Shown: positions 1 to 64,000 of the stretch, one piece after another | Numbering within the stretch: position 1 is the stretch's first letter | How the letters are laid out: every line of letters begins with the position of its first letter | IMG/VR virus record: IMGVR_UViG_3300018065_000011 | Location: 308,163-372,162 of that record | Direction: 5' to 3' (one strand) | DNA: 64,000 nucleotides | Origin: a virus | Notes under the pieces: model-generated | The model's input: the letters and a program-made list of their open reading frames with translations, nothing else | Databases searched by the model: none | What the model was told of the DNA's origin: nothing | Position numbers and translations under genes: made by a program

Positions 1-2
1 AG

Positions 3-3000
3 GGTGAAAACGCCATCGATCGGATCAAGTTGGATGAGCCGTGGCTGCCCGAGCGTCCTCTGGAGATCATGGACAATGGCATACCGCGTTGGGCTGGGTT
101 TCCCAATCTGGTCATGGCGCTGGATCCTCTCAAGCTCAACCCCAAGCAGTTTGCGTTGCGGGCAGGGTTGGAGGATCTGGGGACTGAGATTCTGGGCGAG
201 GGCAAGGTCGAGTTGCTTTTCAACATCATCAATCAGCAAGTCAAGACGACAGGCGAGGGAGCGGGGGTTTTTGCCTTGGCTGCTCCGCGAGAGGATGATG
301 CTTCATCGCCCACCGAGCACACACGGTATGTGTTGCGTCGTTCCGGCAACCCCGAGGATGACATCGAGTTTTCGCTGGCCGAATTGCGTGAGGACTACGC
401 TTCTTTCGACGCTGCTCGGACAGAGATTCAGAAACGACGGGGACAGGTCGCACGTCTGCGGGATGACCTGCGCCTGACGGCGAGCGGCGGCGAGCCAGGG
501 CTTGCTCAGGAAGGGACTCTCTCACGAAGAACGGGCGGGGCTGACGCGATAGAAGCCCGGTTGAACGAAGCGACTGCCTCCCTGCGCCGCGCCACGGAGT
601 TGTTCGCCACGGGCGTGACTGACTTCTCGGCCAATGGCGACAAGACCATCAATTCACTGGTTTTGATTGTCCAGTCTCTTCAGAACAACGATGTGATACG
701 GCGCTCGTTTGGCGGGATGCCAGACGCGTCAACAACGATGACATGGCTGGACATCATAGCGGACACCAAGGCCAACATGAATCCCGGCATGTCGTTGCCT
801 GGCTACTATCGGTTCTACTCTGCTTCTCATCCTAGTCCCGAGATGCAGGGCCAGGCGACCCTGACTTTCACGGAAGGGTCAGCAGATGACTTGTTTGTGT
901 ATCAGGATGAGACGTTGTCCGAGCCTGCCGAGACTTCGGGCGGAGAGGTAAAAAAACCTGTTGAGCCCGAGCCCGCGCCTCCCGAGGAAGTCCCTGATGA
1001 TCTCAAGGTTACGGAGGATGGCCGCGTAAGGCGAAAGCAACCTGGAAGCCATATCGGTTGGTTTGACGACTACACGAGAGGAAAAGCGGGCAAGCAGGAA
1101 TTCGAGGATGTGGCACGACGGGCGCAAGCTCTTGGTGTTCCAGAGTCCTACATTCGCTACATGCGTGTCCAGGTAGCGCGCGAGACAGGCAACACTTGGA
1201 ACACGGGGGTGGTTGCGCTCAGGTCAGGAGGCACGGCGAGAAGAGACTACAACAAGCGAAAGAAACGAGGCGCGTTCTCTGATCAGACGGCTCCCGATGA
1301 CCATTACACGATGGGGGCGTCGGGATGGTTTCAGCTTCTTCCCCCGACAGGCATGGCTACTTTCGAGGGGACGGATTGTGAAAACCACGATCCCTATGTG
1401 TTGTTTGATCCCGACTATGCAATGGCTGCGAATTTGTCGAACATGCGTGCTCGTCAGAGAGTCATGAGTGGTCGGGTACACCAGCTTCCCCCGGACGAGC
1501 GCACTTGGTCAGCGATTGCTCGGTCTCAGCATAACCTCTGGTCTATCAATCCTCATTCGACAGCCCCAACCCATTACGTGAACAATGGTGGCAGTTTCGC
1601 GACTAACTTACTCCGGCGGGGGGAGATGGTGACGTCAGCGCAACAAACCGATGCGCGTCTGAGAAAGTGGGCTGCGGTGGTGGGTGAAGATGAGAGCTTT
1701 CTGTTTGAGAGCGGACCGCCTTCGCGGTCGTCCTGGGGTTATCCGGCCGGCAACGTAGACAGTCGCGGTCGCCCTGCTTTCAATCCGTGTGCTTTCGCCG
1801 CCGCTTTGAAAGAGCTACGGGCACAGGAGGAGGGGGAGGCTACACAGAATCAGCTTGAGCCCCCAACACCGCAGCCTTCGAAGGGTCTCGTAGCGCAGAA
1901 CGATCCTTCGCGGATAGTAGTGGCTCCGGCTAAGCTGAGCGGTGCTGCCCGGAAAGTCCAAGGTTTTATAAAGGGTGTGCTGCCGCTCGGTTCGCGGGCT
2001 GTCGAGGCAGCGCTGGGTGATGTGACCCCTACGCGCGGTATCAAGGTGCTGGTGAACAACTCTGGTCAGACCAAAGTTGTCGATACCTCGCAGATTCAAC
2101 GACTGACTTTCACTCGCTCCGAGGTTAACAAGAGTATCACTGTTGAGGGCCTCGCCAACGAACAGGGGATCTACGGACCGGCTGACTTCGAAGCCTTCCT
2201 GACCAAGAATCTCACGCGTCGGCTCCAAGAGGAAAGCAACCCGAAGATCGAAGGGATGGACAGCACGCCCAACGATTTCCTCAAAGAGAGTTACGATCAG
2301 ATACGGAACGATCTTCTGGAGGGCGCCGGGCAAGATTTCCGCGACTTCCCAGAGGCCAAGAGCTATCCCGTCTACTTCTCGATCGGAGACCAACTGGCGT
2401 CTCCCGATACGGAATACGTGATCGATGACTTTGAGGTTGTCCGTCTGCCTACGTTCGAAGATGCGGCGTTCACGAACGAGATCTTGTTGCACGATCCGTA
2501 TGATACGTCTGTCGACTTTGAGACGCTGGATGATCAAGGTCAGTCGGCCGCGGGGCTTACGCTGAAAAAACTCGGGCAAGTGCCTCCCTTCCAGGGAGTC
2601 ACGCTCGATGTGATCGTAGAAAAAGTCATTACTGCTTACGTCAGCACGATCGTCACGACGGTTGTAAGAGACTTCACCACGGCTCGGGACAGAGCTGGCT
2701 TCGTGGAAGGGAAACGTCCGTTCGGCTTCAGCGACCGGATGGCGATCATTACTGATGGTTTCAGCAACATCGCATTGACGGTTACGGGTGTCGAGTTTGA
2801 CATCAAGGCTCAGCGTTCGGAGGCTCGCGCGCTTCGGGCAGCCAAGCGCAATCATGGGATCTACACGCCTGTGTTTCCGGTCTCTGATTCGGGCGGCTAC
2901 GAACACATTGGTGCGTTTCGGTACGGCCGAGGGCTAGAGATCGATCCGGGCGGCAACTTCGAAGTGATCAACACTGGTCTCGATCCCTTCAGGAATGTTG

Positions 3001-3809
3001 ACGCACAGGCGGCAGAGGATTTTCTAAACGCACTGACGAGCATCAAGGGTGTTCGGCCGCCCAAGGAGGGGGAAGAGGCGAAGCCGGGGCGCGAGGCTTT
3101 CCTTGCGGAAGAAATCCGTCGTCTGACTGAGGAGCAACGGGATGTGTTGTTGGGAGTGGCGGGCGGCACGAGGGACATCGATCAGTCCACTCTGGAAAGC
3201 CTGACCATGGCGGACATCCACAGAGTTGCGCAAACGCGACTAGCCTTGCAGGAGCTACAGAAGACCAATCCCGATGCTGTGCGCCAACTGGAAGAGGCCA
3301 ACGACATGGAGCAGGGCACACTGCTCATCCGCAGCGCACGACCGAACATTTTTGAGACCAAGTTTGCCAATTACCCCGCGAACCAGCTTCAAGAGGGGGT
3401 CCTCAAGACCACGGTGATGAACGCCGCCTACAACCTTGCTGACCTGGAACCGCACATGCAGCAAAACGCCCACCAAGGCTGTGTCTGCCGGGGGAATGCT
3501 TCACAACTAGTGCTTCCTGCGTTTGGAAGGGATGACTTCGTGGCTATCGATGGGATCGATTCCAAAAGGGATCCGGCAACCGCTTCGTTGTCGGAGCAGA
3601 TTCTACAGTCGCTACCAGACTATGTTGCCCAGAGGCAGGCGCTCCGCGGTCAGCAGCTTGACACAAGGCCGCCTAGTCTGAGCGATGCTTTCAACAAGGT
3701 CAGGGATATCCGTAACCTGATCGCCGGCACGGGAGAACAACTGGCTGAGGCGGGCGAACAACTGACGGAGGTAGGTGGGCAGGTAGGCAGCCTGTTTGGG
3801 AGTGATTGA
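3..3809 (+). CDS. Tail/baseplate protein with lytic-transglycosylase-like segment (5' partial)
   Basis: The frame is open to the left edge, and the first in-frame initiator here (TTG at 30) is not a convincing start, so the N-terminus lies outside the window. Counting from codon 30, residues about 300-345 are a Pro/Glu-rich linker. Residues about 350-560 then look like a soluble-lytic-transglycosylase domain: RETGN with a candidate catalytic Glu near residue 385, followed by GASGWFQLLPPTG near 429-441, resembling the family's GA.GLMQ..P.T motif. The C-terminal half is unrecognised; it has the segment SDSGGYEHIGAFRYGRG and a Gln/Glu-rich helical tail. In tailed phages such enzymes sit on the tail hub or tape-measure protein and open the cell wall during injection. 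The TGATG junction with the spike gene supports a baseplate-hub role. The enzymatic call rests on motif shape only. Confidence 0.6.
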   Translation, partial: GENAIDRIKLDEPWLPERPLEIMDNGIPRWAGFPNLVMALDPLKLNPKQFALRAGLEDLGTEILGEGKVELLFNIINQQVKTTGEGAGVFALAAPREDDASSPTEHTRYVLRRSGNPEDDIEFSLAELREDYASFDAARTEIQKRRGQVARLRDDLRLTASGGEPGLAQEGTLSRRTGGADAIEARLNEATASLRRATELFATGVTDFSANGDKTINSLVLIVQSLQNNDVIRRSFGGMPDASTTMTWLDIIADTKANMNPGMSLPGYYRFYSASHPSPEMQGQATLTFTEGSADDLFVYQDETLSEPAETSGGEVKKPVEPEPAPPEEVPDDLKVTEDGRVRRKQPGSHIGWFDDYTRGKAGKQEFEDVARRAQALGVPESYIRYMRVQVARETGNTWNTGVVALRSGGTARRDYNKRKKRGAFSDQTAPDDHYTMGASGWFQLLPPTGMATFEGTDCENHDPYVLFDPDYAMAANLSNMRARQRVMSGRVHQLPPDERTWSAIARSQHNLWSINPHSTAPTHYVNNGGSFATNLLRRGEMVTSAQQTDARLRKWAAVVGEDESFLFESGPPSRSSWGYPAGNVDSRGRPAFNPCAFAAALKELRAQEEGEATQNQLEPPTPQPSKGLVAQNDPSRIVVAPAKLSGAARKVQGFIKGVLPLGSRAVEAALGDVTPTRGIKVLVNNSGQTKVVDTSQIQRLTFTRSEVNKSITVEGLANEQGIYGPADFEAFLTKNLTRRLQEESNPKIEGMDSTPNDFLKESYDQIRNDLLEGAGQDFRDFPEAKSYPVYFSIGDQLASPDTEYVIDDFEVVRLPTFEDAAFTNEILLHDPYDTSVDFETLDDQGQSAAGLTLKKLGQVPPFQGVTLDVIVEKVITAYVSTIVTTVVRDFTTARDRAGFVEGKRPFGFSDRMAIITDGFSNIALTVTGVEFDIKAQRSEARALRAAKRNHGIYTPVFPVSDSGGYEHIGAFRYGRGLEIDPGGNFEVINTGLDPFRNVDAQAAEDFLNALTSIKGVRPPKEGEEAKPGREAFLAEEIRRLTEEQRDVLLGVAGGTRDIDQSTLESLTMADIHRVAQTRLALQELQKTNPDAVRQLEEANDMEQGTLLIRSARPNIFETKFANYPANQLQEGVLKTTVMNAAYNLADLEPHMQQNAHQGCVCRGNASQLVLPAFGRDDFVAIDGIDSKRDPATASLSEQILQSLPDYVAQRQALRGQQLDTRPPSLSDAFNKVRDIRNLIAGTGEQLAEAGEQLTEVGGQVGSLFGSD

Positions 3810-6259
3810 TGCCACCCAGAGACTACATGCCGCCTTTCCCGCTGAATCTCCTCACGTATGGAGAAGTCTGGAGAGATTGGCAGGCTGAGAATTGGCTCAA
3901 GGATCAGGATCCTGACCAGGGAGACAGCAGGTTCTCTCTCGCGCTCGCTCGTGTGACGCGGGTGGACTATTCGCTTCACACCGTCACGTTGATGATGATC
4001 AGCGGGACCAAGAAAACGGAGCTTCGGACTCCTGTTCCGATCAGCTATCCGGGGGCCGGCGCTCGTCATTTCCTTGGGGCAGTCCCCACCGTAGGTTCCT
4101 TTTGTGTAGTCGGGTTCTTACCTACCAAGCCCACGCACACGCCGGTTGTGCTCGCCTGGAACATTCCAAATCCGTGGATGGGACACGACTGGATTCCCAC
4201 ACAAGATTTCCACCCGACAGAGTTTGATCTCACCTTCCGAAAGCAGACAGAGCTAGAAGGAATCTCTCATCGGGTTCGCCACAAACTCCGGCACATGTAT
4301 CCCGGTAACATCTGCGCCTCGTCAGACCAAGGCGCGGACCTTGTTCTCGATGAGGGTGTGCTGGTTTGTGACCGCCGCGGAGATGAATTTCGGATTCGAG
4401 AGCAAGATGGTTCGTTCATCTTCCGTTCGCAGCAGCAATTCCATGCGGCTGGAGGCATGCGTCAGTACACGGGGATGGTCCAGCGTGACGCGAGCTTTCT
4501 TCCTATCCCAATGGTCTCGGATGGACGGCGATGGGACGGGCCAAAGGTTACCTCCAACGGCTTGCCTTCGGCTCCCTTCCAACTCGATGAAGATCTCCTG
4601 CGCAAGGCAATGCAGATTCAGCCCCACGATGCTTTCAAGCGGGTGCAAGTGGGCGGCGTGGACCCCGACTCGGGCTATCGGATTCAGCCGAGTCTGGATC
4701 CCTATCGATTTCTTCGGAACGGTCTGTTCATTGCAGAGGATGGGCAAGTCATCAATCCCGATCTCACGCTCGCAGACGCGGAGTATGCTGGCAAGTCGAT
4801 CTTTCGCGTGTCGGCAGGGGACAACCCGGATTCGGGAGATGGGCAGCCGGCCAACGCTGCGGTCGATGCGGATGAAAAGACCTTGGTCGAGCACCGTGTC
4901 GAGATCGATCATACGTGGGATGGTCGCTTGCCCGTCACGGAGCAGACGGATGGGTTTGATGCAGATCGGTTGCCTCCGGCCCCCGGAGACGGTAGTCCTC
5001 TTTCCGCAGGGGAGCGGCCGTTCATTGAATGGGTGCTTGGAAGCGTAGTCGGCAATGACCCCTTCAGCGCTCAGGGGAGGCCGCTCTATGGCAAGCCGCT
5101 TCTTGCCAGGGTCTTCGATGACGCGGGGGCGATCGAGCCCGTGCTGGAGTCTGCGATTGGGGCCAACGTCAGCGAGCATGCTGCTACGTTGTTCCGTCTG
5201 GACCCGCCGGTAGATCCCAACTATCTGCCGACGTTTGCCTCGTTCACAAAGGATGGTCGGCTCAAGGCATATGTCAGTGGTCCGCCGACTGAGAACAGCA
5301 TCGAGATCGCAACTTCGGGAGGGATCAAGGTCAGGGCAGGCGGAGCTTTGGATCTCAGGACCGGCTCTCCTCTCATCATTGAGGCTCCTTCCGGCGACGC
5401 TAAAGACAACTTCGGATTCTGCTTCACGTCACCCACGGGTGCGATTTGCCTGACTGCCGGAGCGGCTACGACGCGGGGAAGCGTGACGGCTCGGACGGCT
5501 CCCGAGGCTTTCGAGGAGAACACGCTGCCTGGGATTATCGTTGAGGCCCCCACAACCAGCGTGAACATCACAGCCGGGCGCAACGTGAAGATCTCCGCGG
5601 GAGGTCAGACACGCATCGAGAACAGCCAGGATGTGGTCATTTCGCCGCAAAATACAGTCAGCATTACGACAGATAAGGTGTCGCAGCAGAGTACGTCTGT
5701 CGATAAGACGGTTCTGGCGAAGGAAACCACGCTTTACTCCGGTCCCAAAAACTTCAACCCCGCCAATGCTCCCCTGCGATCAGTAACGTTTGGGGCCAAT
5801 CCTTTGACAGGACATATTGGGGGGCCCACCGACACTTACAGGATGGTCTTTGGTGATCGTGAAGAGACCTTCTTGTTTGGTAACCATTCCACTAACGTCA
5901 TCATCGGGAACCTGACCTATCAGACTGGCGTGGGAGCCTTTCGTGCGCAGGCGGGAGCCAATCTGCTCAACTTGGATACCGTTTCTGGCATGGCCGCTAC
6001 CGTGACGGCGGGCACGATGTCCATGACATCGACTACGACCGCGACCATTACAGCAGTTGGTGCTGCTTCGATGTCCGCTGTATCAGGTACGGCACGCGTG
6101 AGCGGTTTGGCTACAGTCCTTGGTGGACAACTCACGCCCAAGACGAAATTCGGGGCGATCATTGCCGAGTCGGACATCGATCCTACTTCGGGGTTGCCTT
6201 TTACCTTCTACGGGATGGGAAGCGCTACCCATCTTCTAGTGCCGCACACAGGTCCGTAA
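3809..6259 (+). CDS. Baseplate central spike protein, gpV/gp5-like
   Basis: The start is the ATG at 3809 inside the TGATG overlap with the upstream stop; the TTG one codon earlier is less likely. Residues about 40-120 (LARVTRVDYSLHTVTLMM, then VPTVGSFCVVGFLP and PVVLAW) have the alternating pattern of the OB-fold domain that opens phage spike proteins. The middle is unrecognised. From about residue 490 the sequence becomes short repeating beta-strands (SGGIKVRAGGALDLR, TSVNITAGRNVKISAGG, VTAGTMSMTSTTTATITAV), as in the trimeric beta-helix of spike needles. I infer a membrane-piercing spike at the centre of the baseplate. No lysozyme domain is visible in it; the wall-degrading segment is in the preceding gene. 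It could also carry decoration domains in the middle part. Confidence 0.72.
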   Translation: MPPRDYMPPFPLNLLTYGEVWRDWQAENWLKDQDPDQGDSRFSLALARVTRVDYSLHTVTLMMISGTKKTELRTPVPISYPGAGARHFLGAVPTVGSFCVVGFLPTKPTHTPVVLAWNIPNPWMGHDWIPTQDFHPTEFDLTFRKQTELEGISHRVRHKLRHMYPGNICASSDQGADLVLDEGVLVCDRRGDEFRIREQDGSFIFRSQQQFHAAGGMRQYTGMVQRDASFLPIPMVSDGRRWDGPKVTSNGLPSAPFQLDEDLLRKAMQIQPHDAFKRVQVGGVDPDSGYRIQPSLDPYRFLRNGLFIAEDGQVINPDLTLADAEYAGKSIFRVSAGDNPDSGDGQPANAAVDADEKTLVEHRVEIDHTWDGRLPVTEQTDGFDADRLPPAPGDGSPLSAGERPFIEWVLGSVVGNDPFSAQGRPLYGKPLLARVFDDAGAIEPVLESAIGANVSEHAATLFRLDPPVDPNYLPTFASFTKDGRLKAYVSGPPTENSIEIATSGGIKVRAGGALDLRTGSPLIIEAPSGDAKDNFGFCFTSPTGAICLTAGAATTRGSVTARTAPEAFEENTLPGIIVEAPTTSVNITAGRNVKISAGGQTRIENSQDVVISPQNTVSITTDKVSQQSTSVDKTVLAKETTLYSGPKNFNPANAPLRSVTFGANPLTGHIGGPTDTYRMVFGDREETFLFGNHSTNVIIGNLTYQTGVGAFRAQAGANLLNLDTVSGMAATVTAGTMSMTSTTTATITAVGAASMSAVSGTARVSGLATVLGGQLTPKTKFGAIIAESDIDPTSGLPFTFYGMGSATHLLVPHTGP

Positions 6260-6840
6260 TGGCTGTTGATCCCGGCACGCTTGCGAAGGACATCCTGACG
6301 ATCGGGCGCGTGGTTGCTCCGGGTGCTCCGAATCTGCCGAAGATAGCAGGTGCGGTCGGAACCTCGGTCTTTGCGTGGCTTCCTCAGCTTCAGAACGTGA
6401 CTTCCAACGGCGTTACTGCGGGGTTGTCGGGATTGGGAACGGCCACCGGCAAGCTGTTCTTCGTCCCCGCAGGCCAGGTAGTCAGCCAGCTTTCGGCAGC
6501 GGGCTTGACGGGACCATCCAAAGCGGTTGGGTTGGCAGTTGAATTAGGTCTCGCTAAGCATCTCAATGCCCGAGCGCAATACCTGGGCACTTCTATAGGT
6601 GTTTCCTCTGGCGTTGATGTCACGAAGGTCTCGCTGTCCAACCCAGCAACGCTGATAGGGCTGCTGTCCAGCAATCTCCCGGCTATGGGGATAGCTGGAC
6701 CGTTGGCTGCTCAGTACGCCACAGGACTCGGTGTCGGCATAGCTCTGCTCGTTCAAACCGGCTTTGGCGTGGGAGGGGTTGCTCCCGTGACACCCGCGCC
6801 GCTTCCAGGAGCCGGTACTTCCATCTCGACGGTATTTTGA
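6259..6840 (+). CDS. Small hydrophobic structural protein, unknown
   Basis: This 193-residue protein overlaps the spike stop by one base (TAATG). The composition is rich in Gly, Ala, Val and Leu with few charges. It has several moderately hydrophobic stretches, for example residues about 85-98 (TGPSKAVGLAVELGL) and 140-165 (GIAGPLAAQYATGLGVGIALL), but none is a clear membrane segment with charged flanks. The C-terminal end is Pro-rich. I do not recognise the family. Its position between the spike and the giant modular protein, with no spacing, suggests a minor tail-tip or baseplate component. Confidence 0.5.
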   Translation: MAVDPGTLAKDILTIGRVVAPGAPNLPKIAGAVGTSVFAWLPQLQNVTSNGVTAGLSGLGTATGKLFFVPAGQVVSQLSAAGLTGPSKAVGLAVELGLAKHLNARAQYLGTSIGVSSGVDVTKVSLSNPATLIGLLSSNLPAMGIAGPLAAQYATGLGVGIALLVQTGFGVGGVAPVTPAPLPGAGTSISTVF

Positions 6841-6849
6841 GTCACGACT

Positions 6850-9800
6850 ATGGGATTCCCTCTCGACGGCTTCGTTCTACGTGCTCCGCGCACGGCTCCG
6901 TCCAATGCGATATCTACGGATGAGGCGGTCAATGGTGTCGAGCGCGACTTCAAGCCGCCAGTCACGTCGGCCTTCGGTGGTGGCGAAGCTCCCGAGCTAG
7001 TCGAGGTAGCGGCAGATCAGTACCGCGCAGCAGTGCTTCTGCGTCCTGACGATGGCCAGACCGAGTATCTCATCTGGGCCGCCAACACGGCTGATCTATC
7101 GACGCTGGAGATCTTCGAGGCCGACAGTGACGACGGCTCGATCAGAGCGCTCTATGGAACGCTTGAGGTCGAGAATCAAGTATCCGATCCCGATCCTGAA
7201 GTCTATGAGGATGGGACGCTTCGGTTCTATGTCAGCGATAGCACCAACGCTAGCATCGCCGCCATTCTGCAATTCAAGATCGCTCGGGGTGACACCGACG
7301 ATACTCTCGTTCTCACAGAAGGTTTCTACGACTTCAATCCAGTCACGAGCATCGTCACGATCACGGATGAGGCGACCATCCAAGCTCTGAGTGGTGGTTT
7401 TTCGCCGCTGCGGAGGGATCGGCTAGGTAGCTTGCGCTACACGAGAGCGGCGGTCCGCTTTTGGTGGTCCAAAAACGATCGCTATGCAACTCGGTTCCAG
7501 TGGAACGGCTTGACTCAGAGATGGGAACCGCTCAAAGGAACCGCTCCCCGAAATCTGGGTACGCTTCTCGCAGACGGAACGTACACGGCCATTCCGAATC
7601 CCAACGTGCCGGCGGGTGAGTACCTGCCGGGGAACAGTGTCGATCCTGATTCGTACTCGATGATCCGTGTTGGTGTTCGCCCGGACTCGGGCTCGACGCC
7701 AGTGGCAGAGCCAGTGTCGGTGACGGGCTACGGTGGGATTCTTGTCGTTGCGGATGATGAGGTCGAGGAGTACGACTTTCCCACCAACGCTCCCACGGCA
7801 GCGGGCGTCATGGGGCAGTCGTCTGGAGAGCTACTGTGGAATCCCGGCTTCGTGAATCTGTTCGCGGGGCAGTCGGTTTTCTACTGCTACCAGAGTTTCC
7901 TAACTGAAGGAGATGCTGAGGCGGTCGGCAAGCTGGAGACGAGCGAAGAGGAGCCTCTCTTCCTTTCTCCCGTTCCGGGGGTGACGGACTATCCATTCGT
8001 GCGTATCGGCAATCGGACTCCGTTGGAAGCGCTCATGGCCGATACCGAAGCACTCTTGGCGGTGACGGCTGTCAGCGAAGGTCAAGTGGGGATTGCGCTG
8101 TCCACGGGAAAGCTCAAATTCAGCCAGGTTGACATCGACAAATCCGACCCAGAGTCAACAACTTTCGACACGAATTGGCTGGGAGCGGAAGTGTTCTACG
8201 ACGGTCTCAGCCTCACGCGGAGCCCTCTCAAGACCAAGGCTCCTGTGAGACTCGTAGACGGCTCAGGAGACCCCACGACGATCTCCAAGGACCAGCGCCT
8301 CTACATTCCAGACGCGGAACCACAGCCCGCTCCGGGCGTCTCAGGCGTCCAGTTTGAACCGGATCTGACGGGAACCATCCCCGACCCGGCGATCGATCCC
8401 AGCATCCGGTACAACAAGTCCGGGCTTGTGCGCGATGTGCGCGGAGATTGGGACTTGGTGCTGTTTACGACCGAGGGACGAATCACTTCGGTTCGCGTTG
8501 TAGACGACCCTGAAGATGAGGTTCCGAGGTTCAAATTCCGCATTCCGCAGGGCCGTGCGTACATCGATCTCAACCGAGGGTCCGGCGGCAGTGAGGTCAT
8601 CCTCGGCAAGAAGGATCGGCAACGGTTTGCTGGAGAGCCCATGTGGTTTCTTCAGTCTGGAGTGCAACCGGCTGTTTATGCCAGCGAAGCACGGATTTGT
8701 TCGCGCGTGCGCGGCTCGTTTGACTTGGTGGGGACAGAGCGACTCAAGTTTGCCATCCAGAACAACATCTATCTCTGGAACGCATCGGCCGACCCCGGTG
8801 GCGTGGCTACGAGTGCTGGCGGCACGTTCACTGCCGAAGAGATAGCTACGAGTCTCGATGCCGTGATCACAGGTCAGGGATCAGCAGTAGTTGTCGGAAG
8901 CTGCGTCGTTCTGCAAACGGACTTGGAGGCCAACGGCAAGCAGTACGGTGAGATCGAGGTTGGATGGGGACCGGTAGACACGAAGGACTTGTCTGGAGCA
9001 GCGGCGTTGGGCTTCTTGCCTGGTTGGCATGTCAGGGTCTCCAACCCGCCCTCAGTCGATGACCTTCACTTCTTGCCCGACTCGGGCACGCATCTCGGTG
9101 TGTATCGTAGTCCGCTCAACATCTCCGGCAGACGCGACGACATCGCTGACATCGGTCACCGAGATCGCCTAGAGGACACCACGTTGTCCGAGAACATCGC
9201 GCAGATACCCGTGGTGCTTCTCGACAAGATCCCTTTGGAGGACCAGCCGGGCTATGACGACGGTGTGTTTTTCCGGCTCCAGACGGGATTTTTCACTCGC
9301 GATCTTCAGAATTACGATGAGGTTCTTCACCAGTTTGGCGAAGGCAAATTCACGTGGGTTGACGAGAACAGTTTGTTCGGCTTGGTGCCACGCCCCACGA
9401 CGGAGTTAGGACTAGGAGCATCCTCTCTCGTTCCCGATTCGTTCCGTTTGCCTGGCAAGGGCTTGAAGGTGTCGGCAGACGGCGGTCCCTTCGTTGAGCA
9501 AGAGCTAGACACGGACTTCAAGCTCTTGCTCGATGGTCAGCCAGGCATCGCCACGCTCATTCAGCAGGTTGGTGATCGAGTCGCTTTGGGCGCGCGAGGA
9601 ACGGTTGCCGCGCGGGGAACGACATTCGAGGACAACTCCCCGGATGTGGACTTCGTGGCGCTTGGAGTTACGGAGGGCTATCAGCTCAAGTTGCTGACCG
9701 GGGCAGAAGCGATCCAGGGAACGTACATCGTCACGGCCGATGCGACCAATCCCAAGCAGCTACAGGTCAAACCGGCGTTTCTCGATGATTCGTCCAGCGT

Positions 9801-12800
9801 GACTTGGGAGTTATTCGTCGGTGTAGATGAGGACACGAACGATCCGGGGATCGTTGCCGATGCTCACTACCTCCAATTCAACCATCTGTTGGAGGAGCCG
9901 TTCAAGATCCGCACGCTCACTGACCTGGGCGACGTACCGGTAGACGCAACGACACAGGAAGCCAGTCGTCTCCAAGCCAACATCAGCCGCGCGTTGGCTT
10001 CCGAGCGAGAGATCGACATACGGTTTGGACAACCCAACGGCAGTCCCACGGCCACGCTCAGGCGGCTAGAGCAGGAGTTTCTCGGAGAGATCGTCAACAG
10101 TGGGTTGTATGTTCCCGATCCGAGCGGTGAGAGGTTCGTCAACGAGGACTTCTCGATTCGAGTCGGGACCAAACTGTTTACGTTCGCTGCGGGAGATCTG
10201 GTCAAGGTCCCGCCACCTGTGACGTTCCCGTTGACGGGCAACATCATCGAGGTCGAGGATGGTTCGGGGCTCCTGAATTTCGGCGCTGAGGTTTTCGCTG
10301 AGCTAGCGCAGTCCGATGTCTACTACGTCGAGGAATTCGCGGACCCGGCCGCCAGCCCAACGGTCTTGCCAGCAGGAGTGGCCGAGTATCGCATTGACGA
10401 TGGTCTGTTGAATTTCTCGGCAGACGACATGGCGCAGTACGGGGGAACCACGACGGCTTACTTCGTGCAGCAGATGGTCACGGAAAACGGTCAGGATGTG
10501 ACCATCAGCCCTCTTCAGGGATCGATCCTGTTCAACACTCCCATAGATGAGCAGACCATTGTCGAGGTCGAGTACTTCCAGGCCCAGGTCGGATCGGGGG
10601 AGCTAGCACTCGATAATGAGGGGGATCCGATTCAGGTCATCGAGTTTGTACCTCTGTTCGTAGATCAGGAGGAAGCGACACTACCGCCGGTTCCGCCGGG
10701 GAGCATCGTGCCTGCGGACTACGGTAGGCGATGGGATTTCAACCCCACAGAGAGGACCGTTCGTGAGGACATCGACGCAACGATCTACGTGGGGAACAAC
10801 TTGGCGAACGTCGGAGGCGCTGTTTCTCCCCAAGTCGAGATTGACTACGAGGCGAACCAACTCATTCTCAAGCAGCCGGTTGATCAGAACACGAAGGTCA
10901 CGATCACGTATGCCGTCAATGAATCGTTTGGGGGCGAGCAGTCCTACACGGTGTCTACGATTCCCGTGTATCGGCCGCCTTTCCGCATCCCGGCGAACAC
11001 TGACGAGTTTGTGTTGGAGGGAGACCGGACCGGCGATGTGATCGCAGGCAAGCTGCTTCGCGTCGGTGAGTTTCCGTTCTACATCAAGGAGTCCACATAC
11101 GACGCGTCGGCAAACAGCACGACGGTCGAGATTTTCCCCCCGACGCAGCCAAACCAGGAGCCCGGCACGCTTGCTCCAGGGCACGATGTTCTTTCGCTGC
11201 TCACGGAGCGCCCCATCGCCAAGCAGTACAACACGGCGGCTGACGACGGCATTTGGAAGGACATTCCCAACGAGTATGAGCCGGTCAATCGGGGCTTCGT
11301 TTCGGTCACGTTCTTCGGCAACTTGGTCGAGGATGCAATAACGGGTTACTTGCTGGAGATCGGCGGCTACCCGTTCATCATCGCGGGCGCAACGCTTTCA
11401 GAGGACGGGAACCGGACTACGATTGATCTGACTTCGCCAACACCAGAAGGGTTTGTGGTTGGGCAGGATGCGGTCCGGGTCACGATCCGCCCTGTGTATC
11501 AACCGGCACCGATGAATTTCCTGGGGCTCGGGCCAGTTTCCAGGGAGGACGTTGCCGAAGTAGTGCTGTTTGGAGAGACGGATGATTCTGGCAACGTACT
11601 TCCTGGGCGCACCCTCAAGCTGTCAACGGAATACACGCTGGACTACGACTCAGGAACCATCGACTTTCTGGCGCCCCAGCAGGCTCCTCTCCGTCCTGGT
11701 CAGACGCTCTATCTCCGCCACACGCGGCTCAGGGTTCTGGCTCCGTTCGTCAGGGATGAGGTTGTCGTAACGCCGCGATACTTTGCTTCGTATGTCAATG
11801 GCATCGTGCCGTCCGAGGACAACGGCATTCTGGGCCAGGTTCTTCGTGCCGAGTACACGTTTGCCAGCCCAGACACATGGTTCTATCGCACAGCGCCTTT
11901 GCTCGACTACTTGGGAGAGGTAGGCGAATCGCTGCAAGCGGGGATTTCAGCGCAACTGCCGTCTCGCGGTGCTGTTGTTGCGATTCCTCCGGCGGTCGAG
12001 AACGACACAGAGGGCAACTTGGGGCTCAGGGCGCAGATCAGTGATCTGGAGGACCAAGATCGTGCTGCCCGGACGTTCATCGAATTCTACAACAATGTCA
12101 TCCTGGCATACGAACAGGTGTTGGAGACGATCTCTGGCAACGTCATTGGCGACCGGGATGGGAAATTCAAATTCTTCGTTGGTCGGGGAAAGGAGCTAGC
12201 GCCACCCGGATACGAGGATGCCATCACAGGCAACCTCAACACGCGCAACATCTTCTCGGAGTTGTTCTTCGCCTACAATCGCCATCTCATTCACCTGACG
12301 CGAGACCCGTTGGTAGAGCCGATCACGGCGGAGCTACAAGGCGATCAGATTGTCGGAGATTTCCTCGATCCTGATCGCCTGGCCGACTTGTTTGGGGAGA
12401 TGCGCGAGATCATCCACAACGATGTGGACGATTTGGTGCTGGTGTCTCGCACTCGCAAGCGCGTGCGAAGGAAGCCGCTTCGCTATGAGTCGTTTGGGCG
12501 CTATGACATCGCAGGAGAGCCCAACAAATTCTCACGTCTCTTCCCCGAGCGCGCAACCGCTTTCACGCTGACCGATCCGGGGCTCTTGGCGGATCTCGAA
12601 TCCGATCCGGTCGATCCGGGTGTCTACGCTTTCCGCAAGAAACTTACGAAGTGGTCGTTCAAGGGAGGGATTCAACGGCCGAAGCGCGGGAGCACGTTCC
12701 GCAAGTCCATTGGGATCATCGGGAATCCTGTGTTGGGCCAGATGACTGGGATCACGAGTATCACGGTGACCGATCGGTTGCCGAGAGCACGGGTGTTTGC

Positions 12801-15800
12801 CTACTCGGAGACGGGGTTCCCCGATCTTGATTCGAGTTTTGAGTCTGACCCGCGGCCAGCGGTGATTGCCACGGTTCTTCCGCTGCACGAGTTTCCCATC
12901 CGTGACGATGGTTTGCCGGACGTATCGCAGTTAGAAGCGAACGGCGGAGAGTTGCCAGACCTGACGACTGGCGATTCCGACTTGATCACGCCTGCGTTCA
13001 CTACCTTCGATCGTGACGACCGAAGGTTTCCCCAGATAGCGATTGGGCGTCCTACGGGAGAAATCATCGACATCGTGTCCGCTACCAGCGTGAACATTGG
13101 GTTTGGGGACTTTACTGTTTCCATACCTCAAAAGGTGTTTGTAGGAGAGGTTCTCCAGGGCTGCATCCTCACGTTCGTGACTTCAAACAATTCGACTGGC
13201 GATCCTATCCTCGATTCGACTGAGATTCTTGAGGCTGGCGATGAGCCCGAGGACGCGACGCCGCTCACGCTGGAGCGCGGCGATACCATCTTCATTACGC
13301 CGCCGGACGTGGACATTGAACCGGCCGATCCCTCGGAGAACGAGCAACGGGCTGCGGAGGTAAAAGGACTCCCAAGCTATCGCGTAGACTTCGATCTTCG
13401 TGTGAACGATGGCGATGGTGTGTATGAGGACAACACGCTGCCGTCGATCCTCGATCCCAGCATCTTCTTCCTCAAGGAGCTACTAGGCCAGAAGCCTCCA
13501 GATCCACTCAGTCATCTGGAAGCTGAAGTGAGCTTCCGCAACAGCTTGACCGATCCTCTGGAGATCCCCGCGCTTACGGGTGGCTATACGAACGACTCGG
13601 GGGACTACACGCTTCCGTATCTGTACGTCACGAATACGGAAATCGATCGCTTGGGTGAGGCAAAGGCAGCCTTCGCGACGATCGTGAGTACCGATGCCCC
13701 CGCTCCTCGGGCTGTGTATCCTGATGAGATTCAAGGAACGGATGGGCAAGTCCTCGCGTCGTTGTCGTTCGGGGGCGAGCAGCCTGCGGCGTTGCTCACG
13801 AGCCTGGATGCTACGCCCGTTACGACTGCCGGAGGCTACACACCGGGCTCGGGAGTGGGTGACGTTGCGCCTTACGATCTGCTCCTCATCGAGACTCCAC
13901 AGAGCGAGATTCCGATAGGAGCGCAAGGCATCATCAACCTCGGGACGGTTGAAGGCGGCGCCTCTGGAAGTCGGCTTCATCCTGCGCGCTTCGTGACGGC
14001 GACTTCGGCAGGTGCGCGTTTTCGCTACGAGTTTCTGGCGATGCAGACCTACGTTAACCAGCCGCCGACTGTGGCTCCTCCTGGCATGGTGGTTTCGGTA
14101 GCCGGCCCGACTACGACGTTCGATGTCACGTCTGTCTCTCCAGGTTTCATCGTGTTCAACGACGGGAATCCGCCTCCGAGTCCGACTGGCGGTCTCAATG
14201 ACATCGTTGATCCGGGCGGACCCTTTGCCTACCCGGCCAACGACAACCGCATTCGGATCAACATTTGGACGGCAGACGATACGGTCAATCCGGTCGTGTT
14301 CGTGGGATACATCGAGATCGCCATGAATGGCGTCGGAGTCCCCACGGCAGACGCACCATTCAGTGGCCTTGGGCCTCAGACGATCACATCACCGCCGCCC
14401 TTCTTCGATCAACAAACGCTCAGTTTCCAGACGGCTGCTCCGTTTCTCACGGTGGGGTTTGGGCCGACCGACGTACCAGAGGACATCTCGAATCCGGGGT
14501 TCTCACGGCCGCTCTGGTTCACGGTCGATGTGGACACGACATCAGCGGCTCCGTCTGGCGGAGCAAGCCTGACGGGTTACATTGACAACGATCGAACGAC
14601 TTTCCGTGAGGGCATCGACATGCGCGGTGTTCTCGATCGTGGCACACCAGCGTTGGTGGGACAACCGGTACATGGGCGTCTCAGGGTCGAGTTTGTGGAA
14701 GGCCCTGGCGGTCAGGATGCGATCACGGTCAACAACCCGGCAGAAGTGAATGGCGGCGTTCCGTTCACATTCTTGAATCGAGAGTTTTCGTTCCCGACCA
14801 TAGGCAGTTTCGATCTCAACACAGGGCGTGGATCGATCAAGGTCATGGGGTTTGAGGGACACGGGAACACGCCGTTGCCCTCGACCGGGGAAGTGGTCTT
14901 CTCGGCCATTCCGTCTTGGAGTCAGGACGAGAACGGGACGATTGCCTACGGCACCGGTACTTCGGCAGCAGCCACTTTCAACCCGGATTTCGACAATCGG
15001 GTTGCGGTGCTCACTGAGGCTGATGTGACGAGCGGCAATCTGGCTAATGTGGAGGCTGGCGACATCCTCACCATTGCCAGTAGCGACGACACGTCTGCTA
15101 GGGCGACCACCAAGGCAGGTACCTACCTAGTCAAGCACGCGATTCAGCCCCTCGCAGGAGGTTGGCCTTTCGCTACCTACGGGCTCACGACAAACACCAA
15201 CCCGATTAACACAGGAGCCGGCTGGTTGCAGGTCCAGTTTCCGAGACTGGTCAGCGTCAACACGCTGACCAAGGAAATCACGATCACGTCGGCTCGCCTC
15301 GATAACGGAACGGATGCGTGGCCTCCTGCCACAAACCGGATTTATCTCATCCCCGACGTGGCGGACATCGCTTCGGTTGTCAGCGTCGAGTACACGGCGG
15401 TGGACTTTGCCAACGCGGTGTTCACCTACGATGACACCACGGTTGAGGATGCGAACGGAGGGGGTTTGACTGAGGCGGATTTGGTAGCAGTGGCGGAGGA
15501 CTCTTTCGTGTCTGGGTTCTGGGCTGCTGAGGTGCGGATGGATCGGGCAGGCGCAGGCTTGCCGAGGAACCTTGTGGGGTATCGGACGCCGGGGCCTGAC
15601 AACACAGCTTACGGCTTCGGAGGAGTCAGGTTTTTCAATCCCAAGGTTCCCGCAAGCACGGCAGTCATCTTGACTTTCGGAGGAGGTCAGATCATTGAAG
15701 GCGGCACACCTGCTGCGAACGAGATTCGTGTTACGGATCATACGCCCATAGTCAACACGTCCTTTGTCAACGATCCCGATGCCATCGTGTATCCAAGCGT

Positions 15801-17754
15801 GGCGGAGAATTTCTTGTGGCGGCTTAGTCAGGCTAACTGGGATTTGATTCATGACGGAGCGGCTCAAGGTGCGGCGCAGGTGAATTGTCTTTTCCCTGGC
15901 GATCAGCTCAATACAGAGACAGCCATTCCGGCATTTCGAGCGCAGGCGGGTGTGTTTCTGGAGCCGTCAATCCCGAGGCCCGTTTTCGATCTGGGAGGAG
16001 TGTCGCCCAAGGTCGTGGACGCGAACAACTCACTGCTCCCGGCTGATATCGGGTTTCGGGATGCGGTGACTTACGGCATGTCGGAACCCGAGCGTGTGCG
16101 GTTTGAGGTACGTCGCATTCGTCGGTTCCATCTGCCGCTCACCGATGCGTCGCAAGCACTGCTGCCGCTCCAGTACGCGTACCAGATTCGGCGTGGGGTG
16201 GTGACGACCTATGGCCCAGACACGCTGCCTCCTACGAGTGAGGAGTGGCCTTACGTCATAGAGACCATTGGCGGCACTACTCTAGGCGACTTCTTGGATG
16301 AGAACGTCAACATCAACCCCGGCGACATGTTCCGTCTGCTCGATAGCGACGGAACATTGCTCGATGAGGTCGAGATCGCGGGTATTCCAGACGAGAATCG
16401 CCTGGCTCTTGCTGCTCCGGGGATCTCGGCTGTCAGCGCGGCTAACGTGAACGGAAAGGCTTTCGAGATCTACCTGCGGGCGGTTCCGGTTCCGCACGAG
16501 CAATCGAATGAGCAGCTTCTCGATCTGGTCGCTGACGAAGTGCTGATCGAGCGCACGGCAGACTACGGTGCGCAAACCGGCGGGTGGGTTCCCATCGAAG
16601 CGTCATCGCTCGATCCTCGGCGTGTTCGTGACACGGACGGGAGCGTCAACTTCGCTGGTGCTGGAGTGGAGGAAGGCGACATCGTTCTCATCGACGGTGC
16701 GGGGGATCTGAGCGGACCAGGCGGTATTCCCATCACTGGTCAGGAAAGAGGAGCACGGCCGTTTGGGGATCGTTCTGTTCCGAATCGGACCGTGGCTACG
16801 CCTGGGCAAGAGGTTCCGTTCATCGCGGGCGCTCCGTCTGAGTTGGATGACAACCGGGGGTTCTACCGCGTGTCGGAGGTTGCTTCTGAGTCGGTGACGA
16901 TAGATCCCACAACGACCTTCTCTGGAGAGAACGGCGGAAGTTTCATTACGTTTGGCGACCAAGCGGAGTATGCCGTCTACCCAACTGTGAGCGATTCGAC
17001 GGCTCCGTTTGCCGATCCTCCGGGCGGTCCGGGGGTGGAAGGGCAGATGGATCTGAGGCCCACGTCGTTTGCTGGAGAGAACGGGTCTCCAGCGGATTCG
17101 TACTTGGACAATCTGTTCTCCATCGCTCCGTTCTCCTACCGCATCATCCGTCCTTCGGCTCTCCTCTCAGATGAGGCAGTGGATCTCATCTTGCTGATGC
17201 GCGAGCGAACGCTCAGCTTCATCGATGCGTTCAATGTGTTCTTCACAGGCACGAAGGAAGGGTCGTACTTCATCTTCCAGCGCGACGCTCACATCTCTGA
17301 TTTGGGGAATCCTCTTATCCCAGATGAGGGGTTGGGAGTCATGTCCAATGCTCTCATTCAGGGTGTCGCGGGACTGACCCAGATCTCGCCTTTCGCCAAC
17401 ACGACGGACGCACTCTCCGTGCTCGACCGGCGGTTTTGGGTAGCTGACACGCGTCTCGACGCCGAGCGCCCCCAGCCGGGAGATCCCACATACTCAACCT
17501 TTGAGACGAACGACGGCAACCCCAGCGCCGCTGTGGGCGATGGGCGTCCGGTTCTGCCCGACCGCATCACAGAGGTACTCGATAACAGCGATCAATTCCG
17601 GCCGTTGCGGTTGTCCTGGCTGAATTTCCGCGTGAACCGAGAGGATGGCATCTTGGTCACGCTCAACATCAGCCGTAGTCGGTTTTCCAAGAACAGGCGC
17701 AGGCAGATTCGCCAGCTACAGCAGGCCAAGTCTCTAGAGGATGCGCAGTCATGA
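6850..17754 (+). CDS. Giant modular tail/baseplate protein (3,634 aa)
   Basis: An uninterrupted frame of 3,634 codons starts at ATG 6850, ten bases after the previous stop; the ribosome site is weak. The protein is acidic and almost wholly beta-rich, with no signal peptide or membrane helix. A module of the type GD.L.I...GTY.V...... recurs: near residues 945-985 (GYQLKLL then GTYIV), 2735-2765 (EAGDILTIA then AGTYLV) and 3275-3350 (EEGDIVLID then RGFYRVSEV). A clear tandem duplication lies at residues about 1380-1465 and 1483-1555; both copies have a lipid-like Gly-Leu-Leu strand, then FPFYI or YPFII, then NSTTVEI or NRTTIDL. A helical stretch (about 1710-1900) interrupts the beta modules. 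I infer an elongated baseplate or fibre protein. The size is exceptional, and a long baseplate-associated fibre or a tail-tip collar are both possible. Confidence 0.6.
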   Translation: MGFPLDGFVLRAPRTAPSNAISTDEAVNGVERDFKPPVTSAFGGGEAPELVEVAADQYRAAVLLRPDDGQTEYLIWAANTADLSTLEIFEADSDDGSIRALYGTLEVENQVSDPDPEVYEDGTLRFYVSDSTNASIAAILQFKIARGDTDDTLVLTEGFYDFNPVTSIVTITDEATIQALSGGFSPLRRDRLGSLRYTRAAVRFWWSKNDRYATRFQWNGLTQRWEPLKGTAPRNLGTLLADGTYTAIPNPNVPAGEYLPGNSVDPDSYSMIRVGVRPDSGSTPVAEPVSVTGYGGILVVADDEVEEYDFPTNAPTAAGVMGQSSGELLWNPGFVNLFAGQSVFYCYQSFLTEGDAEAVGKLETSEEEPLFLSPVPGVTDYPFVRIGNRTPLEALMADTEALLAVTAVSEGQVGIALSTGKLKFSQVDIDKSDPESTTFDTNWLGAEVFYDGLSLTRSPLKTKAPVRLVDGSGDPTTISKDQRLYIPDAEPQPAPGVSGVQFEPDLTGTIPDPAIDPSIRYNKSGLVRDVRGDWDLVLFTTEGRITSVRVVDDPEDEVPRFKFRIPQGRAYIDLNRGSGGSEVILGKKDRQRFAGEPMWFLQSGVQPAVYASEARICSRVRGSFDLVGTERLKFAIQNNIYLWNASADPGGVATSAGGTFTAEEIATSLDAVITGQGSAVVVGSCVVLQTDLEANGKQYGEIEVGWGPVDTKDLSGAAALGFLPGWHVRVSNPPSVDDLHFLPDSGTHLGVYRSPLNISGRRDDIADIGHRDRLEDTTLSENIAQIPVVLLDKIPLEDQPGYDDGVFFRLQTGFFTRDLQNYDEVLHQFGEGKFTWVDENSLFGLVPRPTTELGLGASSLVPDSFRLPGKGLKVSADGGPFVEQELDTDFKLLLDGQPGIATLIQQVGDRVALGARGTVAARGTTFEDNSPDVDFVALGVTEGYQLKLLTGAEAIQGTYIVTADATNPKQLQVKPAFLDDSSSVTWELFVGVDEDTNDPGIVADAHYLQFNHLLEEPFKIRTLTDLGDVPVDATTQEASRLQANISRALASEREIDIRFGQPNGSPTATLRRLEQEFLGEIVNSGLYVPDPSGERFVNEDFSIRVGTKLFTFAAGDLVKVPPPVTFPLTGNIIEVEDGSGLLNFGAEVFAELAQSDVYYVEEFADPAASPTVLPAGVAEYRIDDGLLNFSADDMAQYGGTTTAYFVQQMVTENGQDVTISPLQGSILFNTPIDEQTIVEVEYFQAQVGSGELALDNEGDPIQVIEFVPLFVDQEEATLPPVPPGSIVPADYGRRWDFNPTERTVREDIDATIYVGNNLANVGGAVSPQVEIDYEANQLILKQPVDQNTKVTITYAVNESFGGEQSYTVSTIPVYRPPFRIPANTDEFVLEGDRTGDVIAGKLLRVGEFPFYIKESTYDASANSTTVEIFPPTQPNQEPGTLAPGHDVLSLLTERPIAKQYNTAADDGIWKDIPNEYEPVNRGFVSVTFFGNLVEDAITGYLLEIGGYPFIIAGATLSEDGNRTTIDLTSPTPEGFVVGQDAVRVTIRPVYQPAPMNFLGLGPVSREDVAEVVLFGETDDSGNVLPGRTLKLSTEYTLDYDSGTIDFLAPQQAPLRPGQTLYLRHTRLRVLAPFVRDEVVVTPRYFASYVNGIVPSEDNGILGQVLRAEYTFASPDTWFYRTAPLLDYLGEVGESLQAGISAQLPSRGAVVAIPPAVENDTEGNLGLRAQISDLEDQDRAARTFIEFYNNVILAYEQVLETISGNVIGDRDGKFKFFVGRGKELAPPGYEDAITGNLNTRNIFSELFFAYNRHLIHLTRDPLVEPITAELQGDQIVGDFLDPDRLADLFGEMREIIHNDVDDLVLVSRTRKRVRRKPLRYESFGRYDIAGEPNKFSRLFPERATAFTLTDPGLLADLESDPVDPGVYAFRKKLTKWSFKGGIQRPKRGSTFRKSIGIIGNPVLGQMTGITSITVTDRLPRARVFAYSETGFPDLDSSFESDPRPAVIATVLPLHEFPIRDDGLPDVSQLEANGGELPDLTTGDSDLITPAFTTFDRDDRRFPQIAIGRPTGEIIDIVSATSVNIGFGDFTVSIPQKVFVGEVLQGCILTFVTSNNSTGDPILDSTEILEAGDEPEDATPLTLERGDTIFITPPDVDIEPADPSENEQRAAEVKGLPSYRVDFDLRVNDGDGVYEDNTLPSILDPSIFFLKELLGQKPPDPLSHLEAEVSFRNSLTDPLEIPALTGGYTNDSGDYTLPYLYVTNTEIDRLGEAKAAFATIVSTDAPAPRAVYPDEIQGTDGQVLASLSFGGEQPAALLTSLDATPVTTAGGYTPGSGVGDVAPYDLLLIETPQSEIPIGAQGIINLGTVEGGASGSRLHPARFVTATSAGARFRYEFLAMQTYVNQPPTVAPPGMVVSVAGPTTTFDVTSVSPGFIVFNDGNPPPSPTGGLNDIVDPGGPFAYPANDNRIRINIWTADDTVNPVVFVGYIEIAMNGVGVPTADAPFSGLGPQTITSPPPFFDQQTLSFQTAAPFLTVGFGPTDVPEDISNPGFSRPLWFTVDVDTTSAAPSGGASLTGYIDNDRTTFREGIDMRGVLDRGTPALVGQPVHGRLRVEFVEGPGGQDAITVNNPAEVNGGVPFTFLNREFSFPTIGSFDLNTGRGSIKVMGFEGHGNTPLPSTGEVVFSAIPSWSQDENGTIAYGTGTSAAATFNPDFDNRVAVLTEADVTSGNLANVEAGDILTIASSDDTSARATTKAGTYLVKHAIQPLAGGWPFATYGLTTNTNPINTGAGWLQVQFPRLVSVNTLTKEITITSARLDNGTDAWPPATNRIYLIPDVADIASVVSVEYTAVDFANAVFTYDDTTVEDANGGGLTEADLVAVAEDSFVSGFWAAEVRMDRAGAGLPRNLVGYRTPGPDNTAYGFGGVRFFNPKVPASTAVILTFGGGQIIEGGTPAANEIRVTDHTPIVNTSFVNDPDAIVYPSVAENFLWRLSQANWDLIHDGAAQGAAQVNCLFPGDQLNTETAIPAFRAQAGVFLEPSIPRPVFDLGGVSPKVVDANNSLLPADIGFRDAVTYGMSEPERVRFEVRRIRRFHLPLTDASQALLPLQYAYQIRRGVVTTYGPDTLPPTSEEWPYVIETIGGTTLGDFLDENVNINPGDMFRLLDSDGTLLDEVEIAGIPDENRLALAAPGISAVSAANVNGKAFEIYLRAVPVPHEQSNEQLLDLVADEVLIERTADYGAQTGGWVPIEASSLDPRRVRDTDGSVNFAGAGVEEGDIVLIDGAGDLSGPGGIPITGQERGARPFGDRSVPNRTVATPGQEVPFIAGAPSELDDNRGFYRVSEVASESVTIDPTTTFSGENGGSFITFGDQAEYAVYPTVSDSTAPFADPPGGPGVEGQMDLRPTSFAGENGSPADSYLDNLFSIAPFSYRIIRPSALLSDEAVDLILLMRERTLSFIDAFNVFFTGTKEGSYFIFQRDAHISDLGNPLIPDEGLGVMSNALIQGVAGLTQISPFANTTDALSVLDRRFWVADTRLDAERPQPGDPTYSTFETNDGNPSAAVGDGRPVLPDRITEVLDNSDQFRPLRLSWLNFRVNREDGILVTLNISRSRFSKNRRRQIRQLQQAKSLEDAQS

Positions 17755-18008
17755 AGCCACTCGATGAAGATCTGACTCCAGAAGAGGCCAAGCGACGGCT
17801 TGATGAGATGGGCATTCCAACAGACGCCTGGCAGAACACCAACCCTGATGGGGAGGTCGAGATCACAAGCATCCCAACATTCGAGCGCATGGCAGGTAGG
17901 CTCGGGGAATTGGGTGGCTTGATCGAGGAACAGATCGAGAAGGACCGGAAGCAGATCAAGGATCTACAACTCAAACTCGCGCGGCTCAAGCATGGAGGAG
18001 GCAGGTAG
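17751..18008 (+). CDS. Small coiled-coil protein, unknown
   Basis: The start overlaps the stop of the giant gene as ATGA, so translation is probably coupled. The 85 residues are charged: an N-terminal TPEEAKRRLDEMG helix, then residues about 45-82 with heptad-like Leu/Ile spacing (RLGELGGLIEEQIEKD, QIKDLQLKLARLK) that should form a coiled coil, and a short Gly/Arg end. No family is recognised. Small coiled-coil proteins next to large fibre or baseplate genes often act as assembly chaperones or connectors; that role is inference from size and position. Confidence 0.5.
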   Translation: MKPLDEDLTPEEAKRRLDEMGIPTDAWQNTNPDGEVEITSIPTFERMAGRLGELGGLIEEQIEKDRKQIKDLQLKLARLKHGGGR

Positions 18009-20621
18009 GTGCCAAACCCAGAACAGGGGCCGCAACAGCAGGGGCTCGTAGGCACCTGGCAGACGGTCAATCTCGGGATTCCCGACTTTCTGGAGGAAGT
18101 CCGCGAAGCCGTAGACCAATTCTTCTCGTTGCTCATCCAGATCCTCAACATCCTGTTGCAGATCTTGGAGATTCTCAAGACGTTCGCCATCGGTTTTCTC
18201 GATCCGATCATCGCGTTGATCGAGGCTCTCCTGGCGCTTCTTGAGGCAATTCTCAACGACCTACGTCAAGCAGGGTTGTATCTTCACGGAGATTGGTCGC
18301 TCTTGAAAGGGCCTGAATTTCGCAACCTTCTCGGCGGATTCACGGCTTACGAGCGACGGATGATAACTCGGCTTGTTGATCGACGTGACCCGAACCGGCC
18401 GAACATCTCCAGTTTCTCGGCTTGTATTGCGGTGTTCTTGTACGTCTCGGTAGACATTTCGGCACTGGAACGACTCATCCGGCTGATCAGAGGCATCTTG
18501 GCTCTGTTCACTCGCAAGATTCCGTTGCCGCGAAGTCTGGGGGCAGTTGTTCAACTTCGGGCGACGTATGGATACGAGGGTGCTGCGGTCACTTCGTTTG
18601 CGAAGCCGGGGTTCTTCCCGACACGCGAGCAGTTGAAGAATGAGAAGCTCTCGGATGCTTTCAACGCGGTGAACATTACGTGGCGGATGGCTCCCACGCC
18701 CGGTAATTTCCTCACCACGTTCGCACAGCTTCCGCCCTCGGGTTTCTTGGTCGAGGTTTCCACGATCTCGCAGGGCATTACAGTCCAGTACGACAAGCCG
18801 ATCAAGGGAGCGAACGAAGGACAGGAGGACAACAAGGGGCGAGACGTGGGCACGGCGGTCAACGAAGATGGGCAGCCCATCGTGTTGTTCGGTGGCTATG
18901 ACCAGCTACGAGTCGAGGACAGCCTGCAATTCAACGAAGGGGTCACGGGCCAGGGACCGTTCCGACAACTCAAGCCTCTGTCTGTGAGGGTGTTCGGAGT
19001 CAAGAGCCTTTCCGACGCTGCGCCGATTCAGTTTAGCGATCTCAAGGACGCCAGCGGCAACTACTACATCCAAAAGACGTTCTACACGAGCGGCTTTGCT
19101 GGCGCGTTCTTCCCCGGCAAGGGATACGGCATCACGATTCCGTTTGAGGAAATGCCGTTCGATGCGGAGTTTGGCTACGAGGGTGGTCTGTCCAAATTCA
19201 AGCCGACTGGACGGCCCTCCAAATTCTTCGTCCGCGTTCGGGCCGTCAGCAAAACGATCAAGAAGCCGGAGGACTTTGCCTATGACGTTGCTCGGGTTTT
19301 CTTTGATGACGTAGGCAACCCGGTGACGCTGCCGTTGGTCCAGCCTTTTCCGTTTGAGGAAGCCACTACGCCGGGTGACGCAGGCCCTCTGTCCGCGCCT
19401 TTGGAGATCGTGTTCCCTGGCGGAGCCACCGAGGAGTATCTGCGCTGCGTCGTATCGGCTCTGGCTGTCATGGTGCTGAGTCGGGCGGACTTGCCGGTCA
19501 AGGTCGGAACGTCCTCGACGGAGGGCGATGCTCCTACGATCCACACGTTCAACTATCCGCCGACAGAGGAGGATTTGGAGTTTGAGGGAGCTAGCTCGTC
19601 ATGGTCAGGCTACGAGGGACAGGCGCGCAAGTACACACAGCTTGAAGAGTTGGCTGGAGTCCTGACGCCGCAGCTTCTCGGTCGTAAGTGGCGAGTGGCG
19701 AAGTTTTACGAGTCAACGAACAACCTGGCGAGATGGCGCAAGAGGTTGTTGGCCCGGTGCGTCAACCTGACGAATCGCATGTACCGAGAGAATCGTCCTC
19801 CAGCCTCGCTGGAGGAGGTTGTGGTCTCGACTTGCAAGGACTTGTTAGACTTCAAATTCGATCTCGGCGAGTCCGTAAGCATCATCGAAGCATTGAGTAG
19901 TCGAGAGGTCAAGTCAGGATTAGCTCCCAATCCGCTCAGTATTGGCATCACATCACCAGGGCGCAATGTCGAGCAGATGGAAGATCCCGGTCTGTTGGCT
20001 CGTGCGGAGCACTTCTTTCAGATTAGCCGTAGAGGCGGGAAGAGCATTCAAGGTTCCGTAGACAAGTCGCCTGTGGTCTTTAGCCGAAGGAACAACATCG
20101 ATATCGATTCGCTGGAGTTTTGTCGCAACGCATTCTCCGATGCGATCTATGAGCAAGCGGCTTTTGCTCTCCGAGTTGCGGTAGGGCCTTTCCAGCGACC
20201 ACAGGAGGACGGCTGGATCGCTATTCGGCTGTTCCCTCAGGGGCTCCCCGCTATCGATCGATTCCTCGATGAGTTGCTTGCACTTCTGCGCAGCATCCGG
20301 GCTGCTCTTCAAGCAATCACGGATCTGATCAAGCGCTTCATCGAATTCTTGCAGTCGCGCATTATCGAGTTGCAAGCGTTGCTCAACCGGATCAACGCGA
20401 TGATCCAAAACCTCTTGCGGTTTTTCATTGGGATTCCGGCGGCAGCCGGTTTGGTGGTTGTTGCGCCGGGGACAGATGGGGTGTTGTCTGCTCTCGTTTC
20501 GGCAGGCAACAAGCCCTACGACAGCCCAAGAGCTTACGGTGGCGGGGTGGTCATGTTGGCTGGCGGCATACCGACGATCGCGCTGGATCTCTTCAAAGCG
20601 CTTGTACAGGGGAGTGGCTGA
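18009..20621 (+). CDS. Large tail-associated protein with terminal hydrophobic helices
   Basis: The start is GTG 18009, directly after the previous stop and 3 bases downstream of a strong GGAGGAGGCAGG ribosome site. Residues about 37-83 are a long Leu/Ile-rich helical stretch (FFSLLIQILNILLQILEILK, then IIALIEALLALLEAIL). A second amphipathic helical region lies near residues 750-820, ending in a hydrophobic Gly/Ala/Val segment. The 600 residues between are mixed alpha/beta and unrecognised. The two regions could be membrane-interacting or could pack as oligomeric bundles. A tail-tip protein that contacts the inner membrane during injection would fit, but this is inference. Gene order puts it in the baseplate block. 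Confidence 0.5.
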   Translation: MPNPEQGPQQQGLVGTWQTVNLGIPDFLEEVREAVDQFFSLLIQILNILLQILEILKTFAIGFLDPIIALIEALLALLEAILNDLRQAGLYLHGDWSLLKGPEFRNLLGGFTAYERRMITRLVDRRDPNRPNISSFSACIAVFLYVSVDISALERLIRLIRGILALFTRKIPLPRSLGAVVQLRATYGYEGAAVTSFAKPGFFPTREQLKNEKLSDAFNAVNITWRMAPTPGNFLTTFAQLPPSGFLVEVSTISQGITVQYDKPIKGANEGQEDNKGRDVGTAVNEDGQPIVLFGGYDQLRVEDSLQFNEGVTGQGPFRQLKPLSVRVFGVKSLSDAAPIQFSDLKDASGNYYIQKTFYTSGFAGAFFPGKGYGITIPFEEMPFDAEFGYEGGLSKFKPTGRPSKFFVRVRAVSKTIKKPEDFAYDVARVFFDDVGNPVTLPLVQPFPFEEATTPGDAGPLSAPLEIVFPGGATEEYLRCVVSALAVMVLSRADLPVKVGTSSTEGDAPTIHTFNYPPTEEDLEFEGASSSWSGYEGQARKYTQLEELAGVLTPQLLGRKWRVAKFYESTNNLARWRKRLLARCVNLTNRMYRENRPPASLEEVVVSTCKDLLDFKFDLGESVSIIEALSSREVKSGLAPNPLSIGITSPGRNVEQMEDPGLLARAEHFFQISRRGGKSIQGSVDKSPVVFSRRNNIDIDSLEFCRNAFSDAIYEQAAFALRVAVGPFQRPQEDGWIAIRLFPQGLPAIDRFLDELLALLRSIRAALQAITDLIKRFIEFLQSRIIELQALLNRINAMIQNLLRFFIGIPAAAGLVVVAPGTDGVLSALVSAGNKPYDSPRAYGGGVVMLAGGIPTIALDLFKALVQGSG

Positions 20622-21676
20622 TGAGTTTCGGATTCCTTGGGAGTTTTCGGCAGACGCAGTGGCGAATCTTCCGCCAATTCATCCTCAATGAACGGCGGGT
20701 CATCGATGCTCGTTTGGCTTACATCGATGCCGAGCTACAGCGTATTGGTGAGATCACGGTGTCCTATGCCCGTCGAAATGAGGATTCCTCGGGAGAAGTA
20801 ACAGAGCGTAGAACCGGTTTCTCCGTGATGCCTGAAAGCTCGTCCCTGCACAAGCTCGTGCAAGCCTACATCGCTCAGGGCGGCAATCCGTGTGAGATTT
20901 CCTTGTTCCTCAAGCCGGATCATGTGCTCTGGGAATCGGACCGTGATCCTGATGAGAACCCGGACATCGATCCCACGGCTCCGATCAACGATGAAGAAGT
21001 GGACGGCGCTCTCAGCGAACAGCCGGAGTTTGGCGTGGTGTCTCCCGAGAGCGATAACCGGTCGGTGGGTGGTCCCGATCGTGGTGGGTGGCTTCGGTGG
21101 GGACGCTATCCGTTCCGTAGAATTGGCCGCATGATCGACCTGAGTGAAGCCGATCAGCAGATTGCGTACCACGTGGATTTCGCACGTCGGTGGGCTAATC
21201 CGACGATTCAGGAGCGTCGTAACAATCTGGAGGCTCGCATCATCAAGTTGATGGATTACCGCGAGCAACTCATTCACGAGCGAGAGAATGTTCTGTCGCA
21301 AGCGGTAGGCGGAAGCGTGGATAGCGTGCCCCTAGGCGATCAACGGATGGTTCAGCCGAATCTTCATGTTGCTCTCATCGTGCAGGCTATCGACAAGATC
21401 ATCTACACCCTCATTCCTCGCGGCCGTACCCGAGGAGAGTTACGGGAACAGCAGCGAAAGGAGATTACGGAACGACCCGGAGTGGTGGTTAATGCCGATG
21501 AGGCTCTTGCGAAGTTGAAAGCAGATTTGGAGGCCAGTCAAACTGCTACAGAGAGCCAGGGATTGCCAGATGAGGATCTCATTCCCGACTTCAACCAACC
21601 CAACTACGCCAACTTGGGGGAATTCGACACTCTTTGGTGGGACCATCCCGTAGAGGACGACTCCAATACTGCGTGA
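20621..21676 (+). CDS. Tail/baseplate-region protein, unknown
   Basis: This 351-residue protein overlaps the previous stop by one base (TGATG). The N-terminal 60 residues are helical and basic (FRQTQWRIFRQFILNERRV). A central acidic stretch near residues 105-150 is rich in Asp, Glu and Pro, and the C-terminal half is largely helical (NLEARIIKLMDYREQLIHER) with an acidic end. No family signature is recognised. The gene directly precedes the gp25-like gene, so it probably belongs to the baseplate wedge or hub set. It is followed by a 31-base gap holding a CCTATAG motif. Confidence 0.45.
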   Translation: MSFGFLGSFRQTQWRIFRQFILNERRVIDARLAYIDAELQRIGEITVSYARRNEDSSGEVTERRTGFSVMPESSSLHKLVQAYIAQGGNPCEISLFLKPDHVLWESDRDPDENPDIDPTAPINDEEVDGALSEQPEFGVVSPESDNRSVGGPDRGGWLRWGRYPFRRIGRMIDLSEADQQIAYHVDFARRWANPTIQERRNNLEARIIKLMDYREQLIHERENVLSQAVGGSVDSVPLGDQRMVQPNLHVALIVQAIDKIIYTLIPRGRTRGELREQQRKEITERPGVVVNADEALAKLKADLEASQTATESQGLPDEDLIPDFNQPNYANLGEFDTLWWDHPVEDDSNTA

Positions 21677-21680
21677 TTTG

Positions 21681-21687
21681 CCTATAG
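21681..21687 (+). promoter_or_regulatory. CCTATAG motif in a structural-block gap
   Basis: The 31-base gap before the gp25-like gene contains CCTATAG, 20 bases upstream of the ATG, flanked by a short TTTGC/GCAAA inverted repeat whose loop is the motif core. The same seven bases occur in two other gaps of the structural block (27817-27823 and 47534-47540). It might be a -10-like element of a late promoter or an RNA processing site; neither is proven. Confidence 0.25.
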
Positions 21688-21707
21688 CAAACCCCTCGTG
21701 AACCAGC

Positions 21708-22874
21708 ATGACTGTCGATTTCCAGATCGGTTTTCCTTGCCCGCATCTCACCATTGAGGAGCGGGTAGCCCTAGGGGAAGATCGCCGTTCTCTGGAGACT
21801 CTTCAGCCGGTTACGTCAGGGGACTTTGTTCGGATTACGGCAAACGATGACGTGGACATTCCGAAGCAAGGTCTGGTTTCCTCTGCTCGGATTGCGGCAA
21901 AAGCTCCCGGTCCGTTTACTATCCCTTGTGGACGGAATCGCATTACGATCAGCAATGCTCGCGGGTCACTAGAAGACTTCGTGCTTCCTGTTGGTGTGCG
22001 TGTCGAGGCGGCACGCGTGGTCGGGCTTCTCTCTGCGGCTTTTCTGAATGCCCAGCTTGGCATCTTGCCGGTAAGTCGCAATGGTGTGTTGGTTTTGACG
22101 GACACGGACGATGCGGGGCCTCTTTCTCGCATAGACGTGCGCGGGACCGCTGCTGAAGCGTTGGGGTTCACGGGACAGATCGCGAGCCGAGGCCGACAGG
22201 TATACCCCGGCTGGGAGATGGCGGAGCGCGAAGATCTAGTCACCGCAACGAGCATCAATCAGTTTGTGAGCATCACGACTCGGTATCCTCGTTTCGTTAC
22301 GCCAATCAAGGCCAATCCCGTTTTCAAAGTCACCTATGCCACGATTCAACAACGGTGTCGTCGGTGTTCGATGACTGGAATCGAGAATGACTACCGCTTC
22401 GACACTCAAGGACTCGCGCTCCTCGTACAGAACGAGGATCTGTTGAACCAGGCGCTGATCAAGATCCTCCTGACGAGACGGGGGTCCAACCCTTACCACA
22501 CGTACTATGGCTCAAGACTGTCCGATTTCCTCGGCAACAAGTCAGTCAATCGGACGACGATTGGCGTCAACGAGGATGTGATTCGGACGGTCGATACGTT
22601 CAAGCGTCTACAGACTCTCACCGGACAGTTTCAGGCAATCACCGCTCAAGAGCGGTTGTTCGCTGTGTTGTCGATCAATGTGATTCCGAAGGCAGATGAT
22701 CCCAACGTGTTCAACGTGGTCATCACCGGCACCAATGCTTCGGGAGACCCGGTGACTCTCACTACAGTGTATGTTGCCCCCGGAGCAGCGGCACTTGTGG
22801 GAGCCAGCGGGAAATCCCTAGGGCTCGGGGGTGTTGGGTTGAAGGAAGATATCACCAGAGGGGATGTCTTTTAG
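21708..22874 (+). CDS. Baseplate wedge protein, gp25/GpW-like
   Basis: Residues about 240-275 carry the gp25/GpW family signature: DLLNQALIKILLTRRGSN, then YHTYYGSRLSDFLG, matching the usual pattern of a helix, LLT..G, then YGS.L.dfl. In contractile tails this family is the conserved core of the baseplate wedge and attaches it to the tube. At 388 residues this protein is far longer than the usual 100-150. An N-terminal beta-rich extension of about 210 residues is joined through a Cys-containing segment, QQRCRRCSMTGIENDYRFD, that could bind a metal. The C-terminal 90 residues are an extra beta domain. The gpJ-like gene follows three bases later, the conserved gp25-gpJ order. Confidence 0.78.
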   Translation: MTVDFQIGFPCPHLTIEERVALGEDRRSLETLQPVTSGDFVRITANDDVDIPKQGLVSSARIAAKAPGPFTIPCGRNRITISNARGSLEDFVLPVGVRVEAARVVGLLSAAFLNAQLGILPVSRNGVLVLTDTDDAGPLSRIDVRGTAAEALGFTGQIASRGRQVYPGWEMAEREDLVTATSINQFVSITTRYPRFVTPIKANPVFKVTYATIQQRCRRCSMTGIENDYRFDTQGLALLVQNEDLLNQALIKILLTRRGSNPYHTYYGSRLSDFLGNKSVNRTTIGVNEDVIRTVDTFKRLQTLTGQFQAITAQERLFAVLSINVIPKADDPNVFNVVITGTNASGDPVTLTTVYVAPGAAALVGASGKSLGLGGVGLKEDITRGDVF

Positions 22875-22877
22875 CTG

Positions 22878-25800
22878 ATGTCGTTGACTCCCAAAATCCT
22901 CGGTCCAGACGGCATAGCTCGTGAGAATTCCATTTTCACGACAACGCTGCCGCAACGCTTCTTCCAGGGCACTGTCGACGCCTCGACGGTGGACATGCAG
23001 ATCAGTGTTCGTGGTGAGGCTTTCACATCGAATCCCGACCTGATCATCTTCGAAGGTGAGTCGTTCCAGATTCCCAATCCTTCAGTGTATCCCGAGGGAT
23101 TGGAGTTGGCGCCTGGTCTCAACGTCATCGAGGTGCGTGCAGTCTCTTTCTCGGGAGCGGTATCACCAGCCGCTCGCGTTGAAGTGACGCTCGTACAGGA
23201 GGCCGACGTTTCCTTCATTCCCGATCCTCCGACGAACATCACGGTGGAACGGTTCGATGAGGAGATTGAGATCTCTGTGCAGATGCCCACGGACGCGCGC
23301 GTTCGGGGGATCAACTTCTATGCTTCGGAGTTTTCGGGCGGCGGTGCTATCGGATATCAGCGCATCAATCTCGATCTTGTACAGGACACGGTAGTTGTAG
23401 AAGAGACCGATACCCTCCACACATTGGAGGTCGACAGCTCCATCGCGACGAACCCGGATGGTACTCCTGCGGCCGACCCTTTGTATGTGCAACTGCGGGA
23501 GACCCAGACCAAGGGTGGAGACACCATAGAGAGACTGGAGGACGTGACGCTGACGGATGAGTTGGCGGCAGCGATCACGTACAACGAGCAAGAGAATCTG
23601 CTCAAGACTGATTTCCTCGATGTCTTTGAAGTCCCCGAGACGGTCCAGAACATCCGCACTTCCGTGTCGGTCGCTTCTGTCACGCAGGTTGTCTTTGCCA
23701 AATTCAGGCACAACCGCACCGCCGGCCCATCGAGCACGCCTCCCACGGTAGCCGTAGGCGTGTTCGCGTCTACTCCCATTAGCGATCCGCTGTACTACGT
23801 CGTGACGGCGGTGGCTTTCGATGAATCGACGCAGATTGAGTCGGAGTCGGCTTTCTCGATCGAGGTCTTCGGCAACCCCGTCACTGTCAACCTCCAGGTG
23901 GGTGCTTTTCCGGTGGTGTCGAGGTCGGACATCACACAGCAGACGATCACATCCATCTTGCGGACGAATCCAACCCAGGCTCTCGCGCCTGGCGCCGTGA
24001 TTCGTGACACGGTTGTTGATCCGTCCTCCAGTGAGGCAGAGCGGGTCCGCTTTATCGTGGACTTCTTGCATCGCGCACAGTCCTTTGATTCTCTGTTGCG
24101 GGTTGATGGTATCGACGCGAACGGTGATTCCATTGCCGTCCAGAATTCGGCTTACAAGCAAGCGCTTCAGCGTGCCTTTGGGAACATCAGTACGCAGCAA
24201 ACTCAGGCCATCATTGATGCGGCTTTTGAGCAGGAAGCTGCGAGGGTTGGCGAATCTCGTCGGCCTGGTATTTACTCACGCGGGCTTCTCACCTTCTTCA
24301 CTTCGAGACGGCCCAAGCAAACGATCCAGATTCCTCTCGGCACGCGGGCTGCTATCGGTGGTGTCTTTTTCAGCACAACGCAGTCTGCGTCAATGCCTCT
24401 TGATAGCGTGGCATCGTTTTTCAATCCGGTCACAGGGCTATTTTCTCTCGACGTGCCCATCCGTGCCGATGAGGTAGGGACGCAAGGGAATGTGGCGCGC
24501 GGGCAGATTCGGACACTCGTTGATCAGGTCGGCGGTCTCCAGGTAGTGAATCCAGGGCCGACGTTCGGTGGTCGGGGTGTGGAGACGAATCTGCAATTGG
24601 CGACGCGAGCCAGGAATGCCGTGGCTGGGTCTGATACAGGAACCGAGGCGGGATATCGCCAGACTCTAGCAAACATTCCAGGAGTTGAGCAGGCGAAGGT
24701 TGTCACGTCGGGTAACACGTTGATGCAGCGGGACTTCGATCCTGCTTCGGGACGACACGTCGGAGGGAAGGTTGATGTCTATACCCGTGGCGATGTCCTC
24801 GCTACCGTCACGGACACGTTCGCCTTCACTTTCGAGATCGCCTACAACATCCAATTCAAGCTCTTTGGCAACCCGGCAGAGCTTAAGTTTGAAGCCATGG
24901 ACCCAACACTCTCGGTGGACAATCCGATTGCCGAGATGTTGGATTTCCCCGACGCAGGGTTGGGACTCCGTAATGCTTCGCAGTCGGCTGCATACGACCT
25001 GACGGATGTGCAGATTCTCGACTACAAGACAATTCAGTTGAGCGATGCGGTCCCGCAGCCGGTGATCACGGCTCTCAGCGATGTGGTCCTTGGGGACTAT
25101 CGTTACGTGGTCAGTCGCAAGTTTGTGTTGCCACGGCAGCCTACACGAGAGGTGTTGTCGGTCACGGGGGCTGTGACCGGCGTTCTCGATGAAGACAACT
25201 ACCGCTTCTTCAAGACGGAATCGCCGTTGTTGGACGGCCTCTCGACGGAATCGCAATCCTATCTCCAGATCGATGAGGTCAATGGTCAGCCGACCGGCGA
25301 GGTTATCCCTGTAGAGGATGAGGTTCATGTCATCATTGGCGAGTTTCCCGAGTCTTTGTTCAACCTGGGTGCCAATGTTCTGACGGTAAAGGTGTACAAC
25401 GAGGATCGCACGGTTCTGTTCCGCGGTCCCTTCGATCCCAGCGGCATCAGCGATTACACGATTATCCCCGGTAGCCAGACGACTCCGGTCAAGATCAAGC
25501 GTGTCGAGTCGGGGGCGATTCTCTCGGGCCAGCGTCTCAGTGTTGACTACTCGCACGATGAAAACTTCGTGGTCGAGTACACGATCAACCTGGCGGTACG
25601 CACTGCCCAGGACGCGGTCGATGCCCAAAAGCACGCTACGGCGGACATCTTGATCAAGGAGGCCATTCCGGTACTCGTGGACAGAACCGCTACTGTGATC
25701 AAGGAGTCGGAGGCAGCCACGTCTACGGTAGATCGGAGCATCCGATCGAACCTGAAGGTGTTTTACGAAGGGTTGTCTCTGGGTGACTCCGTTCGTCAGT

Positions 25801-26408
25801 CGGATGAGGCGGCAGAGATCAACCGGAGCGTTGGTGTCGCGTATGTGACGGTTCCCTTCACAAAACTCGCGCGACAGCCTGGCTCTGCCGTGCTGCGAGA
25901 GTCGCTCACGACGGCACAGAACGCAGACATTACCTACCTATCTGAGTACTCCACGGAGTCCGTGCTCGTTTGGCTCATCGAAGAGGAGTTGAACGCGGCG
26001 ACGACTACAGGCGGCGGAGATGCGACGGAATTTCGCGAGGTCACGCAGGATGATCTGGCGATGGATTTGCAGATCGTGGATCTTCCTTCGATTGGATCCG
26101 GTGCGAGTCGTGCGTACATCATCGGGGACGCGGGGGCATCGATCATGGGCTACACGGACGATGTAACTCTTGAGGAAGAATTCCCCACGGCGACTCCTCA
26201 AGAGCGAAATCAGGTCCGTAGAGATCGGACGGCAAACCGAGTAGTCATCTCGCTTGCCGTTGGGGATAGTCCCACGAATTACAAGTACACGGTCAGCTAC
26301 ATCGTTGGCTCGACCAACGCTGGCGTGAAGAACCTGGATGCCTTTGACATCGAGTACTTCACGCTCGGAAACGTCAACCTCACCATCGTGGATGAAAAAG
26401 ACCAGTAG
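22878..26408 (+). CDS. Baseplate wedge protein, gpJ/gp6-like
   Basis: Within 1,176 residues, about 465-640 match the baseplate J family: RGLLTFFTSRRPKQTIQIP as the entry strand, IPLGTRAAIGGVFF, VPIRADEVGTQGNVARGQI (the A...G..GNv..g.I motif), a VVNPGPTFGGRGVETNLQLATR segment (the NP..F.GG.d.E....l..R motif), then GYRQTLANIPGVEQAKVV and GGKVDVYTRGD. The protein dimerises in known tails to form the iris of the baseplate wedge. The N-terminal 450 residues (Ig-like and fibronectin-like strands, SAVSPAARVEVTLV) and the C-terminal 500 residues are additions not seen in short gpJ proteins. Start ATG 22878 lies three bases after the gp25-like stop. Confidence 0.82.
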   Translation: MSLTPKILGPDGIARENSIFTTTLPQRFFQGTVDASTVDMQISVRGEAFTSNPDLIIFEGESFQIPNPSVYPEGLELAPGLNVIEVRAVSFSGAVSPAARVEVTLVQEADVSFIPDPPTNITVERFDEEIEISVQMPTDARVRGINFYASEFSGGGAIGYQRINLDLVQDTVVVEETDTLHTLEVDSSIATNPDGTPAADPLYVQLRETQTKGGDTIERLEDVTLTDELAAAITYNEQENLLKTDFLDVFEVPETVQNIRTSVSVASVTQVVFAKFRHNRTAGPSSTPPTVAVGVFASTPISDPLYYVVTAVAFDESTQIESESAFSIEVFGNPVTVNLQVGAFPVVSRSDITQQTITSILRTNPTQALAPGAVIRDTVVDPSSSEAERVRFIVDFLHRAQSFDSLLRVDGIDANGDSIAVQNSAYKQALQRAFGNISTQQTQAIIDAAFEQEAARVGESRRPGIYSRGLLTFFTSRRPKQTIQIPLGTRAAIGGVFFSTTQSASMPLDSVASFFNPVTGLFSLDVPIRADEVGTQGNVARGQIRTLVDQVGGLQVVNPGPTFGGRGVETNLQLATRARNAVAGSDTGTEAGYRQTLANIPGVEQAKVVTSGNTLMQRDFDPASGRHVGGKVDVYTRGDVLATVTDTFAFTFEIAYNIQFKLFGNPAELKFEAMDPTLSVDNPIAEMLDFPDAGLGLRNASQSAAYDLTDVQILDYKTIQLSDAVPQPVITALSDVVLGDYRYVVSRKFVLPRQPTREVLSVTGAVTGVLDEDNYRFFKTESPLLDGLSTESQSYLQIDEVNGQPTGEVIPVEDEVHVIIGEFPESLFNLGANVLTVKVYNEDRTVLFRGPFDPSGISDYTIIPGSQTTPVKIKRVESGAILSGQRLSVDYSHDENFVVEYTINLAVRTAQDAVDAQKHATADILIKEAIPVLVDRTATVIKESEAATSTVDRSIRSNLKVFYEGLSLGDSVRQSDEAAEINRSVGVAYVTVPFTKLARQPGSAVLRESLTTAQNADITYLSEYSTESVLVWLIEEELNAATTTGGGDATEFREVTQDDLAMDLQIVDLPSIGSGASRAYIIGDAGASIMGYTDDVTLEEEFPTATPQERNQVRRDRTANRVVISLAVGDSPTNYKYTVSYIVGSTNAGVKNLDAFDIEYFTLGNVNLTIVDEKDQ

Positions 26409-27799
26409 TGTCCAACGGCGACGACAGAGCAGATCGGTTTCTGCCGTTTAGCATCGAGCAGAACCCCGCACCGACTCGCCTTGAGGGTCAGGACAGCACC
26501 AACCAGATCCAAGACTTGACGGACTCGATCATGGAGACGTTCCTGCGCGTTCTCCCATCGAATTACGTCAGTCAGATTAATGGCCCGTACTACACTACGC
26601 AGTTTCGATCGCTAGCCGAGGTTCTAGCTCGGGTGCAGGTCACGGCTGAGCAAGCTGCTCTCGACGGCTACATCAACTTCACACGTCCAGAGTATCTGTG
26701 GCAGGTCATTGGTGCGTTGGCCTTTCCTGAGGCCAAGTCGAATCGGGACGTGCCCACCATCCCAGGGGATGTCTCGTATCGAACCTTCCTCAAGAGAATC
26801 ATCGAGCTACTCTTGGAGGGAGCCAAGCTGGAAGTCCAGAAGGAAGGCATCGAGGCGCTGACTTCGGCCGTCGTGTCGGTGTTGGCGAAGGTTGCCTACC
26901 AGCGTGACCCCAACACCGCGTGGGGTTTCCCCGATCAATTCACGTTTGAGATCAACGTCAGCGATCGGACGGTTTGGACAGACCCAGGTACAGGCGATCT
27001 GATCGAGGGGGACATCGGTACGGGTTTCCCCGATCTTCCTTTCGTGCTTCAGAAAAACGTCGGAATCGTGCTCCGGGCTCTCAAACCGGGCCACGCAATC
27101 TACGATTACCGAAACCTGTTTCTGGAATCCTTTGACACGCTGTTTGAAGATACGGTTTCCTTTGACTTCGACACGTTCTACTACGAGGACTTTCGGAAAT
27201 TCTGCACCGGGGCCAAGGAAGTCACCGGTACAGAAGGTGAGACGCTGACCGATCGTTTCCTCTTCTCGGACCCCACGCGTGAGTTTCGGTGGATCCTACC
27301 TGGAGCGATTCTGGAGGTTCTGTCAGGCCCCAATGCCCGTCCCACGCTCGGAGGCGTCGATCAGGCCACGTTGGGGCGTTACCGTGTCCGTGAAATTCTC
27401 CGTATGCCCATCGGTGCGGAGACAACGCCTCGAAGCTATACAACCTCGCCTACAGGTTTGGTGGGCACGGTAACGATTCTGGATGGTGGTGAGCTAGAAG
27501 ATCTCAGCCAGGATTGGTCTCTGGCCGAGGAAGGTGAAATTCTGACCCTCAGCGATGGCCCCAATGGGGGCCGCTACCGCTTGGAAACGTTGCTTGGCCC
27601 GGATGGCGGCTCTGTGGGATTCGTGCCTTCGGGGTCAGGCATAACCAACGTGCGTGTTTCGCCGAGTCTCCTTCGCTTGGAGACGATCATGCCGGAGACG
27701 GCAACAGACCAGATCTACCGTGTGGGAGTTGATCGTCTTGGCGTCAGACGCCCTCAGGTCGTTACGGGGGAAGATGTTTCTGCGCAGTTTTACCTGTGA
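26408..27799 (+). CDS. Baseplate protein in the gpI position
   Basis: The start is GTG 26408, sharing one base with the gpJ-like stop (TAGTG). The first 170 residues are helical (IQDLTDSIMETFLRVLP, then SLAEVLARVQVTAEQAALDG and FLKRIIELLLEGAKLEVQ), as in tail proteins that bridge the gpJ-like wedge to fibres. The remainder is beta-rich and has two related strand-turn units, GAILEVLSGPNARPTLGG and GEILTLSDGPNGGRYRLE. No diagnostic motif is visible, so the gpI/gp7-like role comes from synteny and from being the last baseplate gene before the spikes. Confidence 0.5.
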   Translation: MSNGDDRADRFLPFSIEQNPAPTRLEGQDSTNQIQDLTDSIMETFLRVLPSNYVSQINGPYYTTQFRSLAEVLARVQVTAEQAALDGYINFTRPEYLWQVIGALAFPEAKSNRDVPTIPGDVSYRTFLKRIIELLLEGAKLEVQKEGIEALTSAVVSVLAKVAYQRDPNTAWGFPDQFTFEINVSDRTVWTDPGTGDLIEGDIGTGFPDLPFVLQKNVGIVLRALKPGHAIYDYRNLFLESFDTLFEDTVSFDFDTFYYEDFRKFCTGAKEVTGTEGETLTDRFLFSDPTREFRWILPGAILEVLSGPNARPTLGGVDQATLGRYRVREILRMPIGAETTPRSYTTSPTGLVGTVTILDGGELEDLSQDWSLAEEGEILTLSDGPNGGRYRLETLLGPDGGSVGFVPSGSGITNVRVSPSLLRLETIMPETATDQIYRVGVDRLGVRRPQVVTGEDVSAQFYL

Positions 27800-27868
27800 G
27801 ATGGGCCGATATAGGCCCTATAGCCGAGCCAAGATAAGGGCCGCTACAGGTCTCTTTGGAGAAGTTTC
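27800..27868 (+). promoter_or_regulatory. Gap with inverted repeat and CCTATAG before the tailspike gene
   Basis: The 69-base gap holds a 13-base inverted repeat, TATAGGCCCTATA (27810-27822), which overlaps CCTATAG at 27817-27823. A ribosome site, TTTGGAGAAG, lies about 7 bases before ATG 27869. No T-run follows the repeat, so it is not a terminator. A late promoter or operator is possible. Confidence 0.3.
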
Positions 27869-30800
27869 ATGGCCATCCAAAGCCTCGTAAACGGAATCAA
27901 TCCTCTGACTGACACCAGCCGGAATGATGCACGTTCTGGCGATGTCATCACGCTGAATTACGTCGGTGGTCCGTTTGTCACGATCGGTTGGTCGTTGACA
28001 TTCACACCGGATGCTCCAGACGGAACGCCATCAACCGCAGTCTTGTCGGGTACGTCTGGTCCTGGTCCGATCACCTTCACGATCGATAATGAAGGTTCCT
28101 ACATGGTTCGGCAGGTGGTGGACGATGGCGTGTCTATCACCGAGACCTATGTGCGGATTCGATACCTTACCTTCTTTGCCGATCTCAAGCTGGTAGCGGG
28201 TGGGGAGCGTATAGATCCTCCGCTTCCTCCGATTCCGGTTGATGCGACTCCAGAGGGATGGGCCGACGATCAGAACCAGAATCTCCAGACGTTGCTGGGG
28301 CTCATCGAGCACGTCTCCGCCAGCGGTCGCATCATCTACGTCGATGCCAACCGTGGCAAGGACTACTCCAACACTCCCAGCGATCCCACGGTTGCCGAAG
28401 GCTTTGCCGACTTCGACTCAGTTGACAATGCGATCCAGGCAGCGTTGTTCGATCCCACGTACAACGGTGGTGTTTCACCATCCCCGACTGACCCGGTGAT
28501 TGTTGCGGTTCGCCCTGGTCTGTATGATGAGGCGGTCACCTTTGAGCCCTACGTGCATGTCATCGGGTGGCCTTCGACGGGTGGTTTCCTTGGCGATACC
28601 GATCAGTCAGTCCGCATTCGTACCACATCAGGCTCGCCGCATGTTCTCAACATGACGAGTGGCGGTGAATTCTGCCACATCCATGCAGTGTTGCTGGAGA
28701 ATAATGCGTCCACAGCAAGCGCCGCGGTTCGCAAGGTAGGTCTTGGTCAGGCGTATCTCTCCAACAGCCGAGTCTTGCAGAACGGAGACAGTGTAGGGCA
28801 AGGGCCAGCGGTGGCCATCGATGTGGGTCGTCTCGTGTTTCACGAGTGCAAGGTGATCCAGAATGCGACTACGGATGACACGGCTGTAGCTCTACAGCTA
28901 TCCCCCACAGGGCCGAACACGGCCGAGGTCGTCGCGACGCGCAGCGAGTTTCGCGGCACAAGCAGCGCGATCTTGGATTCCAACCAGGCTGGGTCCACGA
29001 CGGAAGCCAACTTCCGCGACTGTGACTTCGTACAGGTTGGTGCTGGAGTCACTTCGTTCTGCGTGGACTCCTTTGCACCGGCAGCACGGTTTGAGGATTG
29101 TCGCTTCATCATGGAGAATGCTGCTACGGACGCGGTTCGTGGTAACCCCGGCGCAGTGGGAACGCCAGGCGACCTGCTCATCGCACTACGCGGTTGCATC
29201 GTAGGCGGGCCGAATCCCTCGGCCTATCTGGGTATCAACGTAGACGATACGGGTGTCACGGGTACGCCAACGCTCCAGCTTGGATCGTCCGAGTATGGAA
29301 CGCTCACTCTCGGTGGTACGGTTGTCGAGACTGCTCTTACACTTGGCACGTCGTTGTTCTACGACAACTCGGTTACGACGATCACGGCCACGAATGTTCA
29401 GGACGCGATCGATCAGGTCTCTGCTCAGGCGACATCCATCGCAGATCTCGATGATGCCTACGACGGCTACGACTTCACGACCACACCGCCGACACGTCTC
29501 ATCGGGGGTGGGCGAACGATCACGGCCGATGCCGATGCTGTAGAGATCCATGGTTCGGGTGTCCCCACCAATCCTCCGCCACTAGAGGATGCGACCGGGG
29601 ACGGAACGCTTCGTGTTGTAACGGCTACCGAGATCGGAGCGATCAACGCGCCGGAGATGGCGTTGCGCTCCAACTTCTTCGGCAGTGGCCCGATGATTGA
29701 GCTTGGCAACTTGATCTGGAGCGATAGCTCGGTCGGAGCAAACGGTCTGATCATCGCGGGCCAGAACACCCCAGGCGGGGCGTTGTTCCGAAACTACAAT
29801 CTGCGGCTTCAGAGCTACAGCGGCCAGGGGAACACGGCAACAGGCGGTGCTTCTCCCGCTATGGGGTCGGTCATCGTCATGGGCGGATCGGCCTATGCCA
29901 TCGCTGGCGTGGATTCTCCGGCAGGCGGGACCGTCTATGTCATGGGCGGCAACGTAGACTCCAACGCGGTTGGGCTCGCTAGTATCGCGGGAGATATCTT
30001 CCTTGCACCGGGCATTACGGCAGCCCCTTTAGCCACCGAAGCGTTTGGGACCGTCCAGATCCCGAATCCAGAGACGGCGACGCCTGCAACACTCGTTGCG
30101 GGTGCAAACTTCGTAGACTCCGGTGCTCCCGCTGGAATCATCACTTTCGCTACGAGCAACGGAAAGGCGGACATCACGTTCACGGGTGGTGAGGTTTGGG
30201 CCGGGCCTGGAGGTATTCAGGAGGCGCTCCAACTCAACACGGGAATTTTGGCGACGTGGCCCGGCGCTGGAAACCCGATTACGTTGACAACGACGCATAC
30301 GGGGCCGACTGCCGATCTGGTGTTTATCTCGGACTCGATAGCGGGAGCGCTCAATACGTTCCTTGGAGACTTCACACCGGGCGGCGGGGCTCTTTTTACT
30401 GCGGGCACCTATCCAGATACGGCACGGTTGTGGGGAGCCACCAACCAGATTCTTACGCTGGACGCCGTTCTCAAGATGCCTCAGATCGCGCACACGACTA
30501 TCCCAGCGGGTCAGTCGGGTATCTTCGTTTCGGACGGCACAGCTCCGGCCAGTGTACCTGGGGTGCCCTGGTACAAAGATCCGGGCGGGATTCTCTTCGA
30601 TTTGACGGCGGGTGGCGGCGGAGGAGCGCCAATCTCGGCTCCTTATGTCACCTTCAGTGGCCCTGTTGGTGCGCTCACGAACAATCGGGTGCTGACCGGA
30701 ACGCCGGGGCGAATCAGTGTTGTTGTTGGTGGCGCGGATGACGGTCCGGCCACAGTGGACATGATCACGACCGGAGTCGTTCCCGGCGCGTACACGAACA

Positions 30801-31261
30801 CCAATCTCACAGTTGATGCTTATGGGCGGATCACCGCCGCGGCCAACGGAGTAGGAGCAACTGCGGAGAAGCTGCTCTCGCGTCAGATGTTGATTCCGGT
30901 CGGCGTACCGGCTCCCAACACGATCCGTGAGTATGACATTCTTCAGTTTTCGGCAGGGTTTACTCCGGTAGCGGTGTCCGTGATGGTAAACATAGCTGTC
31001 ACGCCTGTGTTTCCTCCGGGTAATATAACCATCAGTATTGACGTGAGAGACCCAGTTGGTGTTTTAATTGGGGCGTTGATTACTCCTTTTGACGTGACCA
31101 CTCTGGCCCCTAATGTGCCAGCCATTCTGCCTCTTATTCCGCCTTTTCCTTTGTTGATTCCACCCAATAGCACCATGGAGATTCGCATGGATCAGCCTCC
31201 GGGCGCTTCGACTTTGCTCACGGGGGATGGCCTTGTCGTAGCCGTTACCGGAACGGCGTAG
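27869..31261 (+). CDS. Tailspike with pectin-lyase-like beta-helix
   Basis: This 1,130-residue protein has domains in order. Residues about 20-95 form an Ig/PKD-like domain (SGDVITLNYVGG, ITFTIDNEGSYMVRQVVDDG). Residues about 155-470 have the layout of a right-handed beta-helix: an IIYVDANRGKDYSNTPSDP entry, then VIVAVRPGLYDEAVTF, VHVIGWP, then successive short turns with CHIHAVLLENN, YLSNSRVLQNGD, FHECKVIQNA and FRDCDFVQ. A Gly-rich trimer-like region (about 640-800) and a C-terminal domain follow. Proteins of this layout cleave or bind surface polysaccharide; no catalytic residues can be assigned here. The last 90 codons are visibly AT-richer than the rest. It is the first fibre gene after the baseplate genes. 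Confidence 0.65.
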   Translation: MAIQSLVNGINPLTDTSRNDARSGDVITLNYVGGPFVTIGWSLTFTPDAPDGTPSTAVLSGTSGPGPITFTIDNEGSYMVRQVVDDGVSITETYVRIRYLTFFADLKLVAGGERIDPPLPPIPVDATPEGWADDQNQNLQTLLGLIEHVSASGRIIYVDANRGKDYSNTPSDPTVAEGFADFDSVDNAIQAALFDPTYNGGVSPSPTDPVIVAVRPGLYDEAVTFEPYVHVIGWPSTGGFLGDTDQSVRIRTTSGSPHVLNMTSGGEFCHIHAVLLENNASTASAAVRKVGLGQAYLSNSRVLQNGDSVGQGPAVAIDVGRLVFHECKVIQNATTDDTAVALQLSPTGPNTAEVVATRSEFRGTSSAILDSNQAGSTTEANFRDCDFVQVGAGVTSFCVDSFAPAARFEDCRFIMENAATDAVRGNPGAVGTPGDLLIALRGCIVGGPNPSAYLGINVDDTGVTGTPTLQLGSSEYGTLTLGGTVVETALTLGTSLFYDNSVTTITATNVQDAIDQVSAQATSIADLDDAYDGYDFTTTPPTRLIGGGRTITADADAVEIHGSGVPTNPPPLEDATGDGTLRVVTATEIGAINAPEMALRSNFFGSGPMIELGNLIWSDSSVGANGLIIAGQNTPGGALFRNYNLRLQSYSGQGNTATGGASPAMGSVIVMGGSAYAIAGVDSPAGGTVYVMGGNVDSNAVGLASIAGDIFLAPGITAAPLATEAFGTVQIPNPETATPATLVAGANFVDSGAPAGIITFATSNGKADITFTGGEVWAGPGGIQEALQLNTGILATWPGAGNPITLTTTHTGPTADLVFISDSIAGALNTFLGDFTPGGGALFTAGTYPDTARLWGATNQILTLDAVLKMPQIAHTTIPAGQSGIFVSDGTAPASVPGVPWYKDPGGILFDLTAGGGGGAPISAPYVTFSGPVGALTNNRVLTGTPGRISVVVGGADDGPATVDMITTGVVPGAYTNTNLTVDAYGRITAAANGVGATAEKLLSRQMLIPVGVPAPNTIREYDILQFSAGFTPVAVSVMVNIAVTPVFPPGNITISIDVRDPVGVLIGALITPFDVTTLAPNVPAILPLIPPFPLLIPPNSTMEIRMDQPPGASTLLTGDGLVVAVTGTA

Positions 31262-31264
31262 TGT

Positions 31265-34200
31265 ATGTCGAATGGCTTTGGACACGTTCCGTTCGGTTCG
31301 GGTCCTTACGGGTCCACGGGTGGCGTCCTTGTGCCTGCGCCTCATGGGGTCGGGAGCGGCTACGGGGGCATTCCGTATGGCGTAGGAGCATACGGAGCTA
31401 CGACGCCTCCGCCCTTCGCGTTTCCGATCATGGGCGGCTACGGAGGGACGGCCTACGGGTTGGGATCCTACGGCAGCTTGGGGATGGTCGCGGGCACCGT
31501 CACGAGTGTCACGTCGATCAACGGGTTTCAGACTGAGGTTTTCTTCTCGACTGCGGTGGCCGAGAACACGGCTTTCTTCAATCCCGCAAGCTACGTTTTC
31601 ACGCCTGTCTTTGGTGCCGCGCCGACTACAGCCGTGAGCGTTGCGGTGGGAACGACGGATGCGTATGGCCCCACGTCGGCAATTGTCACGCATACGGGTA
31701 CGACGCTTGGTGGTCGCTACGACATAGAAGCCCTCGGGATCAAAACGTGGTCAGGCCAGCCGTTGATTCCGCCAGGAAGCATCGCTTCCTCTGTGTTGAC
31801 GAAGGGCGATCCTCCTTCGTACACGATGACGCCGCCTTCCGGCGACACGGTGGAGATTACCTTCGATGAGATCATGCTCACGGAGGCTCAGTTTACGCCT
31901 GGCATCAAGGACAAAACGGCGTACCAATTCAACTCGTCCTATCCCGTTCCTCTGACGATCAACACGATCACCCATCCAACTGGAGGGGATGCTTCGGTTG
32001 TGACCTTGGATGTGCAGGGCATGACTTCCGTGTCGTACAACACGGTGATCAGCCCGGCTGATGCCATCATCTTCGACGGCACGTACCTCCCGAGCACGGC
32101 AACCACTTTCGCGGGAGTCGAGATAGGAACCGGAACCTCTACTATCGGTGCCGGTCGACTGTTGCTGACCAAGACCCCTACTGCCGGGTACGGATGGCAA
32201 TTCATCGATACCAGCGGGAAGGTTCTGCCAGCTTCTTCATTCCGATGCGAGGTCACGATCGATGTGCCGTCTGCATCGTTCGTGCCTCCGTTGTTCGATA
32301 CGACGCTAGCGACTTTCAGAATCTCAGATGGCGCAGTCGAAGCCCTCTTCACGCTCAAGCGCATCGCAGGAATCGATCACATCGAGGTAACGAGCGGGGC
32401 GTACTTTATCTCATCTCCGACGAATTGGAGCACGGCTGGCCCTTACACGTTTGGTCTCGTTCGCAATCAGAAGGCGGATACGTTCACGATCTTGGTGGAC
32501 GGAGCACCCATCGCCTCCGCGCTCACGGGCTCCTTTACGGGAGCCGCGACTATTCCCGGCGGTGCGGAATTCATACTCGACCCGACCGGAGCCTACGACG
32601 TTCAACTGTTTCCGCTCCAGAGCGTGGACTTCACGTCCTCCCAGACCGTGTTCTCTGGGGCCTGGAATTTCTTGCACGGCCAGGGCGCGACGTTTCAGGG
32701 GAATGACGGAATCACCAACGATACGCTCCTTGTCGATTGCGGGCCGCTGGTGAAGGGATGGGGCGATGCGACTCCTGCCACGAAGCAGGATGTCACGGTT
32801 CGTGTCAACGGGACTCCGGTAGAGGTCTCTTCGGTCAACCCGTACCTCGGTGTGATTACGACCACCATCCCGATCCCGTTGATGCCGCCGGGGACGATGA
32901 CGGTGGGGGTAGACTACACGTGGTTCCCGTCACCCGTCTTCGAATTCGCAGGGCTGAATACGTTGGGGGTCGTGCTCAACAAGTACGACATCCACCCAGG
33001 GAACAACACGGTCTTCTCTCCCGCGGCGATGTTGCCGGGAGGGGGATCCAAAGAGGGCGAACGTTTCCAGTTTGGGCTCGTGCTCGCTCCGCAGACTCCC
33101 CGCGAGCCGCTGTACATCAGTCATCGGTTCCTGGGGTTTGAGAAGGCATACACGGCAGCGTTGAACAGCCCGACCACGTTGCTGTTGAACCGCAGCAATC
33201 ACACGGTCGCGCTGCCAGACAGAGAGATCGAGGCAGTTGGAGAGTCAGTTGCCTACGATGGCACGACCGATCCTGTCGAGGCTGATCCCGTTTGGTCGCT
33301 GCTTGGAGTCAATGCGCAGGATGAGAACCCGGACGACATCGCTACGTCGGGTATCTTCCCCGTCGATGATGCGCTGACAGGATCGTACAGCACCGGACAG
33401 CCGACGATCTACTCGCGTGAGATCAACACGTCGCTTCCCTCTACCGTGATCGTTGTCCCGCGGTTCGTGGTTGACAGAGGGAACACGGAGGTTCCGTTCC
33501 AGACGGATGGCGTGTTTACCGGGGTGGGGTTCGGAGCACACAACGACGATCACTTGTACCTTGTGGGCGCGTTGCTCATCAACGACGTGCAGCACATAGG
33601 TATGCTGACTGAGCCCACTCGGCCCGAAGAAGTCGAGTCTTGGGAGATTGCGCTCGCGACCGAGATCACGATTACGTCGTCTACCACGTTCACCATGCTG
33701 CAATCGGACATTCCGTCAATCGTCCGCGAGCATGTTTTCTGCGCCGAGGGTTCTCGTATTCAGATTCTTGAAGGCACTCAGGCTGGTGTCTACGAGATCG
33801 TGGAGATCGTGGACAACACGGACGACACGGCGACGGTCACGGTTTCTGACAGCACAGCTTTCCCCAACGATCCGTCCTTGTTCGGCAATGCCTTCTTCAC
33901 TGGCTACTTTGAGATCAAGTGGGACGGCGATGGTGACCTGTCGAGTGCGATAACCTATCGCCTGGTCATCCTGAATGACATCAAGGACACTCCCGAGGGG
34001 TGGGCGCAACTCTACGTCGGCGGCAGTCTCACGGGACTTGTCTTGACGATGGAAGGTGGCGTGCCGAGGCTTCCCAAGCCCGCAGATTCGGTGCTGCTGT
34101 TCCCCACGTCGGATCGTGGTCAGGTGTTCTGGGGATCGCTCAGTCGGAAGGCGACAGGGCGAAGTTTGTGGAGCTTTGTCCGGTACGGAGTCGAGGATGC

Positions 34201-36709
34201 CGCAACGGTTCACCACTTCCGCGGCGTCGTGGTCGCGGCCGAGATGAACGACAAGCCAGAGGACGATCCAAACAACATCTGGTTTGTCAGTCAGGAGTTC
34301 GGCTTCTCCGAGATCGATTCGAGCGCCGACACGCTGTTGCTCAAGAGCACGTCGGACAACAACCAGCCCGGCGTCAATGGTATCGACCTGACGTTCGGGT
34401 ACGGCCGAGTGGAAGCGTTCCTCGATAGGACTCAAGCACTCGACCTAGACGCCACCTACCGAGTCGAGAGCGGTCTCCGAGGATCAGGAGATGCTCACAT
34501 CGTTGTCCGCGATGGAGAGCGTGAAGTCCGTCTTGCGACGTTGGCCTACGAAGAAACCGTAACTGAGCGACGGCTGATTGGCACTCTTCCCTCCATTTCA
34601 CTTTCTGGGCTGCTTCTGCCCGAGCGGCAAGTCACGGACGATGGCGATGGGTGGGTCAAGGCGGGATCGTTGACACTGGAATCCGTCCAGGGCCAGCGGA
34701 TTCAGTATCAGCAAGTAGCTGGAGAGACGCTCTCCTACGCGGTGAAATTCACGGACTACTATCCTGACCCGCTCCCGAGCAAGGGGCGCATCATGGAGAT
34801 GCGTCTCCGGGTCGGGTCTCTGACGACGGCTGACGTATCTGGCAACACGGGGCTCTACTGGACCACGGATGCAGATGATGTCGGTATCACACGTGGCGTC
34901 GGCATAACGTTGCGTGTGCCTGTTGGTCTCAACCCTGCTCGCGTTGTGTTGTTCGATGTCAACTCCGGGGCTGACGTTGCTACTTACGACTTCGATTGGC
35001 AAGACGGAGATCTTCACACCTATCGAGTGCTCATCGATCCAGACTCGGATGCCGTCACTGTAGTCCTTGATGATACGGTGGTCGGCACAGTCACGTTCTT
35101 CGCCAATTTCACGTTCACGCCTACTGATGGTGTTGCCTATGGGTTCGGCGGCAGTACGACAGCGGCAACGGCTGAGCTAGAGAGTTTTTCTGTGGTCGTT
35201 ACGCCGCCTGCAACGGTCAAGCGCACGTTGGGTGTTTGGCTTGGGGGCGACTTCGCAGACATCGACAATTGGGAGATCCCACGCACCGATTCGTTGACGG
35301 TGCCAAATAGTGATCTTTCAGCCGTGGTCGAGGAGATGGATTGGCGCTCTACCATCAAGGTTCGCATCCATCGCGATCCGACATGGGGTGTCACGATTCT
35401 TCGCCCAGACTTGCCCCCGCCGCCTTACTTCACGGGAGACTTCGCGACGCAGATCACAGAACCAAGCGCAGGCTGGATCAACGTCGAGTACAGGCATCTT
35501 CCTCAGCTAGATAACCCACAGCTTCAGGACACGTTGCTCACGCAACTCATGTCGCTGACGCCCCCGCACATCGGGTTTGTGGCCTTTGGAGCGCTCGACC
35601 CAGCGTCGGTCACGCAGCAGCGATGGGGAGAGGTTCGCTATCGGATCTACGAGTATCCGAGCGAAGATCTGATTGCGCCGCACCACATGGTGCTCAATCA
35701 GTACAACGTCGTTTCGGGTGGTGAGCTTGGTGCGGATGTCTCCGTAGAAGAAGTCACGGTGACGACGGTCAATGCGACAACCATTTCGCTCAGAGTCACC
35801 AACATCACTGCGGACAGGGTGTTCAACCTTGAGTATGTGGATAGTGAGGGGGAGGTCGTAATCCTCACCCCGGATTCGTTCACATTCAACCGCGAGCTAC
35901 AAACCATCACGCTCAACGACGGGCTGACCTTCCGTCCGTTGTTGATTGCGCCTCCTGATCCTAATTTTGATCCGAATGCCTCGATCAACCCCGAAGCAAA
36001 TGATGCCGGGGTGGTCGTTGATCCCGCCTCTGTTCACATTCCCGCCACGGTTCGCGCCGCACCCGGCGAGCCAGTCACGACATCCTATCTGACTTCGCAG
36101 CCTTTGCTGGAAGGCATCACGCTGCTCAATGAAGGGACTCCGCCCTTCACCAAGAGTCTCGTGACGGGAACGGAGCCGGTGCCTACGTTTGGGTCGAAGG
36201 TCAACGATCCCACGGACACGCTCAGCACCGATCCCGACTTCATCCTGAATGACCCGTATCGTTACGTCGATTTCGCGATGACGCTGCCGGAAGGGATGTA
36301 CGAGAACATCGACTTCTTGGAAGTGGATAATGGAGGATTGACCGGTCGGCTTTCTTCGTTCTGTGACAGCCAGGGAAAGCTGGCTGGCCTACATGAGCTT
36401 TCCCTCGACGGCCTGGCGTTCACGGAGGTTGACAAGATCACGTTCACGGATGGCACTCCTGGGGTGGCTCCGGCCGGCGGAAGTGCTTTCCAGGTTCCGA
36501 ATCAGGTCATGGCCTGGAGCGGCGGGAGCGCAACCACATACGGGAATCTCAATCAGGGGGCTTGGGGGCCTCCGCCTCCAATGCTGCCTCCAACGGGCTC
36601 TGGGAGCCTCTCCGGTATGGTGCCGATGGGTGTCATCGGGTTCCTCTACGACACCCTCGGAGGCACGACTCAAGTCCTCTACTTTGGCAAGCAGGTGCCC
36701 TATCCGTAG
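31265..36709 (+). CDS. Tail fibre with Gly/Tyr-rich N-terminus and lectin-like domains
   Basis: The start is ATG 31265, three bases after the previous stop. The first 75 residues are a Gly/Tyr repeat (FGSGPYGSTGG, GYGGIPYGVGAYGA, GYGGTAYGLGSYGSLG) typical of virion-anchored fibre N-termini. Two consecutive Ig-like units follow (about 78-175 and 180-275: NPASYVFTPVFG.. and KTAYQFNSSYPVPL..). Laminin-G-like folds are suggested near residues 300-450 (FTLKRIAGIDHIEVT, FTILVDGAPIAS) and 1120-1320 (DLDATYRVESGLRG, YRVLIDPDSDAVTVVLDD). At 1,814 residues this is a large adhesin. The lectin-type calls are based on strand pattern only. Confidence 0.58.
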   Translation: MSNGFGHVPFGSGPYGSTGGVLVPAPHGVGSGYGGIPYGVGAYGATTPPPFAFPIMGGYGGTAYGLGSYGSLGMVAGTVTSVTSINGFQTEVFFSTAVAENTAFFNPASYVFTPVFGAAPTTAVSVAVGTTDAYGPTSAIVTHTGTTLGGRYDIEALGIKTWSGQPLIPPGSIASSVLTKGDPPSYTMTPPSGDTVEITFDEIMLTEAQFTPGIKDKTAYQFNSSYPVPLTINTITHPTGGDASVVTLDVQGMTSVSYNTVISPADAIIFDGTYLPSTATTFAGVEIGTGTSTIGAGRLLLTKTPTAGYGWQFIDTSGKVLPASSFRCEVTIDVPSASFVPPLFDTTLATFRISDGAVEALFTLKRIAGIDHIEVTSGAYFISSPTNWSTAGPYTFGLVRNQKADTFTILVDGAPIASALTGSFTGAATIPGGAEFILDPTGAYDVQLFPLQSVDFTSSQTVFSGAWNFLHGQGATFQGNDGITNDTLLVDCGPLVKGWGDATPATKQDVTVRVNGTPVEVSSVNPYLGVITTTIPIPLMPPGTMTVGVDYTWFPSPVFEFAGLNTLGVVLNKYDIHPGNNTVFSPAAMLPGGGSKEGERFQFGLVLAPQTPREPLYISHRFLGFEKAYTAALNSPTTLLLNRSNHTVALPDREIEAVGESVAYDGTTDPVEADPVWSLLGVNAQDENPDDIATSGIFPVDDALTGSYSTGQPTIYSREINTSLPSTVIVVPRFVVDRGNTEVPFQTDGVFTGVGFGAHNDDHLYLVGALLINDVQHIGMLTEPTRPEEVESWEIALATEITITSSTTFTMLQSDIPSIVREHVFCAEGSRIQILEGTQAGVYEIVEIVDNTDDTATVTVSDSTAFPNDPSLFGNAFFTGYFEIKWDGDGDLSSAITYRLVILNDIKDTPEGWAQLYVGGSLTGLVLTMEGGVPRLPKPADSVLLFPTSDRGQVFWGSLSRKATGRSLWSFVRYGVEDAATVHHFRGVVVAAEMNDKPEDDPNNIWFVSQEFGFSEIDSSADTLLLKSTSDNNQPGVNGIDLTFGYGRVEAFLDRTQALDLDATYRVESGLRGSGDAHIVVRDGEREVRLATLAYEETVTERRLIGTLPSISLSGLLLPERQVTDDGDGWVKAGSLTLESVQGQRIQYQQVAGETLSYAVKFTDYYPDPLPSKGRIMEMRLRVGSLTTADVSGNTGLYWTTDADDVGITRGVGITLRVPVGLNPARVVLFDVNSGADVATYDFDWQDGDLHTYRVLIDPDSDAVTVVLDDTVVGTVTFFANFTFTPTDGVAYGFGGSTTAATAELESFSVVVTPPATVKRTLGVWLGGDFADIDNWEIPRTDSLTVPNSDLSAVVEEMDWRSTIKVRIHRDPTWGVTILRPDLPPPPYFTGDFATQITEPSAGWINVEYRHLPQLDNPQLQDTLLTQLMSLTPPHIGFVAFGALDPASVTQQRWGEVRYRIYEYPSEDLIAPHHMVLNQYNVVSGGELGADVSVEEVTVTTVNATTISLRVTNITADRVFNLEYVDSEGEVVILTPDSFTFNRELQTITLNDGLTFRPLLIAPPDPNFDPNASINPEANDAGVVVDPASVHIPATVRAAPGEPVTTSYLTSQPLLEGITLLNEGTPPFTKSLVTGTEPVPTFGSKVNDPTDTLSTDPDFILNDPYRYVDFAMTLPEGMYENIDFLEVDNGGLTGRLSSFCDSQGKLAGLHELSLDGLAFTEVDKITFTDGTPGVAPAGGSAFQVPNQVMAWSGGSATTYGNLNQGAWGPPPPMLPPTGSGSLSGMVPMGVIGFLYDTLGGTTQVLYFGKQVPYP

Positions 36710-36755
36710 CCGGTAGCGAGCCTATGAAATTCCACAATCGACAGCGGAGATCCTC

Positions 36756-37403
36756 ATGCTCAAACACGACTCCATAAGGCGCGCCAAAACGGCGATGAAA
36801 TTCGCCTTGCACAACCAGCATGAGGAAAACCTCGGGTTGCGTGTGAAGGGCTTGGTGACCTTTGACATGCGTGACGCACGGACCGGTGAGGTTCTTTGCT
36901 ATTGGCAAAAGGACAACATCGTTCTTCTCGATGCGGGGATTCTGACTGCGCGTCTCTACAAGGACAATGCCGAGCCGCCGCACGGAATCAACATGCTTGC
37001 CGTGGGCACCGGAGCACTCGGGGCCATTCTCAATCCCGATGCGCCGCCGGTCGAGCAGAGAAGGCTCAACAACGAGATCGAGCGCAAGGCATTCGATTCG
37101 ACCACGTTCCGCGATAGCTCTGGAGCGGCAGTGTCGATCCCAACGAACGTGGTGAATTTCACCACCATCTTCAACCAGTCGGAAGCGGTTGGTCCTCTCA
37201 ACGAGATGGGGCTGATGTCCACCATCTCGGACAACCCAACCGTCACGAACCCGAACCCCAACTTCGCGGGGCAAGGAGGGCAGCCATACGATCCGACGAT
37301 CGATGTCACGCTCTACGACATGCAGGTCAACTACCTGACTTTTGAGGTCATCTCGAAACCCGCGACAGCGGTGTTGGCAGTCACGTGGAGGCTTTCTTTT
37401 TGA
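36756..37403 (+). CDS. Small tail appendage protein
   Basis: This 215-residue protein has ribosome site GCGGAG ten bases before ATG 36756. The N-terminal 40 residues are basic. The core contains MLAVGTGALGAILN, then RRLNNEIERKAFDS, the A.GTG....p.....L..E..R pattern that recurs in small phage tail proteins attached to fibres. A C-terminal beta-sheet, TFEVISKPATAVLAVTWRL, completes it. The exact function is unknown; it probably decorates or anchors the neighbouring fibres. The gap before it (46 bases) contains only the ribosome site and CCTATGA, a near match to the CCTATAG motif. Confidence 0.5.
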   Translation: MLKHDSIRRAKTAMKFALHNQHEENLGLRVKGLVTFDMRDARTGEVLCYWQKDNIVLLDAGILTARLYKDNAEPPHGINMLAVGTGALGAILNPDAPPVEQRRLNNEIERKAFDSTTFRDSSGAAVSIPTNVVNFTTIFNQSEAVGPLNEMGLMSTISDNPTVTNPNPNFAGQGGQPYDPTIDVTLYDMQVNYLTFEVISKPATAVLAVTWRLSF

Positions 37404-37409
37404 AACGAT

Positions 37410-37435
37410 GTCCTTCATGTCTCGTCCCGAAGGAC
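37410..37435 (+). other. Short hairpin in the gap before the next fibre gene
   Basis: GTCCTTC (37410-37416) and GAAGGAC (37429-37435) form a 7-bp perfect stem with a 12-base loop. No U-run follows, so this is unlikely to be an intrinsic terminator. It might influence translation of the fibre gene that starts at 37480. Confidence 0.3.
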
Positions 37436-37479
37436 GAATCTGAATTCGGCAAATGCAAGAGCCGGAGGGTGGCCTAGCG

Positions 37480-40400
37480 ATGGCGCGCCACGAAAGATAT
37501 TTCCCGTCCTCGACGCTTTCTCGGTATCTCCTGCCGGGAGAGACGGCGTGGGACACTCTCGTTTACCAGAGCACCAAGCCGATTCTGGATGCCGAGGGTG
37601 TTCTCCAGCAGGACGTTCGCGAGCTATTCCAGCGCCACGTGCTCCAGCACAATGTCCACTCGGGATGGTTGCGTGGGCAGACGCGTGCTGACCCCTACGA
37701 TGACTTCAGCTTCGATGCGCCGTGGCTTCCCGGTCCCGTGCTCAATCCAGACTTCACCGCGAACACATTTCACATGCGGAGAAGGCAAGCGCTTGTCGCA
37801 GGGCACTACGTGGATGTCGAATTCACGAACACGGACACGCCAAACGACAATCTGATCACACTCAACGCTCCAACGGTGTACGACGGGACGCCGCCTTCGT
37901 TCAAGCGAACAGACTTTGTTTTCCTAGAGGTTTGGTTGGCTGAGGTTCGCGACAGCCCCAATGCCACGGGAACGATGTTGGTCGTCAGTCCGCAGACGGT
38001 GAACCCCGGCGACTTCGTTACGGTAGATGGGATCGTTCTCACGGCTGTGATAGGGCCTCCTGGTTTGAATCAGTTTCAGATTGGAGGCACGGCGCCGGCT
38101 ACCGCAGCAAACCTGGCCGCGTCGATCACGGCCAATGTAGGAACCGTTCGGACGCAAGTGGTCGCCAACTTGGTGACCATCATTGCTCTCGTGTCGGGTA
38201 CGGCAGGAAACCTGATTGGCATTTCGTCATCCGTACCAGCTTCGATCACCCCCTCGGGCTTGAACCTCACAGGCGGCGTCGATACGGTCAACAAGCCGAC
38301 GCAGGACTTGATCTACCGACATGGCAATGTGCAATCGTCTACTACGGTCGCATTGCCGGATGACTTGGCCGATCCCGCAATCAACGCCGAGACGGCGCGT
38401 AGGGTCCAGGTCCAGTATCGCATTCGCGTAACGGGCATTCCCGAAGGCATCAACTACAAACTCCAGCCAGACGGCTTCAGCAACCCAGCCATCATGGCAC
38501 AGGGAGCGCAGACGGCTCCGGTAGCTTTGTATCCGTTTGTTCCTGCCGATCTGACGACGGTCATCAACAACTCAGACGCGCGAGACGAGGTTGGAGGTCC
38601 GGGGATTGGCTACGGCATTCGGGACAACGGTCTCTACATCGCAGGCAACGGAACCTCGGCATCGTCGGTTGCTCTCGGGACGGTGGATGGCTACTGCTAT
38701 GCGATTCCAATCGGTTTTGTCTTTCGCCGGAACGATGCATACAACGGCGGTCTGGGCGGTGGCTGGACACCAGCTACGAACACCAACGGGGCATTGACGC
38801 ACGACCATGCCTTGTTCACGAATCCGAATCTCTACGATCCAGTAGACGTAGCCGAGTCTGATCGCCCGGACAAGTACTTCGCGGACGCCATTGTCGAGAC
38901 GGACTTGCTCGACCTTCGCCGCCACGTCAATCTCATGGGTGTTGATCTCGCGGCAGAGCTACAGTTTCAGATGAAGGCTCTGCTGGACGGAAACTTCCGC
39001 ACGTGGGCGATCGATACGGCTGACAAGCAAGTGATGGGAGCCGGGACGGGGGACGTTTCGACACAATTCCTCGTTTGTGACCAGATCGGCCGCACGGAGA
39101 CCAATCCTCCGGGGCTCAACGGAACGCCGCCTCTGTCTGGCGACACCACAAACGGTGAGACGATCCGAAACTTCGATCATGTCTGTCGGAGGTTTGGCGA
39201 TCAGTCCGTGGTCGAGCACTTCGTGCTGGAATTGTCTCCCACGGACGACATTGGCTCGAATGCAGGCAAGTACGTCGCACGAGCCGCGTATGCTGGCGCG
39301 TATCTCGGGTGGGCCGAAGAGGACACTATCCATATCGACTTGGCTGCTCTCAACGGATCGACGCTGGGCAACTTCAATCCAGCAGACGCGACGTTGCCCA
39401 CGGGAGACATCTTCGACTTCATGCCCGCAGGGACGCAGATCACGGACATCCTGTCCGTTTTCCACGATGACGGAAACTTCGATGTGGTCGTGGCTCAGGA
39501 GGCCCAGGTATCGGTGATCACCGGGCTGGGAACGGAGCATGTGACGGTCCAGATCGATGCGAACACCACTCAGGTCAATGGCGGCTTGCCTGGAGCTACG
39601 CATGACATGGTGGGAACCCAAGCATCGGGCGACGTTGGATCTCAGCGCCGCATCTTCGTGGAGTTGGAGATCACGTATCCGCCCGGTGGCGGCTCGACCT
39701 GCACGCCAGACGTGGAGTTGACGGACCAAGACACCGATCCGTTCCCGTTTGGGCCGTATGTCGAAAACGACATTACGTTGACGCAGCGCCCGAGGGACAT
39801 GGAAAACCCCATCGCTCCAGCGTTCCGCTCGGGGTTCCGTGAGATCAACCTGGAGTACATTGCCAACGATCCCTCTGGCGGTGGTGGGAATGCTGGGGCT
39901 CCCATCGGCTCGATCACGCCCGAATTGCTCGTGAGCCGAGACAATCTCACCTTCGTGCTTCCACGTCGAGCCTGGGGATCGTTTGTCACGTCCATGAGCC
40001 TGACGGACCAGAACGACTTGGGCGGCCGAGTGATCGATGACGGGAACACCGACTACGGTAGCTCGTCTCGCTTCGTGCAGCTTGCCAATACGGGAATCAT
40101 CCCTGCGGTTCCGCTCTCGGGAGCCGGGCAGACGTTGGTAGCCGTGGCCTGGTTTGGGCAAGATGCGATTCCGCAGGCCGGACCGGCGGGTGCGGGCTAT
40201 CAGGTCGGTGTGTACTATCGCTCCAATGCGCCGCAGACGGCGGGAGTGAAAGAAGGCACGATTCACACGACGATCACCAGTTTCCCATGGACCGGAGCGG
40301 GTGGTCCGATGCCCGCGGAAGTCGTTGTCGAGCCTCTGGCGATCTCTCCCGAGCTTTGGACAGGGACCGTGGGAATGGGAGGAGTCCAGCTACCGTATCC

Positions 40401-40932
40401 GTATGTAGCTCCGCTCGATCAGATTCCGGTCAACGACGGAAGCTCTAGCTCGCAACCGCCTCCTCCGGGCGATGAGTTTCCGGGCGAGTGGTACTTTGTG
40501 GCGACGGCAAACATCAGCATTGATGACTTCGATGCGGACACCGGGCTTCTGTCGCTGCATCCGATGGTTCCGGCGGATGGAACGCAAGCCTACACGGTAG
40601 GCGGCGTTGGAGCGGATCAGCTTCCGGTCAAGGACATCGAATTCCGGTCCTGCTACCCGATCATCAACCCAGACACCTACCGCCCTTCGGCGTTCTCACA
40701 GCCTTTGAGCGGTGTGAATCGGCACAAGGTGTTTTTACCGCTCCTGGCGAGGTCCACACAAGACACGATGTTGTTCCGCAAGGATGAGATGCTGTTGGTT
40801 GTGATCACTCGTTGGGCAGAGCTAGATGAAGACAACACGATCAAGTTTCTCGACGTTACGAACGACAACCGCTCCTGCGCCGGTATCTACCGAACCAAAG
40901 GTCTCTTGCTGACGGTTGGAAATGGAGAGTAG
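37480..40932 (+). CDS. Tail fibre protein, paralogue of the 48402-54020 protein
   Basis: The ATG at 37480 is preferred because GGAGGG lies ten bases upstream; an in-frame ATG at 37453 has a poor ribosome site. Residues near 145 (DFVFLEVW), 307 (RRVQVQYRIRV) and 403 (DGYCYAIPIGFVFRRN) match blocks in the same order in the protein at 48402-54020, so the N-terminal 400 residues are homologous. Relative to that paralogue there is an inserted module at about residues 170-268, GDFVTVDGIVLTAV to SGTAGNLIGIS to LNLTGGVD, a repeating phage tail module with a G..GN turn. The C-terminal two-thirds are beta-rich and unrecognised. A fibre or fibre-connector role is inferred. Confidence 0.58.
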   Translation: MARHERYFPSSTLSRYLLPGETAWDTLVYQSTKPILDAEGVLQQDVRELFQRHVLQHNVHSGWLRGQTRADPYDDFSFDAPWLPGPVLNPDFTANTFHMRRRQALVAGHYVDVEFTNTDTPNDNLITLNAPTVYDGTPPSFKRTDFVFLEVWLAEVRDSPNATGTMLVVSPQTVNPGDFVTVDGIVLTAVIGPPGLNQFQIGGTAPATAANLAASITANVGTVRTQVVANLVTIIALVSGTAGNLIGISSSVPASITPSGLNLTGGVDTVNKPTQDLIYRHGNVQSSTTVALPDDLADPAINAETARRVQVQYRIRVTGIPEGINYKLQPDGFSNPAIMAQGAQTAPVALYPFVPADLTTVINNSDARDEVGGPGIGYGIRDNGLYIAGNGTSASSVALGTVDGYCYAIPIGFVFRRNDAYNGGLGGGWTPATNTNGALTHDHALFTNPNLYDPVDVAESDRPDKYFADAIVETDLLDLRRHVNLMGVDLAAELQFQMKALLDGNFRTWAIDTADKQVMGAGTGDVSTQFLVCDQIGRTETNPPGLNGTPPLSGDTTNGETIRNFDHVCRRFGDQSVVEHFVLELSPTDDIGSNAGKYVARAAYAGAYLGWAEEDTIHIDLAALNGSTLGNFNPADATLPTGDIFDFMPAGTQITDILSVFHDDGNFDVVVAQEAQVSVITGLGTEHVTVQIDANTTQVNGGLPGATHDMVGTQASGDVGSQRRIFVELEITYPPGGGSTCTPDVELTDQDTDPFPFGPYVENDITLTQRPRDMENPIAPAFRSGFREINLEYIANDPSGGGGNAGAPIGSITPELLVSRDNLTFVLPRRAWGSFVTSMSLTDQNDLGGRVIDDGNTDYGSSSRFVQLANTGIIPAVPLSGAGQTLVAVAWFGQDAIPQAGPAGAGYQVGVYYRSNAPQTAGVKEGTIHTTITSFPWTGAGGPMPAEVVVEPLAISPELWTGTVGMGGVQLPYPYVAPLDQIPVNDGSSSSQPPPPGDEFPGEWYFVATANISIDDFDADTGLLSLHPMVPADGTQAYTVGGVGADQLPVKDIEFRSCYPIINPDTYRPSAFSQPLSGVNRHKVFLPLLARSTQDTMLFRKDEMLLVVITRWAELDEDNTIKFLDVTNDNRSCAGIYRTKGLLLTVGNGE

Positions 40933-40934
40933 CC

Positions 40935-43900
40935 ATGCCTCGCAGCGGAGATCCCAACGACATCAAGACGGGCACTGGTAAGGCCAACCAGAACAGTGTC
41001 GATGCAAATTCGTTTACCAACGATCTCGCCACGGGCGCTGGAGGCTTGCCTGGGCTCCGAGCCCACGTTAACGATCCGCAGGCTGCCCATCCCGCGTCAG
41101 CGATCTCGACAACGACTACGGACGGTTTCTACGACAACGATGACGTGCAGGGTGATCTGGACGAGATCGCTGCTCTGATTCCTCCGCGTCCAGGCACGGT
41201 TGGCAACTGGCAGACCAATCTTGAGACGGTCTCGATCATCTCCGGTGTGCCCGATTGGGGCGTGCTCAAACTCAACGATGCGGGTCACATCGCGCGAGGA
41301 ACCGTCACGCCGCCAGATCCGAATGACCCCAACGACGATCTGGCGGTCTACCCCTACTACAACTACATCCCCGAGGTCGCTTCCGATAATCCTCCATTCG
41401 ATCCGGGTGGGAACGATCCAGAGACAGACCCCACGTTCAACATCGATCCGGCCGGAACGCCAGATCCCACCTACACTGGTGGAGGCGTGGGTTGGTGCCA
41501 TCAGGGTGGTTTCACACGACCGCAAATGGGCGGTAGTCCGATCATCGAGACTACACGGATCTTCCCCACTGCGGGTGGTGCTTTCCAGCCGGTGGTCGTT
41601 TCGGGAATGCTCTATCCTGCCGATCGGGGTGTTCTGGCTCTGTTGCATTGGCCCGCTGGGGGCTCGATCGGTGACTTCCTGGCGCAACCTCTGACCAATC
41701 GCGTTGTCGCAGCCGTTCTGTGCGGACAAGGCATCTTGGACGATTGCGATGGAGCGCCCGGAGGGATCTTCACAGAGGGCGATCCCAACATCTTCGCCTA
41801 TCCGGGCCGCGCGGCGGGTCAGTATCAGCTTCGTGAGCTACACACGGGCTTGGTGCAAGGCTCTGGGGCTCCTTTGCCCGCTCCCTACAACGTGCCCGAC
41901 CCCGGAGCCGGACAGGTTCGCTTGGGCACAGATCCCAACGCGGGTGTCCCGGTGGTGGTCGGTGGAATCCCCATCTTGGGAGGCACGACTGCGGCGACCG
42001 GCGGAGGCAACGACAACAACTTCTTCCGCTACAGGCTTCCGTATCTGAGTGACTACAGCGATACGGCTGATGGCTTTGGTGGCGTCACCGGGCTTCCCTA
42101 CACGCCCGCGACTGAGAAGTTTCGCTACTTCGACAAGCCAGACGTGTCAGCCGACTTCGCGACGCTCTTGATACAAGCGGGAGACTACGCGGACTTGCCA
42201 GACGACTATTGGCAATTCCAGCTTGCTCGCTATCGCCACCGGTTCACGTTCCAGCACAACGTCTGGCCCGCGCCGACCGATCACGGATCCTGGTTGCTCG
42301 TTCATTTCCAGAAGGAGGGGGACTTTGAGAAGTGGGCACGAGACGGCATCTTGCCGGACGATGTGACGGACGGATACGAGATCTATAGCTCCAGCTTGCT
42401 CGACTACTCGTCTCCCGAGAGCACAGACAATCTGGCTGAGCCCGCTCCTCCGTTTGACGTGTCGCCGGGATACCACGTGGTGCGTGGTGCCATCTACGAA
42501 GATCCAGACGACTTCACGACGTTCACCATCGATGCCATTGGTTACGACGTGTTCGTGACTGTGGACGAAGTGATGGCGGTTTCGGGGATCAAGTATTGGG
42601 TTCCTGGGACGGTGGGTTCCAAGTGGACGATTCCCAACATGAATCTCACGCTCAGCGATGTGTGGGAGAACAGCTACAGATTAGGGAATAATCCAATAAC
42701 ATCCGTTGAGGTCTCTTGGGGGATATGGCATCAAGATCCTCTGTTCGTGTTTCAGGGTATCTTCGGTGCCGAGCCCGGTAGCACGAACGCACCGAGTGCC
42801 ACGGCTACTTTTGCTGGCACGGTGAGTGGTGGTCCGGGTGGTGAGCGTATCGAATTCCGCTACGATCAGCTAGATAGCGCAAGCGGTCACGGTCCTTGGA
42901 GCGTTCTTAATGGTCCTCTTCCGGCGGATACGGCCGACCTTCTCTTGGTTCCGGCTGATCCAATGACGTTCAACGGGGACCAGAATCTTCCGCACTTCTC
43001 GACGGATGCTCGCATTCGAGCTTTCTTCCGAAAGCCTCTTGGGCATCAGCTTCCTGCGGACACGGTTCTTGAGGCTCTGTTCCCCCGTCCTGGCGGCACT
43101 CTCTTTCTGTTCCACAGCACGAGCCAGAACCCAACCGATGACATCGGCGTGTATGGCAACTTCCAAACAGGCGGCTCAGGTAGTCCCGCACGCGCGAGCC
43201 TGGAGACTTCTCTCAAGGACACCGAAGAGAGGTTCTTGGATGAGGTCTATCGCTACGCAATTAACACATTTGATGCCGGAGCCTTTGACCCGACTTGGGA
43301 TGGGTCGAAGGGTAACTTGGCTGGGCCTGGATTACCGTTTGGTCCGAGCGGTTTCATCGATGTTCCTGTTCGTGTAGGAGCAAACGGTACTGCCACGATA
43401 CTTTCGTTCATTCAGCAAGACCACTACACGAAAGATTTGGCTACAGCGCCGACCGTTGCATCAGAAGCTCAAGTAGCAGGGTTGCCCGATCGCAACCCGC
43501 CAATCTCGGATGGGGTGATAGCGCCGCTACCTTCCCGTGGGATTGTCCTTTACCCGCATATTGACTACACGGTTGGCTATCGTCCCGCCAGTCCGGGCGA
43601 TGTCACGCCAACGCAGTTTGACTACAGCGGAGTCGCTGACGCACAGCGAGAGTACCTACGTGCTTTCGATCTCGGTTTCTCCAGGGACGCGAGCCCGATC
43701 GTAGGGCAGGTTGCTGGGCAATCGTTTTTCCGTGTTCGCGTTCACGGGTTGAATCTTTCCGACTACGAGTATGCTGCGCCGGGGCCCGGATCGGTTTTCA
43801 TGGCCATCATGGTCAAGGTGCCAGGGCTCACGACTTGGATGGACCTTGGGCGGCGGGATGGTTTTGGGCCGTCGAAGCAAGATCCCTTACTCGACGGAGC

Positions 43901-44156
43901 TGGATGCAAGGTCATCGGAACGCAAACGGTCGATAGCCGCGACGCACAGTACGGACACCGGATAAGCGATGTGCTCGTCAACGTAGGGCCCGCGATCAAC
44001 TTGGCCGTGAACAGCGATGGTGAGGTCCCCATTCTCGTTCGTGTCATCATCAAACAGGCTGCGGCAACCGTTTTGGATTGGGTGTCGGGCGGTCCAGATG
44101 ACAGCACGGCTAACATGGTGGGTCTGGTAGGCATCGAGATTCTCCGGCCGGAGTAG
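40935..44156 (+). CDS. Fibre-like structural protein, unknown
   Basis: This 1,073-residue protein starts at ATG 40935 with ribosome site GGAGA seven bases upstream. The N-terminal 80 residues are polar with a NPNDIK-type virion-anchor look (SGDPNDIKTGTGKANQNS, then DDVQGDLDEIAALIP, a pattern common at the start of phage tail proteins). A Pro/Asp-rich linker follows, then a beta-rich body. The stretch around 42660-42720 and parts of 43250-43450 are AT-richer than their surroundings. No enzyme motif is seen. It lies in the fibre cluster with two to four bases to both neighbours. Confidence 0.5.
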   Translation: MPRSGDPNDIKTGTGKANQNSVDANSFTNDLATGAGGLPGLRAHVNDPQAAHPASAISTTTTDGFYDNDDVQGDLDEIAALIPPRPGTVGNWQTNLETVSIISGVPDWGVLKLNDAGHIARGTVTPPDPNDPNDDLAVYPYYNYIPEVASDNPPFDPGGNDPETDPTFNIDPAGTPDPTYTGGGVGWCHQGGFTRPQMGGSPIIETTRIFPTAGGAFQPVVVSGMLYPADRGVLALLHWPAGGSIGDFLAQPLTNRVVAAVLCGQGILDDCDGAPGGIFTEGDPNIFAYPGRAAGQYQLRELHTGLVQGSGAPLPAPYNVPDPGAGQVRLGTDPNAGVPVVVGGIPILGGTTAATGGGNDNNFFRYRLPYLSDYSDTADGFGGVTGLPYTPATEKFRYFDKPDVSADFATLLIQAGDYADLPDDYWQFQLARYRHRFTFQHNVWPAPTDHGSWLLVHFQKEGDFEKWARDGILPDDVTDGYEIYSSSLLDYSSPESTDNLAEPAPPFDVSPGYHVVRGAIYEDPDDFTTFTIDAIGYDVFVTVDEVMAVSGIKYWVPGTVGSKWTIPNMNLTLSDVWENSYRLGNNPITSVEVSWGIWHQDPLFVFQGIFGAEPGSTNAPSATATFAGTVSGGPGGERIEFRYDQLDSASGHGPWSVLNGPLPADTADLLLVPADPMTFNGDQNLPHFSTDARIRAFFRKPLGHQLPADTVLEALFPRPGGTLFLFHSTSQNPTDDIGVYGNFQTGGSGSPARASLETSLKDTEERFLDEVYRYAINTFDAGAFDPTWDGSKGNLAGPGLPFGPSGFIDVPVRVGANGTATILSFIQQDHYTKDLATAPTVASEAQVAGLPDRNPPISDGVIAPLPSRGIVLYPHIDYTVGYRPASPGDVTPTQFDYSGVADAQREYLRAFDLGFSRDASPIVGQVAGQSFFRVRVHGLNLSDYEYAAPGPGSVFMAIMVKVPGLTTWMDLGRRDGFGPSKQDPLLDGAGCKVIGTQTVDSRDAQYGHRISDVLVNVGPAINLAVNSDGEVPILVRVIIKQAAATVLDWVSGGPDDSTANMVGLVGIEILRPE

Positions 44157-44160
44157 AGAC

Positions 44161-47100
44161 ATGGTTGACTTCACCGATCTCGATGAAGAGAAACTCGAAG
44201 AGCTACGCAAGGCGCTGGCGAAAGCTGCGGCCACGACTACTTCACGTCAGCCTTGGCAGGAGCACTTTGAGCGCGAAACCTCCAGTACGGCGGCTAGATC
44301 GGTACTTGCGGCCGACATTATCCGTGGGTTTTCGGGTTCGTGGGCGGCTTCGTACAACTACGGATACGGTGCTGGGATCACGGCGAATGCGACCAACGAG
44401 GCCAGGGCTGACACGAGTGAGGTTCCGATTCCGATCCGTGCCAAGACGACCAAACTCGGTCGTCGGGGCGTGCCAGACATTGACTTTGTGCCCTTCAATT
44501 GGCGAACCAATCGGTTTGGGTACAAAGGTCCGGCTCTAGTCGGTCATCCGATCAGCTACGAAGTTGTAGGCCCTACGCTCAAATCGCCTTTCTGTGACTG
44601 GACCTGGCAAGTCAATCTCGCTACGGGTCCGAATGGTGGCGATGAGCTTACGATGTTCACGCGACCGGATGGAAACCCCGCAGTCGCCTCTACGTTGGCG
44701 GACGGCTACGGTGCAGACATTCCAGTGTTCACGATCGGAGATTCGGCTGAGCCGAACGGTGGCTTGTATGTCATTATCACAGATGACGGAGCCAATGCAG
44801 GCTCGATTCCAGCCGGCGAAACCGCAATGGGAGCGCGGCCGGAGTTTATCGACACGGCACGCTACGAGATCTTCCGTGTTGCCAGCGCGACAACAGACAC
44901 GCTTGAGCTACATCCGAACAAGTCGCTCGCGCCCTACTTCGATCTGACGGGCCCATTTCCGCGAACGATTCGTGCGATCACGGTCATCAAGCCCTACGTG
45001 ACACGGCTTGCAGCCATTCCCGACTCGGGTCCTGGGCCAGGGCAAGAACGTGTGTTTGCTGTAGTGTCGCCCGAGGTCTCAGCATCGTCCGATCTGTACC
45101 CTCCGTACGATGGGGGCTCTGGAGCATGGCGGCAGGGAGGTTTTGACGCCAACCCAGGCGAGACGCCTTCGGGTGTTCTAGGGAGCGCGGATAGGTATCT
45201 GGGTCGGATGACGATGCCGATTCCGATTCCCTTGCGCAAGGGACTGGCTCAAGTAGACACCACGGCTGCGGCGACGCCCACGAATGAGATTGGTCTGACG
45301 TTCATCTCCGACCATCCTTCGACGCCGATTGCATCGAGCGGCGCGGATGTTGGCCGCATTCTTCGGGTCTACGACATCCAGTCTGAGGATGACACGGATC
45401 TGACGTTTGGTACTCCGGCCGCGACGCTTGGATGGTTCCCTTGCTACGACGTGGAGGTAGGGCCTCCGACTGGTTTCGTGTTGGGTCGTACCGCAGAGGT
45501 TGCGCCCGAGACAGGCCACACGTACTTCGGCCCTGGGCCGTTCTTGCAGGATGCCGTAGGCCCCAAGCATGACTTGGTGTACACGGTTCACGATCCGGTT
45601 TCCGATCTCTGGCAAGGGCCGTTCAATGTTGACAAGGTGGAAGCCTGTCGGCTCCAGAACCTCATCGATCCCCACGAAGTTGCTCGTTTCGAGAAGCAGA
45701 TTTCTCAGGGCGTAGCGGGTACATCACAACCTGGCGGGTCGAGTTTCTCTGGGCCGGACAAGGCGATCTGGGACACGTCCAAACGGGTCGTTCCCGCAGC
45801 GCTTGATGAAGCCCCGAATCCGGGCAGCTTGCTCGATCTGGGCTTCCGCATGGTCTTGTATCCGGCGAAGAATGACGGCTCGGACAATCCGATTCCCGAC
45901 TTTGACAAACCTATCGAGACGCGCGGCAATCTCGTGATCAGTCCTGCGGTCACCGAGGACCAGTACCTTGAAGTTGACTATTCTGCGGGTCTCGTTCGGC
46001 TGAGCCATGAGCCGCCTGTTGTTTCCAATGGTGGCGTGGGCGACATCATTCCCAACGGGATCATCGGAGGAGCCGGGACGACAAATCCTCGGCTGGAGGT
46101 TGTTCTGTTTGCTGCTTGCGTGCCCTTCTCGATGGAAGAAAGCCAGCTTGGTACGGGTGCGCGAGTAGTTGGTCGCCCTGGAACAGACGACATCGATCTC
46201 TACAGCGGTCGTGTCCGCGCGGGCATCGATCTCGCCAACACGAACGCCGCTGGTACGCCTACGCCTCCATACGTTGGGGCGAGTGGTGTTGCTCCGAACC
46301 CTGTAGAGATCGTGCTCGATCAGATCTGGACCGGACCGAGCACTGGCGTCTTTGAGATCCTCGATGACACCGACACCGGAGCTAGCTTCGGTCTCTGGGG
46401 TTACTCGGAGACGCGCGATGTTTCGGTTCTGGGTCGGCAAGTGACGGCTCTTGGGGGAATCACGAGCCTTCCAACTACGATCAGCGATCCTGGTCTCGGA
46501 GGCTCGACTCCGCGAGTGGTTGTGCTTCGGCGTGAAGTGTTCTTCGCGGAGAAGTCAGGCTCAAAAGACTTTGGCGTTGACAACGCGACCAACGACACTG
46601 CTTACGGGTCAGCGGCTCGTGCCAAGACGGTTCGTTTCGACAACGCCACGCTGCTTCCCGAGCTAGATGGTTCTGTCACCGTGCGGCAGAATCAGGCTCC
46701 GCGGTTTGCCGACTGGATTGGTCTACTGACCGCATCGACCATCGTTGATATTGTGGGGCCGCCAGCGACGTATAAGTTGTCTCAGAATGGCGTGTTTGAG
46801 GACACCATCTACGAGGATACGGGTAATCCGACCGGCGGCCCTTCACAAGCTATCCTCTGGCCTACCCTAGGACATCAAGAAGGACCTATTCTAGTTTTCC
46901 CTGCGACCAACCCGGCAGGTGATTATAGCGGTTTTCTGACCAAAGCGAGCCGTATCCGCTTGGATCAGGTTTGTCGTTTGGTGTTCAAATTTGGTCTTGT
47001 ACATGAAGTGGTAGCTGGTGAGATGGTTGCCTATATTGGATTGGGGGAGGGAGAGCTTTTCAACACTGTTGGAATCACTCCCGCATTGGTGAATATCCTG

Positions 47101-47511
47101 ACGCCAGGTTTTCCTCCTCCTGTTCCTGGTAACTATGTTGGAATCCGTGTTGATGGTAATGTCGGGCCGCCAGCTCCAGCCCAATTCCGATGGATTACTG
47201 GTCGTTTGGCACCCTCGTCATGGCAAGCTGTGGATACGGGAATTATTCCAGAAGACAATGGCGATGTCTTCTATCTGGTCATCGAAACATCACGGACAGG
47301 TCTGGTTGTCAAGATGGCATTGTTCAATGCAGACATGGATCGTTTAAGTGATATTTCGTTTCCAGCTTCCAATCCTGGGATCCCTCTCTTGACTGCGCCC
47401 ATGGAAGTTGTGGCTGGTGTGTACAACACAATTGGAGGCGGGATGCACGGAGTTGCGCCTTGGTGGATCTCGTATCTGAACCGGATTGACCTTCCGTACC
47501 CCGTTTTCTAG
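44161..47511 (+). CDS. Fibre-like structural protein with AT-rich C-terminal tip
   Basis: This 1,116-residue protein starts at ATG 44161. The first 50 residues are a charged helix (LDEEKLEELRKALAKAAA) followed by a Ser/Ala/Gly region (FSGSWAASYNYGYGAG), a plausible virion-attachment segment. The body is beta-rich and unrecognised. The last 250 codons (about 46740-47511) are distinctly AT-richer and use TTT, GTT and GGT codons that are uncommon elsewhere in the gene. They encode a lectin-like strand pattern (RLVFKFGLVHEVV, NYVGIRVDGNVG, FYLVIETSRTGLVVKMALF). I infer a receptor-binding tip acquired by exchange. Confidence 0.53.
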   Translation: MVDFTDLDEEKLEELRKALAKAAATTTSRQPWQEHFERETSSTAARSVLAADIIRGFSGSWAASYNYGYGAGITANATNEARADTSEVPIPIRAKTTKLGRRGVPDIDFVPFNWRTNRFGYKGPALVGHPISYEVVGPTLKSPFCDWTWQVNLATGPNGGDELTMFTRPDGNPAVASTLADGYGADIPVFTIGDSAEPNGGLYVIITDDGANAGSIPAGETAMGARPEFIDTARYEIFRVASATTDTLELHPNKSLAPYFDLTGPFPRTIRAITVIKPYVTRLAAIPDSGPGPGQERVFAVVSPEVSASSDLYPPYDGGSGAWRQGGFDANPGETPSGVLGSADRYLGRMTMPIPIPLRKGLAQVDTTAAATPTNEIGLTFISDHPSTPIASSGADVGRILRVYDIQSEDDTDLTFGTPAATLGWFPCYDVEVGPPTGFVLGRTAEVAPETGHTYFGPGPFLQDAVGPKHDLVYTVHDPVSDLWQGPFNVDKVEACRLQNLIDPHEVARFEKQISQGVAGTSQPGGSSFSGPDKAIWDTSKRVVPAALDEAPNPGSLLDLGFRMVLYPAKNDGSDNPIPDFDKPIETRGNLVISPAVTEDQYLEVDYSAGLVRLSHEPPVVSNGGVGDIIPNGIIGGAGTTNPRLEVVLFAACVPFSMEESQLGTGARVVGRPGTDDIDLYSGRVRAGIDLANTNAAGTPTPPYVGASGVAPNPVEIVLDQIWTGPSTGVFEILDDTDTGASFGLWGYSETRDVSVLGRQVTALGGITSLPTTISDPGLGGSTPRVVVLRREVFFAEKSGSKDFGVDNATNDTAYGSAARAKTVRFDNATLLPELDGSVTVRQNQAPRFADWIGLLTASTIVDIVGPPATYKLSQNGVFEDTIYEDTGNPTGGPSQAILWPTLGHQEGPILVFPATNPAGDYSGFLTKASRIRLDQVCRLVFKFGLVHEVVAGEMVAYIGLGEGELFNTVGITPALVNILTPGFPPPVPGNYVGIRVDGNVGPPAPAQFRWITGRLAPSSWQAVDTGIIPEDNGDVFYLVIETSRTGLVVKMALFNADMDRLSDISFPASNPGIPLLTAPMEVVAGVYNTIGGGMHGVAPWWISYLNRIDLPYPVF

Positions 47512-47533
47512 GCTCCCAGGGCCCATTTTCCAT

Positions 47534-47568
47534 CCTATAGGAGCGCACTTGTAGGACAGCTTGCGCTC
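47534..47568 (+). promoter_or_regulatory. CCTATAG motif and 7-bp hairpin before a small tail gene
   Basis: CCTATAG (47534-47540) is followed at once by GAGCGCA (47541-47547) and TGCGCTC (47562-47568), a perfect 7-bp stem with a 14-base loop. The stem is 22 bases upstream of ATG 47591. A T-run is absent, so a terminator is unlikely. A promoter followed by a 5'-leader hairpin is the simplest reading. Confidence 0.3.
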
Positions 47569-47590
47569 TGGCGCAGGTATCGTGATTTCG

Positions 47591-48382
47591 ATGCGCATCC
47601 TAGTCGATCGGGCAACAAACGAGATCCTTCAAGTCGAGAAGGTTCCTTCCGAGGGCGAGACGGTTCCGCTCAATGGGAAGTACATTCTTCCGACGCCCGA
47701 GGGAGTCACGGTTCACGTCGATTCGGATTCGTTCGTTTTGCCTTCCTCCGATCCTGGGTCGGTTGTTGCGCAAGCCTACGCAGGACTACTTGCTCAATTT
47801 CCGCAGTACGAGAACGTCTTGTATAATCCTCTCTTGCTGGATACGGATGTTGACGATCTGGATCTGACCGGGTTGTTCATCGATCCAGACACGAGCGACG
47901 AATTCACGACGCGCGCACAGATGGGCCGTGGAACGGGAGGCCCTTGGACTTCTGGGCAAGCGCCGATCAATACGGCGATGCTGGAAGCCAACGGGGTCAC
48001 GTCTCCAACGCGGCCGGGGCTCTTGATCACGGACACCATCGACATCAGCCCCTTCACTCTGGACCCTTTCGGGATTCCGGTAGGCACCGATGAGTTTGTC
48101 GTCTACTGGTACATCTACGAATGTGAAACCACTGAAGACATTCACTCCGACTTTGGCGCACAAGCAGGAGTGAACAATCCGGCGTTTCGCAACGTGATCG
48201 AGACGGACCAGGAGCCGGCCGATCTCCAGGTCTACATCAGCATCAACGACGGCACGACTTGGGTCGAAGTCCAGCGGCTTCTTCCCGTGGCGTTCTGCAA
48301 CAAAGGGAAACTGATACGTCTCGCGTTTCGCAACAACGGCACCACGAAGGTCTATCTAGCTGCGTATGCCATCCTTTTCTGA
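47591..48382 (+). CDS. Small tail protein, unknown
   Basis: ATG 47591 (MRILVDRATNEILQVEKV) is chosen over an in-frame TTG at 47561 because the latter lies inside the hairpin and adds ten atypical residues. The 263 residues begin with a small beta domain. A middle part is rich in Asp/Thr (LLDTDVDDLDLTGLFIDPD). A C-terminal beta-sandwich ends with KLIRLAFRNNGTTKVYLAAY. No family is recognised. The position between two fibre genes suggests a fibre chaperone, adaptor or fibre base plug. Confidence 0.5.
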   Translation: MRILVDRATNEILQVEKVPSEGETVPLNGKYILPTPEGVTVHVDSDSFVLPSSDPGSVVAQAYAGLLAQFPQYENVLYNPLLLDTDVDDLDLTGLFIDPDTSDEFTTRAQMGRGTGGPWTSGQAPINTAMLEANGVTSPTRPGLLITDTIDISPFTLDPFGIPVGTDEFVVYWYIYECETTEDIHSDFGAQAGVNNPAFRNVIETDQEPADLQVYISINDGTTWVEVQRLLPVAFCNKGKLIRLAFRNNGTTKVYLAAYAILF

Positions 48383-48401
48383 TGGGCCGCGGAGTTGAGC
48401 C

Positions 48402-51400
48402 ATGACAACAGATTTCGGACCCGGAGTTTCTCGCACCCTTGAGGCGTTGGCGCGTCAGTTTCAGATCACTGTTTTCCAGGCTGGAAAACCGCCGCTGGAC
48501 TCAGAGATTAATCTGCTCCAGCAGGCTGACTCTGAGGCATTTCAGCAGTTTGTCCGCAGCCAGATCCACTCAGGGTTTTTCCTCGATCCAACGCGTCCTC
48601 AGGATGACTTCGTAACCGATCCTCTCAACAGCAATCAGTTTCGTTTCGGTCAGCAGAAGCGCGATGACAATGGTGCGGTAGAGGAGCTAGCTCCGATCGT
48701 CTGGGCGAACGTCAACGGGATGATCATTCCGGTGGTGGGGACGGCCAACACCGAGGCCGGGGCCACGGACAACATCGTTACCCTCAATCCGCCGCCCGAC
48801 TCCGATACTCGGATCGATTTCATCTTCCTAGAGGCGTGGCGCGTCCTGGTTGCTCCCAACCCTTCGCCTGACAACAAGCCCGCGGCAGACAAGATCTGGA
48901 AGTACGGCAACGTCGAGTACGGACAGACCAACATCGATGATGATCTGATCGATCCCGCGATTGGGTTTGAGACGACGGAGCGCGTCCAGATTCAGTATCG
49001 CATTCGCGTCGTTGGAGAGGGCTCGGGAGCTGGTGTGAGCCCGGCGCTGGATGTGTACCCGGATGGTCTGGATGACCCCAATGTCCGCGCTCAGGGGCCT
49101 TTGAGCACCCCGAGCACGCAGGCATACGCCGTCTGGACCAACATGCGTGAGGAGCTAGGAGATCCTAGCTTGTGGCGTGCGGGGAACGGAAATCCGACCA
49201 ACGACTTCGGGACGATAGACGGCTACATCTATGCGATCCCCATCTGCGCGATCTTCCGGCGCAACAATCAGCCGTTCGTGGCGGTCAACCTATCGGGAAA
49301 TCCGAACCAAAACGGAGCTTTCAATCGGAATCCATCTGCTGCGCTTCTGACGAATCCGCGGGAAGGGGCCAAGCTGCTCACGCAGATGACTTTGGTCAAC
49401 GACATGGCGGCGGCGCAATTCACCCTGGATACGGACATCGAAGTAGACAATCTCATCGGTTCTGGGTTCGATGACTCCAACCACACACTTTCACAGGTGT
49501 TCATGGTCATCGACAATGAGGTCATCGGGATCTCTTCCATCGACACGACCGTATCTCCTGCTACTGTTCGTGTTCCTGCCGGTGGTCGTGGTCGTTGGGG
49601 GACTGACCCGTTGTTCCACGGTGGCCGTGAGCTACCTGGCAATGTCGTGGGGTCGGGAACGCCGGTCTACTTCTTCAACACGAGACCTGGAAGCATCGGG
49701 AAGTACGCTGACGAGATTCACGAAGACGATTTCCTCGACATGCGACGGGGCGTCAACCTGGGCGATTGGGATTACGAGCGCCTGATCTTGCACAACGTGT
49801 CGGCTCTCATGCGCAACCGACTGCGCTCTACGTGGAAGCAGTCGGGTGTTCCTGGCGGAGATACGGAGGGAGTCTTGGTTCAAGAGGTTGACTATCTCGA
49901 CCAAGACGGCGCTACTCCCAACCCGAACGGGACGGAAGCCCTGGACGGCCCGGATGGTATCCGTGAGATCTGGAGCGATGCCGCTACCATCCAGACACGT
50001 GTCACGTCGTTGCTGGACAACGATGGCACGATGAGCAGTGGTTTCATCCAGACCTTCGACGACTTGACTTTCTGGGGTGCCGGTGCGGACTTCAAGCCAG
50101 CGGGCTTCATGAACAACTTGAACAACACGACGCCCGGCTTCATGAACGGGACGACTATCTTCATGTACATCGGTGGAGATAGCGGCAGTGTTGGCGCACG
50201 AAAGACGTTCCGTGACGGCACGACTCGTGCGGTTCGCTTCATCAATCCCAAGGAATTCTGGAAGGCTGCGGACGCCTCGACTTCCGAAGTGGGAATGCAG
50301 CATCCCGTGACGCTTCTGTGGACGAGCACGGATCAAGCGAACGCGGGCGTGCAGACGGCCGGTGCCGGGCTCCAGGCTCTCATTCCAGCAGGACCGGGTG
50401 AGACGCCCTCCGAGCATCCAGGGGCCATGTATCCTCTTCGCTCGTTGGATTTCGAGAAGCCCTTTATCGTTCTCGGAGGGGTCGTCAACAGCGTTCTCAA
50501 TCTCACGGGCATCGATCCGACCGCCGACTTGCACGATAACAGCACCGATCCGGGCACGATTCCGGCAGGCGAGGGAGAGATCGAGCTTACGGGCTTTGAC
50601 TTCGACGCGGCAGGGGACTGGTACAGCCTGACAAGCAGCGGCGACTTTGCCAACGATCCGAGCTTGGTCGTGTATCCGTTGGTCCGTGGCTCGCGAACCT
50701 TGTACGACATGCTCACTGCGGGCGGCAAGGATGAAACGGGATCGTCCTCTGAGCTTTACCTCATCATGTATGGGGATGATCAGAGCACGCAGAACAATGG
50801 AGCCTTCCAGGTCATCGGCGCTGGAACGGTTGGCTACACGACCAAGACCACGGGCGCGGTCAATCGTTTGCGTGTACGATTCTTGAGCGAAGGGGTCACG
50901 CTGTTCGATGTGACTTCGACCGGCACCCTGTCGGCCGAGGGGCGCTCCATGGAGCACAACGCTGAGGATGGCGAGGGCTCTGCTTCTGGTCCGGCGGCGA
51001 TGACCATTACGTTGACGGACATCGAAGCGGTTGCTGGCGGCGGCGCAAATCCGTGGAATGCGGCCAACATCAACCCGTTGACCGCTCCCGGCAAGACTCT
51101 GGAGGAACCGTACAACTACAAGTGTCTCGTCAACATGACGTTGCTCTATCACCCTGGGCGTGGAGGAATGGCGCGGGTTGCTGACAAGATCGAACGGGTG
51201 ACGATGCAGAGCCCTCCGGCTCAGATCCTACAGCAGACAGGGGTTGCTCTGGATTCGACATTCCCGGCTGCTACGGGAGCGCCAGGGAATCCACCCGAGG
51301 CAAACTTCACGAAGGTTCACATCCAAACGTGGAATCGCCTTCCGAGCCTCGGGCTCGATGCCCCGACAGCACCAGCTTACGGTGGCAACGTCGTTCTGAA

Positions 51401-54020
51401 TTCCGAGATTACGCGTGACACGGAGGCTTTCTTCGATCGTGGCTCCAAATCGTTGCTGTTCCGTCCGTTCCAAGATCTGAGCATGACCATGCAGGGTGTC
51501 ACGACGGATGTTCCGCAGACACTCTTTGGTCCCAGCGGCTACCCGAACCCGGCTCTCATCCCGAACGGATGGGATGGTCCAAAGGACGATGCTCAGATCT
51601 TCACTGCGGGTCTCAAGATGGGCTACGCGGTGCCGCATCAGTGGATGCCACGATTCGGTCGGCAAGACATTCCCTACTACCAGGACAAAGGCCCGGCATA
51701 CGGGATTGGAAGGTTCTTGGATGGAATCAGCCATCTGTTCACGGATGGAACGGATGTCACCAATCCGGTCTTCTACGTCATCGGTGGAGCGGACAACCAG
51801 TCTGGCGGTAACTTGGTCACACGAATGTTGCTCCAGACGGGCACGACTTCAGGTTTCAAGTACGGTCAGTATGGAACGATCACGGGACCGACGACTCCAG
51901 CGTACCAGGGTCGTTTGACCAGCACGATTGGTACGGGAACGCCCGAAGCGGCTGAGGTCACGAGCTATCTCGCGAGTGTCACGTCGAGCGACTTCGGCAA
52001 GGGATTGACCGGCATCCAATTCCCGCCCTACCTTGGGATGGCTCGCCTCTACGGTGTCTACGATCGACGTGACTTCGTGGCAAAGGGTGGCGTCACTTAC
52101 GACACGGATCGGGTGACTCCTCTAGCGAGCAACGCGGTCAACCTGTTGCGTCGTGACGCACGCAAGCAGACTCTCTTCTTGTGTGAGGATGGTGCCTACG
52201 ATCTCACGGGTGTCCGGGGCGATCACACGTACATCATTCCGTTCGATGCCATTGACATCAACAAGTCTCCGTCGTACATCGCTGGCGAAACGCCCGAGGA
52301 TCTGGAGTACGTGGTCGAGTTTACGTGCTTCGGTTTCGCCCGCGGTTGGGTCACTGAGAACAACTTTGTCATGGCTCGACGCCACAACGGCGAAGGAACG
52401 CTCGTCTCCGACACGGACAATCCCGAGCTAGAGAATCTCCGCATGACCATTCCTCATGCGGCTCCTGAGTCGAGCGTGTACGTCGCCTATGAGCGGACTG
52501 TCTACCAGGGTGACCCATACATGACTCGTGCGGGTGCGACTCGGACGACTTCGGACTACGAACACACCTACGGGCAGATCGCTCAGTCGGATGCCTATGG
52601 GCTCAATACGAGCATCCAGCAATTTGATGCCGCTGGAGTGCAGATTCCCGAGCGGCCCAATGCACGTTCGTTCCAGGTACTCGCGTCCCTGGACTTCTAC
52701 ACGACGCTGGGAAGCGGGAACATCGGTGGAGCGCTCTATCCGGGCACCGAGACGGACGTGTGCTACACGGAGGACACCCCGATCGCTTCGACGCGGACTC
52801 CTCCGTTGGTAGATACGCCTGCGTTCCGTGTGCTTCCCAGGGCGTTCTCGGAGGGACAGAAAGAGAACGTCAGCCGGGCAAGACTCGATCTGCGCATCGA
52901 TGGCAACAACGCTACGTTCAACTTCGGCACATCACACGTCGAGATCAGAAAGCTCGACGGGTCACTGATTCTTTTCACGGCATTCAACGGTGTCACGGTT
53001 CAGCCTGATGAGTTTGATGCGTCTTCGCCGGATGAGGTGGTCATTGCAAAGGAGTTGACGGCCAAGATCAACGCACGGACGGAGCTACTCGATACGCTGG
53101 TAGCTCAGAACGATCGCGATTCACAGGTCATTCATCTGATTGCACGCCCGGTGGGTGAAGAGGGCAACGGCATCCGGGTGTCCATCAACGACACCACGAA
53201 TTTCACGTTGCTCGTGCCCACGACGGGTGAAGAGACCGTCGATGCCGTGATCACTTCCGACTTCATGTCGGGCGGCATGGATTTGAGGATGAACGCGGGC
53301 AACGGCGGCACTAAGCTGGACTTGTCGGGCATGATCGAACGATTCCCTCTGGGGATTCTGGCGAGAGACCAGGACTTCATCGGAGAGAATCCTCTGGGAG
53401 ACACGGCGAGTGCTGTCCAGACGACTCTGGGCGGCATCCGGCCCAATCAGCAGTTGCTACCCCTGACGGAGAGCGGTGGAGAGGAATTCACACCGTTCAC
53501 GGGTGGACCGGGAGAGCTAGCCGGACAAGGCGACGGTGGAATCCTTCAATACGAAGCGTACACGGACACGACTCCGGGCGGATCGAGGAAGTATCGTATC
53601 TTCCGTGGCGGTGGTTCGGTGTTCGTGCTCAGTGGCAAGAACCCCGGTGGTCCGATCGATTGGGTGAGCGGGGATCTGGCGGGAGCGTTGCAGCCTGTTC
53701 TCAAGGGAGGGTTGCTCGCCTGCAAGGCACTCCTTGTTCGGAATTTCGAGGAGGTTGCTTTTGCTACGGAGGACCAGACGACAACGGGCGATGAGATCCA
53801 GATGGTGGTTCTGACGCACGGCATCTTGGGTGACGGCAACGTGACGCAAGAAGGTGTCGAGATAGACGGCATCATTTCGCCCACGGGATATGGAGAGGGG
53901 CTCACGGCGTCCGATCGCTACAGGCTCAGCGGAAAGCCGATGTATACGGGTAGGGTGCGTGTGACTCCAGACCCGGCAACGATTCCTCTGGCTGTGTATC
54001 CTGGAAGAGATAGCGAGTAG
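48402..54020 (+). CDS. Very large tail fibre protein (1,872 aa)
   Basis: The start is ATG 48402 with GCGGAG upstream. The N-terminus (about 1-75: TLEALARQFQITVFQAGKPP, then SEINLLQQADSEAFQQFV) is typical of virion-anchored fibre proteins: helical, with a PLDSEINLL motif. Blocks FIFLEAW (about 140), RVQIQYRIRV (about 194) and GYIYAIPICAIFRRN (about 273) align with the protein at 37480-40932. A module near residues 1510-1626 (HVEIRKLDGSLI, VVIAKELTAKINA, GEEGNGIRVSI, MSGGMD) is the same fold-type as the one inserted in that paralogue. The remaining body is beta-rich. This is the last of the large fibres, followed two bases later by a GTG-start gene. Confidence 0.6.
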   Translation: MTTDFGPGVSRTLEALARQFQITVFQAGKPPLDSEINLLQQADSEAFQQFVRSQIHSGFFLDPTRPQDDFVTDPLNSNQFRFGQQKRDDNGAVEELAPIVWANVNGMIIPVVGTANTEAGATDNIVTLNPPPDSDTRIDFIFLEAWRVLVAPNPSPDNKPAADKIWKYGNVEYGQTNIDDDLIDPAIGFETTERVQIQYRIRVVGEGSGAGVSPALDVYPDGLDDPNVRAQGPLSTPSTQAYAVWTNMREELGDPSLWRAGNGNPTNDFGTIDGYIYAIPICAIFRRNNQPFVAVNLSGNPNQNGAFNRNPSAALLTNPREGAKLLTQMTLVNDMAAAQFTLDTDIEVDNLIGSGFDDSNHTLSQVFMVIDNEVIGISSIDTTVSPATVRVPAGGRGRWGTDPLFHGGRELPGNVVGSGTPVYFFNTRPGSIGKYADEIHEDDFLDMRRGVNLGDWDYERLILHNVSALMRNRLRSTWKQSGVPGGDTEGVLVQEVDYLDQDGATPNPNGTEALDGPDGIREIWSDAATIQTRVTSLLDNDGTMSSGFIQTFDDLTFWGAGADFKPAGFMNNLNNTTPGFMNGTTIFMYIGGDSGSVGARKTFRDGTTRAVRFINPKEFWKAADASTSEVGMQHPVTLLWTSTDQANAGVQTAGAGLQALIPAGPGETPSEHPGAMYPLRSLDFEKPFIVLGGVVNSVLNLTGIDPTADLHDNSTDPGTIPAGEGEIELTGFDFDAAGDWYSLTSSGDFANDPSLVVYPLVRGSRTLYDMLTAGGKDETGSSSELYLIMYGDDQSTQNNGAFQVIGAGTVGYTTKTTGAVNRLRVRFLSEGVTLFDVTSTGTLSAEGRSMEHNAEDGEGSASGPAAMTITLTDIEAVAGGGANPWNAANINPLTAPGKTLEEPYNYKCLVNMTLLYHPGRGGMARVADKIERVTMQSPPAQILQQTGVALDSTFPAATGAPGNPPEANFTKVHIQTWNRLPSLGLDAPTAPAYGGNVVLNSEITRDTEAFFDRGSKSLLFRPFQDLSMTMQGVTTDVPQTLFGPSGYPNPALIPNGWDGPKDDAQIFTAGLKMGYAVPHQWMPRFGRQDIPYYQDKGPAYGIGRFLDGISHLFTDGTDVTNPVFYVIGGADNQSGGNLVTRMLLQTGTTSGFKYGQYGTITGPTTPAYQGRLTSTIGTGTPEAAEVTSYLASVTSSDFGKGLTGIQFPPYLGMARLYGVYDRRDFVAKGGVTYDTDRVTPLASNAVNLLRRDARKQTLFLCEDGAYDLTGVRGDHTYIIPFDAIDINKSPSYIAGETPEDLEYVVEFTCFGFARGWVTENNFVMARRHNGEGTLVSDTDNPELENLRMTIPHAAPESSVYVAYERTVYQGDPYMTRAGATRTTSDYEHTYGQIAQSDAYGLNTSIQQFDAAGVQIPERPNARSFQVLASLDFYTTLGSGNIGGALYPGTETDVCYTEDTPIASTRTPPLVDTPAFRVLPRAFSEGQKENVSRARLDLRIDGNNATFNFGTSHVEIRKLDGSLILFTAFNGVTVQPDEFDASSPDEVVIAKELTAKINARTELLDTLVAQNDRDSQVIHLIARPVGEEGNGIRVSINDTTNFTLLVPTTGEETVDAVITSDFMSGGMDLRMNAGNGGTKLDLSGMIERFPLGILARDQDFIGENPLGDTASAVQTTLGGIRPNQQLLPLTESGGEEFTPFTGGPGELAGQGDGGILQYEAYTDTTPGGSRKYRIFRGGGSVFVLSGKNPGGPIDWVSGDLAGALQPVLKGGLLACKALLVRNFEEVAFATEDQTTTGDEIQMVVLTHGILGDGNVTQEGVEIDGIISPTGYGEGLTASDRYRLSGKPMYTGRVRVTPDPATIPLAVYPGRDSE

Positions 54021-54022
54021 CG

Positions 54023-54442
54023 GTGAAGCATATTGCTCAACAGAGCATCGATTCCAAGATCCGTCGTCCTTGTCTCCAGCGATGGCGACAAGAGCTTAGG
54101 ACCGCGCTCCAGAATCCTGCACTTCCTCCAGAGCAACGGAAGTTGCTAGAGGAACGACTCGCACGTGCGGGGCAGCCCAGGATCTATCGTGCGGACGATC
54201 CGGCTCCGCCAGGAGCCATTGACTCTGGGCCGATGCCCACCAAACCGAGGACTCCGAAGCCAGTCGAGCTAGTGGAGTTTTCCTACGAATCTCTAGCACA
54301 GAAGCCCAAGGTCATGTTGCTCGCGTATGCGGCAGCGAATGACATCGAGCTTGAGCCAGCTTGCACGAAGGCTCAAGTCATTCAGGCCATTTTGGCCTGC
54401 TGCTACAACGATTACAACCAAACCAAGGAGATGGATGCATGA
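54023..54442 (+). CDS. Small protein with helix-extended-helix-like C-terminus
   Basis: The start is GTG 54023, two bases after the fibre stop. In 139 residues, the first 60 are basic and helical (KIRRPCLQRWRQELRTALQ). The middle is Pro-rich. Residues about 93-128 (SLAQKPKVMLLAYAAANDIE, then CTKAQVIQAILA) resemble the short two-helix SAP/HeH-type motif found at the ends of phage structural proteins. Its 3' end overlaps the next gene by ATGA. A role in head-tail or membrane-complex assembly cannot be decided. Confidence 0.45.
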   Translation: MKHIAQQSIDSKIRRPCLQRWRQELRTALQNPALPPEQRKLLEERLARAGQPRIYRADDPAPPGAIDSGPMPTKPRTPKPVELVEFSYESLAQKPKVMLLAYAAANDIELEPACTKAQVIQAILACCYNDYNQTKEMDA

Positions 54443-55014
54443 GTCGCCTGATGTTGAGTGCGCTGTTGGCTTTCTTCCTGATGCCTGTGGCGACTTTGGC
54501 CGCAGGTCCCGAGGCTGAGGCCAAAGCTGCGGTCGAGACCAAAGAGGATGCCAAGGCCGATGCCAAGGCGGACGTGAAGGAGGACGCCAAGGCTGAGGAA
54601 GGCGAGGCAGAGAAGCCCGAAGCAGAGGAACCAAAAGAGGATGCCGAGGGTGACGTTGCGCCGACTGAGGAGCCCGAGCCAACGGCGGAGGAGATGGTCG
54701 AGATGGGTAAGGGCATCGTCGCAGCCGCTCGGTCACACGAGTGGGCTTTGATGCTCGCGGGCATCATCATGTTGATCCTGAGTTTGGCTCGCCGGTTCAA
54801 GCTGCTCGCGAAGCTGCCGACCAAGGCAGTGCCGTGGGTCTCTGCGGCGCTGGGTGTGCTCGCTGTTCTAGGGGATGACCTGGCAACGGGCGGGGCGATC
54901 ACGGTCTCACGGCTCGTACAAGGGCTGCTCGCCGGGCTTGCGGCCTCTGGGGCATGGGGATTGATCGGCAGGCATCTGCCGATGATTGGAGCCCAGAAAG
55001 CCGAAGAAAGCTAA
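54439..55014 (+). CDS. Holin-like membrane protein with signal peptide
   Basis: ATG 54439 overlaps the upstream stop as ATGA; an upstream in-frame start at 54361 would bury the signal peptide. Residues 1-22 (MSRLMLSALLAFFLMPVATL) form a signal peptide or first membrane helix ending AAG. Residues about 25-85 are a highly charged Ala/Glu/Lys/Asp repeat (KEDAKADAKADVKEDAKAE). Three hydrophobic segments follow: ALMLAGIIMLILSL, VPWVSAALGVLAVLG and LVQGLLAGLAASGAWGLI. The last two, with a Gly-rich C-terminal hydrophobic end, resemble small phage holins. The gene is the last of the structural block, immediately before a strong terminator, where lysis genes often lie. No endolysin is adjacent. An alternative is a membrane-anchored virion or superinfection protein. 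Confidence 0.5.
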   Translation: MSRLMLSALLAFFLMPVATLAAGPEAEAKAAVETKEDAKADAKADVKEDAKAEEGEAEKPEAEEPKEDAEGDVAPTEEPEPTAEEMVEMGKGIVAAARSHEWALMLAGIIMLILSLARRFKLLAKLPTKAVPWVSAALGVLAVLGDDLATGGAITVSRLVQGLLAGLAASGAWGLIGRHLPMIGAQKAEES

Positions 55015-55031
55015 GGATCCTTGTACGTTGG

Positions 55032-55066
55032 AGGCCGGGTTCCTTCGGGAGCCCGGCCTTTGTTTT
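55032..55066 (+). terminator. Rho-independent terminator with UUCG loop
   Basis: A 12-bp stem (55032-55043 with 55048-55059, one G-U pair) is capped by the very stable C(UUCG)G tetraloop and followed by TTGTTTT. It lies 17 bases after the holin-like stop and closes the long structural transcription unit. Confidence 0.88.
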
Positions 55067-55092
55067 GGTTGCGTGCGGTTTTCGCGCCGAAA

Positions 55093-55122
55093 TGTAAACT
55101 TCTGAGGGAATGTCGCGTAGAG
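55093..55122 (+). promoter_or_regulatory. 30-nt conserved element, copy A
   Basis: This is one of three ungapped copies (also 56340-56369 and 60680-60709). Shared positions include GT(A/T)AACT at the left end, AT.T near the centre-right and GCGTAGAG at the right end. The distance to ATG 55131 is 8 bases. It lies just after the terminator and starts the accessory region. It may be a phage promoter with TAAACT as a -10-like hexamer and GTAGAGG acting as ribosome site. Confidence 0.55.
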
Positions 55123-55130
55123 GGGTCAAG

Positions 55131-55289
55131 ATGATCACCTACGCAGCCCTCATGCTCATCCCCGCTGTTTCCTCACTTTTGGTGTTTGTGGTGGCGCGTG
55201 AGGTCATTCCTCTCTTTGTCGAGCCCCACGAGCCCGCGCCCAAGCGGCGGAAGCGTCGCAGGATTCGGCTTTCAGCGAAGGCGGCATGA
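55131..55289 (+). CDS. Small single-pass membrane protein (52 aa)
   Basis: ATG 55131 is preceded by GAGGGG eight bases upstream. The peptide begins MITYAALMLIPAVSSLLVFV, a single hydrophobic segment, continues with acidic residues and ends in a strongly basic tail (KRRKRRRIRLSAKAA), so an N-out/C-in inner-membrane topology is likely. The stop overlaps the next start by four bases. It is unrecognised; short phage membrane proteins of this kind often act on host envelope processes. Confidence 0.55.
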   Translation: MITYAALMLIPAVSSLLVFVVAREVIPLFVEPHEPAPKRRKRRRIRLSAKAA

Positions 55290-55537
55290 CGATGGCTTGC
55301 GAGAATCTGGCCGAGCGTCGTGAAGCCGCGAAGGCCAAGGCCCGTCGAGCCCGAGCGATGAGGAGTCTCAACCCGCGAATCATTCCTTCTGGGTCGCGAG
55401 TGTGTCAGATCGGGCACTGTCGCCTCGATGCGGTTGTTGAGATCGACTCCACCGTGGGGCGAGGCCGCTTGCACGTGTGCCAGCATCACGCATACAAGTC
55501 GGCCCGGTGGGTCGAGATAGGCGAGGGGACACCATGA
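55286..55537 (+). CDS. Small Cys/His-containing protein
   Basis: Its ATGA overlap with the upstream gene indicates coupled translation. The 83 residues start with a basic helix (RREAAKAKARRARAMRSL). They contain CQIGHC and, 24 residues after its last Cys, CQHH, a CX4C...CX2H arrangement that could bind zinc. Size and charge suggest a nucleic-acid- or protein-binding adaptor. No family is recognised. Confidence 0.5.
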   Translation: MTMACENLAERREAAKAKARRARAMRSLNPRIIPSGSRVCQIGHCRLDAVVEIDSTVGRGRLHVCQHHAYKSARWVEIGEGTP

Positions 55538-55890
55538 AGCCTCTGGTCAGATTCAAGCGCGGCGAGCGTGAGAAACGAACCAAGTCTGGCGAGCCTTGCG
55601 GAGATCTGGTGCGTCGGTCCCACTGTGGGCTGTGGAAGATCGTTCGGAGGGAGTACGTCCTTCCAGTTGCTTGTACGTCCTACGAGCTTTACTTGCTCGA
55701 CGCCGATGGCAGCGTCCTCTGGAGCGAGAAGAACGCGGATTCCTTAAAGGAGGCTCGCGAGGAAGCCGAGGACATCACCCGCAATCCTTGCGAGCACTTT
55801 GGTGAGGGCAGCATCGAGGCTACGCGCATCGCGACGGTGTTAGGAGAGAAGCTGGATGAGGCTCTCGATGGTTGGGAGGGGTCACGATGA
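55534..55890 (+). CDS. Small unknown protein
   Basis: ATG 55534 overlaps the upstream stop as ATGA; an in-frame ATG at 55477 would run through the previous gene. The 118 residues have a basic N-terminus, a beta-hairpin-like middle (SYELYLLDADGSVLWSEK) and a helical acidic end (EAREEAEDITRNPCEHFG, VLGEKLDEALDG). No family is recognised. It belongs to the operon led by element A. Confidence 0.45.
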   Translation: MKPLVRFKRGEREKRTKSGEPCGDLVRRSHCGLWKIVRREYVLPVACTSYELYLLDADGSVLWSEKNADSLKEAREEAEDITRNPCEHFGEGSIEATRIATVLGEKLDEALDGWEGSR

Positions 55891-56324
55891 GAATCGATCC
55901 AGATCCAGACCCTCATTTTGAGTACCAGATTCAGGCGCTCGTCAGATTCACGGCCGGGGAGTTGCGACTACTTCGGCATTTCGCTGAGCAGCACTACGAT
56001 CTCAAGTGCCGGTCGTTCTTTCAGCCTGGCAGTTGGGGCAACGCTTGGCGTACCTACTTCGTGAAGGATGGCGATTTTCTGGATCCCTTCGATGAGTCGT
56101 GTCCGGCAGATCTTGAGAGCGAGAGCGTGACGGCAACAGCTTCCGTGCATCATCTCGATACGTGCCTGAAGATTCTGGAAGGGATCGCGTTTGAGCGCGA
56201 CAGGACTTTCATCGAGGCTGCGCTCAAACTCCGTCAAGACATTCTGAAGATCGTTGATGCGATCTATGCCGAACACAAGCGCATCCGTGGGGAGGCTGTG
56301 GCCGTTTGCCTGGGCGCTGAGTGA
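55887..56324 (+). CDS. Small unknown protein, mostly helical
   Basis: ATG 55887 overlaps the upstream stop by four bases. The 145 residues include ALVRFTAGELRLLRHFAEQH, a helix-turn-like start, an aromatic middle (SFFQPGSWGNAWRTYF), and a helical second half (HLDTCLKILEGIAFERDRTF, then RQDILKIVDAIYAEHKRI). No family is recognised. A CTGGGC/GCCCAG inverted repeat (56310-56315 and 56331-56336) spans its stop codon, without a T-run. It is the last gene of this small operon before element B. Confidence 0.45.
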   Translation: MRIDPDPDPHFEYQIQALVRFTAGELRLLRHFAEQHYDLKCRSFFQPGSWGNAWRTYFVKDGDFLDPFDESCPADLESESVTATASVHHLDTCLKILEGIAFERDRTFIEAALKLRQDILKIVDAIYAEHKRIRGEAVAVCLGAE

Positions 56325-56339
56325 AAATTTGCCCAGCGA

Positions 56340-56369
56340 AGTTAACTTTTCCGCCGATTTGGCGTAGAG
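56340..56369 (+). promoter_or_regulatory. 30-nt conserved element, copy B
   Basis: Aligned without gaps to copies A and C, it has GTTAACT at the left and GGCGTAGAG at the right. It ends 18 bases before ATG 56388 of the PARP-like gene. Here the GTAGAG end is not the ribosome site, because AGAGGAACC lies closer to the start. That argues the element is not just a Shine-Dalgarno context. Confidence 0.55.
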
Positions 56370-56387
56370 CACCACACGAGAGGAACC

Positions 56388-58085
56388 ATGCCACGAAAGC
56401 TCGGACGTAAGGAATTTCCCTCTGCCCACAGCGCCGACGACTTCACCTACCAGGGTCGTCCCGCGAAGGACCAGGACGACTTCGGCAGCGACGTTGGGCT
56501 CGCTGACATGAAGTGCGTCAACCAGTTTGGCAGCAACAACAACAAGTACTACCACGCTGGAGTGGTGAAGGCGTCGGACGGTTCGTGGTGGGTCTACTTG
56601 GAGTGGGGTCGCGTCAAGTCAGGCAAGTCATGGAACGGAGGGTTCACGGGACAGGACTTCCAGTTTTGGGCGTGTACGTCGGAGAGCGAAGCTCGCGAGG
56701 CTTTCGAGAAGCAGTGCCGCAGCAAGAACATCAAGCGGCTGGAGCAGAAGGACGGCATCTGGGTTGGTCGGAAGGGCAAGGATGGTTACGTCGTCCAGAA
56801 ACTCGCCACTCGTGAGAACGGGCTGCCCGATGCCTACACGATCAAGGATGCAAGCGGCGTTTCTGGCGAGAAGAAAGCCGCCAAGAAGAAGGCCACCAAG
56901 AAGACCGCGAAAGCGAGACCAACGCAGAGCTACCATCCGCAGGAAGTCAAGCTCGTACAGGATCTCGTTGGCGGTACTCAGACATACGTGCAGCGAGCCG
57001 TCACCGAATCCGGTGGCGTGACTCCGACGCTCGATGCCATCGAGGAGGTTCGGGATACGCTCATTCCGAAGGCGATGAAGCACATCGCTCGCGTGTCCAA
57101 GAACACGCCGCAGGGCGCGATGGCTCAGGCAGCCTACGATCACAGGCTGGCCGTTGCTTGCACGAAGGACAAGAAGCTACAGGAGCTTTCCAACTACGTG
57201 GCGTCTTTGGTACCGCGACCAGACCCAGGGCGGTCGGCGGACGCAGAAACGCGAGCACTGGCTACGGTGTTGTCGTCGGGCAACATTCTCACTCTACAGC
57301 AGGATCTCGATACGTTCGTGTCTGCGCTGGAGAATGAGGATTTCGACGTGGCCGATCAGAGGCAAGTCGTGGGCGTCGATGTGGACGCTCGCCTGAATGC
57401 GCAGGTTCGTTGGCTCGATCCCAAGGGCAAGATGGGCAAGTGGGTCGAGGCTACCTTCTGTGCGATGAGCAACAATCGCCACAGCCATCTGCGTGGGCGG
57501 CTGGTGATCAAGAACATCTTTTCGGTGGTACGGCCAGACCGCGATGCCAAGTTTGTGGCCGCGGTCAAGAAGGTGGCGAAGGCACGGAAGGGCAACTTCA
57601 GTCACTTCGCGCGCATGCAGCCGAGGCGGCGGCAAGACCTGTCGGATCTCTCAGATTTGGCGGCGCAAGCCAATGTGTTTTTGGGCATCCATGGAACGCG
57701 CGCAGTCAACGTGGCTCCCATCGTCCAGACTGACTTGCGGTTGCCTCGATCACTGCCGGGTGCTCTGCTCACGGGAGCGGCTTTCGGCCACGGGATCTAC
57801 GAAGCGACGGACTGGCGCAAGAGCCATGGCTACACGGGCCACTCTTCCTCCTATTGGGCGAGCGGCGGCACGATTCGAGGCCGGGGATGGTTCATGTTCC
57901 TTCAGGACGTGATCATGGGGCAGGCGTACATGTGTCGCTCGACGGGTTCGTGGTCCACGCCGCCGAACAAGTGCGACTCGGTTGCGGCCTATCCCGAGTT
58001 TTCCAGTGTCGTCAACGATGAGCACATCGTGTTCGATCCCCACTATCAGAGGATCAGGTACATCATCGAGGGCGACATCAAGTGA
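56388..58085 (+). CDS. WGR-domain PARP-type ADP-ribosyltransferase
   Basis: The predicted enzyme transfers ADP-ribose from NAD+ to a target. Residues about 45-140 form a WGR domain: YYHAGVV, then WWVYLEWGRVKSGKSW (W73, G74, R75). A Lys/Ala-rich linker follows (162-177). Residues about 183-300 are helical. Residues about 430-560 are the catalytic domain: FLGIHGTRAVN (H435, as in the PARP HGS motif), TGAAFGHGIYEATD (Y471), WRKSHGY with S479 and Y482 at the same spacing as in PARP1, and VVNDEHIVFDPHYQRIRYI with E545 in the NEYIVYD position. So the H-Y-E triad of polymerising PARPs is intact. WGR domains bind nicked or broken DNA in eukaryotic PARPs. It is full length at 565 residues and starts at ATG 56388 with AGAGGAACC upstream. 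It faces the HNH gene, which overlaps its last 40 bases. Confidence 0.85.
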   Translation: MPRKLGRKEFPSAHSADDFTYQGRPAKDQDDFGSDVGLADMKCVNQFGSNNNKYYHAGVVKASDGSWWVYLEWGRVKSGKSWNGGFTGQDFQFWACTSESEAREAFEKQCRSKNIKRLEQKDGIWVGRKGKDGYVVQKLATRENGLPDAYTIKDASGVSGEKKAAKKKATKKTAKARPTQSYHPQEVKLVQDLVGGTQTYVQRAVTESGGVTPTLDAIEEVRDTLIPKAMKHIARVSKNTPQGAMAQAAYDHRLAVACTKDKKLQELSNYVASLVPRPDPGRSADAETRALATVLSSGNILTLQQDLDTFVSALENEDFDVADQRQVVGVDVDARLNAQVRWLDPKGKMGKWVEATFCAMSNNRHSHLRGRLVIKNIFSVVRPDRDAKFVAAVKKVAKARKGNFSHFARMQPRRRQDLSDLSDLAAQANVFLGIHGTRAVNVAPIVQTDLRLPRSLPGALLTGAAFGHGIYEATDWRKSHGYTGHSSSYWASGGTIRGRGWFMFLQDVIMGQAYMCRSTGSWSTPPNKCDSVAAYPEFSSVVNDEHIVFDPHYQRIRYIIEGDIK

Positions 58086-59311
58086 TGCGCACGCACTCTG
58101 GCAGCCCAGCCAAGAAACTCTGCCAGGCTGAGGGTGTTCTTGGCGCGATTGCACGACGCACAGGATGGTACGACGTTATCGGGAACGTATCCTCGTGTGT
58201 TGTCTATGCGGTCGACTCCCAAAGCTGGGTTGTCTCCACAGTAGGCACAAGGAGAACGAAACAGAGCCACGCAAAAAGCGCTGTCGAGAGCGAATTCGTA
58301 GCCACGGTTGCTTGCGCTCCACTTGCATTTTCTGAGTCGCTTTCGCTCCGCAGGCGTGGGTGCAGAGGTCGAGGGCGAGACAACGGGGCTCCAGTCATTC
58401 AATGGTACAATTCGAGATATCCACTGAAGGAATTCTTTGACCGACTTGGTTCCTTTTGCGAGATTGCAGGTTTTGCAGCAGGGTACGATGTTGTTTTTGA
58501 CGTAGCCCAGACGATTGTCCAATCGGTCGATTCCGTTGCAGCGGTAGAAACCGTAGAGCGACGTTCTGCTCACAATTCGAGGTTTCGCCCCGCAGTAGTG
58601 GCACGTTTGTTTGAACAGGGTCTCAGCTTCAATGAGCGAGATCTCGAATGGCAGGTTCCGTTTGCGTGCGTTTTTGAGGTAACCGTAGAATACATTGTTG
58701 CGGACGGAGACTCCGAAAGGTTTGCGGGCAGTTTCATCGCGGAGGCAGCCACAACTGCGCGTTGTTCCTTTGTACAAGGTCGAAGACCCCACCAAAGTCT
58801 CTCTGCCGCAGTCGCACCGACAACGATAGGCCCAACCAGGGCCGGATTTGGGCCGGATTTTCTCAAGAACAGTGAGTCGCCCAAATCGGGTGCCGGACGG
58901 GATCGTCGGCGATCGAACACAGCCACAGCTTTTGACCGATCCCGAGCGAAGGCTCCCTGGGAGCACGACGGTTTCATTCCCACAGTCGCATCGGCAACGA
59001 AACGCCGTCTGGTGTTTTCCCGAAGCCGAGGTTTGGGTGACGGGCTTCAGAACTATGAGGTTTGCAAATCTTTTGCCAACGAGATCTGCTTTGCGGCTAC
59101 AGCCGCAGCTTCGGGTTCGGGGAAGGTTGCCTCGTGTAACCCAGTGCTCTTTGCCACAATCGCACCTGCACAAACACTGGGCAGGAAACGAACCTTTCTT
59201 TCCTTGAAACTCAGCAATGACTACGAGGTTTCCGTGACGTTGCCCAACCAATGTTCCCGGTCGGTCCTTCGGCAGTTGGCGCCCTCGGGTCTTTGCAACG
59301 CTGGGTTTCAT
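58046..59311 (-). CDS. HNH endonuclease with three zinc-ribbon repeats
   Basis: The gene is on the opposite strand to all its neighbours. Numbered from ATG 59311, three repeats of about 50 residues (near 20-71, 76-131, 137-189) each have a G.R.G.L.V start and CRCDCG then SCGC, a DNA-binding zinc-ribbon layout common in phage homing nucleases. Two HNH units follow. The first has CHYCG, CNGIDRLDN and GYVKNNIVPCCKTCNLAKG (about 237-287). The second has CAYCG, GVDRIDNTRGYVPDNVVP and CASCNRAKN (about 355-392). ATG 59311 is chosen because a TGGTATAAT extended -10 lies 14 bases upstream; an in-frame ATG at 59353 is upstream of that promoter. Free-standing HNH genes of this type are usually selfish homing elements. 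A role in genome packaging or exclusion is less likely. Confidence 0.85.
   Translation of the reverse strand: MKPSVAKTRGRQLPKDRPGTLVGQRHGNLVVIAEFQGKKGSFPAQCLCRCDCGKEHWVTRGNLPRTRSCGCSRKADLVGKRFANLIVLKPVTQTSASGKHQTAFRCRCDCGNETVVLPGSLRSGSVKSCGCVRSPTIPSGTRFGRLTVLEKIRPKSGPGWAYRCRCDCGRETLVGSSTLYKGTTRSCGCLRDETARKPFGVSVRNNVFYGYLKNARKRNLPFEISLIEAETLFKQTCHYCGAKPRIVSRTSLYGFYRCNGIDRLDNRLGYVKNNIVPCCKTCNLAKGTKSVKEFLQWISRIVPLNDWSPVVSPSTSAPTPAERKRLRKCKWSASNRGYEFALDSAFCVALFRSPCAYCGDNPALGVDRIDNTRGYVPDNVVPSCASCNRAKNTLSLAEFLGWAARVRAHHLMSPSMMYLIL
58077..58087 (+). repeat. Direct repeat ATCAAGTGATG, left copy
   Basis: The end of the PARP-like gene and the start of the gene at 59431 share ATCAAGTGATG (58077-58087 and 59423-59433), each preceded within a few bases by GGGCGA. 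In both cases the repeat contains a stop and the following ATG context. The pair flanks the HNH gene and could mark its insertion. Confidence 0.35.
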
Positions 59312-59324
59312 TCCGTTGTTGCAG

Positions 59325-59333
59325 ATTATACCA
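59325..59333 (-). promoter_or_regulatory. Extended -10 promoter for the HNH gene
   Basis: On the - strand the sequence is TGGTATAAT, a perfect TGn plus TATAAT. Transcription would begin about 7 bases downstream, leaving a very short leader before ATG 59311. No clear -35 hexamer is seen at the usual distance, as expected for extended -10 promoters. It is host sigma-70-like, unlike the other elements in the window. Confidence 0.5.
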
Positions 59334-59345
59334 GGGGAGACACTG

Positions 59346-59411
59346 ATGAGCATTTTCCGGGTAGGCGGCGAAGCACGTGTGAACGAAGGGCGGAACGAAT
59401 CGCCGGGGTGA
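59346..59411 (+). CDS. Possible 21-residue peptide upstream of a small gene
   Basis: ATG 59346 has a good ribosome site, AGGGGAGA, five bases upstream. The peptide begins MSIFRVGGEARVNEG and ends 19 bases before ATG 59431. It may be a leader peptide, or the remnant of a gene disrupted when the HNH gene arrived. Coding status is uncertain. Confidence 0.25.
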   Translation: MSIFRVGGEARVNEGRNESPG

Positions 59412-59430
59412 CGGGCGAGGAGATCAAGTG

Positions 59431-59640
59431 ATGTATCTCGACAAGAAAACGAGCGACAAGGATCAGATGAAGAACCCGGCTCCCTTTGGGCCGGGCTTCT
59501 CGGAGGATCAGATCAAGGAGGCGGCGACGATGGAAGTGTGGGCAACGGGTTTCTCTGATCCTGGTCCCGATTACTGCGAGTTTCGGCTGTTCGATGCCGA
59601 TGGCAAGCGTATTGCGACCCGGCGAGTAGACGGGTACTAG
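59431..59640 (+). CDS. Small unknown protein (69 aa)
   Basis: ATG 59431 has GAGGAGA about 8 bases upstream; a GTG one codon earlier is in frame but less likely. The peptide has a basic polar N-terminus (DKKTSDKDQMKNPAPF), then helix-like SEDQIKEAATMEVWATG, and a beta-hairpin end (CEFRLFDADGKRIATRR). No family is recognised. The LFDADG turn resembles the LLDADG in the small gene at 55534, but the rest does not match. Confidence 0.45.
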   Translation: MYLDKKTSDKDQMKNPAPFGPGFSEDQIKEAATMEVWATGFSDPGPDYCEFRLFDADGKRIATRRVDGY

Positions 59641-59711
59641 AAGGTTTGATTTTTGGCGTATTATCCTCACAGACAACAACCAACTTGGGCCACGATCCAA
59701 GGAGAAAGAAA

Positions 59712-60521
59712 ATGACAAACGCAACCTCCACGAAGGAAGCAGTCAAGGACAGCGGAAACTGGCGCGATGCAGTGGTCGATATCGTCGGCTACTACACGTC
59801 CAACAACTTGTGCTTTTCGTCAGGCGAGATCGCCGCGGAGTTGAGAACGCATCGGACGGATCTCAGGTTTTCGGTCCTCAATCTGGGCGAGTACGTGCGC
59901 GACCTGTTCTACAACGGTGCGATCAACTACACCGACGATGACGGCGACAGTCAGCAGGCTGTCCAGGCATCAAGGACAACCTCGGGAACCGGCCGCACTC
60001 CGGCTGGGAGGCTCGTATTCGTGTACGGCCCAGAGGCGGCCGAAGCGAACGCTCACGACTTCGAGGTTGACATTCCCAATCCTGGGGCTCCGGCAACCGC
60101 TGCCGCCAGCCCGATCAAGCCGAAGGGCGGCTACCCGACCGCTGTCGATGGCGACGATGATGAGGATGACGACGGCACGGCCATGACGGCCAGCGACAAG
60201 CTGGGGTCAGGCGAGTTTCAGGCGACGGTGCATGTGGACAAGCGCCTGTGCATCACACGGCCGATCTTCGACAAATTCATTCAGGCGTCGGGCAAGACGC
60301 TTCGTGGCGGCGACTCGGTGTACATCGTGCTGAGCGACGATGAAGCTCGTATCACTATCGATGACCCGAACGATGATGACGCTGTGACCTACGATCTCAG
60401 CAAGGAGAGGGGTCGGGTGCTGTTCCGCCGCAAGAGCAATGAGTTTGCTCCCGGCGATCACTACAAGGTCACAGTGGCGGCAGCGGCTTTGGTCGTTGAT
60501 CTCAGCGCTCCGCTCGACTAG
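59712..60521 (+). CDS. Unknown protein with N-terminal winged-helix-like region
   Basis: ATG 59712 is set by AAGGAGA six bases upstream; the frame is open 22 codons further up but lacks any ribosome site. Of 269 residues, about 15-85 are helical with a DNA-binding look (WRDAVVDIVGYYTSN, SSGEIAAELRTHR, NLGEYVRDLFYNGAI), resembling a helix-turn-helix that reads groups of genes. Residues about 90-170 are a low-complexity linker with an acidic run (DGDDDEDDDG). The C-terminal 100 residues form a beta domain (GEFQATVHVDKRLCI, YIVLSDDEARITIDD). A single-stranded-DNA-binding or regulatory role is possible but unproven. A degenerate version of the 30-nt element may lie at 59634-59660. Confidence 0.5.
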   Translation: MTNATSTKEAVKDSGNWRDAVVDIVGYYTSNNLCFSSGEIAAELRTHRTDLRFSVLNLGEYVRDLFYNGAINYTDDDGDSQQAVQASRTTSGTGRTPAGRLVFVYGPEAAEANAHDFEVDIPNPGAPATAAASPIKPKGGYPTAVDGDDDEDDDGTAMTASDKLGSGEFQATVHVDKRLCITRPIFDKFIQASGKTLRGGDSVYIVLSDDEARITIDDPNDDDAVTYDLSKERGRVLFRRKSNEFAPGDHYKVTVAAAALVVDLSAPLD

Positions 60522-60679
60522 GCTGTCACGAAGGACCAGCGGGCGGTGTCCCTGGCAATGGAACACCTGACAAGCCGAACAACACCCGCAGCCGCGCCAC
60601 GTGAAACGGGAGTCCTCGGCCCCTTGCCTTCCAGGGGGATTCCAGCGAGCCCGAGGAAGCGGGGGCGCGGGCTTTCAGG
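60522..60679 (+). other. Intergenic region with nested inverted repeats
   Basis: No gene is visible in these 158 bases. TCCTCGG (60613-60619) pairs with CCGAGGA (60651-60657), enclosing CCCCT (60620-60624) and AGGGG (60633-60637). Downstream AGCCCG pairs with CGGGCT just before element C. There is no T-run and no tRNA-like T-arm. It could be a structured leader or trailer RNA. Confidence 0.3.
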
Positions 60680-60709
60680 TGTAAACTCCTCGGCTGATTT
60701 CGCGTAGAG
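60680..60709 (+). promoter_or_regulatory. 30-nt conserved element, copy C
   Basis: This third ungapped copy has GTAAACT at the left and CGCGTAGAG at the right, ending five bases before ATG 60715. With copy A it shares GTAGAG(A/G)GGTC, which here doubles as ribosome site. It heads the cluster that contains the GroEL-like gene. Confidence 0.55.
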
Positions 60710-60714
60710 AGGTC

Positions 60715-60969
60715 ATGGGCAAACTATCTCCCATAGACCAAGCAACACAGCAGGAACGTCTGCGGTGTGCGGCTCAGATCTGCGAAGGCTGTCGTCAGCA
60801 CGGCAAGCCGTTCTGGCGTGAAGGAGACGGCGGAGACAAGTACGCGCAACACCCACCCTACGAGGTATTCGTGTACGGGGATACGGGCTACCAAGTAACT
60901 TGTCTTGCTGAGAGGATCTGGGAGGTAGAGCTAGAGGAGGGAGAGAACGATGGCAGTCCTCAGTCGTGA
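60715..60969 (+). CDS. Small Cys-rich unknown protein (84 aa)
   Basis: ATG 60715 follows the ribosome site AGAGGTC. The peptide has RCAAQICEGCRQHGKPFW, in which three Cys and a His lie within about 13 residues, a possible metal site. An aromatic middle (PYEVFVYGDTGYQVTC) and an acidic tail (ERIWEVELEEGEND) follow. No family is recognised. Its last 20 bases overlap the next small gene. Confidence 0.45.
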   Translation: MGKLSPIDQATQQERLRCAAQICEGCRQHGKPFWREGDGGDKYAQHPPYEVFVYGDTGYQVTCLAERIWEVELEEGENDGSPQS

Positions 60970-61021
60970 CAAGGCGCGTAAGGCAAGGGCACGAAAGCAC
61001 GCGAAGCGTGTGTGGTGTTGA
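60950..61021 (+). CDS. Very small basic peptide (23 aa)
   Basis: ATG 60950 has a very strong ribosome site, GAGGAGGGAGAG, 4 bases upstream. The peptide begins MAVLSRDKARKARARKHAK, with nine Lys/Arg in that stretch, and ends RVWC. Such short, highly basic peptides may bind nucleic acid or host enzymes. The start context supports translation, but the length leaves it uncertain. Confidence 0.4.
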   Translation: MAVLSRDKARKARARKHAKRVWC

Positions 61022-61026
61022 CTCTC

Positions 61027-61257
61027 ATGGATGAAGACCAACTGGTGGTGATCGATGAGAAGCCGTTTGTTGTCACCAAGAACGAAGACGGCGATGACAT
61101 CGCGATTCCGGTGGACGACAACTACGCTCTTGTTCGCATTCGTGAGGCAGAGAGCAACGCTGAAATTGCCAAGACAAAACGAACCAAACACCGAGCAGAC
61201 GCTCTGGTGTGGGTTGTGTTCTTTGCTGGTCTTTTCTCGTGGTGCGTACTGACGTGA
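61027..61257 (+). CDS. Small tail-anchored membrane protein (76 aa)
   Basis: ATG 61027 is preferred as a re-initiation start six bases after the basic peptide's stop; an in-frame GTG at 61012 is an alternative. The peptide is acidic (EKPFVVTKNEDGDDIAIPVDD), then helical, and ends in LVWVVFFAGLFSWCVLT, a single C-terminal membrane segment, so the soluble part faces the cytoplasm. No family is recognised. Confidence 0.45.
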   Translation: MDEDQLVVIDEKPFVVTKNEDGDDIAIPVDDNYALVRIREAESNAEIAKTKRTKHRADALVWVVFFAGLFSWCVLT

Positions 61258-61285
61258 AGAATCCAGCCGCGGGTAGAGTAGCAGT

Positions 61286-62860
61286 GTGCGGCACGCTGCT
61301 CCCGTTCGTGTAGAACAGAGACGCGACAATCTCGTCAAGGGGGCGCTTCATCTCGCTCGCGCAGTGAAGGTCGCCTATGGCCCTCGCGGCGGCACGGTTC
61401 TGATCGCACGTCGGTCGCCGCACGATATCCTGACGACCCGCGATGGCATGACGATTGCCTGTGAAGTCATCCCTCCGCATCGGGTTGAGCGTCTCGGAGC
61501 TTCCGCTCTCCGACAAGCTGCGATTCGCGTCAACGAGGAAGTGGGGGACGGGACGAGCACGGCGATTCTGATCGCCGCCAGGCTCATCGAGATCGGACAC
61601 AAGCACATTACGGCTGGGCACGATGCTGCCCTTTTCGTCCAGTCTCTTCGCCGCATGGCTTCTTGCACGCGTTCTCTCGATGCCTTGAAGATCGAAGTCA
61701 CGGACAAGAAGATGCTGGAGCATCTGGCGCTGCACACGACGCGAGGCGACAAAGAGATCGCCTGGGCATTGGCTGAGGCTTCCATGCTCGTTGGGAAGAC
61801 GGGGATGGTCGTGGTGGAGGATGGAAAGGGCGTCGAGGTAGAGATCGTTCCCAAGCAAGGGATGGAGCTAGACAAGGGCTGGGAGTCGTCTGACTTCTCC
61901 TCGGACGGACCATGGCAACAAGACGTGTGCCTCGTAGCCGTGGTCAATGGGACGGTGACGGAGTTTGGTGACATCGCTCCCATGATGGAGGCTGCTTCCC
62001 AGGTCGGTCCCGGCAACCTGCCTCTACTCGTCATCAGCCGCGGCATCTACGGTGAGGCGCTTCAAACGATGGTCACGAACCATCGCAAGGATGTGCTCCA
62101 CTGCTGCGCAGTGCGATGCCCAGGGTACGGCCCGAAGCAACGGGCCTGGATGGACGACTTGGCTGCGCTGACCCAGGCGACGGTGGTCGAGCCGAAGATG
62201 AACATGAGGCTCAAGGACTTCGACTCCGGCTGGCTTGGCTCCGTTCAACAGGTGACGGCTACTGCCGACGACGCAACGCTCGTGTGTTTTGATGACGCCT
62301 ACGAAAGCATCGAAAACCGAGTCAACGTTTTGCGCGGGGAACGTGAACGTTCGGAGTCGGCCCACGATCGCGAAAAGCTCACCGAACGTATCGCCAAACT
62401 CACGGATGGCTTCTGTCTGCTCCGGGTCGGAGGGGTCACGGAAGCTGCGGCGAAGGAGCGTCGAGGCCGCATCGAGGACGCGCTTCACGCGGTGCGGGCA
62501 GCGCTCACAAGTGGGGTCGTGCCGGGTGCGGGAATGGCGTATTTGTGGCTAGCGGAGAAGGTGAAGGAAGGCAGCCCAGGTCTGGCCGCTCAGGCGCTCT
62601 ACGAGGCTCTCAGAGAGCCTGTGAGGGCGTTGGCGCATAACACGGGGGGCGAACCCTCGGTGATTCTCCAGGGGCTCCAGGCGGCCCAGAAGCCCTGGTA
62701 CGGATGGGATGCACAGACGCGCAAATACCGCGATTTGGCAGCCGAACCTGCATTGGTCGATCCTCTCGGGCTCGTGCGGGTGGTGGTGGAAGCGGCCGTG
62801 TCCGTGGCGTCAACTCTCTTGACGGCAGACGTGGCAATCACGAAGGTTGGTGACCCATGA
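61286..62860 (+). CDS. groEL: GroEL-type chaperonin (524 aa)
   Basis: This is a group I chaperonin subunit: ATP-driven folding of substrate proteins in a double-ring cage. The ATP-site motifs are present: VAYGPRGGTVLI (31-40), TTRDGM (D53) and GDGTSTA (87-93). D398 in RRGRIEDALHAVRA aligns with the Asp needed for ATP hydrolysis, followed by SGVVPGAGMAYLW. The apical region is complete (MELDKGWESSDFSSDGPW, LLVISRGIYGEALQTMV, CPGYGPKQRAWMDDLAALT), and the intermediate hinges are seen. At 524 residues it is slightly shorter than bacterial GroEL (about 548) and lacks the GGM-repeat tail. Start GTG 61286 gives MRHAAPVRVEQRRDNLVKGA, matching the usual N-terminal helix. No GroES is seen in the window. 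It overlaps the next gene as ATGA. A role in folding large virion proteins is inferred; a few jumbo phages are known to encode similar chaperonins. Confidence 0.92.
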   Translation: MRHAAPVRVEQRRDNLVKGALHLARAVKVAYGPRGGTVLIARRSPHDILTTRDGMTIACEVIPPHRVERLGASALRQAAIRVNEEVGDGTSTAILIAARLIEIGHKHITAGHDAALFVQSLRRMASCTRSLDALKIEVTDKKMLEHLALHTTRGDKEIAWALAEASMLVGKTGMVVVEDGKGVEVEIVPKQGMELDKGWESSDFSSDGPWQQDVCLVAVVNGTVTEFGDIAPMMEAASQVGPGNLPLLVISRGIYGEALQTMVTNHRKDVLHCCAVRCPGYGPKQRAWMDDLAALTQATVVEPKMNMRLKDFDSGWLGSVQQVTATADDATLVCFDDAYESIENRVNVLRGERERSESAHDREKLTERIAKLTDGFCLLRVGGVTEAAAKERRGRIEDALHAVRAALTSGVVPGAGMAYLWLAEKVKEGSPGLAAQALYEALREPVRALAHNTGGEPSVILQGLQAAQKPWYGWDAQTRKYRDLAAEPALVDPLGLVRVVVEAAVSVASTLLTADVAITKVGDP

Positions 62861-63678
62861 CCCTCGCGCGAACCAAGCTCGTACAGTATCGCACGGCGAG
62901 CATCACACCCGACTTGACCGAGATCCTGCGCAAGCTGGAAACGCGCGCTGCCGAACACGGCAACTTGAAGATCCAGTTTTCCAGCACGAGCAAGAATTCG
63001 CATGGTTGGGATGTGCTGCGTGTGACTCCAGGCCCGACAGGATGCGCACCCGAATGGTCGATGGTTCCTGGCGGTCGAGAGGTCTATCTTCGCTGCGAAT
63101 TTATCGAGGATGACGGTGAAGAAGAGACCCGTCGAAACCGTGAGCTAAACGTGCTCTGGGGGTTCGCTGTTCCTCTTGGGCTCACACCTTGGCTCCGGTA
63201 TCCGCTTCCGGGCAAAGGCGATGACGTGTTTCACTATCTGGGGCCGTGGCAGATCCTTTACGACCATCTGCTCAGCGTTGGTCGTGGTGAGGAAGCGTGG
63301 CCTTCGGTGGCTTGCGCGGCTCAGGTTGATGTTGGCGCATGGACTGGGAATCACCCATTGGAGCGCTTTGTCCAGTCCCAGCTACATCGGATGGGCGTCA
63401 ATTGTGGTCCCGTAGACGGCATCGTGGGACCGGTGACTTCGACGGCGATTCAACGTGTTGGCTTGCACGCGCGGCCCTTGACGGAAGTGGCCCAAAAGCT
63501 CCTCGCCATGCAGCGCCCGCAACCTCCCGAGACGGGTGAGGAGTGCGTGGGGCATATCATCGTACCTGGGAAGAATCTGTCTATAGTTTGCTCTGGTCAA
63601 GTGGCAGCGACACGGACAGCAACAGGCGCGGCTTTGGGGATTGAAGGCCCTGGCCGAGTCATCGTGGACATCCCATGA
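62857..63678 (+). CDS. Protein with peptidoglycan-binding-like motif
   Basis: ATG 62857 overlaps the chaperonin stop by four bases, so the two are co-translated. Of 273 residues, the N-terminal 160 are unrecognised (beta-rich, with WDVLRVTPGPTG, VYLRCEFIEDDGEEE and WGFAVPLGL). Residues about 168-203 (FVQSQLHRMGVNCGPVDGIV, then GPVTSTAIQRVGL) match the PG_binding_1 pattern LQ..G...G..DG..G..T..AI. There is no signal peptide or catalytic domain, so a virion or endolysin accessory role is possible. The coupling with a chaperonin is unusual. Confidence 0.6.
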   Translation: MTLARTKLVQYRTASITPDLTEILRKLETRAAEHGNLKIQFSSTSKNSHGWDVLRVTPGPTGCAPEWSMVPGGREVYLRCEFIEDDGEEETRRNRELNVLWGFAVPLGLTPWLRYPLPGKGDDVFHYLGPWQILYDHLLSVGRGEEAWPSVACAAQVDVGAWTGNHPLERFVQSQLHRMGVNCGPVDGIVGPVTSTAIQRVGLHARPLTEVAQKLLAMQRPQPPETGEECVGHIIVPGKNLSIVCSGQVAATRTATGAALGIEGPGRVIVDIP

Positions 63679-64000
63679 CCAGATCAGCGGCATGGTTTCA
63701 GAAGGAGCCGATGCAGGTCTCTCAAAAGGAGATTCGCACGGCTCTGGAGAAAGCCTCAAACACAGTCTCTCGGAAGTTTCAGAAGCTACTCTTGAGCCAG
63801 GCACCGGCTATTGTCAAGCAGATTCAAAAGCTGGCAGCCCGGCACAAGATCGATCCGCTCTACGTGGGGTTCACGTTCGTTCGGCCAACGCGCTATTGGC
63901 CCTCCATGACGCCGAAGCAGAAGGAGGCGCTGGAGATCGCACAGGCGATTTTGACGGAATCGAATTCGATTCCTTCGTTCGGGCGAATGGAGATTCCGCC
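63675..64000 (+). CDS. Unknown protein, 3' partial at the window end
   Basis: ATG 63675 overlaps the upstream stop as ATGA, and the frame stays open to the window edge (108 codons). The visible part begins MTRSAAWFQKEPMQVSQKE and is helical and basic (RKFQKLLLSQAPAIVKQI, AARHKIDPLYVGFTF), then TRYWPSMTPKQKEALEI. No family can be named from this part. It continues the chaperonin operon. Confidence 0.6.
   Translation, partial: MTRSAAWFQKEPMQVSQKEIRTALEKASNTVSRKFQKLLLSQAPAIVKQIQKLAARHKIDPLYVGFTFVRPTRYWPSMTPKQKEALEIAQAILTESNSIPSFGRMEIP

Follow-up and report, generated by a model that had tools for sequence, protein, structure and literature searches.

What would a prokaryotic virus do with an ADP-ribosyltransferase built like those that sense DNA breaks in human cells? 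PAR-type signalling at DNA breaks is held to be largely eukaryotic, bacterial cases being sporadic, and no experimentally shown phage role of such signalling was found in the literature. The question is raised by a gene in the window, the final 64 kb (64,000 nucleotides) of the 372,162-base virus record IMGVR_UViG_3300018065_000011; an earlier note, made from the sequence alone, had rightly called this gene phage-borne.

A WGR-PARP gene and its active site

The open reading frame (Table 1) opens with ATG, and a Shine–Dalgarno-like GAGAGGA lies upstream at 56378-56384. In Pfam searches its product matched PARP and WGR as sole families: PARP (PF00644) scored 39.5 bits (cut-off 26.7; E = 5.7e-10, residues 421-532), and WGR (PF05406) scored 19.1 bits (cut-off 22; E = 0.0014), slightly below threshold, with 22.2 bits in the whole-contig search. 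All 15 close homologues matched PARP, and 12 of them matched WGR at E ≤ 0.01. Using a profile of the 34-sequence family, human PARP2 (6usj) was matched at E = 1.5e-55 across WGR, helical domain and ART; the profile of the close clade alone matched PARP1 in three stretches, the WGR stretch weakly. When the window protein was used as a single phmmer query against the PDB, no match was returned, PARP1 and PARP2 being reached by profiles only. Because of the W73-G74-R75 motif, the matching homologues and the profile alignment with the PARP2 WGR, the WGR of the window protein is judged to be a genuine domain despite its sub-threshold Pfam score.

Table 1. Coordinates of the PARP gene, its domains and catalytic codons, and associated genes (window positions unless a contig or locus is named)
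Feature	Position	Strand	Basis
WGR-HD-ART PARP-family ADP-ribosyltransferase gene, 565 aa (with stop)	56388..58085	+	ORF, Pfam, profile, model
WGR domain, aa 48-114, motif W73-G74-R75	56529..56729	+	Pfam WGR marginal; homologues match
Helical (PARP_reg-like) domain, aa 184-315	56937..57332	+	model helices; profile alignment to PARP1/2 HD
ART catalytic domain, aa 421-564	57648..58079	+	Pfam PARP; Foldseek to PARP1 catalytic domains
H435 codon (= PARP1 H862)	57690..57692	+	invariant in A6
Y471 codon (= PARP1 Y896)	57798..57800	+	invariant in A6
E545 codon (= PARP1 E988)	58020..58022	+	invariant in A6
Conserved 291 aa ORF downstream of PARP	59646..60521 (true start possibly 59712)	+	recurs in both subclades
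ARH gene of the window's phage	contig 101464-102459		PF03747 E = 2.1e-59
NAD+ gene string, outside the window	contig G000:100238-108293	same strand throughout	NAPRTase-, NadE-, NadD-like, deaminase-like, NrtR-like Nudix, ARH, deoxyribosyltransferase-Nudix
Macrodomain gene abutting PARP	L144 4742-5199

No Pfam match to PARP_reg was obtained in the window protein, and the helical domain was recovered by profile and model instead. PARP_reg is above cut-off in the phage relatives 05F01, FBKp34 and KP13-16, and the helical domain of bacterial WGR-PARPs is often missed by Pfam (PMC5966428). An AlphaFold2 model (mean pLDDT 82.7, pTM 0.79) places helices at 184-315, and from profile and model together we take a helical regulatory domain to be present. 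The best PDB match of the model was human PARP1 bound to a DNA double-strand break (Foldseek E = 1.3e-20, probability 1.00, 574 columns); with TM-scores of 0.5-0.6 and rmsd above 6 Å, the domains are seen to be placed differently. Both the HMM search and the structure prediction thus returned the PARP fold, and the WGR, helical middle and PARP catalytic architecture described in the earlier note is borne out by Pfam PARP, the family profile and the model, with WGR marginal in Pfam and PARP_reg recovered via profile and structure only.

Human PARP1, PARP2 and PARP3, the clade 1 DNA-repair PARPs, share with the window protein the WGR-HD-ART order, the H-Y-E triad, the WGR motif and a full-length profile and fold match. 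Unlike them, the window PARP (~16% identical in the Foldseek alignment) carries an N-terminal extension and a basic linker, has a shorter stretch before the catalytic Glu and is without zinc fingers or BRCT; its DNA dependence is a prediction from the WGR-HD portion alone. Comparison with a 73%-identical homologue gave dN 0.23 and dS 2.0 (saturated), and the resulting dN/dS of ~0.1 points to strong purifying selection. Given this ratio, the profile match to PARP2 and the Foldseek match to DNA-bound PARP1, the PARP identity is not ascribed to chance.

An alignment of 34 phage PARP sequences (A6) shows no variation at H435, Y471, Y482 and E545 and almost none at S479. These five residues lie where the earlier note had located them; by profile alignment, H435, Y471 and E545 fall on the PARP1/2 H-Y-E positions, and the triad is kept in very diverged homologues. 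We class the window ORF as a PARP1/2/3-type, H-Y-E ADP-ribosyltransferase, predicted to be active. The note's inference of chain elongation from E545 was rejected as unsupported: the catalytic Glu is necessary but insufficient for it, since PARP3 is an H-Y-E enzyme yet chiefly mono-ADP-ribosylating, and ~27 residues of the PARP1 stretch preceding the catalytic Glu (counted by eye from profile alignments) are missing from the window PARP. PARP3 is counted among the mono-ARTs in PMC12377720. Residue 472 (codon 57801-57803), after the catalytic Tyr, is Glu in the window protein and Phe in PARP1 and many relatives; the position is mostly aromatic in PARPs and variable inside the huge-phage clade.

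Carriers, relatives and surroundings of the gene

The same PARP protein is also encoded on a 497 kb contig, and full-length homologues turned up in LR756511 (595 kb) and in further contigs, the largest of 619 kb. In an 85-sequence tree, 16 huge-phage PARPs form a single clade (support 100/99) of two subclades of eight, with no bacterial member inside it among the sampled sequences. The clade is therein separate from the bacterial WGR-PARPs (Herpetosiphon, C. difficile CD160, Bacteroidota, Clostridia), which likewise combine WGR and ART with a helical domain. Elsewhere in the tree the remaining phage PARPs and bacterial PARPs are intermixed, which fits repeated transfer. Two PARP-domain ORFs, 118660-119010 and 149869-150387, occur in one 402 kb virus record (G029).

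Phage PARPs are already on record in Aeh1 and phi4:1 (PMC4245714) and in XacN1 (PMC7824862), they are covered in a survey of viral NAD+-ADPr systems (PMC9503650), and the FBKp34 GenBank record names WGR, PARP_reg and PARP_cat, so the window gene alone belongs to a known kind. The PARPs of XacN1 (BBA65562.1) and of Klebsiella phages 05F01, FBKp34 and KP13-16 have the same WGR-(PARP_reg)-PARP architecture; they are ~425 aa long, against 565 in the window, and only 22-26% identical, and the nearest neighbours of the Klebsiella genes are RNR or orotate phosphoribosyltransferase genes. The novelty lies in the huge-phage clade and, chiefly, in the recurrent linkage to eraser and ligase genes. The available part of the survey describes ART-ARG pairs and PARTs, and not a ligase-macrodomain-PARP cassette (PMC9503650).

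Relatives of the 291 aa ORF downstream of the window PARP lie downstream of PARP in 5 loci of the window's subclade and 6 loci of the other, and the neighbour families of the two subclades are homologous (hhalign probability 95.5, E = 1.6e-8). The ORF had no Pfam match; its product, judged by eye as AbrB-like, is possibly DNA-binding. On the minus strand at 58046-59353, convergent with PARP and overlapping its end by 40 bp, lies an HNH-endonuclease-like gene with repeated zinc-ribbon-like modules, whose product also has weak matches to PHROGs annotated as anti-sigma factor or sigma70 decoy. A phage-encoded GroEL-type chaperonin gene is found nearby at 61286-62860, as also downstream of PARP in L012; a homology search with this GroEL returned copies of the same phage only. 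Scans for promoters and terminators were uninformative, with 2 promoter-like sites where 1.6 were expected.

Eraser, ligase and NAD+ genes

To survey gene linkage, 103 phage-type PARP loci were collapsed to 78 non-redundant groups, drawing, for IMG/VR, on the best 80 of 178 contigs; 102 of the loci are on viral or phage contigs. The remaining one, a WGR-PARP at L071 2209-3396 with a ligase 543 bp downstream, is on a contig labelled Nanoarchaeia archaeon; as the neighbouring genes resemble phage genes, this may be a phage contig that was mis-binned, and the PARP not archaeal. Within this sample the commonest partners of PARP were a macrodomain gene (25 of 78 groups; Pfam Macro above cut-off in the representative sequence) and an ATP-dependent DNA ligase gene (22 of 78; PF01068, in many cases accompanied by the ligase OB domain). 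Both always shared the strand of PARP (39/39 macrodomain and 24/24 ligase loci), and the macrodomain gene mostly ended no more than 15 bp from the start of PARP. Both genes were near PARP in 8 of these 78 groups, and in 7 of them the three genes followed one another nearly gapless in the order ligase, macrodomain, PARP. Contiguous strings of this kind run through L144 3453-6420 and, similarly, L025, L126, L131, L137, L147 and L153.

In whole-record searches blind to the position of PARP, 14 of 22 macrodomain-bearing records had the macrodomain within 1.5 kb of PARP (0.44 expected), and 6 of 14 records had the ligase no more than 3 kb away (0.52 expected); PARP midpoints are approximate here, and the Monte Carlo expectations ignore phylogeny. 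A profile search for PARG (PF05028) gave no match in 14 records, but the control was likewise without signal. Most cassette loci share one arrangement and are therefore not independent events; the occurrence of macrodomains, and of ligases, both upstream and downstream of PARP argues for more than one origin of the linkage. The ligase-macrodomain-PARP cassette belongs to relatives only ~22-26% identical to the window PARP.

In the huge-phage clade the candidate eraser is of another family. ARH (PF03747) is present in most of this clade, and in ~5% of jumbo phages according to PMC9503650. Among the 8 members of the LR756511 subclade, 7 carry it on the PARP strand at a distance of 2.4-7.5 kb downstream; further genes are likewise syntenic there, and the linkage may be general synteny. 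LR756511 also has a ligase 384 bp downstream of PARP. Near the window PARP itself neither an eraser nor a ligase gene was found, the ARH being ~262 kb and the ligase ~300 kb distant on the contig. The best solved relatives of this ARH are ARH3 proteins (E = 4e-23), and with its metal motifs YTDDT (TDD) and GGDVDT (GDxDT) retained, the product is a putative ARH3-type hydrolase.

The ARH gene stands in a string that apparently serves phage NAD+ salvage and ADP-ribose handling (Table 1), in which the NAPRTase-like gene scored below curated cut-offs, so that its name holds at superfamily level. NadE, NrtR and ARH occur together in two related phages, ~19-26 kb from PARP. ARH was also seen in phages without a detected PARP (Munch-type). 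A structural-marker search gave 8 related records, 2 with PARP and the same 2 with ARH; the other 6 records are smaller, at ≤223 kb, and size confounds the comparison. Elsewhere on contig G000 are a KptA/Tpt1 RNA 2'-phosphotransferase gene (93013-93621), a small ORF that matched no family but in which an ART-like HGT motif was recognised by eye (118174-118665), and, by eye, a likely IS200/IS605-type TnpA/TnpB pair (about 97629-99213).

A break-triggered enzyme and its alternatives

Sequence or structure comparison establishes the architecture, the catalytic residues, their conservation and the gene neighbourhoods. The best explanation of these, which we hold with moderate confidence, is a break-triggered, reversible ADP-ribosylation system with a PARP1/2/3-type, DNA-structure-sensing enzyme; its DNA dependence, targets, reversibility and benefit to the phage we infer. 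The WGR domain would dock on a DNA end or nick, formed during phage genome replication or host DNA cutting, and the helical domain would then be released, whereby the ART domain would spend NAD+ to ADP-ribosylate the PARP itself and nearby DNA-bound proteins. The mark would be taken off by a phage hydrolase, ARH-type in the huge-phage clade and a macrodomain in many others, the break sealed by a phage or host ligase, and NAD+ perhaps topped up by the salvage genes of the window's phage. The WGR-PARPs of Herpetosiphon and C. difficile CD160 form PAR in a DNA-dependent manner (PMC5966428, PMC4245714), and because of these characterised bacterial enzymes and the shared architecture, ADP-ribosylation triggered by a DNA end or nick appears most likely. 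Modification of DNA-bound proteins, one of the roles put forward in the earlier note, gains support from the ligase and eraser neighbours of the relatives.

The main rival reads the PARP-macrodomain pairs as toxin-antitoxin or superinfection modules like DarT-DarG, in which the PARP modifies essential proteins or DNA and is restrained by the hydrolase next to it until another phage or stress sets it free. As in DarTG and the phage ART-ARG pairs, an ART lies beside an ADP-ribose hydrolase in many relatives of the window PARP; the abutting genes resemble the layout of macrodomain-linked ART toxins, and Aeromonas phage ART-ARG pairs are so interpreted in PMC9503650. Here, however, the ART is of the PARP1/2 type, whose WGR and helical domains suggest regulation by DNA breaks, a ligase is a recurrent third gene, the window's phage has no adjacent antidote, and PADLOC gave the window PARP no match among known anti-phage defence models, all of which makes this reading rather unlikely. 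We are more doubtful still of a virion-delivered or early host-takeover enzyme that, like T4 Alt, modifies host RNA polymerase or other proteins. T4 Alt, ModA and ModB, also phage ADP-ribosyltransferases, are not known to have a WGR or helical domain, and such a role would leave the WGR of the window protein unexplained. They belong to the R-S-E branch, according to PMC9503650, whereas the window PARP is of the H-Y-E type, as the earlier note's assignment to a different branch had implied. The same source gives ~44% of phage ARTs contexts that suggest packaging, and the window gene follows large structural and holin genes; no portal or MuF domain fusion is seen, however, and a head-packaging role is ranked lower because the relatives lie outside structural clusters, adjoining ligase, ClpX-like or nucleotide genes instead.

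That the enzyme blunts the NAD+-based defence of the host by draining NAD+ or competing for it seems very improbable. NAD+ does matter to the phage, as its own salvage genes show, but these genes would oppose such a drain; a DNA-gated enzyme would be a poor NADase, and the association with hydrolases of ADP-ribose adducts implies macromolecular products. Interference with NAD+-based defence, another suggestion of the note, accordingly found no direct support. It is harder still to credit an inactive remnant or DNA-binding decoy, for which the unusual Glu472 beside the catalytic Tyr might speak, when the triad is invariant across 34 divergent sequences and purifying selection appears strong.

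From the favoured break-triggered enzyme a wider proposal may be drawn, which we put forward tentatively: that phages have their own reversible and self-contained ADP-ribosylation pathway for DNA strand breaks, comprising a WGR-PARP writer, an eraser (an abutting macrodomain in one large group, an ARH in huge phages), often an ATP-dependent DNA ligase within the same string of genes and, here, NAD+ salvage with an ADP-ribose-sensing NrtR-like regulator. If true, single-strand break repair by PARP1/2 - LIG3 - PARG/ARH3 would have a counterpart in prokaryotic viruses. Of all forms of the system, the ligase-macrodomain-PARP string may lend itself best to testing; such small cassettes are easy to express and assay. 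Together, the huge-phage PARP clade and the cassettes make it testable whether bacterial viruses mark and mend DNA breaks by ADP-ribosylation, and the same material bears on whether phages carried PARPs between domains.
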